Shown piece after piece: positions 1 to 64,000 of a stretch of DNA of 64,000 bases; the first letter of the stretch is position 1; every line of letters begins with the position of its first letter. Below the pieces are notes generated by a model. The model saw only the letters and a program-made list of their open reading frames with translations, did not search any database and had not been told where the DNA came from. The DNA is from Darksidea phi. Its lineage: Eukaryota; Ascomycota; Dothideomycetes; Pleosporales; Lentitheciaceae. A program made the position numbers and the translations under genes. The stretch covers positions 1-64,000 of the forward strand of contig JASJFT010000110.1 of assembly GCA_030770425.1 (NCBI GenBank). Direction: 5' to 3'.

Positions 1-78
1 AAGAAGAAGAAGAAGAAGAAGAAGAAGAAGAAGAAGAAGAAGAAGAAGAAGAAGAAGAAGAAGAAGAAGAAGAAGAAA
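1..78. repeat. (AAG)n microsatellite
   Basis: Perfect AAG trinucleotide run at the window edge, about 26 units, continuing to the left. Read on the minus strand it is a CTT pyrimidine tract lying downstream of a likely 5' splice site at 246 of the SGF29-like gene, so it may sit inside an intron. Confidence 0.95.
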
Positions 79-1455
79 TGATTCTGACCGATAAGAACAG
101 CCACCAAAGATAAGGAGCTGCCCATTGGGTATCTCGTGAGAAAGGAAATGAAACCACTGCCAAACTCCAAAGGACATACAAGGAAGCCACTCAGCGAGAG
201 CCACCCTTTTATCTGGTAGAAGAAGCTGAAGAATGTATCTTCTTACCCTTCAGATGATCGTCCTTTTCATCCTCCCCCTTAACACTACCTTCTCTGACGG
301 TTGGAACGGCCGAGCCTGCCCTGCTGCTACCCGATTTCTGCAAGAGTCGTTCCTTTCCCGGAATCTTTGGGCTTGGGGCGATCGGACTGTCCGCCGCAAT
401 GCTTTCTCGATCGTCCATGGTGGCGTCGGTAAGCTTCCTCTTGTTCTGGCGATCGCGAGACTTGCCGGTGTTGGTAGCACGTGAGGTAGAGCTGTCGGTA
501 TCGGCTGATCTGAGGGCCGACAGAATGCTGAGCTGCTCACAGATGTCGTTGCCACGTTCAGATTTGATGAGGGTGAGCATTTCCTCGCTCAATTTAATGT
601 TCTCTCGAAGGTTTGAGTCGAGCTCGGCATCGATGCGAGAAGACGGGGAGTCACCGCGGGCTAGAAGAGGATTAGCAGTTGATTCACTGTTCTTCCACAA
701 AGACATGCCTATCCTGGCGGCCTGGTCCGCATCAAGCTCGAGGATCTTCTTCTGGCATACATCCGATCGCCCCTAGGCCAGATTAGCAGATGTATACACA
801 AGTTGAAGATGAAGATTGATTGGTATAAGTGGAGAGGCCAAGGTGAGCCCGCGCGTGCGAGGTTAGATATATATGACAAATATAGTATTTGGACAGAAAA
901 GGCTGCCTGGTTCCTGTATGGGTGCTGACTCCGACCATTCAAGCATAGTTTACTAGACTGGTACACATGTGGTGCCGCTGCAGTTTTACCATGACGTCGA
1001 AGAGCTCTTCTAATATGGCATGGACCTCGGACAATCGCCATCGTTCCTCGTCGGTACATTTCTCCATGACCTCTAGCTGCTGCTGCGCCGTAAGAGGCCC
1101 AAAATCCCTTGGTTGCAAGTGGTGTCAAATGACGGCAGAGACGGCATCCGAGACCATTCCTGCAAAGCGGTCGGTTATGAGCAGAGGTTTACGCCTCTTG
1201 CCATTTGCCATTTGTTCTTTCCGAAGATTACGCAGGACATGCTTTTGGCCGCGTTGATGAAGGCGGGTGGACAGCTAGCGGAGTTCTGGCACTGGAGGAA
1301 TGCGACCGAAGGAGATGATTTCGGAGAAAAAAAGGACATCTTACCATAAGCTGGTCGAACCGTCGACCGTCGGCCTTGATCTGATTCCAAAGCGACCGTT
1401 CTTCGTCAATCTCGTCCTTGAGTTGCCCAGCGCGGGGTCGGCTCCGTGCAGCCAT
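1..1455 (-). CDS. SGF29: SAGA-associated factor 29-like protein (partial, runs off the left edge)
   Basis: Likely SAGA histone-acetyltransferase subunit. The start exon is 1455-1345 (begins MAARSRPRAGQLKDEIDEER, then SLWNQIKADGRR) and ends at a GTAAGA donor. A middle exon ends at 990 and encodes a helical stretch (EKCTDEERWRLSEVHAILEE). A third exon, 772-247, carries RENIKLSEEMLTLIK and ISILTALR-like ILSALRSA, then a basic/Ser-rich linker, and ends at an AAGG|GTAAGA donor. These features fit the N-terminal coiled coil and linker of fungal Sgf29. The tandem Tudor domain that reads H3K4me would lie beyond the window. The acceptor of the middle exon near 1107 does not keep frame with exon 1, so one small exon or boundary is unresolved. 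The assignment rests on N-terminal resemblance only. Confidence 0.55.
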
Positions 1456-1773
1456 GCTGGCCGAGTGAAGGCCTGCTTCCCAGCCTACCGTTACCGCTTC
1501 TGTAACAAATATGCGTGCATGTGCGATGGCCGCTGGGAAAGAAGGAAGAAAGCGGGATAGATGGTGTGGGATCGTTGATGGAGGAGCGTCGGTAGCCTTG
1601 CAGCTTCACATGCAGGGCGACGGTTCCTAGCGAGAAGCTAACTACTCAAAAAGGCAAAGCGCGGACAGCTAGCTGCTGCTTGTTCCGACCCCACCAAGCG
1701 CGGGGGACCTCTAGCTAGCCAGTGCCTCAACTTAAAAGTCCCACCTGTTCACCCAACTTTCAGAAACTTTAAG
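1456..1773. promoter_or_regulatory. Divergent promoter, SGF29-like / PMI
   Basis: 318 bp between two divergent start codons. It contains several CTAGCTAG-like short palindromes (around 1670 and 1712) but no element I can name. Confidence 0.5.
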
Positions 1774-3292
1774 ATGGTCTTGCAGGTACCTCTCATCCGT
1801 CTTCAATGCGGTAATATGCTTCCATATCGATTGTGTTACGGATACTGACTCTATTCCAAAGGCGTTAACAGCTACGACTGGGGTACGTCAGAGCCCTACC
1901 TCATGAGAAAAAATTGAGCTGGATGCTGAAAGAGTCCAGGCAAGATTGGCAAAACGTCTGCTGCCGCTAAATTTGCTGCTGCGACGCCTTCCAATGATTT
2001 CTCGATTCAAGAGGAGAAGCCCTATGCTGAGGTACCTACCCTAGCCTCAATTGTAGGTAAAGCTAACGTGCCAATAGCTATGGATGGGAACCCACCCCTC
2101 GCTCCCTTCGAAGGACCTCGAATCGCAACGCACGCTCCTAGATCTCGTCCAAGACAACCAGGCACTACTATCCACGGACATCGCCGAGCGGTATGGCAAC
2201 AAGCTCCCCTTCCTTTTCAAGGTCCTGTCGATCAATAAGGCCTTGAGTATCCAGGCGCATCCGAATAAGAAGCTTGCGGAGCAACTACATGCAAAAGACC
2301 CGAAGAATTATCCGGACGACAACCACAAGCCGGAAATGACCATTGCTGTCACTCCGTTCGATGGTCTCTGTGGCTTTCGCCCCCTCGTCGAGATCTCTCA
2401 CTTCCTCCAACACGTCCCCTCCTTCCGCAGGCTCATCGGCGAGGATGAAGCAAAGAATTTTGAGAACACGATTAAGGGAAAAGAGACCTCAGACAAGGAT
2501 GAAGATTTAAAGGCGAACAAAAAGGCCCTGCAGTCTGCGTTCACTAAGCTCATGAACGTAGACAAGGAGGCACTAGAACCTGCTACCAAGGAGCTACTCG
2601 AAGCCGCCAAGTCCGAAGGCGCCAGTTTTGCAGGCGAAGGCGGCCCCACAAATGGAGGAAAGGAGCTTGCCGATCTCGTCATTCGTCTCAACGACCAGTT
2701 TCCTGGGGATATCGGCCTTTTCGTGCAGTTCTTCCTCAACTACGTAAAGCTCGAAATTGGAGAGGCCATGTTCCTCAAGGCAGACGATATTCACGCGTAC
2801 CTTTCTGGCGATATCATTGAGTGCATGGCGTCTTCCGACAACGTTGTCCGTGCCGGATTTACACCCAAGTTCAAGGATGTGTCGACTCTGACGACCATGC
2901 TAACGTACTCTTATGCGCCAATCAGCGAACAGAAGATGTCGCCGACGGACTATCCCTATGCTACGCTCAATGCCAGCGCGTACAGCTCCAACTCCTCTAG
3001 CATACTGTACGACCCGCCGATCCCAGAGTTTGCCGTTGTACGAACAGCGTTGAACAAGTCGGGCGCAAAGGTCACGTTCGACCCCATCCAAGGGCCAAGT
3101 ATTGTTCTGTGTACAAAGGGCAAGGGAACTGTTAGTGTGGGACCAAAGAAGGAGAATATCGAGGAGGGCTATGTGTTTTTCGTAGGTGCTACGGCAGAGC
3201 TGGTTGTGGAAAGCGAAACGGATGCGGAGGACGGAGAAGGCTTGGTGCTATTCAAAGCTTTCTGCGAGCTCGGTGATGAGCAAAAGCTATAA
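1774..3292 (+). CDS. PMI40: Mannose-6-phosphate isomerase (type I, zinc)
   Basis: Interconverts mannose-6-phosphate and fructose-6-phosphate in the cytosol, feeding GDP-mannose synthesis for glycoproteins and cell-wall mannan. Exons 1774-1810, 1862-1882, 1940-2031 and 2078-3292 close in frame to 454 aa. Introns are 51, 57 and 46 nt, and exon 2 is only 21 nt. Family motifs are clear: the N-terminal [20 protein letters not shown] block, [15 protein letters not shown] (zinc-ligand Gln/His), [10 protein letters not shown], and [20 protein letters not shown] with [11 protein letters not shown]. Length agrees with fungal PMIs. The start is set by the short exon reading [13 protein letters not shown], which restores the conserved N-terminus. 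Confidence 0.95.
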
Positions 3293-3742
3293 GGCTGGAG
3301 TATCGCTCAAGTGCAAAATATAGTCGAAATGCATCCGGTAACCGGAGAGAGGTAGTCGTCAGAATGCTACGATTCCCGACTGCGCTTTACTCGTCCAATG
3401 AAGATCCAGCAGGCTAGTGTCTATTGGGAAAGAAGCCTCGGCGATGCGGTCGACCTCGCTGCATCTCCAACAGCCCAACGCCAGCAATCTAGGGTTCACT
3501 ATCCCGTCGCTACACCCTTGCGCAGCACTTCGAAGAAGCTGCAGGTACCCGCCCGCGTTGTTGGAGCCACCTCACCACCTGCACACCGACGCGACCCGCA
3601 CTCCAATCTCTAGCACCAATCACCGACTCCAAACCCTCAAACAACCTAACCCACGCCTATCAACTAGCCTACCAGCACGGCGCTCCCGCCCTGACTCGCA
3701 TCCGTCTCCTCCAACAATCATCCGGTCCCTCGCTTCTCCACC
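3293..3742. other. Intergenic, PMI 3' end and next promoter
   Basis: 450 bp. The part from about 3560 to 3742 is C-rich (many ACC/CCA words), as often seen in fungal 5' leaders. No gene seen. Confidence 0.5.
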
Positions 3743-4660
3743 ATGAACAACTTCTCCTTCCTCGACACCGCGCCTAACGCTCAGAATATGCCACGCACCG
3801 CGCCATCACCCACATCCTCACAACCTTCCCCCCAGGCTAACGGCATGGTCGGCGGAGCTGTTAGCGGCGCCGGTGGAGGCGGTGGTCAGCAAAATGGCAT
3901 TCCGATGGTGAATGGCCTACCTAGTGGAGGCCAGCAGACAGATATGAATCATCTCTGGGGCGTGGTACAGCAGTTGAGTCAGCTGCTAGAGGAGAATCGC
4001 GCGCAGACGGCGGGTATTGTGAATGGAGTCCAGGCTATACAGCAGAGGGCTGCCGAAGAGGGTTTGAACGGTGGAATGGGGATGAGAGAAGTTAATGGAG
4101 AGTTGAATGGTATGTTTCTCAATTCTCTTTCATCTGTCAATAAGGAGACGGGTGAATGATTGCCATTGGGAGCGTGAGAGAACTAGGCTAACAATACATG
4201 AACAGCAGCATCCCAAGCTGCCGAACTCACAACCCTCCAATCGCAGCTCACATCCGCCCAAACCACAATCACCACCCTCACCCAATCAAACAGCACCCTC
4301 CAGAGCCTACTCACCGACTATGAAAACGCCCTCACCCTCCTCCTCGACAAACTGCGTCCCTACGCCTACAACCAAACCCAAGCCATCCTCTCCCTGCACA
4401 AACACTACAACGGCTTGCTAGATCAGGAACGAGCTACTTCGATGCAGTTGCGAATGGAGCATGCAGAGTGGCAGGCCGGGTTGGGCAGAGTCGCTGGTTA
4501 TGCGAGGAGCGCGTTGGCCACTAGTGGCGAGGTGGAGAGGGGGCTGAAGGGCGAGATTAAGGAGTTGAGGGAGGAGAATAGGGTGTTGAGAGGGTTGGCC
4601 GGGTGGGAGGATAGACCTGGTGCGGAGAGTAGTGATGAGGAGGAGGGGGAGAGATCGTAA
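3743..4660 (+). CDS. Coiled-coil protein of unknown function
   Basis: Exons 3743-4109 and 4206-4660 join in frame (96-nt intron, GTATGT donor, AACAG acceptor) to 273 aa. I do not recognise the family. Residues 1-65 are low-complexity, rich in Ser/Pro/Gly/Gln. A helix around 70-100 (NHLWGVVQQLSQLLEENRAQ) leads into a long coiled coil (LQSQLTSAQTTITTLTQSNS, then LLTDYENALTLLLDKLRPYA, ending KGEIKELREENRVLRGL). The tail is acidic (ESSDEEEGERS). Fungal counterparts could be structural or scaffold proteins, but nothing here identifies a partner. It lies head-to-tail behind PMI and converges with the broken gene at 4986-7439. Confidence 0.75.
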
Positions 4661-4985
4661 TGCATGGGTGGATGGCGTTGTGAATATGACAAGAGATAAA
4701 AGGAGCGTTGGTTTGTTGGTTTTGGTATGCATAGCGATGGCGTTTAGCGGGATATACCTTGGCTTTTGGTGGGAATAGAAGAGAGATGGCAACAAGGATG
4801 GTTTGGTGGCGAACAACAGTGGAATTATCCACTCTTACGAAGCGCAGAATAGCCAAAGTCGTCGCCGAGAGCCTTGCGGCATAACTATACCTATCCTTGC
4901 CTCTTCAATCCCGCGTCTGTCTACGCCGAACGGATCCAAAACAGTTCTCGTCCTGTCAAACTCCCGGCTACCCAAGGAACCCTCC

Positions 4986-7439
4986 TCACATAACCGCGCA
5001 ACCGCCCACCCACCTCGCCTCCTCATCACCCGCCGTCACCCTAGTACCCTCCCCCTCCTTCCCATCGCCCGGAAAAAACCTCTTCCCGTACCTCTGCAGC
5101 CTCACCTCCCTATCAAAGCCTTCGAAAAGAGGGATCTGCATCTCCATCGCAAAATCATCAGGCTTAGCTAACTCAACTCCTTCCGCGCCCAACTCCGGCT
5201 CGTGAAATGCGTGCCTTTCGTATGTCACTGTGTCGTCAGAGTCGTATTTGGGGGGTGGTGGGGAGTACTGTGGAGGGGGAAGTTTTCGCGAGAAGTTAGG
5301 GAATGTTTTGGGCATCGTCGTAGTCTTTGTGGAGACGCCACCGCTTTGGTCGCTATATGCGAGATGTTGGGTCTCGGGGGATGCTGACGGATGCGGTGGA
5401 GATTTAATAGCAGGCTCATGTACGTCGGCATGTTCGATGTGGGGTATCACAAACGATTCAGATCTGATTGTCTTGAGACTGTCGAAGATTGGCGAGCCTT
5501 GGTCTTCCGGGGGGACGAATTGGATGTCATGAATAAAAGGGAAGTCGTTCAAGTTGATTGATTCTTTTTGCTGAATCGAGGGAGTCTGGGACGGTGTTTG
5601 TGGAGCGTCAGAAAGTACTGAGTTGTATCGTGACTGGCGGCCTTCCGAAGCGTTTTGAGGGGCGGGACCCTTGCTTGCTACCGCGTTACGATCGAGATAG
5701 TCGATGTGCTGTGTCGCTGGAGACTGCGGTGGCGTTGATAGGGTATCTAATAGCGAGCTGCCCCGGACTTGGTGCATGCCGTTCATAGAGCTACTAGCAA
5801 GACTTCCTGTGCTCGGAACAGCACTCTGGTCAAGCTTTTGCGTGTGCCGAATCTCTGGGGACTTCGCTAGTATTGACGGAGCATCGAACAGCGACAAGTC
5901 TCTACCATAGTGCAGTTTCCTACCAGAAATACCAGTAGCAGGACTGTCAGTGTTTGCGACAGCATTCAAGTCGAGGCGCTCGATACCCTGTACCCCAGGA
6001 GATCCCGGTGGGGAAATTGGAGTATCGAACCGCATCCTACCGGAATCGATGTACTAGACCGGTTGCACTTGGGCAGATTCTTTTGGCGTGGGCTGAACTT
6101 TGCAACGCGGAAAATCTTTTCTCTTGGCTGGTTGACCATCGGTGGTTTCGCAGCAAGTAGGTGCTTTGATTAGAGGATATGGCGATCTAGACAAAATCAG
6201 TCGCGATATTACAAAATTTAACGAGGCATTCTTACCTTGCTCTAGGCGTCGTTATGATGCTCGGTACAGGCTTCTTATACCTACTTCAAAGTCAGTAAGA
6301 ACCGCGTTTCTCATGGCTACAAGTTATTCACCTCGCTCCAGGTGTTTCCAAGGCTTTCTCCATTTCGGATCCCTTCTCTTCCCGTGCCTGTCTCTCTGCC
6401 CAAAGCTGAGGCTTCAGCCCCTTTTCTAGTGGGTCCACACAGTTTGGATCGATTTTCTTTGCTGCCCATAGAACATCGTCGTTGAGCCTGTTCAGCCCTT
6501 CTTTCCCGTCTGGGTCCCACAGGTGTTCGTTGTTGGGTTGGACATCGCTATTTGGAGGCGTTCTTGGTGGGGAGGCTATGGAATTTCGGCACGGCCTTGA
6601 GTTTCCGCTGGTCGACGGGGTGGAGTCGGATTGAGCCATCATGCTGCCGAGGTGTTAGCAACTCTGTGGCCCATTCACTTTGGAGATGTGGCGCGTTAGA
6701 CATACGCCTTCCCATCCGCTTTCTCGGGGGTAGTGCCTGGGTCGGATATGTCGGAGGAAAGGACTCCGTTGTCATGCACTAGAGGCGCTTTGATAGTATG
6801 ATCCTTCATAGCCAATTCCATCGTCTCCTTGTGCCTAAACCGCTCGTTCATGATATCGTATTCCATCTCAATCATTTCCAGAGTCTTGCCCTCCTAAAGC
6901 TCTGTCAAAGCGATCATAATAGCCTTCACAATGGTCGCGAACCCCTTTCGAGAACCCTGAAAGGTCTCTATCTCCTCAGTCCCAACAGAGATGAAATACG
7001 CCATGATGGAAAACAGGCAGGGATGATAGTTGAAATTCGGACCGCGTTGCCTCTTAAGTTTCCAATCTGCCTTAGCCCGTAGGTAGACTTTATGGTAGTA
7101 CAACCATATCATTCGATTTCCAAGGCCGCATGATTGAGCAGCGCGAACTTGTTGCTCGACAAACGGCCGAAAAATGTGTTGTAGAGTCTGGTTGAACTGA
7201 ACATTGCCGTCAGCACAACCTAGCTGGTTCAAACGTACGGAGAGATCGATGAAGTTGAGCTGCACCGTAGATGTGACTATGTCATGCAATGAGAAATAAC
7301 TGACCTCATAGTTATCAACTCTAATCAGCTTGTACTGGAGTGCCCATGTCCTAACTAATTGGATGTTGCATTGGAGGGCCTCTTTCAAGATCGCGGCATA
7401 AGATGGTATGTATCCGTGAGAGCGTCTGGCTCTCGGCAT
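4986..7439 (-). pseudogene. Unknown multi-exon gene with two in-frame TAG codons (decayed or recoded)
   Basis: My exon model is 7439-6706, 6643-6332, 6280-6236 and 6186-4986 (introns 62, 51 and 49 nt with GTATGT, GTGAAT and GTAAGA donors and CTAAC/CTGAC-like branch sites). It stays in one frame to the final stop, 764 codons. Two TAG codons interrupt it, at 6896-6894 (codon 182) and 6056-6054 (codon 408). Codons 1-240 look globular (KLIRVDNYEVSYFSLHDIV, GLGNRMIWLYYHKVYLRAK). The rest is disordered and Pro/Ser-rich with about three degenerate repeats of roughly 45 residues (each with LDxNAV/LDQSAV, SP and SLLD/SLFD words). The first TAG could be removed with a 36-nt in-frame segment starting GTGAAG and ending TTTAG, but that is short for an intron. 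Two smaller genes (181 aa at 7439-6894 and 349 aa at 6035-4986) are the alternative. Family not recognised. Confidence 0.45.
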
Positions 7440-8004
7440 TGCAGGCGCTGCGGTCTGGAGCGATTGTGACAGATGCAGTGATAGTGTTGGTGTAAAAAGG
7501 ACTAGTGATCCATGCAGAAAAGCAATAGTGAGTTAGAGAGACAATGAGAGCGGTGGCGAAATCTTAGAGGAGACGCAGAGCGCCCAATGGCTCAGTCGAG
7601 TAGGAAGGCGCGCATACAATAGCGCACGCGCGTCGCCACCGGCATCTAAGGTAAGAGTAGCTGTGTTAGTATATATATCCAATACCCAAGAATCGGCACT
7701 TGTGATTACTTTTGTCGATATCTTTCAAGCTGTTCTCTTGCCGAATGCATAGCCGGTGCAAACTATATATTTGTGAGCCTGTCAACCTTTAGCTTACTCT
7801 CTTGGTATGCGCAGCAGGAGGTGGATGTGGAAATCGCCCGAGGCCAAGTTAGCACCGAGCTGTCCATTACTGGAGCTAAAACGAAAATCTGTGTCATTCA
7901 CATAGAAGACATACTCCTACGGCTATGAAAAGCTGTAAAAGACCCATCCCAAAACTTCCAAGGGGTATTCCGGTATTCAAAACGCCATATCACTAAGCAA
8001 CTTC
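7440..8004. other. Intergenic, no gene seen
   Basis: 565 bp upstream of the broken gene and downstream of fta4. Contains a run of alternating CG/CA words near 7610-7635 (gcgcgcatacaatagcgcac). No ORF or RNA recognised. Confidence 0.5.
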
Positions 8005-8869
8005 TTACCAACTCGCAAGCACCTTATCCACCTTTCTCTTGCCCTCATCCCCACCCATCTCAACATCCTCATCTTCCCCCTCCGCCGTCCCAGGCACTAA
8101 CACATCTCCAAACTTCTCCTCTACCCTGCTGATGACTCTTATCGCCAAGGTCTTTGTCTTCGCCAGCTCCGGTGCAAGCGGCGTATCTTTCCAAACCAAG
8201 TTCGGCTGAATATTCTCCTTTGGTTTACTATACGGTTCTAGTAGCGATAGCAACGTCCTATACGTATTCAGCTTCTGCTGCAGCGTGAGGCGCTTGGCAG
8301 AGAGATCTTGGAGACGTGTGAGAGCATCGAGGTAGTCGTCTTGGTCAATCTCATTGGGCGTGTTGGAGGAAGAGGGCGGGTCGGTGGACGTGTCCCATCG
8401 CGGCCGGAGTTTTGCTATGCAGTCGTCTCGTGTGAGGTCATCGTTCTGGTACACTGTGTGCCCATCGTCCATTATGTCTGTGGTGTTGTCTGTGGCGGCC
8501 CCCGAGTCAACCTCGCTTACGCCGGAGGACCAGTAGAATTTGTCTATCTGCTCGACGACATGTTCGGTCATTTGGCGGCTGTACACTTTGCGCGAGTGCT
8601 GCTTAAGGTCGCGGTTGACTAGCTTCCAATTAGAGACAAAGACAATCAAGCTGCTATCGCGACTATGCTTGGTGCCAACATTGCGTACCTTTATCTAGAG
8701 CGCCCTTCAACTCGCTCAAGGCCACTCCGCCATCCTGTGCGATCCTCTTGAGCTTCTCTGAGGGCGCGATACCGCGCGATAGAAAATGCTTTCTCGATTG
8801 GAGGAACTGCTGTTTTCGCTCGACGACGGTCTTCTGCTTCTGCGCGACGCTCAGTTCTTGTCGCGACAT
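8005..8869 (-). CDS. fta4: Kinetochore protein Fta4 (Sim4/COMA complex, CENP-U-like)
   Basis: Inner-kinetochore subunit of the constitutive centromere network. Exons 8869-8689 and 8618-8005 (70-nt intron, GTACGC donor, CTAG acceptor) close to 264 aa. The junction reads ELKGALDK then VNRDLKQHSRKVYSRQMTEH, matching the conserved Fta4 segment that continues with VVEQIDKFYWSSG. N-terminal residues are basic and helical (KQKTVVERKQQFLQSRKHFL). A C-terminal coiled coil (LTRLQDLSAKRLTLQQKLN) is followed by LLEPYSKPKENIQPNLVWKD. The acidic tail ends in KVDKVLASW. An ORF that skips the intron would start at a TTG and misses this junction. Two CGCGAAA elements lie just upstream. Confidence 0.85.
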
Positions 8870-8934
8870 TGTGGGAAGGATGTGTTAGGCAGTAGAAAAC
8901 GCGCTGGTAAGTTGACCCGAAGTGCTAATGGGGG

Positions 8935-8963
8935 TTTCGCGTTTGCGCAGTTTTAGCGCGAAA
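8935..8963. promoter_or_regulatory. Two inverted CGCGAAA (SCB-like) elements upstream of fta4
   Basis: TTTCGCG at 8935-8941 and CGCGAAA at 8957-8963 form an inverted pair 66-94 bp upstream of the fta4 start. A CACGTG lies at 8970-8975. CRCGAAA is the Swi4/SBF-type site of G1/S genes in yeast, so periodic expression is plausible but inferred. Confidence 0.4.
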
Positions 8964-9148
8964 CGGGTGCACGTGATGGCTTATAACCTGCACACATGTA
9001 CACTTGCATGCGTTTGGGCACCGTAACCTGTGTTTAGGGTACACGTTGGCAATTTTACAATCTACATTAAAACTAAAGCTGCACGGTATCTCGCAATGAC
9101 ATTCCAAACTCCAGAAACCTTCGAATTGATCCAGGCCAACATGATCCA

Positions 9149-10030
9149 TCACTCTCCGCCATTGTGCCTCTCCGCAGCCCTCTGCCTCTTCTTCTTCAAC
9201 ACCACACACAGTGTCAAGCAAGCGATACACCCATCAATCTCCTTCTCATCTACAACAACTGTCCCTCCCGTCACAAACCCACCCCACCACTTTTGCGCAT
9301 ACTTGCCCACCTCTGTCTTTCTCTCATGGTCGCCCGATCCCGACACTTTGTACAGCGTCATATTCGTACTATGCCACAAACTATCCGCTTCCCAGAAGAA
9401 CGGTTGCGAGTTTAGCACAAAGCCTTCAGTCCGCAATCCCCAGCGCTTGTTGCGGAGGCTGATGGAATGTGAGGAGTGGGGCGAGCCTTCAGGGAAGGTG
9501 AGTGTTGCTTCGCCCACAGAAGACCAGGGGTGTTTCCACTCTGCTACTAGCTCGCCTTGGTAGTTTGTGATATTGTAGGCGAGACCAAGCCAGTTGTTGC
9601 GGTGGCAGGTAAGGACGGGAGTGAATGAGTGATCCTTTAACGTCTTCTTAACTTCCGCTTTGTACGCGTCTGTAAGACCCGAGTAGGGAACATCCATATC
9701 TTTGGTGAGATCTAGGATGGTGATGTTTTTGGTGAGCATGCCGTGCGGCGAGACCCAGTATGTGGTTGTAGGTACAAAGGAACGCGAGTCCAGGGCTAAA
9801 GTAGAGCTTTGTACATCGTGAGGAGTATCAGGCCAAGCGTCCTGCTCCCCTGGCGATGTGCTTGTGTCGCCATCTGGTTTGGAGACCAATCGATGTCGAA
9901 TGGCGCCATCTTGTTGAGCATGCGGGCTCATGTCTTGTAGCGCGATTGCGGTGGGCATATTGTTAGAGCCTATAGACTTTCCAGTGGTCGAGATAAAGTC
10001 GTCGGCTAGAAGTACACAATGATGTATCAT
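9149..10030 (-). CDS. LOR/tubby-C-terminal-like protein, paralogue of the gene at 15507-16343
   Basis: Single-exon ORF of 293 aa. I do not know its function. It shares an ordered set of blocks with the protein at 15507-16343: ITILDLT, a Y(S/T)G word followed by AYKAEVK, WKHPWSSVGEATLTFPEGSP then HSSHSISL, R(T)xxFxLNS, KYAQKWWGGFVTGGTVVVDE, and a C-terminal hydrophobic helix before KKKRQRAAER. The pattern (beta-strand-rich body, then one hydrophobic helix) recalls LURP-one/tubby/scramblase folds, which is inference. N-terminal residues 1-85 are variable, and a shorter start at 9958 (MPTAIALQDM) is possible. The 5' end faces the CSC1 channel gene. Confidence 0.75.
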   Translation of the reverse strand: MIHHCVLLADDFISTTGKSIGSNNMPTAIALQDMSPHAQQDGAIRHRLVSKPDGDTSTSPGEQDAWPDTPHDVQSSTLALDSRSFVPTTTYWVSPHGMLTKNITILDLTKDMDVPYSGLTDAYKAEVKKTLKDHSFTPVLTCHRNNWLGLAYNITNYQGELVAEWKHPWSSVGEATLTFPEGSPHSSHSISLRNKRWGLRTEGFVLNSQPFFWEADSLWHSTNMTLYKVSGSGDHERKTEVGKYAQKWWGGFVTGGTVVVDEKEIDGCIACLTLCVVLKKKRQRAAERHNGGE

Positions 10031-11327
10031 ATAATATACTCTAACGATGAGCGATGAAGAACCAGAGGATGGGCTTCCTTAAGTATACTTCACCTCTCAG
10101 CTACTGAGGCTTCGAGTTAACACTTGACACCATTAGAGGCCATTTACACCACTAGACATGCGTCCTGAAAAACGGGCCCAAGAACGCTAAACAATCTCAT
10201 TGGTCGATCTCGTCACACGAGTATGCCTGACGGGGCGGATCTCGTTTATCTCGGTTTCGTGATTCCATGCACAGCCACAGCTCAGCGCAGGGCCACGCAA
10301 TGATCCCGTGATGTCGTTTGTCGTGCAGATACTACACATGTGCCCAAGCCATGTTGCTGAGCAGTGGATGAAGACTGAGGGGAGTGGAGTCTGTGCCGAG
10401 GAAGTGGTGGCTGTGCGCTAGTCTCCTTTCGTATAGATGTACAATGAGTTGAATGCTTTGACGTGGACATCAAAGATGGTGGTCCCCGCAGGCCCCAGTG
10501 CATTTTTCCGTAGGCTATGCTGTAGTATACCGCGATGATGTAGGGTCGAGGCTGTGAAAGGGGCTGCAATAGACGACCACCGCCAGGCCTTCCTAGTCAA
10601 AATCTCAAACGCATTCCGGATGGGCGTTCCTCATCCGTACCACTTGATCGGTCGTTGTTTGCGCTGCGACTGCCGAAGCTGGGACCAGCAGTTTTGATTT
10701 CCACACTGCGAGGTAGTGATGCAAGAGAAGAATCACCAGGATAGTATTCCTGCTTGATAGCCGCTCTTCAAGTTTGATGTCGTACCGCAGGGCTGGGCAT
10801 GCACATCTTTCGTCATGCGGCGCTAGCGTCAGGTCCCGGCTTCTCCACAGTCGCCCGCCTGAATCAGAACCTAATAATTCCTCTGAATATCATATCTGCG
10901 GTCGCAATGCGAAGGAGTATGTTTAGAACAAGGGCAAGCGCGCGTTTTAGTATGCGCGCAAACGCAGGGCAATCGCTCGAAAGACCAAGGGGACGCGTTT
11001 GGAGGGCCGCGACCCGCTTGTGAACCATTGGCTACGAGGTGACGTCGATGGCGCCGTGGCGCTTGATCGAAACACAATGCCAAGGTCGACTCAACGCGCT
11101 GGCATGGACCACTGAAACGTTTAGTCTTCGTGCAAGACTCTCCTTCCACGCTCTCCCTCCCCGAGACTATTATCTATACCTCCAACTACTTCCACCGCGC
11201 ACCGCTCTCCTGTCGTGTGCCCATCCATGGCTGCCACACCTTGATCCCGCCCGTGCTATCAACCTACCAATAACGACACGCCTTGTACTATAATACACCC
11301 AGTTCCACGGCGTTTCGCCCACACAAC
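10031..11327. other. Long divergent intergenic region (LOR-like 1 / CSC1), no gene seen
   Basis: About 1.3 kb between divergent starts. Short ORFs on both strands lack protein-like composition. From 11140 to 11327 the plus strand becomes C/T-rich, consistent with the CSC1 leader. Confidence 0.5.
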
Positions 11328-14300
11328 ATGTCGTCTGCGAGTGGGCCCTCACCGACGCCGACACTTGGCCCGGGGGCGGCGCAGAACAGCGAGAACCAGA
11401 CCATCAAGACTTTCGCGGCCTCGCTCTCAACAGCTGCCGTTATCTTCGGCGTGCAAATTGCCCTCTTCTTGATATTCAGTGGCAATTGGAAGATACACAG
11501 ATCGAAGAAGGCGGGAGAACAGCCAACAGAGCGGCAGAGTCTCTTCCACAAGATTTAGTAAGTAGTCGAGCCCGCACTTGTCCCCCGCATCTACTGACGC
11601 GCGCAGTTACTACAAAACCGCCTTTGTATCTAAGCGAAAACGAGTCGCTGCCCCCACGACTGCCATCGAATCGTTCAAAAATGTCTTTACCATCAGCGAT
11701 CGAGAACTCATTCGCGTCGCCGGCGTCGACGGTTACCTCTTCTTGCAGTACCTGCAGCTCCTGCTTCGAATCTTCATACCAATGGCAATACTTATCCTAC
11801 CTATACTCCTGCCACTGAATCATATAGGCAGTGTTCCCGACGTCTCCGGGTTGGATTCCTTTGCATGGCCTAATGTCGGTGTGCGGGAAAAGGTGCGTCG
11901 TCTCTGGGCTCACTTGGCCCTGGCTGTCTGCGTCGTCATATGGGTGTGCTACAACTTCTATCTCGCCCTGAGGAAGTTCGTTCGCCTAAGGCAAACCATC
12001 CTTACCCTACCGGAGCATCGAATTCGGGCATCTGCGACGACAATTCTGGTACAGAGCATCCCTCGCAAGTGGCTCACCGCTGCCGCACTCGACGCCCTCT
12101 ACGACGTGTTTCCCGGTGGCATCAAAGATATATGGATCAATCGCAATTATGACGAGTTGCAGGAGAAGGTCAACAAGCGGACCAAGCTTGCACGTGCACT
12201 CGAAGCCGCAGAGACCAACCTCATCATCACGTGCACAAAGAAGCACAACAAATTGGAAGAGAAGAAAGCGAAGAAGGAGGGCAATAAAAAGTCCAGGAAG
12301 GAGAAGAAGGAACATGAGGCGATGCAAAATGAAGCGATCGCCCACGAAACTTTGGATCAAGGTGTCAGTGTTAACAACCCTCATCAGATCGAGCAAACCT
12401 TGCAGCAAGTTCTTGTCGAGAGTGCCTCAAGTTCATCGTCCTCCTCTTCCTCTTCCTCTCGCTCGTCGTCCCCTGAACGCAAGCGGAAGAAGATCCCGAT
12501 CCCAATAGTCGGACAAGGAATCCAGGCTATGGGCGAGGGCATACGCGATGTTGGCAAATTTGGAAACAAAATGGTTGGTGGCTTCACAGGAGCATTCAAG
12601 AAGCATGACCATCGCCAGGAGCCTTCGCAAGCTGATGCTTCTTACGACGCACCCATTTCCTCTCCTGCCACCGCAGAATTCGAGCATAGAGGAACCAGCA
12701 CCGATACATACACCCCATTAAACGACTCGAACAAATTGGACAAGTACGACCACGAAGGAACGGTATCAGAGCCTAACTCTCCTGTTTCTACAGATAAGAA
12801 CCGTCCACAGACCGCTCAGTCCACACTTGGCCCTTTGAACCCGCTGCAAGCCTTACGAAAGTCTCCTCTTAATCCGGTTCGTCGATTGAGTGATTTTGCA
12901 AGTCCCCAGCCATTCCGCGCTGAAGGCGAAGAATTCCCCCTTGAGGTCAGCAACACTGCACCCATCAAATATGACTTCGGCGGTATCCACGACGAGACTT
13001 TCGTTGAGGACGACGAGAATGCATTATGGAGGAAGTATATCAAGCCCAAGGACCGTGAAACGATGCGAGTCCCCCTCTTTAACAAGTCCTGGTGGCCGTC
13101 TCTGCCACTCATTGGAAAGAAAGTAGATACCATCTACTACTGTCGCAGGGAAGTCGCTCGTCTCAACCATGAGATCGCCCAGGACCAGGCCAATCTGGAG
13201 CGTTTCCCGTTGATGAACTCTGCGTTCATCCAATTCAACCACCAAGTTGCGGCCCATATGGCTTGCCAATCTCTCAGTCACCACATTCCTCGTCAGATGG
13301 CTCCGCGCACCATCGAAGTGAACCCCAACGATATCCTTTGGGATAACTTGACCATGTCATGGTGGATGCGTTATGTGCGTATGTTCAGCGTCATTGCACT
13401 TATCGTGGGACTCATCATCTTCTGGGGTATCCCTGTTTCATTCACCGGAGCTCTTTCCCAGATCAAGACGCTGACCGACGACTTCAAATGGCTGGATTGG
13501 CTCAACAGGCTTCCCCAATGGCTTATTAGTTTCATCCAGGGTGTGTTGCCCCCAGCATTCCTCGCCATCTTATTCGCTCTATTGCCTATCATCCTACGAT
13601 TCCTGGCCGAAGTTACAGGAACCACCACCGCCGGAGAAAGGGAGCTCCTGGTGCAGAACTTCTACTTTGCTTTCGTCTTCATCCAGTTGTTCTTGGTCGT
13701 ATCCATTTCCACGGGTATTACTGGAACGCTGGAGAACCTGCTGAACAACCCTGTTAGCGTTCCGCAGACGCTTGCTCAGAACCTGCCAAAGTCCGCCAAC
13801 TACTTCTTCTCATATATGATTCTCCAGGCACTGAGCATTAGCTCGGGAACTTTATTGCAAATTGCCTCTGTGGTGATCTTGCTGTTTAGCCGCTTCCTCG
13901 ACACGACTCCTCGTCAGAAAGTTTCACGAGTGTTGAGTAGGCCGGGCATTACCTGGGGAACCATGATACCTGTCTACACCAACTTCGGTGCGATCGGACT
14001 CATCTACTCAGTGGTAGCTCCTCTCATCATGATTATGATGTTAATCACCTTCGGTCTCTTCTGGTTCACCTACCGATACCAGATGATCTACGTCTCCTAC
14101 GCGAAAGCCGAAACGAATGGATTGATCTTCCCCAAGGCGATCAACCAGCTCTTCACTGGGCTCTATTTCCTCGAGCTGTGCTTGATTGGGCTATTCTTCC
14201 TTCAGACACGACCTGGGGGAGGGCCTGCCTGTCTCCCGCATGCCATCATCATGATCATTACACTAGGCTTCACCGTCTTGTTCCAGCTTCTGCTCAACCG

Positions 14301-15099
14301 AGCCTTTGGTCCCATGTTCAAATACCTGCCCATCACATTTGAGGATGAAGCGGTCCAGCGAGACGAGGAGTTTCAACGGGCTCAAGCTTCCCGGTGGCAA
14401 CAAAAAGAAGACGATGAGCACAGGTCGCTCAACACCGAACTGGAAGACCAAGAGAGGGCCGAGCGACGCGAATCGCAACGCCTAGAGCAAGAGGACCGCC
14501 GCAGGTCTCAAGCATATAACCCGGACTCTTATGAAATGAAGACGCTCGACGGTCGGTATGAGAGCTCTAATCAATTCTCGGAAAGCCCAGAGCGCCGTCG
14601 TAAGCAGAACTGGGCTGGCCGATCTCGTGATCGATCACGCTCTCATTCGTATCAAAATGAGAAGCATGACAAGGACAAGCACGACAAGGACAAGCACAAG
14701 CCCAAAAATAAGCATGTCAATCCTCTTGACCTAGTCACCAACGCGCTCAAAGTCGGCATTGACGACGCTGCTCGCCCCATTCGCGACATCGAAGCGCAGA
14801 CTCTCCCGTCGGGTAACCTTTTCGACGATATCGACGACCAGCTGGAGGACATCGAGCCTGAAGCCCGCCAAAAACTTATTAAGCGCAGTTTCCAGCACCC
14901 GGCTACTCGGGCCATCCAGCCAGCGATCTGGATCCCACATGACGACCTCGGCATCGCCAAGGATGAGATACAGCGTACTGCCGCATTTAGCCAGAACATC
15001 TGGATTACGAGTGTTAATGCGAGGTTGGATGCTAGCGGGAATGTTACGTACAGGGGATTACCGCCGGATCGGGATCCTTTTGAGAATATCGAGGTTTAG
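11328..15099 (+). CDS. CSC1: CSC1/OSCA-family (RSN1/PHM7, DUF221) calcium-permeable osmosensitive channel
   Basis: Predicted plasma-membrane cation channel gated by osmotic or mechanical stress. Exons 11328-11557 and 11607-15099 (49-nt intron, GTAAGT donor) join to 1240 aa. Order: N-terminal TM (TFAASLSTAAVIFGVQIALF, residues about 25-45), two further TMs near 120-180, cytosolic PHM7-type domain (TILVQSIPRKWLT near 200), a long disordered insert with a poly-Ser run near 348-365, cytosolic domain resuming (VDTIYYCRREVARLNHEI), a 7-TM core from about 668 to 985, a charged Arg/Glu/Asp/Lys-rich tail, and a C-terminal PHM7_ext-like block (HPATRAIQPAIWIPHDDLGI) ending GLPPDRDPFENIEV. It is longer than typical members because of the insert and tail. 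Start chosen at the ATG giving MSSASGPSPTPT; one upstream ATG at 11283 is in frame. Confidence 0.93.
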
Positions 15100-15506
15100 G
15101 GTATGATTGGGAAGGCTCAGATGTACCGATATCCTATAGAGGGCCTTTCCTTTACTCGTCCAGGGTGCCATTGGAGTGGAATCGGGGTTTTGCTTTTATG
15201 CATAGCGTGGTATTGGTTTGCATGGTACATGATAGGTCACTTTCTACTTCAGAGGTGGTGGGCAGAGGATGATACCCTTGGCTTCTATGGAAGACTTAGA
15301 TTGCGAATACATCATTAGCAACACGATCATCCGATCGGTCTACCTATACCATTATACTTGTTCTGGTCCGCGCAACTCGCCATGCGGGCATCAAAACCTA
15401 GGTAAACTCCGCAAGAAGACAACCCCCAAGGGCGTCTAGATCCACCCCCAAGCGTCTCATAGCCCAACGCGCAAATACATTGCATCTTCTTCTTAAACCT
15501 ACCAAT
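15100..15506. other. Intergenic between convergent CSC1 and LOR-like 2
   Basis: About 400 bp of 3' flanks. No gene seen. Confidence 0.5.
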
Positions 15507-16343
15507 TCACTCGCCTCCACCGCCGCCACCGCCGCCCGAATACTGTGTCCTCTCCGCAGCCCGCTGTTGCATTCTTCTCAACATAACAATCGTACTCAAC
15601 ACAACAACAACCCCATCCACGCCCTCCTCACCCCTCGCATCCACCAACAACACACCCCCAGTAATCCAGCTTCCCCACCGCTGCGCATACCTCGCCACAA
15701 CAACGTTCTTCCCCGCGACCTGTTTGAACAGCGTGATGCGATTTGCTTTGAAGCGACTATCGCATTTATAAGTATAGGGCACTGAATTCAGCGTAAATGC
15801 GTTGGTGCGGCGGTAGAATTTGGTCGGCGCCATTGTGATGGGGTGGGCGCTGTGGGGCGAATTCGGTGGGAAGGTTAGTTCGGCTTTGCTGTAGGAAGCT
15901 ACGCCGTGTTTCCATGTAGCTAGTTCGGCGGTTGGAGTAAGCGAGGAGGGGGATGTTAGAGCCGCGGTGCGATTGTACCAGTGCTTCCTTTTCACTTGGT
16001 AGACTGGCGTTGTGGTGGGGGGTAAGGACTCGGCGAGGGCGCGGGCGGCGTCGCGGTATTCGTCTGTGATTTCGCCGCCGGTGTAGGGAGTGGAGAGGAG
16101 GGTGGTTATGTCGAGGATGGAGATCTCTTTAGAGAAGAGGTTGTGACGGTTTATGTAGAAGGTTTTTGTGGGGGTGAAGAGGGAGGCGGAGAGGGGGATT
16201 GAGGAGGTGGAGGACGAGGTGTTGGTGGATGAGGTGGAGTGGATGGAGGTTGTTTCGGCTTTGTGGATGCCGGCTTTGATGAAGGCTTCATCTTGGGGGC
16301 CGAGGGGTGGGTAGGTTGGGGGGTTGAGAGTTTCTTCTTTCAT
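15507..16343 (-). CDS. LOR/tubby-C-terminal-like protein 2, paralogue of 9149-10030
   Basis: Single-exon ORF of 278 aa, function unknown. It shares blocks with the gene at 9149-10030 in the same order: ISILDITTLLSTPYTGGEI, VKRKHWYNRTAALTSP, WKHGVASYSKAELTFPPNSP then HSAHPITM, FTLNSVPYTYKCDSRF, VVARYAQRWGSWITGGVLLV and a hydrophobic helix before RRMQQRAAER. The N-terminus (about 60 aa, NPPTYPPLGPQDEAFIKAG then Ser/Thr-rich) and the poly-Gly tail differ. Both copies are on the minus strand with the CSC1 gene between them, which suggests an old duplication followed by divergence. Confidence 0.75.
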   Translation of the reverse strand: MKEETLNPPTYPPLGPQDEAFIKAGIHKAETTSIHSTSSTNTSSSTSSIPLSASLFTPTKTFYINRHNLFSKEISILDITTLLSTPYTGGEITDEYRDAARALAESLPPTTTPVYQVKRKHWYNRTAALTSPSSLTPTAELATWKHGVASYSKAELTFPPNSPHSAHPITMAPTKFYRRTNAFTLNSVPYTYKCDSRFKANRITLFKQVAGKNVVVARYAQRWGSWITGGVLLVDARGEEGVDGVVVVLSTIVMLRRMQQRAAERTQYSGGGGGGGGE

Positions 16344-17419
16344 TGTGAGTGGTGGTCTTGCTCAGATTTAGAGAGAAAACGAGGAGTGCGTAAAGAGACG
16401 TTCAAGACGCAACGGCAACCCCTCTTATATATCCCCTTGAAGTATTCCAAACGGGCCCTGAGGCCTTTCGCACTCTGCCGTCATAAATCGTATTTCGTTG
16501 CGCCAGCTGCACTGTGATGGCTGTGGCTGCGTGCATCGCCCCCGCTATAGGCTATGCTTCAGCTCATTCTGCAATAACAGCCACTCTACAAGTGTGGTCT
16601 CAGGCATCATATTGGAGATTTGGAGTCTATGGCTGGGGTAGGGACGTAGAGACGATAGCCATTGTAGGAAGGTATGCCAAGGGCGTACTCGCTTACGGGT
16701 GACGCAGCTGAGAGATTACGGATACGAAGTCATCGCCCTATTGACCCATGCATTCTGGCCGCCTTCATTGCGCCACAAGTCTTGTAGGTGAGATGGGTGC
16801 ACTCCTGGATTGAAGCTTTGCTGCGTGCTTCATCCTGAGGAAGGTTCCGTATGACACAAACAATAATACAATTATTTGTTCCTATTGGTTAGCAAATATA
16901 AAGACATCCCCTGTTCTCCTGTGCCTAGCGGAATGGGTAATATCTCTTGCAAGTTGTGGGTCCCCATCGCCGTCGAGGGATAATATAAGTCGTTCCATCG
17001 GACTGGAAAGCCGATGCATGCCAAGTTTATGTTCATGCTTGTTAATGCATCCGATGGTCAATCTAACTGAGAGTCTTTTGCCCTGGACTTGCCCTACGTA
17101 GACTCGCTCGTAGGGCAACTTCAGCGAGAATAACGATGAAGACCCGAACCAGGCTCACATGTGAAACGGTGGGGTGATGACGTCAGCACTTGGCAAGCGC
17201 AACATCCCCACCTCCGCCAACGGTTCCGGACTTCCCATCTGCATGCCCCTTACCGACTTGAGTACCCTCGTCTCACGAACACGGCATACTGAACAGGCTT
17301 CGGTGGCTGATCTCCATTAAGCAACCCTTTCGAAGACGCATCTCGACAACACAGCGGCTATTCAGCCCCTTGCGGCACGGAGCCTCAACCGTACGTCGCA
17401 CAGCGCCAAAGCCCTGCAT
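16344..17419. other. Intergenic, divergent promoters, no gene seen
   Basis: About 1.1 kb between the divergent LOR-like 2 and F-box starts. The only ORFs are short and not protein-like. The segment 17180-17419 is C-rich before the F-box start. Confidence 0.5.
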
Positions 17420-18964
17420 ATGCCCAACATGCCGCGTCTAGCCAAACGGAAGGCGAGCACCCCTGCTGATACTAGCCGGCTTCGCAACAAACGACGTGCG
17501 CTTGATGAGTCTACTTTGAAGCCTCCTCTAGTTCCTTCAGCCGCATTTAGCACTCTTCCCGAGGAGATCGTGCTCGAAATTCTCGACTACTTTCTCAACG
17601 TAACCTACAGAAAAGATGCAGCCCACGCCCTGTACTGCCTCTGCTTGACCAGTCGACAGCTTTACCGCCTGAGCAAGCCTTATCTGTACAGCTATGTGGC
17701 CAATAGTATCGTGGAGCCACGCAAGCTGCTCCGGACTCTGATTCAGGAACCGCAAACGGCAGAGCGGGTGAGGGGTCTCAACTGGCGTGACGATCATGGC
17801 AACTTGGCTGGCTGCTGGAAACGCAAGGATAAGAAGTACGCTTTGACCCACATCGAGCGACGCGAGCTATGCAAGAAGGTTGAGGAGCTGGGTCTCGTGA
17901 ACCCTCGGATGTATTCGAGAAGTTTTCAGATGCAACGACCCAAAGATCATCTCGCTGCCCTGCTTCTGCTCTGCCCCAACATACGCAGCCTCGACGTCTG
18001 CGATACGAACGTCTGCTGTTATCCGAGGGGGTACCATGTTGCGCCGCCCTGGATCAGATTGCTTGGTGAAGTAGGATTCGGCAATACCGACGTGCTCTCT
18101 CAGCACTTTCAGCATCTGACATACATCCGGATTCGGTTAGGCCCTATACGGCTGCTGCAAATCCCGCCCATACTCAACATTCGGTCATTGCGGGTGCTGA
18201 TGCTGGAGGATGCCTATGAACCAGATCAACCAGATTCCATGTATCAGTGGATATGGAACTTCAGTGTGAGCCCACGCTCCTCGCCGCTCGAATGTCTGTA
18301 CGTACAAAACAGCTACATCGATTCGAAAGCGCTAGCGCGGCTGATCGGCTCGATTCGCGCTCTTCGACTCTTCTGCTTTGACTTCGACAACTCCGTTCGA
18401 AACGGCGGATACACCCTGGATGAGGACGACATCCCGGAGCTACATTATCCCACCCTCGCTACCGCTCTGCTTGAGCACAAGGACACTCTAGAGCGGCTAA
18501 CCATCAGCGATAATCCTGACCCCGAGCTTAACGAGATCTTCGATATCGACACAGGGTCCCTCGGTTCCTTACGCGACTTACACAAAGTCCGTCTTATGAC
18601 CGTTGATCTCGACTGCTTCGGCGGCCTGGACTTGGAATTCAACGACGCAGAAGAGCTACTCTCCACTTCCGTTCGACCCGCCAACCTCGCAGACAACCTC
18701 CCCTCTAGCGTCGAACAACTCGACCTGTACATTAGCGAAGACGAGGATATCGAATACGAGCTCTTCTGGATAAATTGCTTAGAGGAGCTCGCCAAAACAA
18801 TGAAGACGAGACTGCCGGCTTTGGAAGAGGTTAGGGTGTCGAGAAAGGCGTATGGCGAGATTTGGATCGAGAGTGAAGACTTGAAGAGCTTGCAGGTTCA
18901 ATTTGCTGATGAGGGAGTTCTGTTGACGATTGTGGGTGAAGAAGAACCTTTTCTTAGCACGTGA
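17420..18964 (+). CDS. F-box domain protein
   Basis: Single-exon ORF of 514 aa. An N-terminal basic stretch (KRKASTPADTSRLRNKRRAL) is followed by an F-box at about residues 45-90 (STLPEEIVLEILDYF, then ALYCLCLTSRQLYRLSKPYL), which would bind Skp1 in an SCF ubiquitin ligase. The rest has irregular Leu-rich segments (NIRSLDVCDTN, LQIPPILNIRSLRVLMLED, SSPLECLYVQNSYI) as in fungal F-box/LRR-type proteins whose substrates are unknown. It ends with acidic and amphipathic segments. ATGs at 17420 and 17429 are both possible starts. Substrate cannot be told from sequence. Confidence 0.85.
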   Translation: MPNMPRLAKRKASTPADTSRLRNKRRALDESTLKPPLVPSAAFSTLPEEIVLEILDYFLNVTYRKDAAHALYCLCLTSRQLYRLSKPYLYSYVANSIVEPRKLLRTLIQEPQTAERVRGLNWRDDHGNLAGCWKRKDKKYALTHIERRELCKKVEELGLVNPRMYSRSFQMQRPKDHLAALLLLCPNIRSLDVCDTNVCCYPRGYHVAPPWIRLLGEVGFGNTDVLSQHFQHLTYIRIRLGPIRLLQIPPILNIRSLRVLMLEDAYEPDQPDSMYQWIWNFSVSPRSSPLECLYVQNSYIDSKALARLIGSIRALRLFCFDFDNSVRNGGYTLDEDDIPELHYPTLATALLEHKDTLERLTISDNPDPELNEIFDIDTGSLGSLRDLHKVRLMTVDLDCFGGLDLEFNDAEELLSTSVRPANLADNLPSSVEQLDLYISEDEDIEYELFWINCLEELAKTMKTRLPALEEVRVSRKAYGEIWIESEDLKSLQVQFADEGVLLTIVGEEEPFLST

Positions 18965-19702
18965 GGGGATGGTCGGAGGCTCGAAGCTAGCACGTGTGCT
19001 CAGCGGGTACCAACTTTCATCCTTTGAATGCCGGAGGTGTGCCCGTCGGTGCGGCCTACAACGAGATAAGCTTCTTATGGGCAGTTTGTTTATCAGGGTT
19101 CTCCACTCAGGTTCCTTTTTCAAGACTTGCAGGATTCGTCTGGAATAACACCTCTCTTCACAGTTACATCCATCTGTAGAATAGATCTAGAATATGAAGA
19201 CATGTTGTATTGTTATAATCAACTTCCGTCCCCATTGTGCATGCCTCACTTCTACAGCCCACCAAACGCTAACTAGAGCAAAAACAAACTTAGATCAAAG
19301 CCTATTACAGATCGAGTAATGCTGGAGTTTAACATTGGCCCGCCATGATTTTCACAACATTCGTAGATGATGTTGTTTGGAAAGGATAGTCCGAAGTGCA
19401 AATATTCGCTATTTCAATATTGTCCTTACGCTCGTCTTGCACTATCCAGGTCGGACGGGGCTTGGAAGTATTTGCACTCCATTCCACGTACAAATGTCGA
19501 GCCAACAAAAAACCTGGGCCAAAGGTGCTCCAAGGACAATAATCGAGTTGGGCTTAATAGATATGGAACCGGATTCATTTCCTAGTCCCAAAATACACTT
19601 ACGCCGGATATGCACGCCATCCTAATGGGCGACCTTCCAATAAGTGAACGACACCCACGCCAGCTAATGCGAACACACAGAAAGAAAAACAGTCGGACTA
19701 GC
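18965..19702. other. Intergenic between convergent F-box and PIF1 genes
   Basis: About 740 bp of 3' flanks. From 19150 it is richer in A/T. No gene seen. Confidence 0.5.
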
Positions 19703-22374
19703 CTACACCACGCCATCAGTCTTCTTCTTACCCGCCATCACCTTACCTAATACCGTCTTACTCTTCGCCTTACTTTCAATCTGCTCCGCGCGACTCAACC
19801 CGCTATAAAACGCTCGGACTTTCTCATGCGCTAGGACTTTTCGTGGATCGAATCTCATTACTTGCAGTCCCGCCATGCTAGTAGCTCGTGATAGTGCGAC
19901 GTACGCCTGCCCTTTCTCAAACACCTTGCCTAGATCCACTCTGACACGTTCTAGCGTCTGCCCCTGTGCTTTATGGATAGACAGGGCCCATGCAAGGATG
20001 AGCGGGATCTGGCTGCGGGAGGCTTGTACTTCGCCGTTGGGAAGCTCGATTTTCCAGTCCTCGCGTTTACAGAGGAGCTCGCGTGTTGTACCATCTGGGA
20101 TGGCGAAGCGGACGAGAGGGTAGAGTTGCTGTGTGCTGACGCCTAGCGTTTTCTCTTTCAGTTTGGTGAGAGCTGCTAGCTCTTCCGAGCCTTCGGCACT
20201 TTCAAGGAAGGCTTCCTCGTTTGCCCTGTAGAAAGCAAAGACTTGTTCAGTCATGAACCCAGTGACTTTGCCTAGCGAACCATTGACGAGCGTATCGTCC
20301 ATATTCTTGACTAGCATGACTTGTGCACCCTTCTTGAGGTGGATAGTCTCCGGGACCATGCAGCTTTGTAGCAGTTTGTCACGCTTCTCCTTGTCGGTGA
20401 CGGTTCCACCATCTCGAGCATCGAAGCTATAAATCTGACCTTGGAGTTGGTTCATGCGCACTTGGTTTGCCCGGTCTACTTCGTTCCGTGTCGGGAATAG
20501 CTCAGTAGCTTCGATGTTATCATCGGTCGCGGCTAGCGGTCGGTCTAATTTCCGGAACGCCGCAATGGATGCGGGTGTTAATCTGCCTTCGCGCATCTCG
20601 TTCAACATGCCGGCAAAGACGGGGTCCTTTTGACGGAAGACATGGTGGAGGCCGATGGTATGCTCGATAGAGGTAGTCCATGTTCCAGCATCGAAGGCAA
20701 ATTTGGCGACGCGTCCGTGCTCCGGTACTGGGGGAAGCTGGAAGAAGTCACCAGTGATGACCAGCTGGATTCCGCCAAACGGTCTGCCGTTATTGCGAAT
20801 GGTTCGTGCAATCTGCTCCAGCTTGTCGAACAAGTCCCCATCTACCATTGATACTTCGTCGATGACCAGGACTTTCGTACGCATCCACCGTTGCTTTGCC
20901 TTTGCGTTTCGCCTGATCTTCTTAATAAGATCCTCTGCAGGCTCTTTGCCTAGGCCGATGCCGGAAAAGCTGTGTAGTGTTACACCTCCAATATTACACG
21001 CGGCAAGACCTGTTGATGCTGTAACAGCAACTCGGTCGGGCTCGCGAATGAACTTTCTCCGCAGCGCCGCGATGATCTCGCGTAGAAGAACGGATTTACC
21101 AGTACCTGGAATCCCGTTAATGCGATACATGGAGAGACTAAAGCTAACCACTTACCAGCTGAACCAGTGAAGAACACACTCTTCTTGTACTCTACAACAA
21201 GGTTCAGGACATGTTGTTGTTCTTCACTCAAGAAAATGCTATGAATAGTGGTGGTCTTCTTCTTCTTGATAGCCTCCTTCATATCCTCATCGTTGCCTTC
21301 ACTAGCTTTGATGGCCTTATGCGACTCTCGCAGATTCTTTTGCTGTTGCTTGATAGCGCTCTGTGTTGTATTCCACGGATACTCCGACTTGGTTTCCTTC
21401 TTAATTGGTGTTGCCTTATCGAACGGGGTGGCTTCTAGTGATCTCCGCTTTTTTGGTCTCACTGATTCGGCCTCCGGTTCCTCTTTTACCACGGCCTGAC
21501 TTGATTGCTGCAACCATGGCAGTGTGCGGCGTTTCGTGGGTTCGGGGGGTTTTTGGGTTGTTGACAACGGCCTCAGGTGCTCTGGAGGGGATGATGACCA
21601 CGGTATGGGCGCACTACTGTTGGGCTCCTGCTTCGAAGCTCCGGGTTGCGGTGTCATCGAATTGTATGCCGAGTCCCTCGATGACCCTGTAGCGAGCGAT
21701 GGAAGGGTGGGATAGTGCACAGTGCCCTTCGTCGCCGGATCTTCCACATCGAGATCAATGTCGCTATCAAAGTCGTTCTCGTCGAAGAACACAGAGCTCT
21801 GTGGCGCCGGCTCGCTGCTCATCGTGTTGTGAAAGGACGGAGGCAGATCGTTCTCGTAATCCGATACGTTGAGAGGGGGGTAGTCAAATGCGTCTTCCTG
21901 AGGGCCGAGCGCCTTAGCTAGACCACTTGACGTCCTCTTAATCCCGTGTGCCTGTCCCGAGGACCTCCGCTCGTTTGTGATATTATGCTTTGTGGCATTC
22001 CCCGATAGGGTGGATAGCGGACGCGTGTTGCTCGGTTTAGGCGCGACGGAGGGGCGATTGAACGAGGTAGCCAAAGACTGCTGCCTCGAGGCGGCAGGCA
22101 CCTGCGACGGCGTCGCAGTGTTATGATTCTTCACGGCCTGTTTAAGCATAGCCGTAGTGGGTTGAGGTCGAGCGGAGAGTTGTCGCAGAGTGCTCGGGGG
22201 AGCTGTCGCGGTACCGAATGTTGGGGCACGCAGCCGGGAAGGAAGTCGCGACGATGCCTTCGGTGAGCTAAATCGAAGTGACGCGCTTAAGCGGCCCAAT
22301 GCGACGAGCATACAGCACAGCAGCACGGCAACAAGTAAGGAAAGAAATAATGAGAAGTAATCAAGGAATGGCAT
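19703..22374 (-). CDS. PIF1: PIF1-family 5'-3' DNA helicase
   Basis: ATP-dependent 5'-3' helicase that acts at telomeres, G-quadruplexes and mitochondrial DNA in yeast. Exons (start) to 21156 and 21105-19703; the 50-nt intron splits Walker A, and the spliced reading is FFTGSAGTGKSVLLREI. Other motifs: VLVIDEVSMVDGDLFDKLE (Walker B), LVITGDFFQLPPV, GAQVMLVKNMDDTLVNGSLG and SIHKAQGQTLERVRVDLGKV with YVALSRATSM. About 400 N-terminal residues are disordered. Starts possible at 22491, 22374 or 22311. I use 22374 (873 aa). The 22311 start gives a Ser/Arg-rich presequence-like N-terminus (MLVALGRLSASLRFSSPKAS), and an internal MLKQAVKNHN could give a nuclear form, as alternative starts do in yeast PIF1. 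Confidence 0.92.
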
Positions 22375-23368
22375 GCCCTGGCGGGGAAGACGAGGTGAAA
22401 GCTTAGTGTAACGACGCGCCTCGTCGCGAAGCGTGGCGCGCTTTTGGCTAGGGCGATCACGTGCGTGGCACCACCGCGATTCTAGAGACAAAACATTTGA
22501 ACAGCGAGCCGTTGTTGCATCTGCAAATGCAGCTTAGGTATTCTCATGCATTGAATCGATGAATGCTCTGGTAATCTTGATGTAAAAGGGTACAGTCCAC
22601 ACCTCTCTTATATTCTGCATTTCTCTAGCAAGAACGCGCTCTTAGGATACCATCTTCACAGTCCCAAACAGAAGAATTGACGCAACTGATAGGTATTTGC
22701 TGCGCTACATTGCAACAAGACCGCCCATTTCAACACCATTCAACACCCATACCCTCCTCATTATCAAGGGGACATCAAACACCCTCAAGCCTTCGTACAA
22801 ACATCTTTTGAGATCTGCCACCAAATGCTCCCACAACACAAAAGACAAAACGCAGAGAGGAGAGAGTATGAGAGAACAGTTTGAGGGGGTATGCCACGCA
22901 GGACGCCAACAGCACGACGACATGACAAGAAAAAAAAAGTATGCTTCTCTTTTGCTTCATCAAACATTCAACAAACAAGATCCAAACTTGCGGTAAGAGA
23001 GAAATGGGGCCCTGAGGGGCCGGAAATGCAGCGCCAGGAGATTCATTAGAAAGGCCCGCACGAAACCAAGGTCCACGCTGAAATAACCCACAACGTGGAA
23101 ATAAAAGACGTACATGGGGTAACTCCCAACAAGAGCCTTGAAGACGACACTTAAGCCCTCCCGCTAACTAGACAGAGCTGTTTTTATTGGAAACAAAGAT
23201 GAAACATGACATAATCCCGTTAGGAACCTGGGCAGATAGCGGATAGGTAAAAAAGTCCGATATGAGAGAAACGTCGGCTGCTATCCAAGAGCGACAATTT
23301 AGACAACCAGACATGTCATGAAGATAAACAGCGCACAGAGGGAAGACTTGCTCACGAGCCCGAGGTGA
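22375..23368. other. Intergenic: PIF1 promoter and PUB1-like 3' region
   Basis: About 1 kb. A CACGTG lies at 22458-22463, inside the longest possible PIF1 frame, which argues mildly for a later start. The part near 22920-23340 is probably the 3' UTR of the PUB1-like gene. No further gene seen. Confidence 0.5.
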
Positions 23369-25153
23369 TTACCCCTGGTAGCCACCACCGAAGCCGTTCT
23401 GGTTGAAGCCCTGTTGCGGCTGCTGTCCCCATTGCTGCTGAGGCTGCACGCCGCGGCCTTGCTGGTATCCGCCGGCACTACCAGGCATCTGCGGGTAGGG
23501 CTGTTGGGCCATGCCAGGGCCGGCACCGAAGGCCTGTTGTTGGGCGAAGGGCTGTCCGCCAGGGCTAGGACCTGCCCGTGCATTAGATTGTGAGTTTCGA
23601 TATCGAAGCTTCCTCCGGTGCCGCTCACCTTGCTGGGGTGACATAGGCCCCCCTGCCCCTCCCGCGTTGTACTGCGGGAAATACTGGCCTGGAGTCTGAG
23701 GAAACGCCGAGTTGGGGCCACCTGCAGGCGAGTAGCCCTCGAACTGGCCGGTCGGTGGACGATCTTTGCCCCACTAAATGCACATGTGAGTGACGGAAGG
23801 AGGACTGGGTTGAAATCCACTTACGCTGCACTTCAAAGGCCGACCGTTGACGTTGTAGCCGTTCAATTGGCAAATGGCCATGGCGGCGTTCTCGTGCGTA
23901 TCCATCTTAATGAAAGCAAAGCCACGGTCGGACTGGAAGCGGGTTTCTGTGACGTAACCGAAGTTCTGGAACAGAGGGACAAGATCGGACTGGGCAGTGT
24001 AGGGCGTGAGGTTGCCGACATAGCAAGTGGTCTGCCATTGAGGAGTTTGTTGGACGATCATATCGAAGCTCTGTACGCCATGGGTGGGGAAGTGATGGTG
24101 TCCGAAAGGAGTGGTCGGCGTCATGCCCATTGACGCCATGGCTTGCTGCTGAGAGATGGAGGGCTGGCCCTTCTGGTTGGCCCAGTTGCAGCGGATAGCT
24201 CGCGAACCCAGCCATTCGCCGTCCATGGAGCTGAGTGCCCTTTCGGCGTCGGCGCGGTCGCGGAAGGCAACGAAACCGTAGCCACGCGATCGGCCCGTCT
24301 TCATGTCCCACATGACGCGCGCTTCCGACACCACGCCGAAGGTGGAGAATGCTTGGAGAAGGACTTCATCGTTGACCTCGTTAGAGAGATCACCGACAAA
24401 GATGTGGAAGTGATTCGACGTGTCTTCCTTGGCCGTGGTATTAGACTGGTAGGCCCAATTGACGCGGATTTCCTGGAAGAGATTAGCGCTTCATGCGCAC
24501 ACCCTGGATGGAGTGTGTGCCTACATTGTTGTGCACGCGGCGACCATTGAGAGTCTGCATGGCGCGTTCAGCGGCTCCGGGGTCGTCAAATTCAACAAAG
24601 CCGTAGTTAAAGCCTTTCGCATTGAACTGAAGCGGATCAGACTTTTTGTTCGATTTAGTAAAAAGTCTTGCTCAAGCGAGGGGTTTAGGTGGGGCAGAAG
24701 GTAAGGCAGCCTGGCAGGCTGCATACGACGTGCCCGGGCAACAACCCTCGTGAGCGGTAACGGACAGGGGCAACTTACATTGGCGCTGTTCTTGTCCGGG
24801 ATGATCTTAACACTCTGGACGTGGCCGGTGGTCTCGAAGATCTGGCGCAGCACGTCCTCGGTGACTCGAGGATCCAACCCCCCCACGTACAAGGCTCTTT
24901 TGTTCGGCTCGGGCGCGGCGCGGCGCGGGACGTAGCCTGGCCCGCCGCCGCTGGTCGGGGACATGACATTGGCGCTCATGGGCGAGCTGATGGCCGTGGG
25001 GATGGGGTTCGTGTTTTGCGGGATGATGACGGGCGCGAGCGGCGGCGGAGGCATGTGCTGCTGCTGGCCCTGGTTGCCGCCGTCGTAGCCAGGGGCGCCA
25101 GCAGATGCGGATGGCGGCGGCATGGCTGCCGCAGAGCTCCCAGAGTCGGCCAT
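23369..25153 (-). CDS. PUB1: PUB1/TIA1-like RNA-binding protein with three RRMs
   Basis: Poly(A)/U-rich RNA-binding protein of nucleus and stress granules. Exons 25153-24779, 24626-24525, 24472-23825, 23773-23629 and 23571-23369 give 490 aa. RRM1 (RALYVGGLDPRVTEDVLRQI, then KGFNYGFVEFDD, from about residue 86), RRM2 (FHIFVGDLSNEVND, RSRGYGFVAFRD, near 175-255) and RRM3 (TCYVGNLTPYTAQ, RGFAFIKMDTHE, near 300-370) are followed by WGKDRP and a Gln/Gly-rich tail of prion-like composition. The last intron, 23628-23572, is 57 nt (GTGAGC donor, CTAATG branch, GGGCAG acceptor) and has no in-frame stop, so retention would add 19 residues. The first intron is 152 nt. Confidence 0.93.
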
Positions 25154-25990
25154 GGCTCAGGTGAGGTGTGCGCCGGGTGAAATCGTCGCAAGGAGGCGCG
25201 GGGGAACAGAATGCGCGAATCGAAGAAGCAACTCCTAGGAGACTGGTAGACAGGTCAGGAAGGCGACACAGAAGGAAGATGCGACAACGGGCGGACGGAG
25301 GCTGCGTGGGTGGGGACGAGGTGGTATCTTCGGCGGCAAAGAAAGGTGCAAGGCCAGGACAACCAACAGGACCCGAAAGCGCAAGGAAAGGGAAGAGGGG
25401 AAGGAGGGGGAACAGGGAAGAGGAAACAAGGAAAGAGAGTCGCAGGAAGACAGGAAGCGAAACCCGACGCCGGACGACGATGAGAGCTGATCTGGGCTTG
25501 GTTCACTGTGGGGTGAGAAGGAGAGGAGGAGGCAGAGGGTTGCGGTCCTTTAGGGACAGACCAGCGCTAACCGTAAGGCTGTGTGCGGCCCGTTGCAGAA
25601 GCCTGGTATTTTACGCTTGTCATGCAGATCGATCAAAACATTACCACCTTGGGCCGGGGAGCATTATCGAAGACGGAAATATCAGTGATATACGTCGGCA
25701 CCGACGCCATCTGTCAGACGCCGTGACTGCTGCTGGCCCACTGGGGCCGCTGGGGCGCCGGGCGGGCAACCATGGGAAGCGCGAGGCGAAATTTTCACGG
25801 TACGGGACTGCCTGATGCATCGCAATGATACGCCGGGCGCGCGATTAAGGTGCTTAGTTAGCCGGCGTGGTTTTAGGCGGCTTGGGGAACCTCGCAACCC
25901 TGCACAAGCACCGCGAGCACTACCTTACTACACGCGCTCCACTGTTCGACACCACCACCACCACCACCCCCATCCCCATCCCGCCCCGCC
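25154..25990. promoter_or_regulatory. Divergent promoter with long purine/pyrimidine-biased leader
   Basis: 837 bp between divergent starts. From about 25200 to 25470 the plus strand is strongly G/A-rich, so the PUB1-like transcript would have a long C/U-rich 5' leader. A 215-aa plus-strand ORF across it is Arg-rich and not protein-like. Just before 25991 there is an ACC repeat (25951-25972). Confidence 0.5.
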
Positions 25991-27104
25991 ATGGCCAGCG
26001 CCGCGCCGGCGCCCACCCAGCAGGAGGCGCAGAACACGAAGATGCAGAAGACGCCCACGGCCACGGTCACGGTCACGGCCACGGCCACCCATTCCCTCGA
26101 CAATCTGCAGGCCATGCTGAACCTCGTCGTAAGTAGTACCCGCCGCGCCCAGCCTGCACCCTCCCGCTCACGCCCGCCAGCTTATTTCCAGCGGCGGCTT
26201 CCTCAAGCAGCAGCAGGCCGGCCCCGATGCCGGTCGCACGCAGCACACCCTCAAGCGCACCGTCATCGCCGCCAACGAGCGCTTCCACGACGACCTCGAC
26301 GAGCTGGAGAACGAGATCCAGCAGGCCCAGACGGTGCTACGGCGGGACCTGGCACTGCTCAAAGCCGACCGCAAGAAGCGCGAGGCCGCCGCCAAGGAAA
26401 GGGAAGCAGAGAGGGCGCGACTGGCCGCCGAGTCTTCCGTGAAGAATGCGCCCCCGAAGAAAGAAGAACCCCCCGCAGTCGCCGCCCCCGCAAAGCCCGA
26501 CTCGCCTGCACCAAGCAACAAGGCTCCGACGCCAACTGCAGAGCCTCAGGCACTCAAGCGAGAGATGGAAGAGGCCCCGCCGCCTGCCCCTCCGACCTCC
26601 GCACCAGCTGAAGACACACACATGGAAGATGCGAAGCTGGAGGATACCAATGGCGCCGACGACTTCGACTTCGACGCCTTGTTCAACGACCCTGTCATGG
26701 ATGGCTCCGGCGACGATGCGAACAAGCAAGACATGAGCATGGACACCACAGGCCCGGATCTCAACTTCACCCTCGACGAGTCAGCGTCGTCGCTGCTCCG
26801 CGGCCTCGAAGATTTTGCGAAGGGCGGCCACGAAGACAATGGCGCGCCACCGAACACGAACGGCAGCATGGATACCGACTTTCCAATGACCGATGTCCCT
26901 GACGGGACCGGCCACCAATCTTCAGACCGGAATAACACCACGAAACCGGCAGAGGACACGAACACTCAACCACCGATTACAGACGATGATATGAACCTTG
27001 ATACCATGACAACTGATAATCTTGACGACCTATTCGACATGGACTACGAGAATCCCGAGGGGACTCAATTCAATGATGCATTCTTTGGCTTCGGTGAGAG
27101 CTAA
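25991..27104 (+). CDS. Coiled-coil protein with acidic C-terminal tail, possible transcription cofactor
   Basis: Exons 25991-26128 and 26181-27104 (52-nt intron, GTAAGT donor) give 353 aa. I do not recognise the family with certainty. Residues 35-130 are helical: LDNLQAMLNLV, LISSGGFLKQQQAG, HTLKRTVIAANERFHDDLDE, LENEIQQAQTVLRRDLALLK, then a Lys/Arg/Glu/Ala-rich coiled coil. The C-terminal 160 residues are disordered and very acidic, with repeats of hydrophobic-acidic words (DDFDFDALFNDP, DDLFDMDYENPEG, FNDAFFGFGES) that resemble activation-domain motifs. Short helical head plus disordered acidic tail is reminiscent of fungal Mediator tail subunits such as Med2, but this is only a guess. Confidence 0.75.
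26056..26088 (+). repeat. CACGGY hexamer repeat, five copies, inside coding sequence
   Basis: Five consecutive CACGGC/CACGGT units encode alternating Thr-Val/Thr-Ala in the N-terminal linker of the acidic coiled-coil protein. Confidence 0.8.
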
Positions 27105-27698
27105 AGAACACTATACTCGCCATCTCATCTTTTGTGACCAACAGAGGAGCTTTGCGACTCCCTTTTCTTTTTTTACTTTTTTTGTCTTTTCTCATTTTTC
27201 TTTTTTCCCTTTTTCCTCCCCTTTTTTTACCTTTCCTTCTCTATATACCGGGTCCGGCAAGATCATTTGCATCCATCATTCATCCCATCTGACAGGGATC
27301 AGACAAAGGCGTTTGGAGTATTTCAGATTCAGAGATACCCGCATGGATTTCGGGAGTTTGCGCATTTGTTTTTCGCTTGCATTATTATTCCACGTTCGTC
27401 TAGCATATCATTCATTGCTCCAGCATGCGTCGTCTATATTGATTTCGTCGTGACGAAATTACGTAAAGCACCTCGCTTGTTCCAGACGTTGCTCATGGCC
27501 GCTATACAAAACAGTACAAATACACACTCATTGCCTCCTGTAATCCTGATACCATCGCTCATGCAGCATGCAAGCGCCCGTAATATGCTTCCGGAACGAA
27601 AACGCCGTTCGTTAAAAAGGACCCTAATACTGCGAGAACAAAATGCCATGTATTTGCTCCGGCGATGTGTATTACATTGGGGCTCTGGTGATGGACTC
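27105..27698. other. Intergenic between convergent genes, with T-rich tract
   Basis: About 590 bp of 3' flanks. 27160-27245 is a near-pure T/C stretch (many CTTTTT words) on the plus strand, within the likely 3' UTR. No gene seen. Confidence 0.5.
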
Positions 27699-30600
27699 CT
27701 AGGGAGAGTCGTCATACTCCTCCAGCTCGACTTTCACGCGGACTTCAGGCGTTTGTGCCCGCTCCTTTGAGAAATGAACCGGAGCAGCGGGTGACTTTGC
27801 CTTCTCTTCAATGTTGACGACCTCATTAACGGGAGCACGTGTCTTTGCTTGCTCCTCAGAGCTAGGCATAGGCATCCCAGCCTCAATGGTCTTGTCCGAG
27901 CTGCCGGCAACTTCCTTAACCACAGCAGACGTTTGTCCCTGTTCTACAGAGCTCTGTGTCCGGATATCGGTAGCCTTGTTCGTGCAGCTAACAATGGCCT
28001 CGATAGAAACAGGGGATTTCGACCCCTTGGGCTCTTCGGTTAGCGTATGAACGGCCTTTGTGGTTGTTTCTGCCACCTTTTCCGGCTCGGGGGGGGTCTC
28101 TCCCCCGCCGTTCAAATTCTTCACCTGGTCACTCAACTTTTTTCCCACGGCCTCGATCACCGTCTCGGTAGTTTCAATATCGACGGATAGTGTTTTCTGC
28201 ACCTCGGAGGCGGGGAGACGAGGATCGATGGTGTTAACTACCGTATCAACAGCCTCCTCGACTGCGCCAGATATTTCTCTCTCCTCCTCGGAGTTCTGCA
28301 TTCGCCCAACGAGTGTTTGAGTCGGAGTATCGTCAGTTTTGTTCGCATCTCCAACCACTCCTTCGAGCAAAGCGCTGAAGTCCATGCTTATGTCGTTCAT
28401 TTTGAACTCTGTAGCGTCCTCGCTAGGCATGCGTCTCTCATTCTCCGACACAAGCGGATCAGGCATAACAGAATCGCTACCTTCAAAAATGCTGGCACCA
28501 CTCCACAAGCCAACCGTGCTAGTATTTGGGTCTTCAAAAACAGAGAAGTTGAGCGTACTAGGTGGCGAACTAGGTATTGGCATATCACTAGATAGGAAGT
28601 CGTTGGACAAAAGATCGCCGAAGTGTGCACCCGTGTTGTTGGTACGACCGGGCGTGTTGAAAGTCGGCAGTGCGGAGAAATCGATCGTTTGGGACGGCGA
28701 GCTAGCCATGCAGTCCGAAAGGAGTGCGTTGAGCTGACGAGTGAATGGGGTCTCCGGAGCTACTGTTGCTCCTCTCATGGCCGTTCGAGGTGTTTTTAGC
28801 ACCCGTGAGGGAGTTGTCAAGCCAAGGACATCGGTACTGCGCTTTGGTGTAAGGGGCACGCGGCGCCGCGAGGCAGGCGTTGGAGTCTTAAGCAGGTCTT
28901 CCAGAGATCGACCTTTGGTTGGCGTCGTCCTGGCCGAACCATGCTCGTTAAACAGGTGAGACAGATCATCGTCTTCGTCGTCTGCTCGCGGTGGACAGTT
29001 CTCCTTGTCGATGTCTTCAAGGTCCATCCTAGGCATTCGTGTTGTCCCTTCGGTTGTCTTCAGGCTAGAGTCCGGCGCTGTTAGTGATGGGAAGGAACGC
29101 ACATCACCCAAGGATTTCACTTGACCGGATCTACGCGGTGAAGGGAATAGGAGCCGTCGGGTAGGCTTGGGAGTTATATCTTCTTCAACCTCAATCGGAG
29201 AATCCTTGGTACCTCTAAGCCCAATTGGACTAGATTGGATTGCTCGCAGGAGAGCTTCTTGCGCAGCGACCTCATCGAGCTGAGACCCCTCGGTGGCTTT
29301 GAGGCTTGAGGGCTGTTCCCGCAAAAGCGGGTGTATGTTGGTATCGCTAGTGTCGGCATCGGCCGCACCATCTAGAGACGATGGCATTTTTGCTTCGTCT
29401 TGCTTGTCTGCTTGGACACACTCGGAGTCTGGAACTATAGCATCGGACATGGCATCGTCGTTCTCTCCCTTTGGCTTCTTGGGTTTCCTCTTGCGTTTAG
29501 GTTTGTCTGCGTTGGCTTGTGCGTTGGCTTGCGCCTTCGCCCACACCTCCTGGGGCCGCATGGCATTCCTTTTCCCTAACCATAAACCACAAGGATTGCA
29601 GAGGGTGAGCGTTGTGAAGGTCTTCGATTCTATCTCTTCAATCGCCAAAGCTTGCTTGAAAATGCGGTATCTCTGCGAACCATCGCCATCTTCTTCAGGT
29701 TCCATGGTCTCCAGTGCACAAATGTTGGTCCCTTTTGAAGACAGTTGAATACCTACGGGTGATCCATACTCAATACGCGTGTATGCTCTTCGCCACGCCG
29801 GAGTTTCGATTTGGCCGCAGTTGTTGCAATACTGTGGCATCTGGCCTAAGACGAGTGCTTTTTCTAGTTGATCCTTGATCATGTGCTTTCGCTTCGCTCC
29901 GGAACCGCTCCGCGGCTGCCGGCTTTTTCCGTCGGCAGGACATGCGGCATCAGACATGGGCTCACCAGCCCATGTGTGGGAGCGTTCCAGTCCTTTCGTC
30001 TTTACAGGTCGGGATGGTTTGGGAACAGATATTGGTTTGATTGCCCCGGTAGGTTCGATTGATGCATTGTTGTTGGTAGCTAACGAAAGGGAGCTAGCAT
30101 CTGATGAGTCGGTATTCGCGCCTGGGAAAGCGGGTAACAGGTGATCCGGCGCGGGTCCGTTGAAGGGAGTGGTATCTATGGGAGCTAGCTTACTTGCCGG
30201 TATAGATCCATGGTCACTTTGACTAGCTTGTTGGATCGTACCGCATGATGGCTCTGCCTGCCTTTGTAATGACCTTAGTAGTGCATCTTCGGTAGAAGTA
30301 TTGAAGTTGGCGGCTGAATCATCAGCGTGCCTCATCGTGTCTGGGACCGACTGTATTGACTGTGATCGACCGTGAGAAGATCTTGACTCGTTCGTGCCTG
30401 ATCTTGCCTCAGCATTGATAGATAAATTATTATCTGTCCACGGTTTGTTTCCAGTACGCATCTCCTCTTCCTCACGACTGCCCGGCATATCACTAACAAA
30501 ACCAGAATCATTCGGCAGAGGTAACGAGGGAAGATCGGGACTGGAAGACACGGTGCGCAGAGGGATAACTGGAGGTGACGATGGCATGTTCAGAGGCGTG

Positions 30601-32036
30601 TCGCCAGGACTGCCCGCTCTTTCGTCGTCGGCAGAATCCAGCGCAGTATCGGAAAAGAGACCAGCTTCATAAGGAGACACGTACGGGCGGTCTCCATCTA
30701 TGGAAGCGTGTCGCAGCATGCTTGGTGCCACGGGACGGAAGGGTCCACGGGAATGAGGGTTCGCAACATTGCTAGGGCGTGGGGTCGGCGCCCGTGGCAC
30801 TTGTTCTATTGATACAGCAGCTCCAGCATGGGCCGCGGCCGGTTTATGGAGGCGTACCGAGGCTGCTGTGCTTGCGGTCACCCGCAGTGAGTCATTGTTG
30901 GCGCTCAAAGCAGTCTTCTTTGGTCTTTTAGCCTGAGTGATACGGGCTCTCTTCTTTGGTGGTCCCTCCTCTTGCTGCTCTTGGCTAGTGTCGACGGGTG
31001 AATAATACTCTTGTGGATAGGCGGCGGCAGTGTCGCTGTAGAAGGATGCGCGAGAGTCAGGTCGAGCATCCTGGTGGAACGGGTATTGGAAAGAGGCCGT
31101 GCTCATTGCGGGGCTAGACGCACGAGTATCGTAGGTGTTGAAAGACATCTGCTGCTGGTCCTGAAATGAGTCAAATCGCAGCGGGTTATCGGAGGGGCTT
31201 TGGCGGGTTAGCATCTGGTGCACGGATTCCAGCCCACCCATGTGACTTCGCTCAATGGACATGGCAGGGTTGGTTGGAGTGGGCTGTGCCAGCTGACGGA
31301 TGGCAGGATTTGCCTCCAAGAATTGCGCCCAGGCATTATAGTCCGGCAGGCCTCCCGGCAGAACCTTGCTCAAGTTGTGGTATCTCTCCATATTTTCCAC
31401 ATATTCGCTCTGCATACAGGTGGGCACAGGTACGAGTTTAAGTTTGACCTCCAATGTTTCCTTGATGCCGTTCGAGAAGAGACCTAAGATGTTCTTGCAC
31501 ACTCGACCGGTGACCATGGTTTGGGATTGCTCGGCAGGGGCGTTAGGCGTCGTGGAGGCAGAAGCGAGGATCCATGAAAGCATGCCTTGGCCAACGAGAG
31601 GCGTCTCATATTCGGAGTAGTCAAAGGCGTACACGGTGTAATCATGGCCGAGCTTAGCAACGAGTTCGGGACTAAGTCACGCGTGAGATGGAGATTTGCA
31701 TCAGCGTGACAAATGGCCTACCTCGCGGCTACGATGGCCTGGATACAGGTCTTGAGCTCGATGACTCCGATCTGCGTGGTCTCATCCAGGAATACAGTCG
31801 GGATGCTAAGCGCGCTGGGCAGGCGAGCCAGGCAGTTGGATTTGTTCTGATCGTCGAAGGTGTAGAGTACCTTGACTGCACAATAGTTAGAGGCATCCAA
31901 CAGGAAGTGACAGAGGTCGCTTGCCTCGCATAAGTCGTTGCGGTATGTCTGTCATGCCATCTCTATCGGCATCGGCAGAAGAGCCCGCGGAAGCATGCTG
32001 CACAGCACTCGCCGTGCTATCTGAAGGCGTAGACAT
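27699..32036 (-). CDS. ams2: Ams2/Spt21-like GATA-type regulator of histone gene expression
   Basis: Ams2 in fission yeast is a GATA factor driving histone genes and supporting CENP-A loading; Spt21 is the yeast relative. Exons 32036-31925, 31875-31722 and 31671-27699 close exactly to 1412 aa. The first intron (31924-31876, 49 nt) has a GC donor (GAG|GCAAGC), CTAAC branch and GTGCAG acceptor. Its removal restores the conserved start MRVKVLYTFDDQNKSNCLAR and IGVIELKTCIQAIVAA, followed by SPELVAKLGHDYTVYAFDYS and EYETPLVGQGMLSW. The zinc finger has CNNCGQIETPAWRRAYT near residue 703 and LCNPCGLWLGKR near 779, so its loop is about 70 residues instead of the usual 17-18. The rest is disordered with many Ser/Pro phospho-like sites. 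Confidence 0.88.
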
Positions 32037-32739
32037 GGCTGCCTAAATAGTTGACAAGAAAAGCCAGTCGTTTCGGGGTGAGTTTGAGGGCGGAGGGGTG
32101 GAGGTTATAAAGAAATGTGGTCAGTGTAGGTCTATCGCGATCGGTGGCTGGCGAGCGATCATCGCGGACGCGTTCGACGGCACGAGAAAGAAGCGGGAAA
32201 TCCTCGCGCGTGACGCAATTGTACGAGATAATGTAGGCGATGAGTGAGTCATAAGGCTGTGAAAGGTCCGGAAGGTAGAAGCGGGCGAGAAAACGAAACG
32301 CAGCGCGTCATTCGGACGCCTGAAGCGCGAGATGTGAGGTTCCAGATGGATGCTCGAGCTTGTGAAGCTACGACGCGGGACGGGTGACTAAGCGCTCGCG
32401 TTCCGTCACCATGCGCGTTTTCATTGGTTCGGCCCCGGAGAAACATGCAGCCCAGCCTACATTTAGCCTTTGGCTCCTTGAACTCTTTTGCTGGAACTAC
32501 CACCTCCGCAGCGAAAGCACTCTACTTACCCTCGTTGCTGTGGTGCCTCACGCTCAGACACCGAACTAAATCAGCCAATCGTGGTCAGTGCCTCGCCTTT
32601 ATCAGCCTTCCCTCTTCAGCACGTCGTCCTGTATCAAATTTGCCCTTCCGCAGGCAGAACTTCGGCCACCACCATCTCACATCACACAGCTGTCGCCGCC
32701 CAAGCTCTATCTCAGACACAGACTTCTTCATACTATACA
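32037..32739. promoter_or_regulatory. Divergent promoter, ams2 / SMD2, with an ACGCGT box
   Basis: 703 bp. ACGCGT (MluI-box/MCB-like) at 32168-32173, 132 bp from the ams2 start, and a CCAAT near 32575 on the SMD2 side. MCB sites mark G1/S genes in yeasts; a cell-cycle role for ams2 would fit but is inferred. Confidence 0.4.
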
Positions 32740-33206
32740 ATGGTCGACGCAAAGATTCAGTATGTTATAACTTCTATAACTTCTGGTGCTGTAGCTTCAA
32801 AATGCTAACGTGAAACAGGGAGCTCATCGCAAAGCCGCGCAACGAGTTGACGTATATATCGCGACTCTACCAGCTAGCTACTCGTATGTGCTAACCTTAC
32901 CGCAGCGAGTATGAGGTTGCGCAAGTAGAGGAGCACGAGCTCACCACCGGCCCTCTATCGATCCTCCAGACCGCCGTCCGCTCGCGCACTCAAGTGCTTA
33001 TTTCATGCCGAAACAACCGCAAGCTCCTTGCGCGAGTCAAAGCGTTCGATCGTCACTGCAACATGGTCCTAGAGAACGCCAAAGAGATGTGGACCGAAAC
33101 CCCGCGCCTCGCCAACGGTCAAGCGGGTCGCAAGGTCAATAAGGATAGATTTATCAGCAAGATGTTCCTACGCGGCGACTCGGTCATCCTTGTGCTATTG
33201 AGTTGA
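32740..33206 (+). CDS. SMD2: Small nuclear ribonucleoprotein SmD2
   Basis: Core spliceosomal Sm protein in the heptameric ring on U1, U2, U4 and U5 snRNAs. Exons 32740-32759 (20 nt), 32819-32851 (33 nt) and 32906-33206 give 117 aa, the usual size. Conserved features: [20 protein letters not shown] (Sm1), [20 protein letters not shown] then [10 protein letters not shown], and [18 protein letters not shown] (Sm2). Both introns have clear CTAAC branch sites (GCTAACGTG and GCTAACCTT). The C-terminus ends at LVLLS without the basic/Pro tail residues of many SmD2 proteins. Confidence 0.96.
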
Positions 33207-33404
33207 TAAGGGTCCTAGGGTGGGAGCAGCATATTTGGAAGGAGCGGCATTTCTCGAGCCGCTAAAACGCCGACCCGGAGGCTTCGCTGGTGCATTTATG
33301 GCGCGAAACGGCATGGAATTAAGAGGATGCGTTATGAAAAAGGGCCCCAGGTACTGAAATTTACATGAAGTTGCGGAAACGACAATCAAAATGAAACGAT
33401 ATCT

Positions 33405-35392
33405 TCAATTTTTCAGTCCATCCCTCAGGCCCAGCAGAAACTCGGCAAGGCCATGTGCGCCTGGATCTGGAACCTCTTCGAATCCTTCTCCTCCCACGTA
33501 AACCGTTCGTCCCAAGCTAGCTTTCATTCCTTTTGTTCCTCGTGCACCCTCTTCCGCTGCTTTGGTCGCCGAGTCGACGTCTACTGATTTCAGTAGCGTC
33601 TCCACATACGGATATAGAGAGTCCATCAGAGTTCTGTCTCCTGGCTTTGCCGGAGTATATCTGCTTAGGGACTGGAGAGACACGTCGAGGGCTTTAGCCC
33701 AGGTCTCAGTGGTGGCTGGCTGCGGCGACGAGGGCGAGGTCTGACGGAGACCATAGGCGAGTGCATTCAGAAATATCGCATAAAGGGCGCCTGATGTGCC
33801 GTCCATGGCCACTTCTACGACTTTTATTATGTTGCTCACGAAAATAAGCGGATCGTCGGTCTTTTGCGCCTTGTCTAGCATTTCCAGGATTGCTATTTCT
33901 TGTCAATTTTGAACAGATTTGCAATCTGCCATCACATACCTTCAGCGCCTCGTTTCAGCCCAATGCCGCAATCGCCGTCGCCAACGATGGTGTCGTACCT
34001 GGTCACGTCTGGTTCCGCTGCGATGACTCTCTTCAGTGCTGCTATGAGAGCGGTCTTAGCAAAATCGCCGTCCACTGACACTATGTTAGCACGGCCAGAA
34101 ATACATCAGCGATGAGCCACCCACTCCTTAGGTTGCTGGGCGAGACTTCGTCACGGTCAGGGTCCTCTTCATGTTGCATTGTCTGGTCCCGCTTCGCCCA
34201 TGTCTCACTGCTTACCGCCGCAGACCATCCGCTCGCTTCGGATGGCGCATCAAGCAGCTCCAACATCGAAGATCCAGCACCAAGACCAGTGTCCGTGATC
34301 TTGAGCAGACTAATGCTGAAACCTAGGCCGTTCAAACTAGTCATGAAGGTGCCCGATAGTATCCTTACGGGCTTAATCTTCCAGTCTTTCGCTAATTGCT
34401 CGATAACCTCGTTTGTGATACCGCCCAGTTCTAGCACGCTAACGCCACCTAGGTTGTTCACTAGTAACACCACTTCATCCTTCTCACTTATGTCGATAAA
34501 GTGGCGGTCGCTGTCGGAGGCATTGAGGCAGTGCGATAGCATTGTCTTCACAAGGCCGGGTAGATCAGCTGTGCTGCGCTCCGATCCAGGTTCGTTGTGA
34601 ATACCCATACCAATCTCTACCTCCGACGATTTAAGCTCCTCTTCGCTTTCTGTCACGCTTCGTCCGGGAACGTGGACGTGGGACAATGAAGAACCGATCG
34701 AGACGAGGTTGTCAGCTGTCAACTGCGCTACATGCGAAACATCTTTCAGGCTCGCTCTGTAGTCGCGCATCAGCATTCACGCCATCCACTGTTCCTTTAC
34801 GCGAGTCGATACTCACCCCCTTGCAGCTAATGCGCCAGCAATCTTCTGCACTAAACATGTTCCTGCGATTCCTCGTCTACCGACCTTCCCTCCCTTCTTC
34901 CTCCCCACTCCTACGTCATCCCCAACAACTACCATATCAACCTCCACTCCCTGGTTCCTCGCCTTCTCTACGGCCATCCCAAAATTCAGCACATCACCCG
35001 TATAATTCATTACCACTACAAGCACCCCCTTGCTCTTATCCACGCGATGCAAAATACACCGTCGGATCTGCTCAGCGCCAGGCGAAGCGAAGATGGTGCC
35101 TGCGACCGCGCCGCTGAGCAAGCCAGCGCCTACGAACGCGGCGAACGAAGGCTCATGGCCAGAGCCACCGCCGGAGATGATGGAGACTTGGGGAGAGGCG
35201 GTGCATTGGAGGTAGATTATCTTATTGGCGATGTCGCATTGTAGCGAGGGGTTTGTGTGTGGAAGGGAAAGAAGCGCGGTGTTGACGAGGTGGGTCGGGT
35301 CGTTTATGAAGTGTTTTGCTATAGAATCGCATCAATGCATATTCATTCCTATGCGCGCAATAAATCATATCATAAATATGCATACCTGACAT
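33405..35392 (-). CDS. DAK1: Dihydroxyacetone kinase (ATP-dependent, DhaK-DhaL fusion)
   Basis: Phosphorylates dihydroxyacetone to DHAP in the cytosol, in glycerol use and DHA detoxification. Exons 35392-35386 (7 nt, ATGTCAG), 35318-34817, 34756-34125, 34074-33940 and 33892-33405 close to 587 aa, the normal length. DhaK part: KHFINDPTHLVNTALLSLPH, VSIISGGGSGHEPSFAAFVG, GIAGTCLVQKIAGALAARGA, and the substrate-binding His in GMGIHNEPGSERS. DhaL part: YDTIVGDGDCGIGLKRGAEA (Mg-ATP Asp residues) and MDGTSGALYAIFLNALAYGL. The tiny first exon is supported because it restores the family N-terminus MSAKHFINDP. Introns are 67, 60, 50 and 47 nt. Confidence 0.95.
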
Positions 35393-35986
35393 CTCGTAAC
35401 TATTCCTTCGGAACAATTTCCTTACAACAGCAGTATGAACAGAATATTCCAGGCACTCGCTCAACAATGAACGTCCACAGTATAATCAACAAAGAAGAAC
35501 CTTGCGGCTGAATGGAGGTCCGCCGTTTCTTTTTACTCTTCCCCCGACGCGATGGGGGAGCTCGTGTGGGGTCGAATCACGAGTGAGGGGTCTGCCGATG
35601 AACGGTGGGGTCTGACCGTCTGGGTAATCCCGCTTTTGACAGCTATCCGCATGGGGAAATGGTAGGCAATGAAGGCTGGTTTTAGCGGGGTAGGAATCCG
35701 AAGGCGCGTATATACATCGATGGGTGTTCGACGAAGCTTTATTGCATGGCTCTTTTGCATCAAGTATGACGTGGGTTTTAGACGAGTCTGATGTAGACGG
35801 AACATGCATCTCACTGTGAACAGGATGAGATGATAGTAAAGCGTCAATTACTTCTCTAACTTTGATTTGCTGTATTTAAACTTCTCTCGGTAGCGTTGTT
35901 ATATCAATATCCCGTCTATGCTCTTATGCCCATACTTTTGACTACCGGTACACGCATGCAATACTTGGTTAGCGATATCCAAACCA
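35393..35986. other. Intergenic, DAK promoter and SurE 3' flank
   Basis: About 590 bp. Plus-strand and minus-strand ORFs here are short and not protein-like. No gene seen. Confidence 0.5.
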
Positions 35987-37109
35987 CTATCCCAACTTAA
36001 TCTCACCCTCAGCTTCGCCGGCATGCATAAAGTTAGCCCTCAACGGCGTAACACTCGTATACCCCTGTGCAACAGCCCACCCATCGTTGCCAGGCTCACT
36101 CTCCTCTACACTGTCATACACATCCTTGAATCTAGGTGCCCACTTGAAGTGCTGATGTGTGTACCGGATATGTCCTTGTCCAGACGGCGTTTGCCTTCCG
36201 GAATCGATATCACTCTCTTTACCTAAGAGCTCCTTACGTCCCAATTTCTCCTCTGCTTTTCGAATTTGATTTTCGACGTCTGAGGGGGTGTCGTCGTGCT
36301 CGCTGGGTACTTCGATAACTTGAAAACAAGAGCCGCTTTTCCACCGGTTCTGAAGCATGTGCGTCCAGAGAATCTTGCGCGCTCCGACATTTTCGACGAG
36401 CGGGACATTGACGGAATAAAGATGTGTTTTAGGATCCCAGTTGGTGTACAGATGTTGAATGAGTTTCGCAGAGAGCTCCGAGGCACCGCTTATTATCGCA
36501 GCGTCGTGGTTGCGGTCGAAGAACGCATAGCTCAGCGCTATACTCCTGACCCCACAAACAGCCGCCTCCATCGCGCCGCCTATTGTGCCAGAGGACAGAC
36601 TGAATACAGCAGTGCTATTTCTCCCATAATTCGGGCCACTAATCACCAGGTCAATCGGCCCGCGCTCTTTGAAGTAGTGATATAACCCAATTTGCACGCA
36701 AGATGCGGGCGTGCTGTCTACCAGTATCCATTCTTCATCCTTGGAGTCCTCAGGAAGAGGTTGAGTACTTGTGGTACCCGTGTTGTGGAGTCGGCCATCG
36801 ACGGTTTCGAGTGGCGAGGGCCGGAAGTAGGTTGGCTTTATAGATTTGCCGACGAGGTGTGCCTTGCCGATCCAGGAGCGTTGGGTGTGGGGGAGGACGA
36901 CGGAGACGGTGTGACCGTGGGATTGGAGAGTTGACACTATACACGGTGCGTTAGAAGAGAAAATACAGCAAGCAGAGGAGGCGGTACCAAGGGAGTGGAC
37001 GTAAGGTGAGGACTGATCTGACGGCGGTCCGTCGTCATTTGTGATCTTGGGAGCATTAGAGGGGTGTAAACATGCTCCTCGGGCCAGATTAACGTACGAG
37101 GATATGCAT
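35987..37109 (-). CDS. SurE-family 5'-nucleotidase/acid phosphatase
   Basis: SurE proteins are metal-dependent phosphatases that act on nucleoside monophosphates and other small phosphates. Exons 37109-37098 (12 nt), 37045-36988 and 36936-35987 give 339 aa. Removing the 52-nt first intron restores MHILITNDDGPPSDQSSPYV, the signature metal-binding Asp-Asp motif. Further motifs: STPASCVQIGLYHYF, DLVISGPNYGRNSTAVFSLS followed by SGTIGGAMEAAVCGVRSIAL, and the C-terminal substrate-loop region. In yeasts a SurE-like domain is fused to a tubulin-tyrosine-ligase-like domain (PBY1); here it stands alone. Cell location not evident; no signal peptide. Confidence 0.9.
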
Positions 37110-37931
37110 TGGTGCTATCTGGGTTTGGGGGAGGCCTTTGTTTGTACGGAGGCGGGGCGAGGGCCTGAAGATTCTCCCCCCACATTAAAGTCTTTCCGAA
37201 ATCGGAATGGCTCAGACCAGGCGAGCGACCGCAACCGCGGGCTCATCGCCCCACGCATCATCGCCCCATGCATCATCTCATGCCAGATAACCAAAGCGCG
37301 ATGCAGGTTATTAGCAGCCTCACTCACATCGTCAGACGAGACTAATGACTTGCAGTACCTGCGCTTCCGCTCACATCAGCAGAGCCCCCTCCATAACAAT
37401 AATCTTAAATCAGGCTTTTAGATCTCGTTCTTCCTTGTGCCCCGACTGATGTCTAGATTGACTGGCCTTGACTGCGGAATCCCGCTCCCATTTTTCCCTA
37501 CTCTTCCGTCTCCGGCCCTGCTGATGGCGCCCCTCCCCGTCCGACACCCGCCCGTTACACTTCTCAATTCCGGTGTCACGTTCCGGGCCATTGAAGAATT
37601 TTGAGACAGAATTCGGGAAAGCAGCCAATGCCGCAGGGACCGTTCCCGCATCGTGAGGCTGAGATGCCGGCACCGGATCCCCACCCGCCCCGGAAAGCAT
37701 CAGTAGAGAGCGAAGGTATGGGTTTATATAGTCACCATAACGTCAATTTCCATTGTTTCTACATCTAAGTCTTCATAATTTCTTCGACATCATCCTCACA
37801 AGTTCTTCACTCTCCTCATCTTCCTTTGGAGAAGCAAGCACTTAATAGAGCTTGAGATCTTATATCAAACCCCGTTTTCTGCAATCCACCAATAGGACTA
37901 TTCCGTTCCACGTGACAGCTACCTAGTCAAA
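37110..37931. other. Intergenic, divergent promoters of SurE and SDR genes
   Basis: About 820 bp. Near 37240 a near-perfect short duplication occurs (ATCGCCCCACGCATC / ATCGCCCCATGCATC). No gene seen. The last 200 bp are C/T- and A-rich as a fungal leader would be. Confidence 0.5.
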
Positions 37932-38790
37932 ATGGTCGTCAACGTCCCCACCGCCTCCCTCGAAGGAAAAGTCGCCCTCATCACCGGCGCTGGCCGCGGT
38001 ATCGGCCGCGGGTGCGCCATCGAGCTCGGCAAGCGCGGCGCCTCCGTGGTCGTAAACTACGTTTCCTCCAAAGGCCCCGCTGAAGAGGTCTGCGAAATCA
38101 TCAAGGGCTTCGGCAACGGCGCCAAAGCCGTCTCTATCCAAGCCGATGTCTCCAAAGTCTCTGAGATCAATCGACTATTCGAAGAGGCGAAGAAGGAATT
38201 CGGCAAGATCGACATTGTGATGAGCAACAGCGGGACCGAGAGCTGGGACAAGACGGAGGAGATTACAGAGGAGAAGTATGATCATGTCTTCAACTTGAAC
38301 GCACGAGCACAGTTCTTCGTTGGCCAGGCAGCATACAAGAACCTTGAGGATAACGGCCGACTTATCTTGATGTCATCTATTGCGGCGGGTCTGTTGGGGG
38401 TAAAGGACCATGCGCTGTACAACGCGTCGAAGATGGCCGTCATCGGCATGATCAAGAGCTTTGCTACAGATTTCGGAAAGCGCGGTATCACGGTCAACGG
38501 CGTGGCTCCCGGTGGCATCAAGAGCGACATGTTCACACAAAACGCATGGCATTACATTCCCGGCGGTACTCCTGAGTGGCCGGCGGAGAAGATCGAGAAC
38601 TTGATGGCGAGCCACTGCCCACTCGGTCGATGTGCGGTGCCCGAAGATGTTGCAAGAGTGGTTGCTTTCCTTGCCAGCGAGGACGGTAGCTGGGTAAATG
38701 GTAGGTGATCTCCAAGTCGAATCAGATGAGACGAACGCTAACAGCTTCTCAGGCCAGGTCATCACCATCTCCGGTGGCTCCTCGCAGTAG
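37932..38790 (+). CDS. Short-chain dehydrogenase close to T4HN/versicolorin reductases
   Basis: NADPH-dependent ketoreductase of the classical SDR family. Exons 37932-38700 and 38753-38790 (52-nt intron) give 268 aa. Motifs: cofactor site GKVALITGAGRGIGRGCAIE, FGKIDIVMSNSGTESW (NAG-like motif as SNSG), catalytic Ser in GRLILMSSIAAGLLG, catalytic Tyr-x3-Lys in ALYNASKMAV, and ITVNGVAPGGIKSDMF. The NSG and APGGIKTDM-like words and the GSWVNGQVITISGG end are those of tetrahydroxynaphthalene reductases of DHN-melanin synthesis and versicolorin reductases. No polyketide synthase is nearby, so a specific pathway is not supported. Confidence 0.9.
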
Positions 38791-40375
38791 ATGGCGTCAG
38801 CACGCTTTTTCTTTTCTACGCTTCACTAAGAAACATGCATCAGGAACGAAGGGTTTCCGGTAGCGGATGGTATTTTGGGCATCATGTTGGGTAGTTGATA
38901 GATAGAGGCAACTGGGTAATCTAGATGGTGCCGACGAATGAAATGATTCCCAAACATTATCCAACTTGCTTCTCATACCTCCTAGAGACCTTTCCCGTTG
39001 CATGCAGAAATCTGGTGTACAGGCTATTTTTGACGCACGAAAACAAACAGAGGCTCCAATGGAATGATACTCAACAAATGAGAGTGTATTAGTGGAACTG
39101 TAATAGATAACAATATACTCCCTTTAAAAAGGAGCAGTTACCATATCCTTCTAACGTCACTGCCTTCGCCAGTCATGAACGGAAAATCCTCGATACAGCG
39201 GTATGCCGGCAGGCAACCTCCATCCGAACTCGCGATTCAATTCGACTAAACCCCTCAGGGCCTAGTGACTGCGCTACTAGCTGCCACTATTGCTAGAATT
39301 GCGTTGGGCGGCGGCTCTTTACCAAAACCTTGACCTAGCCCGTCACTTCGACCGAACCAGAACCGGAAGCCTATAGCACCCGGTTTAGTAACGTGCTCCA
39401 TATCCTTTCTAAAAGAAGTGCCGAGGTTCTGTAGTTGGACTAGCATCTTGTTCACTAAGAGAGAGAAGCTGGGAAATGTGTATGTGATCATTCTCATGTT
39501 GATGCGGAGTGAGTAAAGACCATAGTGAGGAGAAGGGACGGTCCATTGCATAGCTAGTACCCCATTTCTCATTGAATGGACGTACTCACAAAAGCTTAAA
39601 GTAGCTGTAATCTGTCATATGGCTACTTATCTAGCTACTCGTGTAATGAATGAAGCGCTGAGCAGCGAGAGTTTAGGCTCGCACACATGTCGCTTTTAGG
39701 CTGTACATTTACATTCACTACAGTATACATATTTAATATGCACAAAAACAACTAAAGCAATCTAAGTGGTACGGTGAGGATGGGAATCACGCTTCCAGGG
39801 GAGAAGCGTTAATTTGTTTTTTGACCACTCTGCTTTTTATTTTTATTCTTGGTAATGAAATACTTCTAGCGCACAGAAACTGTTGTAAGTATTTCAATAT
39901 ATATTCTCGCGCTTTGACTTCACTCTGCACACTTTTCGACGAGCGCAGAACAAAATCCCGCCAAGTGTATTCTTCTGATCCTAGTATGTTTAGCTAGTAC
40001 TGGTAGTAGTATTAATGGATAGTAGTTAGACTCTAACGCCGCCGTCGGGGCTCCGGTACGGCGTTCGGTAATCCGTACGGACCGCCTTACAGCGGGAACT
40101 AGCGAAGCGAGCGACCGCGGTTCGATTAAAAGAATATCCGAGATGAATATCCTCCTCTTTCCACGCCTCTTGCACAAGAACGGCTCCCTAACAGATCTAT
40201 TGCGCCGCTAGACAAGGTCTGTCCCGGAGCGGGCGGGCCGTCCTCCCTGTTAGCGGTGGCGACTCAATGTACCTTTCTAACCGCTGCTTTAACCTATCAG
40301 TCCGCTTACTACTTCTTAGCACATCTTCTGGACAGCTCACTAGTTAAGTACCAATATATTAGCTATATCACAGTA
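38791..40375. other. AT-rich spacer with a GC-rich insert (edge of accessory region)
   Basis: About 1.6 kb. Many TAGTA/TAGCTA words. A GC-rich island at about 40035-40135 (CCGTCGGGGCTCCGGTACGG, then ATCCGTACGGACCGCC) sits in AT-rich DNA and may be a repeat or transposon scrap. The GGTTCGATT at 40129 looks like a T-loop, but I can fold no tRNA around it. Apart from the ORF at 39255-39572, no gene seen. Confidence 0.45.
39255..39572 (-). CDS. Hypothetical short ORF, possible gene relic
   Basis: 105 codons with protein-like composition (YTFPSFSLLVNKMLVQLQNL, GTSFRKDMEHV, GFRFWFGRSDGLGQGFGKEP). I do not recognise it. It lies 3' of the NLR gene on the same strand in AT-rich DNA. It may be a fragment of a larger fungal accessory protein or chance. 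Confidence 0.3.
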   Translation of the reverse strand: MRNGVLAMQWTVPSPHYGLYSLRINMRMITYTFPSFSLLVNKMLVQLQNLGTSFRKDMEHVTKPGAIGFRFWFGRSDGLGQGFGKEPPPNAILAIVAASSAVTRP

Positions 40376-42978
40376 TTAACTATAAATCCTTTCTGCCCAT
40401 TTTGGCCTTAATGCGCCCTTCTTGCTCTTCGAGGTGCCGCTTGGCCGAGGCATAGCTTCACTGCCGGCTGGATTCACAATATCGGACGTAGCATTCTCTC
40501 CAAGCTCTGCTCCCCCGTTAGCTAATGCCCCGCCCTGACCTCTTCTTTCTTCTTCTTCTGCTTCTTGTTGCATGGCTGTAAAGTTGTTGCGACACGTAAC
40601 CGTTGTCGGATGCTGAGAACCGAGCTTCTCGCTGTAGCCGTTGCATGCTCTCTGGTAAAGCGGCAACGCCTCCTCGTACCGCCTACGCTTATGCAAAAGA
40701 TAAGCTAGATTGTTCACGCTCGCTAGCGTATCGGGGTGCTGTACACCCAGCTCCTTCTCCCTCCCTTCCAGCGCTCGCCGGTTCAGCGCCTCCGCCTCCG
40801 AGTACTTCCCCTGATTTTGTAGCACCCCCGCCAGGTTGCTCACGCTCGTCAGCGTATGGGGATGCTGTACACCCAGCTCCTTCTCGTACCCTTCCAGCGC
40901 TCGCCGGTTCAGCGCCTCCGCCTCCGAGTACTTCCCCTGACTTTGCAGCACCCCCGCTAAGTTGTTCACGCTCGTCAGCGTATTGGGGTGCTGCACACCC
41001 AGCTCCTTCTCCCTCCCTTCCAGCGCTCGCCGGTTCAGCGCCTCCGCCTCCGAGTACTTCCCCTGATTTTGTAGTACCCCCGCTAAGTTGTTCACGCTCG
41101 CTAGCGTATCGGGGTGCTGTACACCCAGCTCCTTCTCCCTCCCTTCCAGCGCTCGCCGGTTTAGCGCCTCCGCCTCCGAGTACTTCCCCTGATTTTGTAG
41201 TACCCCCGCTAAGTTGTTCACGCTCGCTAGCGTATCGGGGTGCTGTACACCCAGCTCCTTCTCCCTCCCTTCTATCGCTCGCCGGTCCAGTGTCTCCGCC
41301 TCCGAGTACTTCCCCCGATTCCACAGTACACTCGCCAGCCAGAACATACTTGTTAACGTAGAAAGATGCTGTTCACCGAGCTTCTTCTCGCTCTCGTGTA
41401 CCGCCCGCCTGCTCAACCTCTCGGCATCATGATACTTTGCTCGCGCCGTCTCTATGTACCGTCCAGCGCGGTTGAGCACTTGAACCCACTCCTTTACCGA
41501 GTTTCTACTAGATAACTCCATATCGTATACTGGTTCGACATGCGGTAGCAGCACCCGGCACTTCTCCCAGTTCTCGAACTGTCCAGTTGGGAACTCTTGT
41601 GACATTAGCCCTACAAACCTTTCCTTCCACCTCTCCACATCGCTGAATGACGACAGCCAAACTTGGGTGCAGAACTTTACTAGAGCGTGCATTTCGTACA
41701 CGTCAGTCTCAGCTGTCGCGGTAATAAGCGAGTATGCCCGCAAAGTGTCAAAGTCTTCGTCGAAGGCGTCGTTAGCCTCGTCTTCGCTGCTCGGATCCAC
41801 CGCACTCCTCCTATACCTTCGAAGAACTGACTCTGGGATTCCTTGTGGGTTGAAGAAGCTTATAAGCGACAGTAGGTCTGCAGCGAAGGGCCTCTCTTGC
41901 CGGATACGATCAAACGATATCTGCCATGTTGTCACCACCGAGTTCGATGCGCTCTCATCTCGACGCAAGTCGCCTGCGTCCCGGTTTAGGAGATTTTCTC
42001 TCTTCTTGTCGTTTGCGCGAAACTCCTTCAGGTAGCCCAGTATCGTCATGCGGGCTCGCCGGTTGATATAGGCAGCGGCCTGCGCGATCGCAAGAGGCAT
42101 GTAATCGAGCGCACGTAGTAGCTCCACCGCGCCTTCTTCTGTCGATGTCTCGTGCAGCTTGTTTCGAAGAAGCTGGAGGCCTTGGCTTTCGTCCATAGCA
42201 AGAACCTCCTTGATGTTCTTGTACCCTCCTGTCAGCCTGGCTGCGACATCCTTGTTCCGAGACGTGATCAGGATCGATCCGTTACGGCTTTGGGGGAGGT
42301 ACGCCGCCAGCGATGTGGACGAGCCGCCTGATGCCTCCTCTCGCTTACGGCCTTGCGATGGGAAGAAGGTCTCGACGTCGTCGACGTTATCTAGAACCAT
42401 CGTCCATTGCCCATTTATCTCGTCGCACAGCCAGTTGCGGACCAGCCGCAGCACGTCGGCCTTCGGATTCTCTCGCCCTGGCAGCTCAAGCCTGTCTGCT
42501 ATGTCTCTATACGCTTCTTCGAACCGGGCCCGGGTGCTAGCGTACACCCAGAAGACGAACGTTCGCGGCGAAGTATCGCGGACATCGTGGCAGTATCGAA
42601 TGGCTATTTGCGACTTCCTGCCCCGTCATCAGCATGATAGCCGCAAAGAGTGGTAGTGGACAGACCCTACGCCGCCAAGGCCGACGAGCGCCGCACGCGC
42701 GCCGGGTCCTACGCACTTGTCACGGACCCATGCTAAGATGTCGGGGCGATCGACAAAGTCAGGGTCCGGGGCGAACGGGACGGTAGAGAAGGGCTCGCGT
42801 TTGCGGGTGGATCCGTCTGTGAGCCGGTGTTAGCTTCGAGCCGCCGGCTGCCGGTCAGCGCAATACCGGTACCTTGACCCTGCGGATAGCCGATGTGGAA
42901 GTTGGTCGTTCCGCCGGCGGCGGTATAAGTGCCGGGTATAACGACATGGCCGTCAACGGGTGCCTGGAAGCGGCTCAT
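40376..42978 (-). CDS. NOD-like receptor: N-terminal amyloid-type motif, NB-ARC, TPR repeats
   Basis: STAND-class intracellular receptor of the fungal NLR type. Exons 42978-42873, 42816-42666 and 42617-40376 give 832 aa (introns 56 and 48 nt; the second splits Walker A). Residues 1-35 hold a short Gly-rich motif, PVDGHVVIPGTYTAAG then GTTNFHIGYPQ, of the class used for amyloid templating to an effector. NB-ARC: LVGLGGVGKSQIAIRY (P-loop, about 80-95), WTMVLDNVDD (Walker B), GSILITSRNKDVAARL, LDYMPLAIAQAAAYI (GLPL-like) and YEMHALVKF (MHD-like). The C-terminus has about six kinesin-light-chain-type TPR units of 42 residues (LGVQHPDTLASVNNLAGVLQ and NQGKYSEAEALNRRALEG), nearly identical. A divergent gene at 43174-43886 carries the matching motif. 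Confidence 0.9.
40700..41330 (-). repeat. 126-bp tandem repeat array encoding TPR units
   Basis: Five copies spaced exactly 126 bp (anchor GCTGTACACCCAGCTCC-like words near 40738, 40864, 40990, 41116 and 41242), flanked by more diverged units. The copies differ by a few bases, some changing codons for D/N/H and A/T at two positions. Near-identity at DNA level suggests recent expansion or gene conversion, as in other fungal NLR repeat domains. Confidence 0.9.
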
Positions 42979-43173
42979 CTTCTGCCCTCGGTACGAGGCT
43001 CACATGTTCTGCGTATGAGGATGATGGACGCGAGAAAGTCGCAGGCTGTTGGACAGGGTGAGCCGCGCTTGGCAGCCGCTCAGCCGCACTCAACCCATCA
43101 CATTTCTTGTCCAATGCATCGTTTGTTTCGACGGACTTGAGGTGCTGGCTTCTTCATTTTTACCCCTTCTATA
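42979..43173. promoter_or_regulatory. Short divergent promoter between NLR and partner gene
   Basis: 195 bp separates the two divergent ATGs, consistent with co-regulation of an NLR and its effector. No specific element recognised. Confidence 0.5.
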
Positions 43174-43886
43174 ATGTCTCTCTTCAGGAAGCTGACGCGT
43201 TCATCGGTGGCCCAAGCCGAAGTTTCTGCTGGACTTGACATGGGTGCTGACAACGATCTGTAGGCAGCTGCTAAGGGTTCTGGACGATGCTAACGACAGT
43301 ACAGATATACGACTGACGGACCAACGGGAATCAGAGTTGTCGCTGACCTATCGGATGCAGTCGTCGAGTGAGGACATTCCAATCTAGCAAATCGCTAAAT
43401 ATTTTCCGGGGCACGAACCAAGAAATATTAGGAAACCTACAGCCTGGTTCTTCGGACCTGCAGAGGACCGAAGAAGATTTTCAGCATATGCTATTACGCG
43501 ATGACATTAAGCTCAAGATATACTGTTTCTACGAGGCTCTCAAGATGAATGACACGGTTGGCAAGATTGTGGAAAGAGAGTCTGCCATACTGCCTGCATA
43601 CGATAACTGCAGCATCAACGCCGATCATCGAGACATGACAAAATTCACTGGAAGAGCAGATGCAAGATACGGTCAGGTTCGAGGAGTATTAGAAAGGTGG
43701 ATCCAGGAGTATGAAACTAAGGGATCGGATTTCGACGAACCACCTGGAGCACCAAAAGGCGAGGACAGTGGCGGCCGAGGGACTTCATACAACGGCCCTG
43801 TGTTCAACGGTCCCATTTCTGGTCGATATGTGATTCCTGGAGCTCATACTACCGCCGGTACAGTGAACTTCAATTTTCCTGGCTGA
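43174..43886 (+). pseudogene. Truncated SesB-like alpha/beta-hydrolase effector with C-terminal amyloid-type motif
   Basis: Exons 43174-43259 and 43305-43371 encode an N-terminus typical of fungal NLR-linked serine esterases (MSLFRKL, then DGPTGIRVVADLSDAVVE) and stop at TGA 43369-43371. A second open frame, 43368-43886, resumes near the end of the same domain (NQEILGNLQPGSSDLQ, IKLKIYCFYEAL, ESAILPAYDNCSINADHRDM then TKFTG) and finishes with a linker and PISGRYVIPGAHTTAG plus TVNFNF. The middle, with the HGL oxyanion and GxSxG nucleophile region expected of the family, is absent. The junction 43368-43387 starts GTGAGG and ends ATCTAG, and its removal would restore frame, but 20 nt is too short for an intron. 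Likely a deletion between two introns. Whether the 3' part is expressed alone is unknown. Confidence 0.75.
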
Positions 43887-44437
43887 TTCCAGATGCCTGT
43901 AGTATTAATTAAATACCAGTATTTAGGTTCTTCTGTGCTTTCTATAATGCAAACGGTGAATGTTGATCCCTATTACTGCACAATAAATTAAGGCGCTACT
44001 ATATAACTGCGAGGGTAAAGACCCGAGCCTTATAAAAGAGGGCATGCCGCATGCCGCATGCCGCGAGCAGCCCCGCTTCGGCGTTTTAGTGCCCGGTCTA
44101 ACAAAGGGTATCTATCCAGTAGCTATATTCCTTTAACGCTATCTTTTTACTATAAATGAATGTAAGAGTCATAAGATAGCGATATACTAACATACAGCGT
44201 TAGGGAACGAAATCTTGTAATCAGGCGGAAAGTGTTGTGGATTTGGGAGAGGGCAAAGTTACCACGGTAGGATTGATACGCGAACCATGGAACTGGGAAC
44301 CTAAGAACCAAGCAGTGGAATTTTTTTACGCTAGGTAAGTATATAACATCGATGACACCTACGATTTAGATGCTGACCAGGATCTAGCTATCCGATCCTC
44401 TTGAGCACATTGCACGCCGCCACTCTAGCTCGAAAGA
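43887..44437. other. AT-rich intergenic with short repeats
   Basis: About 550 bp. Contains (GCATGCC)3 at 44042-44062 and a hairpin-capable pair CGCTATCTT (near 44138) / AAGATAGCG (near 44175). No gene seen. Confidence 0.5.
44042..44062 (+). repeat. (GCATGCC)3 tandem heptamer
   Basis: Three perfect heptamers in a small GC-rich patch inside AT-rich accessory DNA. Confidence 0.85.
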
Positions 44438-45520
44438 ATGTCGCTTTTCACACTTCAGCTACAAATTGCTTCCGACCTACATCTAGAAACCCCAATAATC
44501 AGACCCTCATACCAGTTTTTTCGGCTCGACGTCCATACCAGCAATTTATGTCTTCTAGGAGATATTGGGCTGGTAAAAGACGATGGGCTGTTCACATTTC
44601 TTCGCCGCACATTAAAGGAGTCAAGGGGACTGCGCATCTTGTACATTCTCGGCAACCACGAACCATATCAGACGACCCTCCAGGAGGCGGTTCGGAAGCT
44701 CAGATGCTTTGAAGAAGAATCAGAGTTAGACTACGGCGGCCGCTTTATCTTCCTACATAGGGATCGGTACGATATCGATAGATCCACCACGATTCTCGGT
44801 TGCACTCTCTGGAGTGCAATATCTTCCGAGCAGGCGCATGAGGCTCACATACGTCTCACTGATTTTAACGAACAACGGGGAATATGTGATTGGTCATTGG
44901 AAGCACACCTTGACGAGCACAAGCGAGATGTGGACTGGTTGAACGAACAGGTTCAGAAGCTCCACAAAGAGGAGCCGCATCGTCAAATCGTTATTCTCAC
45001 CCACCATTCTCCGACCTTCGACTCAAGAGCAATCGATCCTCAACATCTGGAGAGTTCCATATCAACTGGCTTCGCTACCGATCTATCTTCTGAGCTATGT
45101 TGGACTAGTTCGGCGGTCAAACTGTGGGCGTTTGGACATACGCATTTCAGTTGTGCATTTTACGACGAAAAGACAGAAAAATTGGTCTTCGCAAATCAAT
45201 GGGGATATTCGGCGGTGCAGGATACTCCTCGACGTTCAAAAAAGATACAAGCAGTAATCATTGAGGCACACACCGAAAGATGGAAACTGGTGAAAATTCT
45301 GGAAGAGAAAGGAACGACGACAGAACATTCCCAAGTCTTAACACCCCAAAGCAACAACGGCAACAAAGATACCAACTTTAGCAAAGAAAACAAAGACAAC
45401 AACAGAGGCCCACAGAACAGCAACAGCAGCCCAAACAAATCCAAACGCTCACTACTCAAAAGAGCAGCCGACCACATCCAGCTTGTCCGAAGACGCAGGC
45501 CGAACCCTCCTGAACGATGA
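44438..45520 (+). CDS. Calcineurin-like metallophosphoesterase
   Basis: Single-exon ORF of 360 aa. The five metallophosphatase motifs are in order: ASDLHLE (residues 11-17), LLGDIGL, LGNHEPY, VILTHHSP and FGHTHFS, giving the two-metal site. Substrate unknown; fungal members of this type are predicted cytosolic and uncharacterised. The last 70 residues are low-complexity, rich in Asn/Lys/Ser, ending in a basic cluster (SKRSLLKRAADHIQLVRRRR). Its 3' end overlaps the convergent nucleotidyltransferase-fold gene by 69 bp. Start: ATG giving MSLFTLQLQIASDLHLE, just before motif I. Confidence 0.9.
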   Translation: MSLFTLQLQIASDLHLETPIIRPSYQFFRLDVHTSNLCLLGDIGLVKDDGLFTFLRRTLKESRGLRILYILGNHEPYQTTLQEAVRKLRCFEEESELDYGGRFIFLHRDRYDIDRSTTILGCTLWSAISSEQAHEAHIRLTDFNEQRGICDWSLEAHLDEHKRDVDWLNEQVQKLHKEEPHRQIVILTHHSPTFDSRAIDPQHLESSISTGFATDLSSELCWTSSAVKLWAFGHTHFSCAFYDEKTEKLVFANQWGYSAVQDTPRRSKKIQAVIIEAHTERWKLVKILEEKGTTTEHSQVLTPQSNNGNKDTNFSKENKDNNRGPQNSNSSPNKSKRSLLKRAADHIQLVRRRRPNPPER

Positions 45521-46300
45521 AGCAAAATCTTTATCGAGACCAGGGACAGACTCGAAGCCGAGATCGAGGCCTTGCTCAGCGGCCAACTCCAGAAGGAAAA
45601 GAAGGTCATCAGCGTCGACTTCCCCTTTCTTCAATCTCCGGTCCAAATCCCGGAATGCAGCAAGTTTAGCCTCCAATAGACATTCTAACGGTGCAATGCT
45701 GGCGATGGTGATATGCCGTGAATATTCATCCGCCGGAAACCTAGACAACTCTATCCGGCTCGGTGTCACTATGTCTATGTTGTGATGTCTGCTACCCGCT
45801 CTGAAGTACAACGAACTTGCCATCGTTTCGCCGAAAGATTCATGTTGCAGCAAAAGCTGCTTTGCTATCGCAGCATCTTCGTCTCGGACCAATATATCGA
45901 TATCTGCGGTTTTCCGAGAATAATTGCCCATCGCCCAAATTGCTACTGCTCCAACAACTCGGTACGGTACCCTCGCAACTGGGGTGTGCAATGCGTTGTG
46001 AAGAAATTTTAGCCCCCTCTCCAACAACTCCGCCGGCATATACTCTTGATTTATGATGACAATTTTTTTGCCGCCATCTTTCGAGTTGGGCGCTCGGTCC
46101 TGATCTTCGCTGCTGAAGCAGTTCCCGCCGCCCCGTATCGTCACACCTGAGGCATCCATATTTGCGGAATTGGAGAATATGACGTGCTTTGGAGAATCAG
46201 AGTCGTTTTGGAACGTGCAGGATGGAGAAACCTTTCTTTCTGACGCGAGCGGGATCAAAGTAGCGTCCTTGGACTTGAGGAAAGACCGCTTAGTACGCAA
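45452..46300 (-). CDS. Nucleotidyltransferase-fold protein
   Basis: Single-exon ORF of 282 aa. The core YRVVGAVAIWAMGNYSRKTA followed by DIDILVRDED has the helix-then-DxD arrangement of the pol-beta-like nucleotidyltransferase superfamily (the usual Gly-Ser is replaced by Gly-Ala-Val). Next come a segment with HHNIDIVTPSRIEL (third acidic residue), PLECLLEAKLAAFRDLDRR, and KGEVDADDLLFLLEL, as in AbiEii/DUF-type nucleotidyltransferases. Target unknown. The N-terminal 47 residues are low in conserved character, so the true start may be 46159 (MDASGVTIRGG). The 3' end overlaps the phosphoesterase gene on the opposite strand. Confidence 0.75.
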   Translation of the reverse strand: MRTKRSFLKSKDATLIPLASERKVSPSCTFQNDSDSPKHVIFSNSANMDASGVTIRGGGNCFSSEDQDRAPNSKDGGKKIVIINQEYMPAELLERGLKFLHNALHTPVARVPYRVVGAVAIWAMGNYSRKTADIDILVRDEDAAIAKQLLLQHESFGETMASSLYFRAGSRHHNIDIVTPSRIELSRFPADEYSRHITIASIAPLECLLEAKLAAFRDLDRRLKKGEVDADDLLFLLELAAEQGLDLGFESVPGLDKDFASSFRRVRPASSDKLDVVGCSFE

Positions 46301-47396
46301 GAAGGGGCGGTTACGCAGCTTGCAGGCGCTACCTAGTTATTCATCATCCTCTCGTCTTAACACCCTTCGAAACAACCCTCACAGCTTTCCACTTATTGCT
46401 CGCTGCCCCTGGATTGACATCCTCTAGTCTATTAAGTACATCGTCTTCCTCATTTCTCGCAAGAAGCTCGACTGCCTTCTTCTTACCACTCCCCTACCCT
46501 CGACACCCCCTGTGTATCTCCTTCCTCAGCGCACCATCCTCATCATGCCTTCAAACCTTCCCTCCCTCTACCGCTGCACATATCTCATCGGCCATAATCA
46601 CCATTTAACTTCGGATATGGCGGGAGTACTCGTTAGAATCTAATATAGCGAAGAGAAATTTGTAAGATGAGCCAACATGAGGCATTCGGATCGAAAGTGG
46701 AAAGGAAACTGGACGTAAGCTTTCGCTGATATGTAAGGTTATGAGTGGGTAGTATTCCCGTACGGTATATGACCTGTACAAGACTTCTCTAAGAAGCGGA
46801 TTCTCGTATAGATAAATTTAAGTAGTAATTAACATAGAAGCTAATAATTGGCGAGGTTGACGACGCGATAGCTGCTACTCATTCGATAAAAAGATAGTTC
46901 ATCCTGAATACCCCCCCCCTTTTTTTTTCTGGGCAAAAGCTGCATTGCGCAACTATACTATTATAGGGTGGATATACTCTAATCATAACCTATAATATCT
47001 AAAGACTGGTACTATAATAAGTTTAGTAGCTAGCTAAAGTTATCCACGGAATATAATGCTCTTAGGCTATATATATACTCTCTCGCTATAGAAGTATTTG
47101 ACACCATCGCTAAGCTTATGAGTTACCTTAGGATCCAAAGCCTTATACCGTACTGTGAAGGTTGGACTTAGTAGCGGAAGTAGTGCGATCTCCAAGTCGA
47201 CCGAGTTTCTGACTAGACTTGGAGGCGTGATGCTATTTGAATAAAATACATGGTACTGCCACGACGTATGTACATCTGGGGGAGTCGTATCGAGAGCTCT
47301 TGGCTTAGACATTGTACCTTCTTGCGTTCCTGTGATGATTATTCTTGGGTCTATACTCTGGCTTCTTAAGTGCATAAGTATGCAACATAGTTATAT
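46301..47396. other. AT-rich intergenic with homopolymer tract
   Basis: About 1.1 kb. A C9T10-like run at 46911-46929, followed by TA-rich DNA (TATAATAAG, TAGCTAGCTAAAG words) to 47090. A 102-codon minus-strand ORF at 47067-47375 is marginal. No convincing gene. Confidence 0.5.
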
Positions 47397-48344
47397 TCAA
47401 AGCCTCGACCCCCCGGACTCACTACCAATCCCATTCAAGAAGCCCACCACCCTCGTAACTAAATCCTGTACCACCTCTTCCGAATCGTCATTAAGGTTAT
47501 GGTGAGCGCCCTCAACTACACCACCATGTATATCATCCACCACGCCCCCACCCCTTTTCACAATATCTGACCACTTCTTCAAAAGCTCCTCCTTAACCAC
47601 ATGAGCGGGCACATACGGATCCTCCGAGCCCCAAAGGAACATAAGCGGTGACTGCTTAGGCACCTTACCGAATGTATTCGTAAGGAAAGATTCTGAGAGA
47701 TCGGAGGAGAAATAGTCATCGTCTCCACCACGCGCAAGCAGACTGTACGTGCGATACGCCGTAACAGGTACGCCGAACATTTCGGCCACTGGGTTTCCTT
47801 TTCGGGGAAGGACTTCTTTCTCTTTACCCTCTTCGATCAATTTCTTCGCACTTGCAACGATGTCGCTTAGTCCCTTCCGCAATACCTCGTTCGTAGCAGC
47901 CATATCGTCCCACGCCTCTCTATCTGAGACACCTCCTTGAAGGACCGCGCCATCGATGCCATCACGTCCCTCATTCCCCTCACCCACAAGATACTCCATT
48001 ACATCCTGGCATCCCGTCGAATGGCCCATAAGCACTATTTTGGCTCCTGGCCGTAGCTGTTTAAAGTACTTGACGCAATCACCTAATTCGCGTGCATCGC
48101 GCTTCAGCGAACCGATGGCCCATCCTTTGTACGACGAGGAGAGCAGGACCTCGGCAAGCACCCAATTTGAGGGTAAAGAGGCGACAATTGCTTGCGGGTA
48201 GTGCACAGTCAGCAGACCATCGCCGAGACCGCCGATCCAGAGGAGCGTGTTTGGCTGAGTATCGGACGAGAGGGGCTTGGGGGAATTATGCTCGAAGGCG
48301 AAGAGGCGGGAAGTATAGGTATGCAAAGTTCCGGGATGTGCCAT
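47397..48344 (-). CDS. DUF1749 alpha/beta-hydrolase (SidJ-like)
   Basis: Single-exon ORF of 315 aa. Alpha/beta-hydrolase with WIGGLGDGLLTVHYPQAI (oxyanion side), nucleophile elbow GHSTGCQDVMEYLVG, Asp in FLWGSEDPYVPAHV and His in VEGAHHNL. This is the DUF1749 family, which includes the fusarinine-C esterase SidJ that releases iron from siderophores in Aspergillus. No siderophore synthesis gene is nearby, so the substrate is not settled. No signal peptide; cytosolic is likely. Confidence 0.88.
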   Translation of the reverse strand: MAHPGTLHTYTSRLFAFEHNSPKPLSSDTQPNTLLWIGGLGDGLLTVHYPQAIVASLPSNWVLAEVLLSSSYKGWAIGSLKRDARELGDCVKYFKQLRPGAKIVLMGHSTGCQDVMEYLVGEGNEGRDGIDGAVLQGGVSDREAWDDMAATNEVLRKGLSDIVASAKKLIEEGKEKEVLPRKGNPVAEMFGVPVTAYRTYSLLARGGDDDYFSSDLSESFLTNTFGKVPKQSPLMFLWGSEDPYVPAHVVKEELLKKWSDIVKRGGGVVDDIHGGVVEGAHHNLNDDSEEVVQDLVTRVVGFLNGIGSESGGSRL

Positions 48345-48880
48345 TGTTGGTTATTTGAGCTGGCCCTAAGATAGATAAACAGAGACGGAAGAGTGACCGA
48401 GGTGTTCGGCATATGAGGAGCCCACAAGCTCGCGGACTGACGAAAGTGTAAGGTTTTGCGAGGATGGAAGCTGTAGTTGGTGTTGAAGAAAGAAGGTGGG
48501 ATGCTCGTAAGCGTAGGTCCGAAGCTCGGAACCTTAGCGTCATCATCTCAAAACCCACCGAAATGCATTTCTGCTCCAAGAACGGAACAACCTTGCAAGC
48601 ATGAATCATACCTGCAATACCGAGCGTAGAACAAGAGAATACGAACACAAGTCCAATATATCAGTCTCAACATGCACCACAAGCTCCTGGCAAGCACTTC
48701 ACATGACGCGATATTCTTACTACGATCAGCAGCTCTATCAATGTCACCCATCCCAAAGACCCGTTCCGTCACGTAAAAGCGATATGCCCCCACTATCATG
48801 TGAAGAACCCAGGAGGGTGAAAACGCCGCGCAATGCAAAAAGACGATAAAATACAGGATCTAAGCCCACGGCAGCGGATT
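48345..48880. other. Intergenic, no gene seen
   Basis: About 540 bp between the DUF1749 start and the EDC3 3' end. Short ORFs only. Confidence 0.5.
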
Positions 48881-51371
48881 CTACCCTCTGAGCCCATCGC
48901 CTTCCGTCTCTTCAGAGAAGTTTGCCTGCACGACAAAGTGCTCCCCGAACTTGACCCCTTTCCCGCCACCGATACCAGCAACTTTCCACGGCTTGTTGAT
49001 GCAAATGTCGACGACCCAAATAAGCCATTTAGGATCGCGCCCGGCGCCATTTTGCAATGCTTTGAGCAAACCGCTTCGGGGCGCACCCAGGCAAACAATA
49101 TACTTCGCTCTTACTTCAAGAGGTTCGCCTTCCAAGATGGCGACTTCACCAGTTGAACCGCCAACACCGGAAGGTGTTTCTACAGCAAGCACAGCAGCCC
49201 GCGACTTATTCGCCCAACCTACAATGGAAAGTACTGTCCGCCGATCTTCGTCCCCGAGTGCATCGAACTCCTTGTGTCTACCGAGCAGTGCATCGATGAT
49301 GAGCTCTGGTGGTGCTTGTAGCCGCTTGAGCGCATCCTCGATTTCCGGCCATGCTCTCACAGAGCCGCCAAACTTCTTGAAGAGGTCGACCTGCCGCCTG
49401 ACATCCCGGTCCCAGTCGGCATTACGTTCGAAGCCAAGTAGTGCGACCATGACTTTCGGGCCTCTTGCGTTCAGCTGTCTTGCAGCAGCCACTGCCCGAG
49501 CACCTCCTCGGTGATTGCCCGCCAAGACAACTATGACCGGTCGTGCATTCGGATTGTCGCGAGCCAGTCGGCGACCACCTGGGTTGACTGCTGACAGCGC
49601 AACCTCAGCAATGCCACGGCCTGCATTCTCCGCCATAAGGTCTTCCGACAGACCAAATTCAACTTCGGCAATCTCCTCTACCGCAAGCATACCACCCGGA
49701 GTAATCGTATGACATTTCCGATTGTTGGAAATGAGGCGTAAACAGCTAGCCGGAGTGGCTTCGAGAAGTGGAGAATCCGGGGGCGTAGTGGTTCGACCCG
49801 GCTTCGGGCTGCCGGTCGCATGCGAGGAAGATGCATATGGTCGGTTGACATACGAGCGGTTGCCGCGAGCCATAAGGATTGGTGCACCAGTGAGGCTTTG
49901 GTTATCGATATCTCCCTGAACACCGCTTCCTTGCCTTGTGGGAATTCGTTTGATTGAGGCTCGCGACATGGCCCTCCGAGAGTTGCGTCCACTATCGAGA
50001 TCTGACAGATCTTCCTCACTACTAGTGTTAGATGTGCTCTTTAGGCGTCGGCCATCTAAGACGTTCTCCGTTGGATGTAAATTCTTCCCGCCGTGCGTTC
50101 CGGGCCTTGCTAATCGGTTGAAGCTGACCAATCGATCTTCGTCGGCGGTTGTATCCTCATTCCTAATTTGATCGAATACAGTGCGCTTGTCGAATTTGGA
50201 GAGGTTTTCGGCAAAGTCGAACTCAGGTAACTCTTGAATGTCAGTTGCGTCTTCTGTTGCCCAGCCGTTCTTAGCTTCAAGAGCTCGTTGTTTTCGAGTC
50301 TTGCGATTCGAGGCGTGCGCCGCTTCGATACCTACCTTGCCCGCGATGACGCCTGGCGTTCTCGTCTGTAGCTGCGCGACATCCTGAAGAATCGGTGTTT
50401 GTCTCCAGCCGTTACCCTTTCTACTCAAAGTTAACATCAGCACTTTACCCCCAGCGAACAATTGCTCGGCTGTTATCAATAGTATCGGAAAAAAAAAAAA
50501 AGAGACATACGTTTTGCGGGCTGCATCCGGAGACGAATGGAGGCCTTCACCATTGCGCCTCTCTATGGCAGCAACTTCCTTCTTTCGCGCCTTGCCTCCA
50601 CGCCGAGTTCGCTTATTGCTATCCTCATTCTTAACGGCGGCCTGCACACTCGGCTCATCCATAGGCTTCCCGGTGCGAGTCTTGGTGATGCTCGCCCTAC
50701 GCACAGCGACCTGAATCGTCTTATTGTCATCGCTTTCCAGTTCCTCTGCATCTGCGATATCCAGTGATGAAAACGGTCCTTCGAGCGTTGCTGCGCTGGG
50801 CTTCCGTACGTTACGCTCTTTGGTGCGTGCAACGAAAGGCGAAGTATTCTTCGGCAATGGCGTGACGGTAGCGACAGTTATAGGCTTTATCGGCGTGGCG
50901 GGCGCTTCTTGGGGCGGACTAGCGAGCGACTGGTTTGGGGTAGGAGCAACGGACGTCCTCTTGCCAACGCTCAAGATGGCGGGGTCAACGAAAGGCTCAT
51001 GAACTTGTCGAACGCTCGGAGGAGCTGGCGGGAGATTACTGGCGGAATACTGGTTATACGAAGGATGCGCAGGGAGCGGCGGAGGGTGGTGCTGCGGCGT
51101 TGGAGTAGGCGCCGGGTTGTTCACTTTAATGTCAGCAATCGCGTGCCCCTCCACACTGTAGCTATTTAGATGATGACCGGTCGCAGGAAAATGCACTAGA
51201 CAGCAAGTTAGCATATGAGTGTCCTGAAGTTTTTCGCCCACACCTACCATTCTGTAACGTGAGTGTCGATGTCTGCGGATTGACGTTTGCGACAAGACCT
51301 TCAACGACTGTATTAGGTGGATGGTGCAGCGTTAACGTAACTGGAATTCCGATAAGACTTGAAGACGCCAT
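48881..51371 (-). CDS. EDC3: Enhancer of mRNA decapping 3
   Basis: P-body scaffold that activates the Dcp1-Dcp2 decapping enzyme. Exons 51371-51248, 51195-50511 and 50420-48881 give 782 aa. The N-terminal LSm-like domain starts MASSSLIGIPVTLTLHHPP and continues across the first intron (VHFPATGHHLNSYSVEGHAI). Disordered middle, then the FDF motif (FDFAENLSKFDKRTVFDQIR) that binds Dhh1/DDX6, and the YjeF_N domain (MLAVEEIAEVEFGLSEDLMA, VIVVLAGNHRGGARAVAAAR, IIDALLGRH, AVETPSGVGGSTGE, VCLGAPRSGLL). The second intron (90 nt) contains a T13 tract on the coding strand and stays open if unspliced, so a 30-codon insertion reading is excluded only by its odd composition. Confidence 0.93.
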
Positions 51372-51774
51372 GGTTGCTGAGTGAATGCCTACGACTCTCC
51401 GCACGGCATGCTTGGCTGGGTTCGGAGTGGTGCGGCGACGGGTTGAGAGACTCGAGTCGCAGAAGATGCGCAGTTACAACTCGCGTGTGCATGCGCGCCA
51501 AGACTTACGTCACGTGTGCTGATCGAGACGCGTCAACTGGTTGGCCCAAAGCGCATGGAGAAAACCAGAGAAGGCGAGTGAACGCTTCACCCGAGCGCAG
51601 CCGTGGGAATAACATGTCATTGGAAAATGCAGAAATTCTACAGTAGACAAGATTCCAGGAGCCGCCCAACACAATGCAACACAAAAACTCGTCAAAAGTC
51701 ATAGAAGCCTAGAGCCGCGACCAGTATCCTTTTCCCAGGGTATCCATACGCTCCATGCCTTGCCATGCATTACA
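51372..51774. other. Intergenic, EDC3 promoter
   Basis: About 400 bp, between the EDC3 start and the 3' end of the transglutaminase-like gene. No gene seen. Confidence 0.5.
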
Positions 51775-53906
51775 TTAAACCAATTCCCACATGCAAACAT
51801 AGCCCCACTTCTGAGCAACTCTGCCCTGCTTCGCCTTCCACTGTGCCATTGTGAGGCCCCTAGCATCACGACCATCAAAGTCGGTGATGGCACAGACGTT
51901 TATCTTCTGGCCGGGCGCTCCAAGATCGAGGCGGTTTACATCTAGCCACCAGACCTTTCCATCCGTATTGAAGGGTATTTGATGCGAATTCCTTCCGTCC
52001 CTACCACCTACCGATAGTGTGAGGAGATATGGCTTCCCCTTTCCATGTCTTTCGTTGTCCCAATGACGACATGCCGTGGCGAACTGGAACCTAATGACAG
52101 GTTCGTGTGGATCGTGAACCTTGACATGCTTCATAGGAGGTTGGAAAGTGCGAAGGCCGATGCCATGTTCGCCCATAGGCTCACCGTAGATCTGCAGTCG
52201 CTCGCCCATATCGTCCATCATATACTCCTCCCAAGTCATAGCACGGCCGTCTGAACGGAAAAAGTATGCCTTATCCTCTGGAAAGTGCGTGCAGCCGAAC
52301 TCATCGTTACTCCTCGTGAACTCGGATGCCGTGAAATGCCTGTTATAGACGTTTCCGGGACTACCCAAGCTCCCCGCCCCCCAGCAGGCGTCGACAAGCT
52401 TCCATTCCCCATGGTCGATTCGGACCGCATTCCAAGCGTGGCCGCAACTAAATGGAGGCAGAGGATCACCAGGCTTCAAAGCGGAATGTCCAAATCCCTT
52501 TCCATGTCCTCCAACCACGACACACTCCAAACCCGCCTTCAAGGCCAGAGCTGCAAAAAGACTTGCATAACCTTCGCACACGGCCAGCCCCGATGTAATG
52601 GTCCGATCAGGGGTTGATTGCGTAACGGTTCCATTGAAGAATGAGTGAACATCGTAATCAACGTTATGGTGGAGCCAAACAAAGATGGCACGTGCTTTAT
52701 CGGTGGCTGAAGGGAATGGTGCAGTCAGCTGCGTGGCCAGCCATCCGACGTCCGAAGATGGAAGACTCGTACGAGGAAATTGCGCAGCATGATTGTCGGG
52801 TCCCGAAAAATCACGACATATGAGACATACACCCTGAGCTCCTGGTTTCGGCTTGGAAGCCATAATAGCGTCCAAATTTGGTCGTGACCCCAATGGAATA
52901 GGCGGAGGTGCACCGGCATCTGTTGCGGATGCGGGGGACGGTCTGGTGGTGGGGATAGGTGGAGGAGTTTCAGTCGAGTTGTTCATTGCCAACGAGAGTG
53001 CGGAAGGAGGTGGTGGTAATGCGCGTCTTGTTGGTGGTTCATTCTCTTTCGTCTTTGTTTGTGGTCTCGCAGGAAGCGCCGGGCGAGAGGGTAATTGTGG
53101 CGGTGGTGCTCTACTAGCGGTTGTCCCAGTTGATGTTGACCTCATAGCTTTCAATATTGCTTTACTTTGCTTCGGGTCTTCGGGGGCCTTCTTCGCGGGC
53201 AGAGGAGGTAATTTGGTAGGATCATAAGCCGGCGCTCGTACCTCATAGCGCTGCCCGCCATGTGATGTGCCGTTACTTATACCTGTCACCGCAGAGCCGA
53301 GAGACAGGGACGAGATTCCGGATGAAATTGTTGAGATGGATTCCATTGATGCCTTATTCGTAAGCCCCCGATCGGAAGATAGGGAAGGTGTGCGCGGTGG
53401 AAGACTAGGCGGCTTCGAATTGTTTCGGGGAGGGGGTCGCGGAGGAAGAGCTGGTGATCTGCTTGGGGGTTCGGGCTTGACAGGCGCAGGCTGATTGCCC
53501 ACATGCCTCGCTGAAGTCGGCGCATTAGTCAATATGGGCGGATTGTTGACCGTCTGTACGCGCTGAGGAATGGGCGGTCTCTGTCCTGGGGGAGGAGGAG
53601 GTGGTGGTGGAGCCTTCTTCGCGGTGGTCGCTTGGTCGTAGCGATAGTTCGGACGGCTGGTGGGAGCCGGGACATGGACTTGCTCGATGCTAAAGTTGGG
53701 GGTGCAAAGTTAGTAAAGCTCATCTACAAGGTGTCAGCGCCTGTTGTTGTTGTTGTTGTTGCAAGCTAGGAGCCGTGCTTCTTGCGAATTGCGGCACCGG
53801 AGCTGCTCAACAGACACGTCTGATACAGGAAGCGTAGCTTGTATCGCGCCACTACGTACTTGAGCGCGGCGATGCGCGACTTGATCGAGCCGGATTGTTC
53901 TGCCAT
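51775..53906 (-). CDS. Proline-rich protein with transglutaminase-like domain (Cyk3-type)
   Basis: Exons 53906-53860 and 53689-51775 (170-nt intron) give 653 aa. The splice restores KSRIAALNIEQVHVPAPTSR. Residues 20-250 are Pro-rich with many PPxLPxRP words (SH3-ligand type). The transglutaminase-like core carries the Cys-His-Asp set in GLAVCEGYASLFAALALKAG, CGHAWNAVRIDHGEWKLVDA and CWGAG, then a beta-rich C-terminal half (VWWLDVNRLDLG, INVCAITDFDGRDARGLTMA). This is the domain of yeast Cyk3, which works at the cytokinetic ring, but this protein lacks a visible SH3 domain, so it may be a relative and not the orthologue. Confidence 0.85.
53742..53761. repeat. (TGT)n microsatellite in an intron
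   Basis: Short TGT run (CAA on the coding strand) inside the 170-nt intron of the transglutaminase-like gene, which may explain that intron's length. Confidence 0.9.
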
Positions 53907-54986
53907 GTTGAACAGTAGACGCGCGTAGCAGTCGCAAGCCTACGGAGAGGGATGTGTGTCGAGAGTCGACGGGAAGAGCAGGAGGAAAGCGGCCCCAGGA
54001 GATCGGGACACAGCCTTACATCCTCCGGTGAAGTGCCGCAGAGTTGCAGTAGGGGCGGGCCTGACGTGGGAATGTAATACGGGCTGAGGATTTCGACCCT
54101 GCGGCTTGTGAATTCGATGGGACACTGCCACACTGACTCGGTGTCGATTGGCTAGTTTCTAAGCTCCAGGGCCGTCTCCTGAGCCCCACCAGAACGCCCG
54201 GAGATCCCTGCTCCATCGCACACAAGCGTGGGAACAGTCCGGCAGTTCCTAAGAATAGTCGGCGTGGTTCGCTCGCGCGGAGCCAGTACCCCAAGAGCAT
54301 TGAATTGATTGCCTCGTTGCACATCAGATGTTGTGTGCTCTCTCGGATGATACCCCGCAGATCGCCTAGCAGCCAGCCAGCCCGCAGCCAGCCCGCAGCA
54401 TCACATGTGACGAGCTGTTGCACATCAACGTCATTTCATCAGGATGGTCATTCAATATCGTAAACTAAAATCGCTACTGGCAAAAACAGTTCGTGAAAGA
54501 GGGCCGGGGAAAAGCAATTAAAGAGCAGCTGCCCACCAACCAACCATGTCCCACCATCTAACCTCCTTGCAACCCAGAGTACCAACCATAATATCGATGC
54601 AATTTGCGACCAGCGAACAGCCTTCTCCAAAAACACCGCCTACAATCGCCATTGCACAGTGTCGCCCAAGTCCAGAAACGCCAAACGATACTTTTGAGGT
54701 AAAGAAATAAAGGAGCGAACGGGAGGTGGCTTCCCTGTGATATCCAAGATTGCTATACTCTGTACTCAAACGAGATCAACGAGATAGAAGCATTACAAAA
54801 AACTCTGAGATGTAAGATAGAAAATGACATCAACATTATCAGTGTACTAGCCCGAAGAGGCTCGACTTAACGCGAAACGTCCAGGTGAGAGCACAACTTG
54901 GGTAAGAACGATAGTCGACAAGATGGCGCGCCATGTGAGCAGCGAATGTACTTTGACATTGCGGAAGCGAGATGGAGCGAGGTCGG
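53907..54986. other. Intergenic, no gene seen
   Basis: About 1.1 kb between the transglutaminase-like start and the Zn2Cys6 3' end. It has a small AGCCAGCCAGCCCGC-type repeat near 54370-54390. ORFs here are not protein-like. Confidence 0.5.
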
Positions 54987-57010
54987 CTATCTCTTTCGTT
55001 TCTTGCTCTTGTCGGCCGCCGTGTTGTTGAGCGCAAACTCGTTGTTGATGCCAGAAGGATATCCATGATCGTGTAGGGGAGGAGGATCCATTGGCAGTTT
55101 CTTGACTGAAACGCCCATGTGGCGCCCATAACGCCCCTTCCTGCCGTTGCCCTCGTCTTCGCTCACGCAGCCCTCGATGCCGATGCCAGCATCTTTGCAA
55201 CGTCCACAAGGACGCTGGCGGTCACAGCCCTTCTTGCTCTTGCGGCATCGCTGACAACGTGGTTTGCTTGACAAGTCTTCCTCGTCGATACCAAGAGGGT
55301 GTTGCGCACTGATCGAAGCACTCGAAGCCTTTCGCGACTGCGATGGTAGGGAGGTGGGAGACATGGGTGGCTTCGAAGTTTTGCCTTTGGTCTTTGAAAG
55401 CGCACGAGGCTTACCGGGCTTGCTGGTCTTACTAGAGACCGAGGAGCGGGCCTTCACTGTGCCGTACAGCGCCCGGTAGTCTTGATGCTCGTCGGGAACA
55501 ATCTCGTCACTCTCGCCTTTGAAGGAGTCGTCTCTATCTTCGTACCCCTCGCTACTGCTGTCAACGCTTTCATACCGGCGAATAAGCTCTCCAGCGTCTC
55601 CACTGGCACGGCCTGCTTCATACTGAAGCGGCGGAAGCTCCTGCTCCTCATCGCTTCCGTCATCGCTCTCATCACTAGACGATGCCAATTCAGCCTTGCC
55701 GCTCAGTGCATCATCAAGAGTCGAGGTAGACGTGCGCCCATGAGTCGAGAAATTGGACGCATCGCCCAAGCGCATTAGTTGGCGAGCAACGTCCTCATCT
55801 GAAATGACGCTAGCGCTACCAAGTGTGGGGTCCGGTGTTGGCAGGATCCCTACACCGTTGGCAGACTGGCGATGCGGACCGTATTGGGTTGAGCCACGTG
55901 TGCGAGACCGATGTCCCTGCGCTGGAGCACTCGATGTCGAATAGGGAGTGACTAGTCCATGAAGATAAGAGCTATCTTGCCCATAGCTTTGTGGCGATGG
56001 CAGAGGTTGCAAGTACGCAAACGTCTGCTGGTTGTTGCTGAACGAGTACGGCGAAGCACCGTTGTTGCTGCTGATGCGTCTCTGGGGCGAGACTGAGGAC
56101 AACGAAGCAGTCATAGGGACTTGCGGAGGTACGAAAAGCGGAAGCTCCTGTGAAAGCGTAGATGGTTAGAAAGACTGCGCGACTGCTCCGGGCGGGCAAT
56201 ACTCACGGAGCTATCGAACTTAGCCCGCTTGCGACGGCCACCCTCGACGATATTGTGCACGCTAATGTCAGCACTGGCGACCTGCTCCTTTCTTGAACGG
56301 CGCGAGCTGGTGACCGAGGCATTCCCGCCCTCGCTGTCGCTGCCGTTGGCTTCCCCCATCCCTTCAGCAAAGCTACCATGGGAGCTGGGCCCACGGCTCT
56401 TCATAGCAGGTCGAGAGCGCTTTATATTGTTGCTCGCTGAAGCACTCCGTCGGCCACGGCTTGGTTGAGGCGACTCGCTCTGTCGTGGAACGGCGCGAGA
56501 TACTGTAGGCGGCAGCATTTGGAAAGCTTCATCCAGTCGCGGCCGTCGAGGAGATGCGGATTGACGAGGCCCGGTTGGAAACTCGTCGATGTCTGGATCC
56601 TCTGCAGTGACGCGCACATAGACCACCATGTTATGTGTGAAGTTCTCATACCTTGCGATGAGAGTAATGCCATGTCGGTCTTCGAACACGACGCCCCTGC
56701 GCTCGTATAGACCGTAAAAATTCTTTACCGTTGTGATAATCGAATCCGTTGTATCGTGGGGGAAAATGTTCACTCGCATTGGCAACCGAGCCCTGTGCTG
56801 TGGGGACTGGGGCAGGAGGAGCTCGAAACTGACATGCTTGGGGTGCAGCGATTTAGTAGGCGAAAGGGGTTCATGCGCTGACACTGTTTCTGTGCTCGGG
56901 TATATGTCGAGCATCGTGCTGTCGCTTCCCTGGAGGTGCGTGGCGTGTTCTTGGGCCAGTTGCCGGTACATGCCCTGCTGGACCGTTGCGAGGCCGTCGT
57001 TGGAGCCCAT
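54987..57010 (-). CDS. Zn2Cys6 protein with N-terminal PB1/ubiquitin-like region
   Basis: Exons 57010-56207 and 56147-54987 (59-nt intron) give 654 aa. Residues about 55-130 form a compact domain (KHVSFELLLPQSPQHRARLP, MRVNIFPHDTTDSIITTVKN, FYGLYERRGVVFEDRHGITL, IARYENFTHNMVVYVRV) that looks like a PB1/ubiquitin-like fold. The middle is disordered and rich in Ser/acidic residues. The Zn2Cys6 cluster is near the C-terminus, about 564-590: CQRCRKSKKGCDRQRPCGRC then KDAGIGIEGC, with the six Cys. No fungal transcription-factor domain of the long middle-homology type is present. A basic tail (KSKKRKR) follows. Zn cluster at the C-terminal end is unusual for this class. Target genes unknown. Confidence 0.85.
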
Positions 57011-59781
57011 TACGAATGAGGGGCAAGAGACGTGCTACTAGGTGGGCGAGCCCAACTCTGGTATATTCGCCTAAGTAGTTTGTGATCGATGCCTCTGCGA
57101 CGAGGTCTGGTATGCGGACGTTCGATGCACCGATCCCGCCGGTGTCGCAAGGGCCTGGAGCGGTCAAGAGCCGGGGGGAGGGGGGGAGTAAATCAGGAAT
57201 CGGCTCTGGAAAGCAATATGTTAGCTTCCAAGGCTCAATGATGGAACATGGGATGCAGTGTGATTCTCGAGGACTGCCGGAAGGGCCGCATCGGGGTGGG
57301 TGTGGCTGGCCGTCGTCGGCGCCCGGGTTGGATGAGGTACAAGGAGCCAGGCAATGACAGCGCCGAAGCCCTCGCGGGCCACCCACAAGCACCATAACAA
57401 GTGCTAAGACGGTCGCATAGGGCGAATGGAAGGTATACTTACAGCTGCGACTGTGTGCAAGCCAAATGGACTCAGATGGTGCGCTGCGATCTGGTTCCGT
57501 ATTCCGCCGCTGGGTGGCAGCAGCCAGGTCAGCGGTCGAGTGCGCACAGCGGATAGTGGGCCATAGAGACGTTCGATGACAGTTCCAGGGGTTTTGTCAA
57601 CGAGACTGGGGCTTACCGGTAGTGATGATGCGAGTGGCCACAGGAGTGTGGTGGGAGAGAGAAGAGGAGGAGGGATGGACGGTGTTGAGCTTCCACACAT
57701 CGGCTTAGCGAACAGACCAGCTCCACTACGCAGCCAGCAGGCAACCCACCGACAGCGTCATGCACACATTTGCTGCGATCGCAATTGCTGTTTTCTTGGT
57801 CGCCTTCTAATTTAAACCACATATCTGTTTCAAAGAACCACTGGCATTGCGCAAGCGCCGCAGCGCAGACGTCTACGCTGCCATGATACGGGAGCGCTTG
57901 TCTCGAGCCTCCTGCGTGCACCAGATATCCTCATGTGGAGGTACCGCTACGGGCTAAAAGGCGCATGTACACTGATCCCAGATGGCCAACGCAAAGTTGT
58001 CTTTGATCTATGCCACTCGAGCTCCGTCTGAGACCGGGACTCTGGGGTGCGAGCTACGCGCCAATGAACTGAAAGGCTACGGATGCATCAAGCAAACCGC
58101 TAAACAGAATTAATCCGCGCAAGACGGACTGATATCTGCTGCTACAGGCGCTCGCAAAACGCTCGGGCTTGGCCAATGAGCTGACGGGCGCATTTTGTGT
58201 TGGCCGAGAAGTCAGTATTGTTCCATGTCTCCGTTCGAGCACCGTGATACGCAGTCGAGCGCTGTTGGGCACCCTAATGCGCGAGGACTGCATTCCTGGA
58301 TTGCCGTGACGAAGCGGCATGATTAAAGACGGGAAGGGGTCCTTTTGGCCAGCTTGGGGTAGCCGCTGGGGATTCGTTGGCAGCGAAGCGCGGCGTCTAT
58401 ATGGAATCTCGGTGTCAGACAACTGCCAAACACCATCGCAGGAAGCCTGCCCAGGCCGCCTACTATACTGGCAGCGCACTACAATAGCAGTCGAGATTGC
58501 GCGTAGCTACGGCAAAGTGGATGCGGGCGGATGCGGGCTCGAAATTTCGACCCTGCATGACGAACAAGCAACGGCGCATTTACATACGTAGTGCCTCCAC
58601 ACCGTTTTCGCATTTAGCAGACTTGGACATGCGGCCCACAGCAGGAGGGGCGTTGGATCTGCACGGAGACGTCTTCCGCTCTTTGCGCAGCTGCTGTCGC
58701 GCGCAGAGAGATGGATGGCTTTCCGGCCAGTCGGCAGCGTGATGTGATCACGGCGCCCACGGACATGTAGTCGGTGAACAGCACACCGCGGCCTTCCGCC
58801 CGCGTGGACGGACAAAGCGAGCGACAGACCGGCCAACGTGCCCACTCCAACTCCGAGCAGCAGCCAGACGTCGGATAGTCAAAACAATGGCCTCTCCAGG
58901 CCTCTCCATGCCTCTCCAGTGCGGGGCACCGGCGGCGTAGCGCGAGGGAAGCGCAGGCAGATGTCCACTGGGGTTTTGAAACTGGTGGCAGTGCGGGTTG
59001 CGATAGGCTGTCGAACGTCGGATGGCGGCTGGCGCCGTCAGCTACGAGGATCGCAAGCACGGCGCGACAACGGCACAGGCCTCGGCGACCGCAAGAGGCT
59101 GTTTGTTGCATCGAGCGAGGCCCGCGAAGAGGGTAGATGTCGCGGAAGTGGTGTTTGAGTGTCACGGGATTTGGCGCTTCGCGCGTGCTGATTATTTGCT
59201 TGGCAGACGCAGCCGACGCGACGTGCGCATGCTCGCCATATCTCCGCAACGCGGGCCGAAATAATGCGCAAAAAACGCAGGACAGCCTCCATGGCATGAG
59301 TAGAGGTGCAGGACAATTTATCGAGCCGCAGTCGCTACGGTGGAGGGGTGCGCATACATTTCATGTTCAAGCAAGCTGCGACCGCCGACGTGTTCGCCCA
59401 ATGACGACAGATGCCATCGGCCCGGCAACGGCAGACAGGGATGCTGCTCTAGCCTGCGCCTAACCATTCCCGGCGCGAGGGGGCCCAAGCTCGCGTCCAT
59501 GTTTAGAGTTGCTTGTGGATGCATCAAAACACAACAAGCCAGGCCTACAAATTGTCGACCTTCCACCTCGTCGTGTTCGAAGCGCATCTCGTGTATCTCT
59601 TTGCCGCCGACTTACCCCCATAGATGGACTCATAATTGTTTTTATCCCACGGCCATTGTCTGAACCAGCTGCGACTGTCTGCTCCCCTTGCTGAGCTTGC
59701 ACATAGAGCTCTCCTTTATTGCGAGCGTACCGTCTGCGCAGTCCGGACGAGTAACAACCCCATTGTCGCCGAGCCGCCATC
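57011..59781. promoter_or_regulatory. 2.8-kb divergent intergenic region upstream of cyclin B and the Zn2Cys6 gene
   Basis: The longest gene-free stretch in the window. Many short ORFs are Arg/Cys-rich and not protein-like. It may hold long 5' leaders or a non-coding RNA, but I can name neither. It contains the decamer array at 58891-58920. Confidence 0.45.
58891..58920 (+). repeat. CCTCTCCAKG decamer, three copies
   Basis: Three consecutive decamers (two ending GG/TG, the third GT) in the cyclin B upstream region. Confidence 0.8.
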
Positions 59782-61882
59782 ATGAATTCCAAGGTGAGCT
59801 CTCCTCTTACCTGCCTTCACCTCCTGTCTCCGTGATGGCGGATTCCTCGGCCCCGTCGTCGCCGTACTAATCTTCCGCCTTCACACTCGCACCTCGTTTC
59901 GCAGCGCTGACAGCCCTTTCCCGCAGCCTCTAAAACCGCTACGGGCTCTTCAGCCTCAGAACGAGAACGTGCCGCCCCAGAGCTTCACCGGCAAATCCAT
60001 CCACCACCGGAACAAGTCGACGCCGGCTTTGTCAACCCTGATGTCTGTAGGAGGACTGAAGGCAGCCGCTGCCAAACGCGCCCCGTTCGCCGACACGAGC
60101 AACACGAGCAGACTTCTGGTAAAAGACGACATGCAGGTCCTCAGCAAGCCAAAGGAGAACAACGTCCTCAAGGACACTGCCTTCGTCTCGACCAAGGACT
60201 TTGTGAAGCCAAACGCGCTCAACCGACCGGCCCAGCGCCCTCTGGGAAACATCACCAACAAGGTAAATGCCGTCAATGGCTCGGAGCAGCTAAGTTCCGC
60301 CGTGTCTAAACACGTCGCGCAGGACCACTACTCCACCGGAGCTCCGAAAGCATTGTTGAAGAAGGCCACAACTGTCTTCCGAGAACAACACTCAGACCCC
60401 ATCCCAGAATCTGTCGGATTACACGTCCCGACGCGTCAACCACTAAAGGCCGCTGTCGAGCCCGCTCAAAACGCGACGCATCGCGCCGAGAAACCAGATG
60501 TCCGCGAGTCTGCTCCCTCATTGCTTCCGGGTGATAAGGTCGTGCAGCGCAAACCACTTGAGACCGTTGAGCTTCTCCCGCGCATCAGAGAAGAGAAGGT
60601 CGTAGATGCTTGTATCGAGAGCAAGTATGCCAGCACTTACGTTGAGGTGAAGGACGAGGAGTACGAACATGTCGTTGCTCTGGAGGAACAGGCGCGCATC
60701 TTGGAGCAGCAGCGCAACGAAGAGCTCGTCAAGCCGCATGGCGTCGCTGTCGGTGACCAAGACGAGTACTGGGACGAAGATGAGGAGGAAGAGTACTTTG
60801 ATGCCGACGGCTATACCACCGCAAGGTCTCTGCGGTCTCGCGGCGATAACACGACCGGCGGTGTCACCCTCGTTCTCGCCCCGCGCGTCACTGCCAAGTC
60901 AAAGCGCGAGCTAGAAGCCGCAGCGCAATGGGTGGAGGACAACAAATCAAAAGAGGATGCCGAAGACGAGTTGTGGGACACGTCCATGGTCGCTGAATAT
61001 GGAGACGAGATCTTTGAGTACATGCACACTCTTGAAGAAAAGATGCGACCCAATGCTTCGTACATGGACCACCAAGCGGAGATCCAGTGGTCCATGCGAG
61101 CAGTCCTCATGGACTGGCTAGTCCAGGTTCACAACCGGTTCACGCTCCTCCCGGAGACGCTTTTCCTCAGCGTTAATTATGTCGACCGTTTCCTCTCTTC
61201 CAAGGTCGTCTCCCTTGGCAAACTGCAGCTCGTTGGTGCGACTGCTCTCTTCCTAGCCGCGAAGTACGAAGAGATCAACTGCCCGTCCGTGAAAGAGATC
61301 GTTTACATGGTTGACGGCGCCTACACTATCGATGAGGTCCTCAAGGCTGAGCGGTTCATGCTTAGCATGCTTCAGTTCGAACTTGGCTGGCCAGGGCCCA
61401 TGAGCTTCCTACGAAGGATCAGTAAAGCTGACGATTACGACCTCGAGACACGTACACTTTCCAAGTACTTCCTTGAGGTTACCATCATGGATGAACGCTT
61501 TGTCGGATGTGCTCCCAGCTTCCTTGCTGCGGGTGCCCATTGCCTTGCTCGCTTGATGCTAAAGAAGGGTGACTGGGTATGTCTATCTTAACTCACCTGC
61601 TTCCAACTCCCATGCAGACTTTTTCCTAACCCATAGTAGTCGCAAGCTCACGTTCATTACTCCGGGTATACCTTACAACAGCTCCGCCAGCTGGTGTCCG
61701 TCATTCAGGAGTGCTGCGACAACCCACAAAAGCATCATTCTGCCGTTTATGACAAGTATACGGACAAACGCTACAAGCGTGCCTCCGTGTTTGTCGAGAC
61801 AGAAATCAGCAAGGGTTTCCAGCTTCCTTTCGTGTCTAGGGACAGCCTTGCCGGTCATGGCCAGATCTGGAGACGAAAGTGA
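59782..61882 (+). CDS. nimE: G2/mitotic B-type cyclin
   Basis: Activates Cdk1 for entry into mitosis. Exons 59782-59793 (12 nt), 59927-61576 and 61640-61882 give 634 aa. Cyclin box: MRAVLMDWLVQVHNRFTLLP, ETLFLSVNYVDRFLSS, LQLVGATALFLAAKYEEINC, then the second fold (FELGWPGPMSFLRRISKADD, DERFVGCAPSFLAAGAHCLA, and HVHYSGYTLQQLRQLV after the last intron). The MRAxLxDWL and FLAAKYEE words are those of B-type cyclins. Two destruction-box-like sites in the N-terminal 150 residues: RAPFADTSN and RPLGNITN. The protein ends FVSRDSLAGHGQIWRRK. The tiny first exon is shown by the in-frame join MNSKPLKPLRALQPQNENVP. Confidence 0.93.
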
Positions 61883-64000
61883 ATACACTAAATCCCGCGG
61901 TTTTTGGTTGCGCAGCTTTTCTGACAGTGGGCTTATAGGTGCAGCCGTCTTGTATCTACTGGACAGCAGCCCTATCTCCCGCCGCCAGCTAGGAGCCAAC
62001 AAGCCATGCGCGAAAGCAATCGCCACCACCTTCTCCATTCTTGTTTATTGTTCTCCGACTCAAGGCGGTTCGGCGGCCTTCAGGAATATCAGCATCCGGC
62101 AAGGTCCTCGACTCCTTCATTCCCTTCGACAGTTCATGGCGCATACGGGTTCCCCGCCTAATCAAACCTCCACGGTCACTACCTCTTTAGTATCTCGTTA
62201 TCGGCTCGGCGTACGCGTGATCTTTCGGGAGCATGGTGGCAGACTCGGACTTTCGAACCAAATCAGGTGGGAAAAGAGCGTCGCTTCGACCAACTTTTTT
62301 CACACTCTCCTCTTCCACTGTATCTTCTTTGCATTGCGAGCGTGGTGGATCTTTTCTTTTCCGTATCTTCGGAATGGCGCACTCACGATGAGACGAAGTC
62401 ATGAAAAAATACATCCAGACTTAATTCCTCTCCCCCTTCTTGGGCTTTTTTCCACTTCGCAATAAGAATAGATACCCTCTGAGGGCTCTTTTTCCCTTTC
62501 TTTCCCTTTTCCTCTTTTTTTGTCTCCTCCGTCGATTCTTCAGGGTGGGGGTGGAATAACCGGCTTGGTGCGTGGTGCGTGAGAGAGACGTAGCGGAGGA
62601 TTGCCCCGCTTAAATTCTTGGGCGGGCGTCTGAAGCTATACGTAGATCGAAAAAAAGCGCTTAATCCTACTTCTTGGTATGCATTCACCCCCTTGTGTTG
62701 GGGGCTGTGTAATGTTGTCGTGATTCTATCGCTTGATTGTTGCAATCAGGCTGGGTGCTCCGCTTAGCAGTAGCTATTCACTCGATGCATATCGATTTGA
62801 GGAAGCCTGCCCAGGCGAGGCTTGTTCGCAGACGGTTTACGAAGGCGAACTAGAGGTAGGTATGTCGAGTGCATAGCATCATCGTTGATTGGTATGGGGA
62901 TGTCGTCGCTATCAGCCGACCTTGGTTTGACTCGATGTTTCGCCCTTCCCTAACATTCTCTAGTGCAGCACCTTTCGAGCAAGCTAATCTTTCGTATGCT
63001 ACTATATCCCCGTATCGCCACTCTATGCGAGCCACAGGAACTGGATATATGACTGCAGCGCTGTTTTATTTTATGAGATACTTTACAATAGTTTTCTTTT
63101 TGGCGTCCAACAACCGTGTAGGTAATGGCCGGTGCGAATCGTCCAGCAAAGATATGCCCAGCAAAGCGAAGGACGTCGGATCAACGGCACGTTTGAACTC
63201 GGAATTCGTAGAAAGACGGTCTGGTAGTGACGAGCGTTGGAGAGAGTGTGTGCTAAAAGCTTAGAAATACATATGGTGTTACTAATCCTAGTGACACTTG
63301 TTATTGGTATGTCCTCGGCATACTTTTCGAAGCATCATCTCCTCGGTCGCGGACACTTGCCTTATGACCGATAGTACTATGCACAGCCCTACGGCTCTAT
63401 TATCGTGTATAAGGTTGGGTATAGCATCTTTACTGTCTACGAACTCTTACTGTAATTCGTGCAAATCTTACAAAAGAGACTCCCACTATGCAAACCCGAA
63501 CAAATTATCGGCCTACTTGGGTTAGTGTGGCATGACAGAATAACTTGAGTAGCATCATATCATCGAAGAGCGAGAGAGGGAAGATGAGAAATAGGGTTGA
63601 AGTTTCTTGGAAACCTAATGGAAGGGAGAGATTGGTCGTAAGTTAGAATATCTTGTGATTAACACGCTGACTCGGAATAGACAGCTTCCACAGCCTTAAA
63701 TATCGTTTATATGATTTCAACGTCGGTATTTGGCTATAGCATTCCTGAAGCTAGATTCCACTATGCATGCCCCTAATCTGCCCTATACGCCTACCCTCGA
63801 CCCTTCCTGGCAGCGTTCTCAACTTCACACGCTCGCCTCCAACATCTTTCGCTGTTGTTACGCAACGTTTTACTGTCCGGGTATCTCAAATATGCCCATT
63901 GGTGTATCGGTTCACCACCGTGTCTCTTCATAGCTCAAGAAATCTGCTGGCGTGCGGGGAAGGGATGCAGTAAAGCTCATTGCGTGACCCCCTCCTGCGG
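61883..64000. other. Gene-free right end of the window
   Basis: 2.1 kb. The first few hundred bases are the cyclin B 3' UTR, with T-rich tracts near 62440-62525. Beyond 62,860 the DNA is more AT-rich, with only short ORFs (for example 131 codons at 62869-63264) that are not protein-like. No tRNA or repeat family recognised. Confidence 0.45.

Follow-up and report, generated by a model that had tools for sequence, protein, structure and literature searches.

A segment shared by an NLR and a broken SesB-like hydrolase gene in Darksidea phi: a candidate further family of NLR-associated amyloid-signalling motifs

The window analysed here, a 64-kb stretch of contig JASJFT010000110.1 of the ascomycete Darksidea phi, carries an NLR gene on the minus strand (40376..42978, with the ATG at 42978 and the stop at 40376) that was modelled from open frames and GT-AG sites. 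Exon 1 (42978-42873) is followed by an intron reaching to 42817, for which 42878, 42872 and 42866 are alternative first bases; exon 2 (42816-42666) is followed by a second intron (42665-42618) that falls within the P-loop codons, between GGVG and KSQ, and exon 3 (42617-40376) encodes the remainder. The splice sites are predicted from sequence, without transcript confirmation, and with the middle choice for the first intron the model is open throughout and yields a product of 832 aa. Pfam matches comprise NB-ARC (E 4.3e-7), DUF7779 (E 9.8e-9) and TPR_10 (E 4.9e-74), an arrangement that agrees with the definition of a fungal NLR as NB-ARC or NACHT followed by ANK, TPR, WD or HEAT repeats. The NB-ARC domain (PF00931, residues 78-249; 42128..42691, minus strand) is split by the second intron, and a tandem array (40710..41320, minus strand; 4.8 copies with a period of 126 bp and 92% matches) codes for TPRs that are near-identical to one another, high internal repeat conservation being reported for many fungal NLR repeat domains in the available part of PMC4986451.

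As the preliminary description of this locus had stated, the NLR faces a divergent partner whose ATG, at 43174, lies 195 bp away (gap 42979..43173). That description presented an NLR and a partner gene; the NLR is intact, but the partner is broken. An open frame on the plus strand (43347..43886) aligns with the C-terminal part of a paralogous hydrolase from the same genome (tblastn E 3e-30, 37% identity), and because the alignment covers only residues 193-370 of the 371-aa model of this protein (locus C241, below), the nucleophile region is absent. The first in-frame ATG of the frame is its codon 48, it has no Pfam match, and neither the DUF676-type signature nor the nucleophile motif of SesB-like proteins was found in it. 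Upstream, alignment with the hydrolases of C241 and a second locus, C223, delimits a 5' remnant of a SesB-like hydrolase start (43174..43371, plus strand), made of an exon-1-like and an exon-2-like piece and ended by an apparent deletion junction near 43360-43372. The first piece matches the start of the C223 hydrolase with a score of 41, reached by 0 of 2,000 shuffles, and the C241 hydrolase weakly (score 28; 39 of 2,000), while the second is weak against both C223 and C241 (score 28; 33 and 25 of 2,000). Translation from the ATG at 43174 would run for 29 codons before a stop, and 0.58-0.73 kb present in the paralogues, nucleophile region included, is missing from the partner. Judged from these alignments, the partner is a remnant of a SesB-like alpha/beta-hydrolase gene without its nucleophile region; lacking a catalytic core, it is probably no longer the route through which the pair signals.

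The two proteins share a segment that occupies residues 4-28 of the NLR (42895..42969, minus strand) and the C-terminus of the partner frame (43803..43877, plus strand). It contains 13 identical residues among 24 aligned, plus one gap, rather than the "about 15 of 23" matches first counted, and it is the top local match when the whole NLR is compared with the whole partner protein. The placement of the segment at the NLR N-terminus and the partner C-terminus was upheld. The Smith-Waterman score of 66 exceeds the best of 20,000 end-segment shuffles (56) and the best of 1,000 shuffles of the whole proteins (61). A pattern derived from the family finds only these two sites in the six frames of the window. 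The identical core residues use different codons in 8 of 12 cases, so that the likeness lies at the protein level and does not reflect a recent DNA duplication.

Two further divergent NLR/hydrolase loci in the same genome carry the motif on both proteins, namely C223:394.7-396.7 kb and C241:15.5-18.2 kb (hereafter C223 and C241), with 199 and 1063 bp, respectively, between the divergent ATGs. The hydrolase of C241, a model spliced by hand without transcripts, is SesB-like in having an alpha/beta-hydrolase domain with DUF676 (E 1.4e-8) and Abhydrolase_6 (E 1.4e-6) matches and the nucleophile motif AHSLGG; on this spliced model an intact effector domain stands beside the NLR at C241, as it does not in the window. 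The reading of the C223 hydrolase requires a third intron without a canonical donor. Adjacent genes with the motif at the NLR N-terminus and in the effector C-terminal region are thus found in the window, at C223 and at C241, an architecture that the available parts of PMC3321046 and PMC9815663 give for described amyloid pairs, and the earlier likening of the window pair to such systems gains from this recurrence in two paralogous loci. Other family loci (C223:104.8 kb, C223:676 kb, C302 and C309) are decayed or truncated. At C467 the motif is borne by a HET-domain protein (PF06985, E 6.4e-14), in which 96 residues follow it. The genome holds 56 HET places at E<=1e-10, that of C467 included, and the motif pattern was found in 0 of 12 stretches (4,552 bases in total) behind 12 of the other 55. 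By eye, three of these 12 (L071-L073) continue into a P-loop, which suggests a cis fusion of HET with an NLR.

Across NLR-by-effector comparisons of the motif, which are not independent of one another, 20 of 28 gave scores reached by at most 1 of 2,000 shuffles; the motif of the decayed C223:104.8 kb NLR showed no match to any of the three hydrolases, its scores being reached by 235-882 of 2,000 shuffles. Co-evolution within pairs was also sought, and 0 of 3 NLRs scored best with the adjacent hydrolase, unlike the motif similarity within gene clusters that is reported for sigma in the available part of PMC3321046. A motif-only query of the genome, considered for its best-scoring candidates, gave seven matches, all in NLR, hydrolase or HET genes, the NLRs of C223 and C241 not being among them. 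The preliminary description had allowed that the segment might prove to be a linker common to many unrelated genes; a common linker or repeat finds no support in view of these 7/7 matches among the best candidates, the two sites in the window and the protein-level likeness.

The motif comprises about 25 residues, is charge-poor and rich in glycine and aromatic residues, and has V-I, G, G and T as its best-kept columns; charged residues make up 4.8% of 11 motif instances vs 27% of the whole NLR. On an aggregation scale of little discriminating value, scores of the instances resemble those of PP and sigma controls, a level (the motif mean) that 10% of the NLR's own windows also reach. Conservation of the motif is mixed. 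Between the effector of the window and those of C223 and C241, it is identical at 17/27 and 13/27 positions vs 9/31 and 8/31 in the preceding linker, and between the effectors of C223 and C241 at 17/27, close to the 24/42 of the linker and below the 90/109 of the domain. The NLR of the window, compared with those of C241 and C223, is less conserved in the motif (7/26 and 8/26) than in the rest (linker 7/15 and 8/14; start of NB-ARC 72/90 and 74/90). A search of public proteins with the NLR N-terminus gave 2 matches among 28 candidates; two further fungi retain the motif in their NLRs, with 19/26 and 20/26 residues identical to the window NLR, and these two foreign NLRs agree with each other at 24/26 positions of the motif vs 7/15 of the linker. 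A homologue of the NLR in Monosporascus sp. GIB2 matches at 66% over 775 alignment positions. The tails of the C241 hydrolase, a diverged variant, and of the C467 HET protein had no public match at E<=10 among 10 and 5 candidates, respectively, and a comparison of motif profile A2 with solved structures gave 12 weak matches (best E 0.34).

The motif family is neither PP nor sigma by Pfam. The profiles NACHT_sigma (PF17106) and Ses_B (PF17046), the latter described as a misnamed PP profile in the available part of PMC12261475, match 0 of 11 motif instances vs 5 of 5 PP/sigma control peptides from the same genome, the sigma control matching NACHT_sigma at E 7.7e-9. The preliminary description had counted the lack of a profile match against its reading, and for the known families this is what the Pfam search returned; its term "sigma-like" is not supported. 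The sigma A sub-motif (GxGxQF) occurs in 0/10 instances and 2/2 sigma controls, and the PP core NxGxQxG in 0/10 instances and 4/4 PP controls. Strict sigma B (GGTQN), absent from all 10 instances, is also absent from both sigma controls and is therefore uninformative, and the strict published PP pattern matches neither the instances nor the four PP controls, so only the looser cores count. Profile comparison with PP gave a probability of 0.8%, and of 54 pairwise comparisons with PP and sigma, 53 had scores that at least 40 of 500 shuffles reached, the sole exception (2 of 500) being the decayed C223:104.8 kb NLR. Pfam with in-genome controls, patterns and pairwise tests together lead us to reject sigma or PP membership. 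That the motif is a far-diverged form of sigma (or PP) and not a family of its own is improbable on the same results, even with a loose GGT-N element in 5/10 instances that recalls sigma sub-motif B (2/2 sigma controls) and with SesB-like effectors known for both sigma and PP (PMC3321046, available part). The HRAM register (G19; hydrophobics at 5, 8, 10, 16 and 18) is filled at no more than 3 of 5 positions in the 10 instances, a fit reached by at least 343 of 1,000 shuffles, with no HRAM positive control run, and the HET-s family is absent from the Pfam matches of the instances. The patterns FxGxGxQxxGxGxF of PUASM and GDQNxVS, both searched without a positive control, occur in 0/10 instances, and the effectors here are hydrolase and HET rather than PNP_UDP.

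We consider it somewhat more probable than its negation that the motif represents an undescribed family of NLR-associated amyloid-signalling motifs, the window being one locus of a small ascomycete gene family. "Undescribed" refers here to the available parts of PMC9815663, PMC3321046, PMC5485727, PMC12258605, PMC12261475, PMC12881547, PMC4518210, PMC4986451, PMC10197012 and PMC8086366 and to literature searches, the NLR34 motif having been compared by description only. The segment may instead serve docking: a peptide common to both proteins, forming for instance a beta-augmentation interface, could bring the effector to the NLR without amyloid; interaction alone would suffice for a shared segment and a gene pairing, and the best-kept columns could form a folded interface. 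We regard this as rather unlikely, as a short, charge-poor, Gly/aromatic-rich segment placed at the receptor N-terminus and the effector C-terminus fits amyloid-signalling motifs, families of which have no clear sequence in common according to the available part of PMC12261475. Compatible with any of these readings, which concern the family, is decay of the window locus, whose pair would then have no present function. The missing hydrolase region and the four decayed or truncated family loci speak for decay, whereas the NLR gene remains complete and open, its motif kept, and no stop interrupts the partner frame that bears the motif; we hold decay to be a serious prospect that falls a little short of even, and one that concerns the window and not C241. 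Since the adjacent hydrolase has no catalytic core, either the window NLR signals to effectors elsewhere (the hydrolase of C241 or C223, or the HET protein of C467) or the locus is decaying.

Under the amyloid reading, recognition of a ligand by the TPRs would lead to oligomerisation through NB-ARC, and the N-terminal NLR segments brought together would fold into a cross-beta (beta-arch) template onto which the matching segment of the effector is converted. The attached enzyme would thereby be activated and the cell killed or arrested, this enzyme being a SesB-like hydrolase except in one gene, which has a HET (TIR-like) domain; amyloid formation, templating and cell death by the motif proteins are inferred. 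More tentatively, the motif may define a separate amyloid channel, beside PP and sigma, that feeds both types of executor, with the partner of the window as a killer-dead carrier. PP- and sigma-matching proteins adjoin NLR-type genes elsewhere in the genome, with separate PP pairs at C54 and C223:600 kb, and the coexistence of three such families within a single genome would make insulation between channels directly testable. If the channel is separate, the window frame, with its motif and without a catalytic core, could be the hydrolase counterpart of HET-s. The C467 protein would be, as far as literature searches show, the first case of trans control of a HET executor via a shared amyloid motif, and amyloid control would then extend to one of the major classes of incompatibility domains in fungi; the available part of PMC3321046 records a screen in which no HET/STAND pair was found. 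The range of sequences able to carry an immune amyloid signal would also widen if a family lacking a Gln-centred core were added.

The few fungal families known, as listed in the available part of PMC12261475, are HET-s/HRAM, sigma, PP, PUASM 1-2 and the provisional GDQN, and the following comparisons likewise draw on the available parts of the sources cited. With the sigma system het-eN/sesA/sesB of Nectria haematococca (PMC3321046, PMC5485727) the genes described here share an N-terminal NLR and a C-terminal effector segment, adjacency, a SesB-like alpha/beta-hydrolase effector and, in some instances, GGT-N; unlike sigma, they have no GxGxQF, no strict GGTQN and no NACHT_sigma match, their receptors are of the NB-ARC/TPR type, and the motif is also found on a HET-domain protein. 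The PP system PNT1/HELLP/SBP of Chaetomium globosum (PMC5485727) is similar in its lipase-type effector in trans and in having one short motif close to the N-terminus of the NLR (residues 4-28 here), and differs in the NxGxQxG core and PF17046 match that are absent here. HET-S/NWD2 of Podospora anserina (PMC4518210, PMC10197012) offers the same receptor-to-effector template logic between adjacent genes and has a killer-dead motif carrier, HET-s, whereas the HRAM register with G19 fits the present motif no better than shuffles, the effector carries a single and not a double motif, and a hydrolase or HET domain takes the place of HeLo. NLR34 (PMC9815663), an unassigned motif known from 29 ascomycete NLRs over 28 positions with no effector, resembles the present motif, by description only, as an amyloid-like motif at the N-terminus of ascomycete NLRs. 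PUASM and GDQN (PMC9815663, PMC12261475), whose signatures are missing from 10/10 instances, are in turn recent additional fungal families that, like this one, came to light through receptor/effector pairing.

The window (C14:1-64000) lies in a genome of 51.4 Mb and 477 contigs, numbered here with the prefix C. Its NLR was modelled as an 832-aa protein from minus-strand frames (42978 to 40376) spliced via two GT-AG introns, one of which interrupts the P-loop codons. NB-ARC, DUF7779, and TPR domains are present, the TPRs being encoded by a 126-bp array with 92% matches; according to the excerpted text of PMC4986451, fungal NLRs are enriched in repeats with high internal conservation, which accompanies fast diversification. 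Two relatives are known: one from Monosporascus sp. GIB2 (Xylariales), at 66% across an alignment spanning 775 positions, and a partial one from Byssothecium circinans (Pleosporales). NLR residues 4-28 align to the end of the divergent plus-strand partner frame (43347-43886) with a single gap and identical residues at 13 of 24 aligned positions, giving a score of 66 that was never reached when the end segments were shuffled 20,000 times. Because different codons are used at 8 of the 12 identical core residues, this likeness has been kept at the protein level. A six-frame scan of the window showed the family pattern in these two segments alone. The same segment opens both foreign NLRs, between which it is 24/26 identical, as against 7/15 in the linker that follows. 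The module shared by NLR and partner is real, and the preliminary description of a candidate amyloid-signalling pair had picked up a true motif on a partner gene that is broken.

The partner open frame aligns to residues 193-370 of the 371-aa SesB-like hydrolase model from C241 (E 3e-30), and the region with FVHGLTG, AHSLGG, and GTPHLG is absent. Measured between one pair of landmarks, the distance is 582 bp for C241 and 728 bp for C223; the window has the two sides joined near 43360-43372. The gene start is still recognisable in one comparison, that of an exon-1-like piece with the C223 hydrolase (0/2,000 shuffles), the remaining three comparisons being weak (25-39/2,000). Judged from its sequence, the partner is a hydrolase remnant with an apparent deletion, which may be fixed, polymorphic, or an assembly error. 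By analogy with HET-s, it is possible but unproven that this frame, in which the motif is still open, acts as a killer-dead carrier.

NLR paralogues are encoded on C223 (two), C241, and C238, with 72-77% identity across the linker and NB-ARC start. Divergent NLR/hydrolase loci with the motif on both proteins lie at C223:394.7-396.7 kb (199 bp between ATGs) and C241:15.5-18.2 kb (1063 bp between ATGs). The C241 hydrolase model has four proposed introns and is stop-free throughout; the third intron of the C223 hydrolase is, by our own reading, without a canonical donor. On C238, a motif-bearing NLR and a divergent HET-domain gene are 258 bp apart (4813-5072 of contig excerpt L045), possibly forming a broken HET/NLR pair, only residues 1-78 of the C467 HET protein being matched at that site. 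The latter protein (395 aa) carries the motif at residues 276-299, followed by 96 residues; no NLR was seen near its gene by eye among frames of at least 130 aa, the right side being N from 4831 of excerpt L051. Further members are a truncated hydrolase end carrying the motif (C223:676 kb) and a decayed NLR (C223:104.8 kb). A non-exhaustive genome query with the motif alone, which missed the C223 and C241 NLRs, returned seven places at E<=10, all in NLR, hydrolase, or HET genes of the family. This small family of motif-bearing genes is real.

When seven NLRs (the two foreign ones included) were compared with four effectors, 20 of the 28 scores were equalled or exceeded by at most 1 in 2,000 shuffles, and the decayed NLR at C223:104.8 kb failed against the three hydrolases (235-882/2,000). 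The window effector shares 17/27 and 13/27 motif residues with those of C223 and C241, compared with 9/31 and 8/31 in the linker and 49/105 and 45/105 in the adjoining domain, the motif being kept better than the linker and about as well as the domain. For C223 against C241, whose effectors are closer relatives, motif identity (17/27) barely exceeds that of the linker (24/42) and is below that of the domain (90/109). Motif identities of the window NLR are just 7/26 with the C241 NLR and 8/26 with the C223 NLR (aligned linker, 7/15 and 8/14; NB-ARC start, 72/90 and 74/90), and the foreign NLRs have 9-11 motif residues in common with these two. The NLR motifs thus form two sub-types, window-like and C223/C241. 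Best scores were obtained with the neighbouring hydrolase for 0 of 3 NLRs, which, with the conservation, fits a single loose code, partner reshuffling, or a specificity that changes, rather than pairs that are tightly insulated.

In the most likely mechanism, drawn by analogy from the STAND/effector model (PMC3321046) and HET-S/NWD2 (PMC10197012), as excerpted, a cross-beta template would be nucleated from the N-terminal segments when the NLR oligomerises, and the effector's segment would be converted by that template. The motif instances are charge-poor (D/E/K/R 4.8% vs 27% in the NLR) and contain more Gly (17% vs 7%) and aromatics (12% vs 8%), a composition consistent with an amyloid reading but short of proof; the estimate of aggregation is weak as well. 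Since its own hydrolase is broken, the window NLR would have to use effectors encoded elsewhere; for established families, motif co-occurrence between non-adjacent genes is described in excerpts of PMC9815663.

Loci of other kinds were also found, their domain names being assigned by reading. PP pairs matching Pfam Ses_B on both sides, a misnamed PP profile according to excerpts of PMC12261475, comprise a HeLo-type protein and NLR (C54:37.8-38.6 kb) and a PNP_UDP-type protein and NLR (C223:599-600.7 kb). Sigma-bearing SesA-type proteins are encoded on C423, where two with nearly identical sigma motifs (306.8-309.5 kb; L059-L061) lie near a SesB-like hydrolase frame and a NACHT-type frame. Two very similar decayed loci of lower GC (0.45), C302:1-8000 (L047) and C309:1-8000 (L048), hold NLR and SesB-like hydrolase remnants whose common segment differs from the window motif; the decay looks RIP-like to us. 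The hydrolase end (...QGSGNVGRDINHRN) scored 36 against the NLR start (...QGSDNAGHDIYNG; 2/1,000 shuffles), 36 against the C54 PP motif (1/1,000), and 31 against the window partner motif (10/1,000). The segment could be related to PP or could belong to yet another motif family. On C39 (L053) and C5 (L054), related NLR frames stand right behind a frame containing MAEALAVVGIVANI..., apparently a SesA/NACHT_N-like effector in cis with the NLR.

Using the PP (C54, C223:600 kb) and sigma (C423) peptides as controls, the Pfam PP and sigma models matched 5/5 controls and 0/11 motif instances, one of which had an unrelated match (PF08789, E 0.044). The PP core pattern was found in 0/10 instances vs 4/4 controls and sigma A in 0/10 vs 2/2; the strict PP and GGTQN patterns failed on the controls also, and a loose GGT-N occurred in 5/10 instances and 2/2 controls. 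PUASM and GDQN patterns, run without a positive control, were found in 0/10 instances, and the HRAM register, likewise run without one, was no better than in shuffles. Profile comparison with PP gave a probability of 0.8%, and at least 40/500 shuffles reached the pairwise PP/sigma score in 53 of 54 comparisons, the exception (2/500) being the decayed C223:104.8 kb NLR. An assignment to PP or sigma was rejected on the Pfam, core-pattern, and pairwise results. The shared motif, with which the unassigned NLR34 of the excerpted PMC9815663 could be identical, is probably a new motif family inside a known kind of system.
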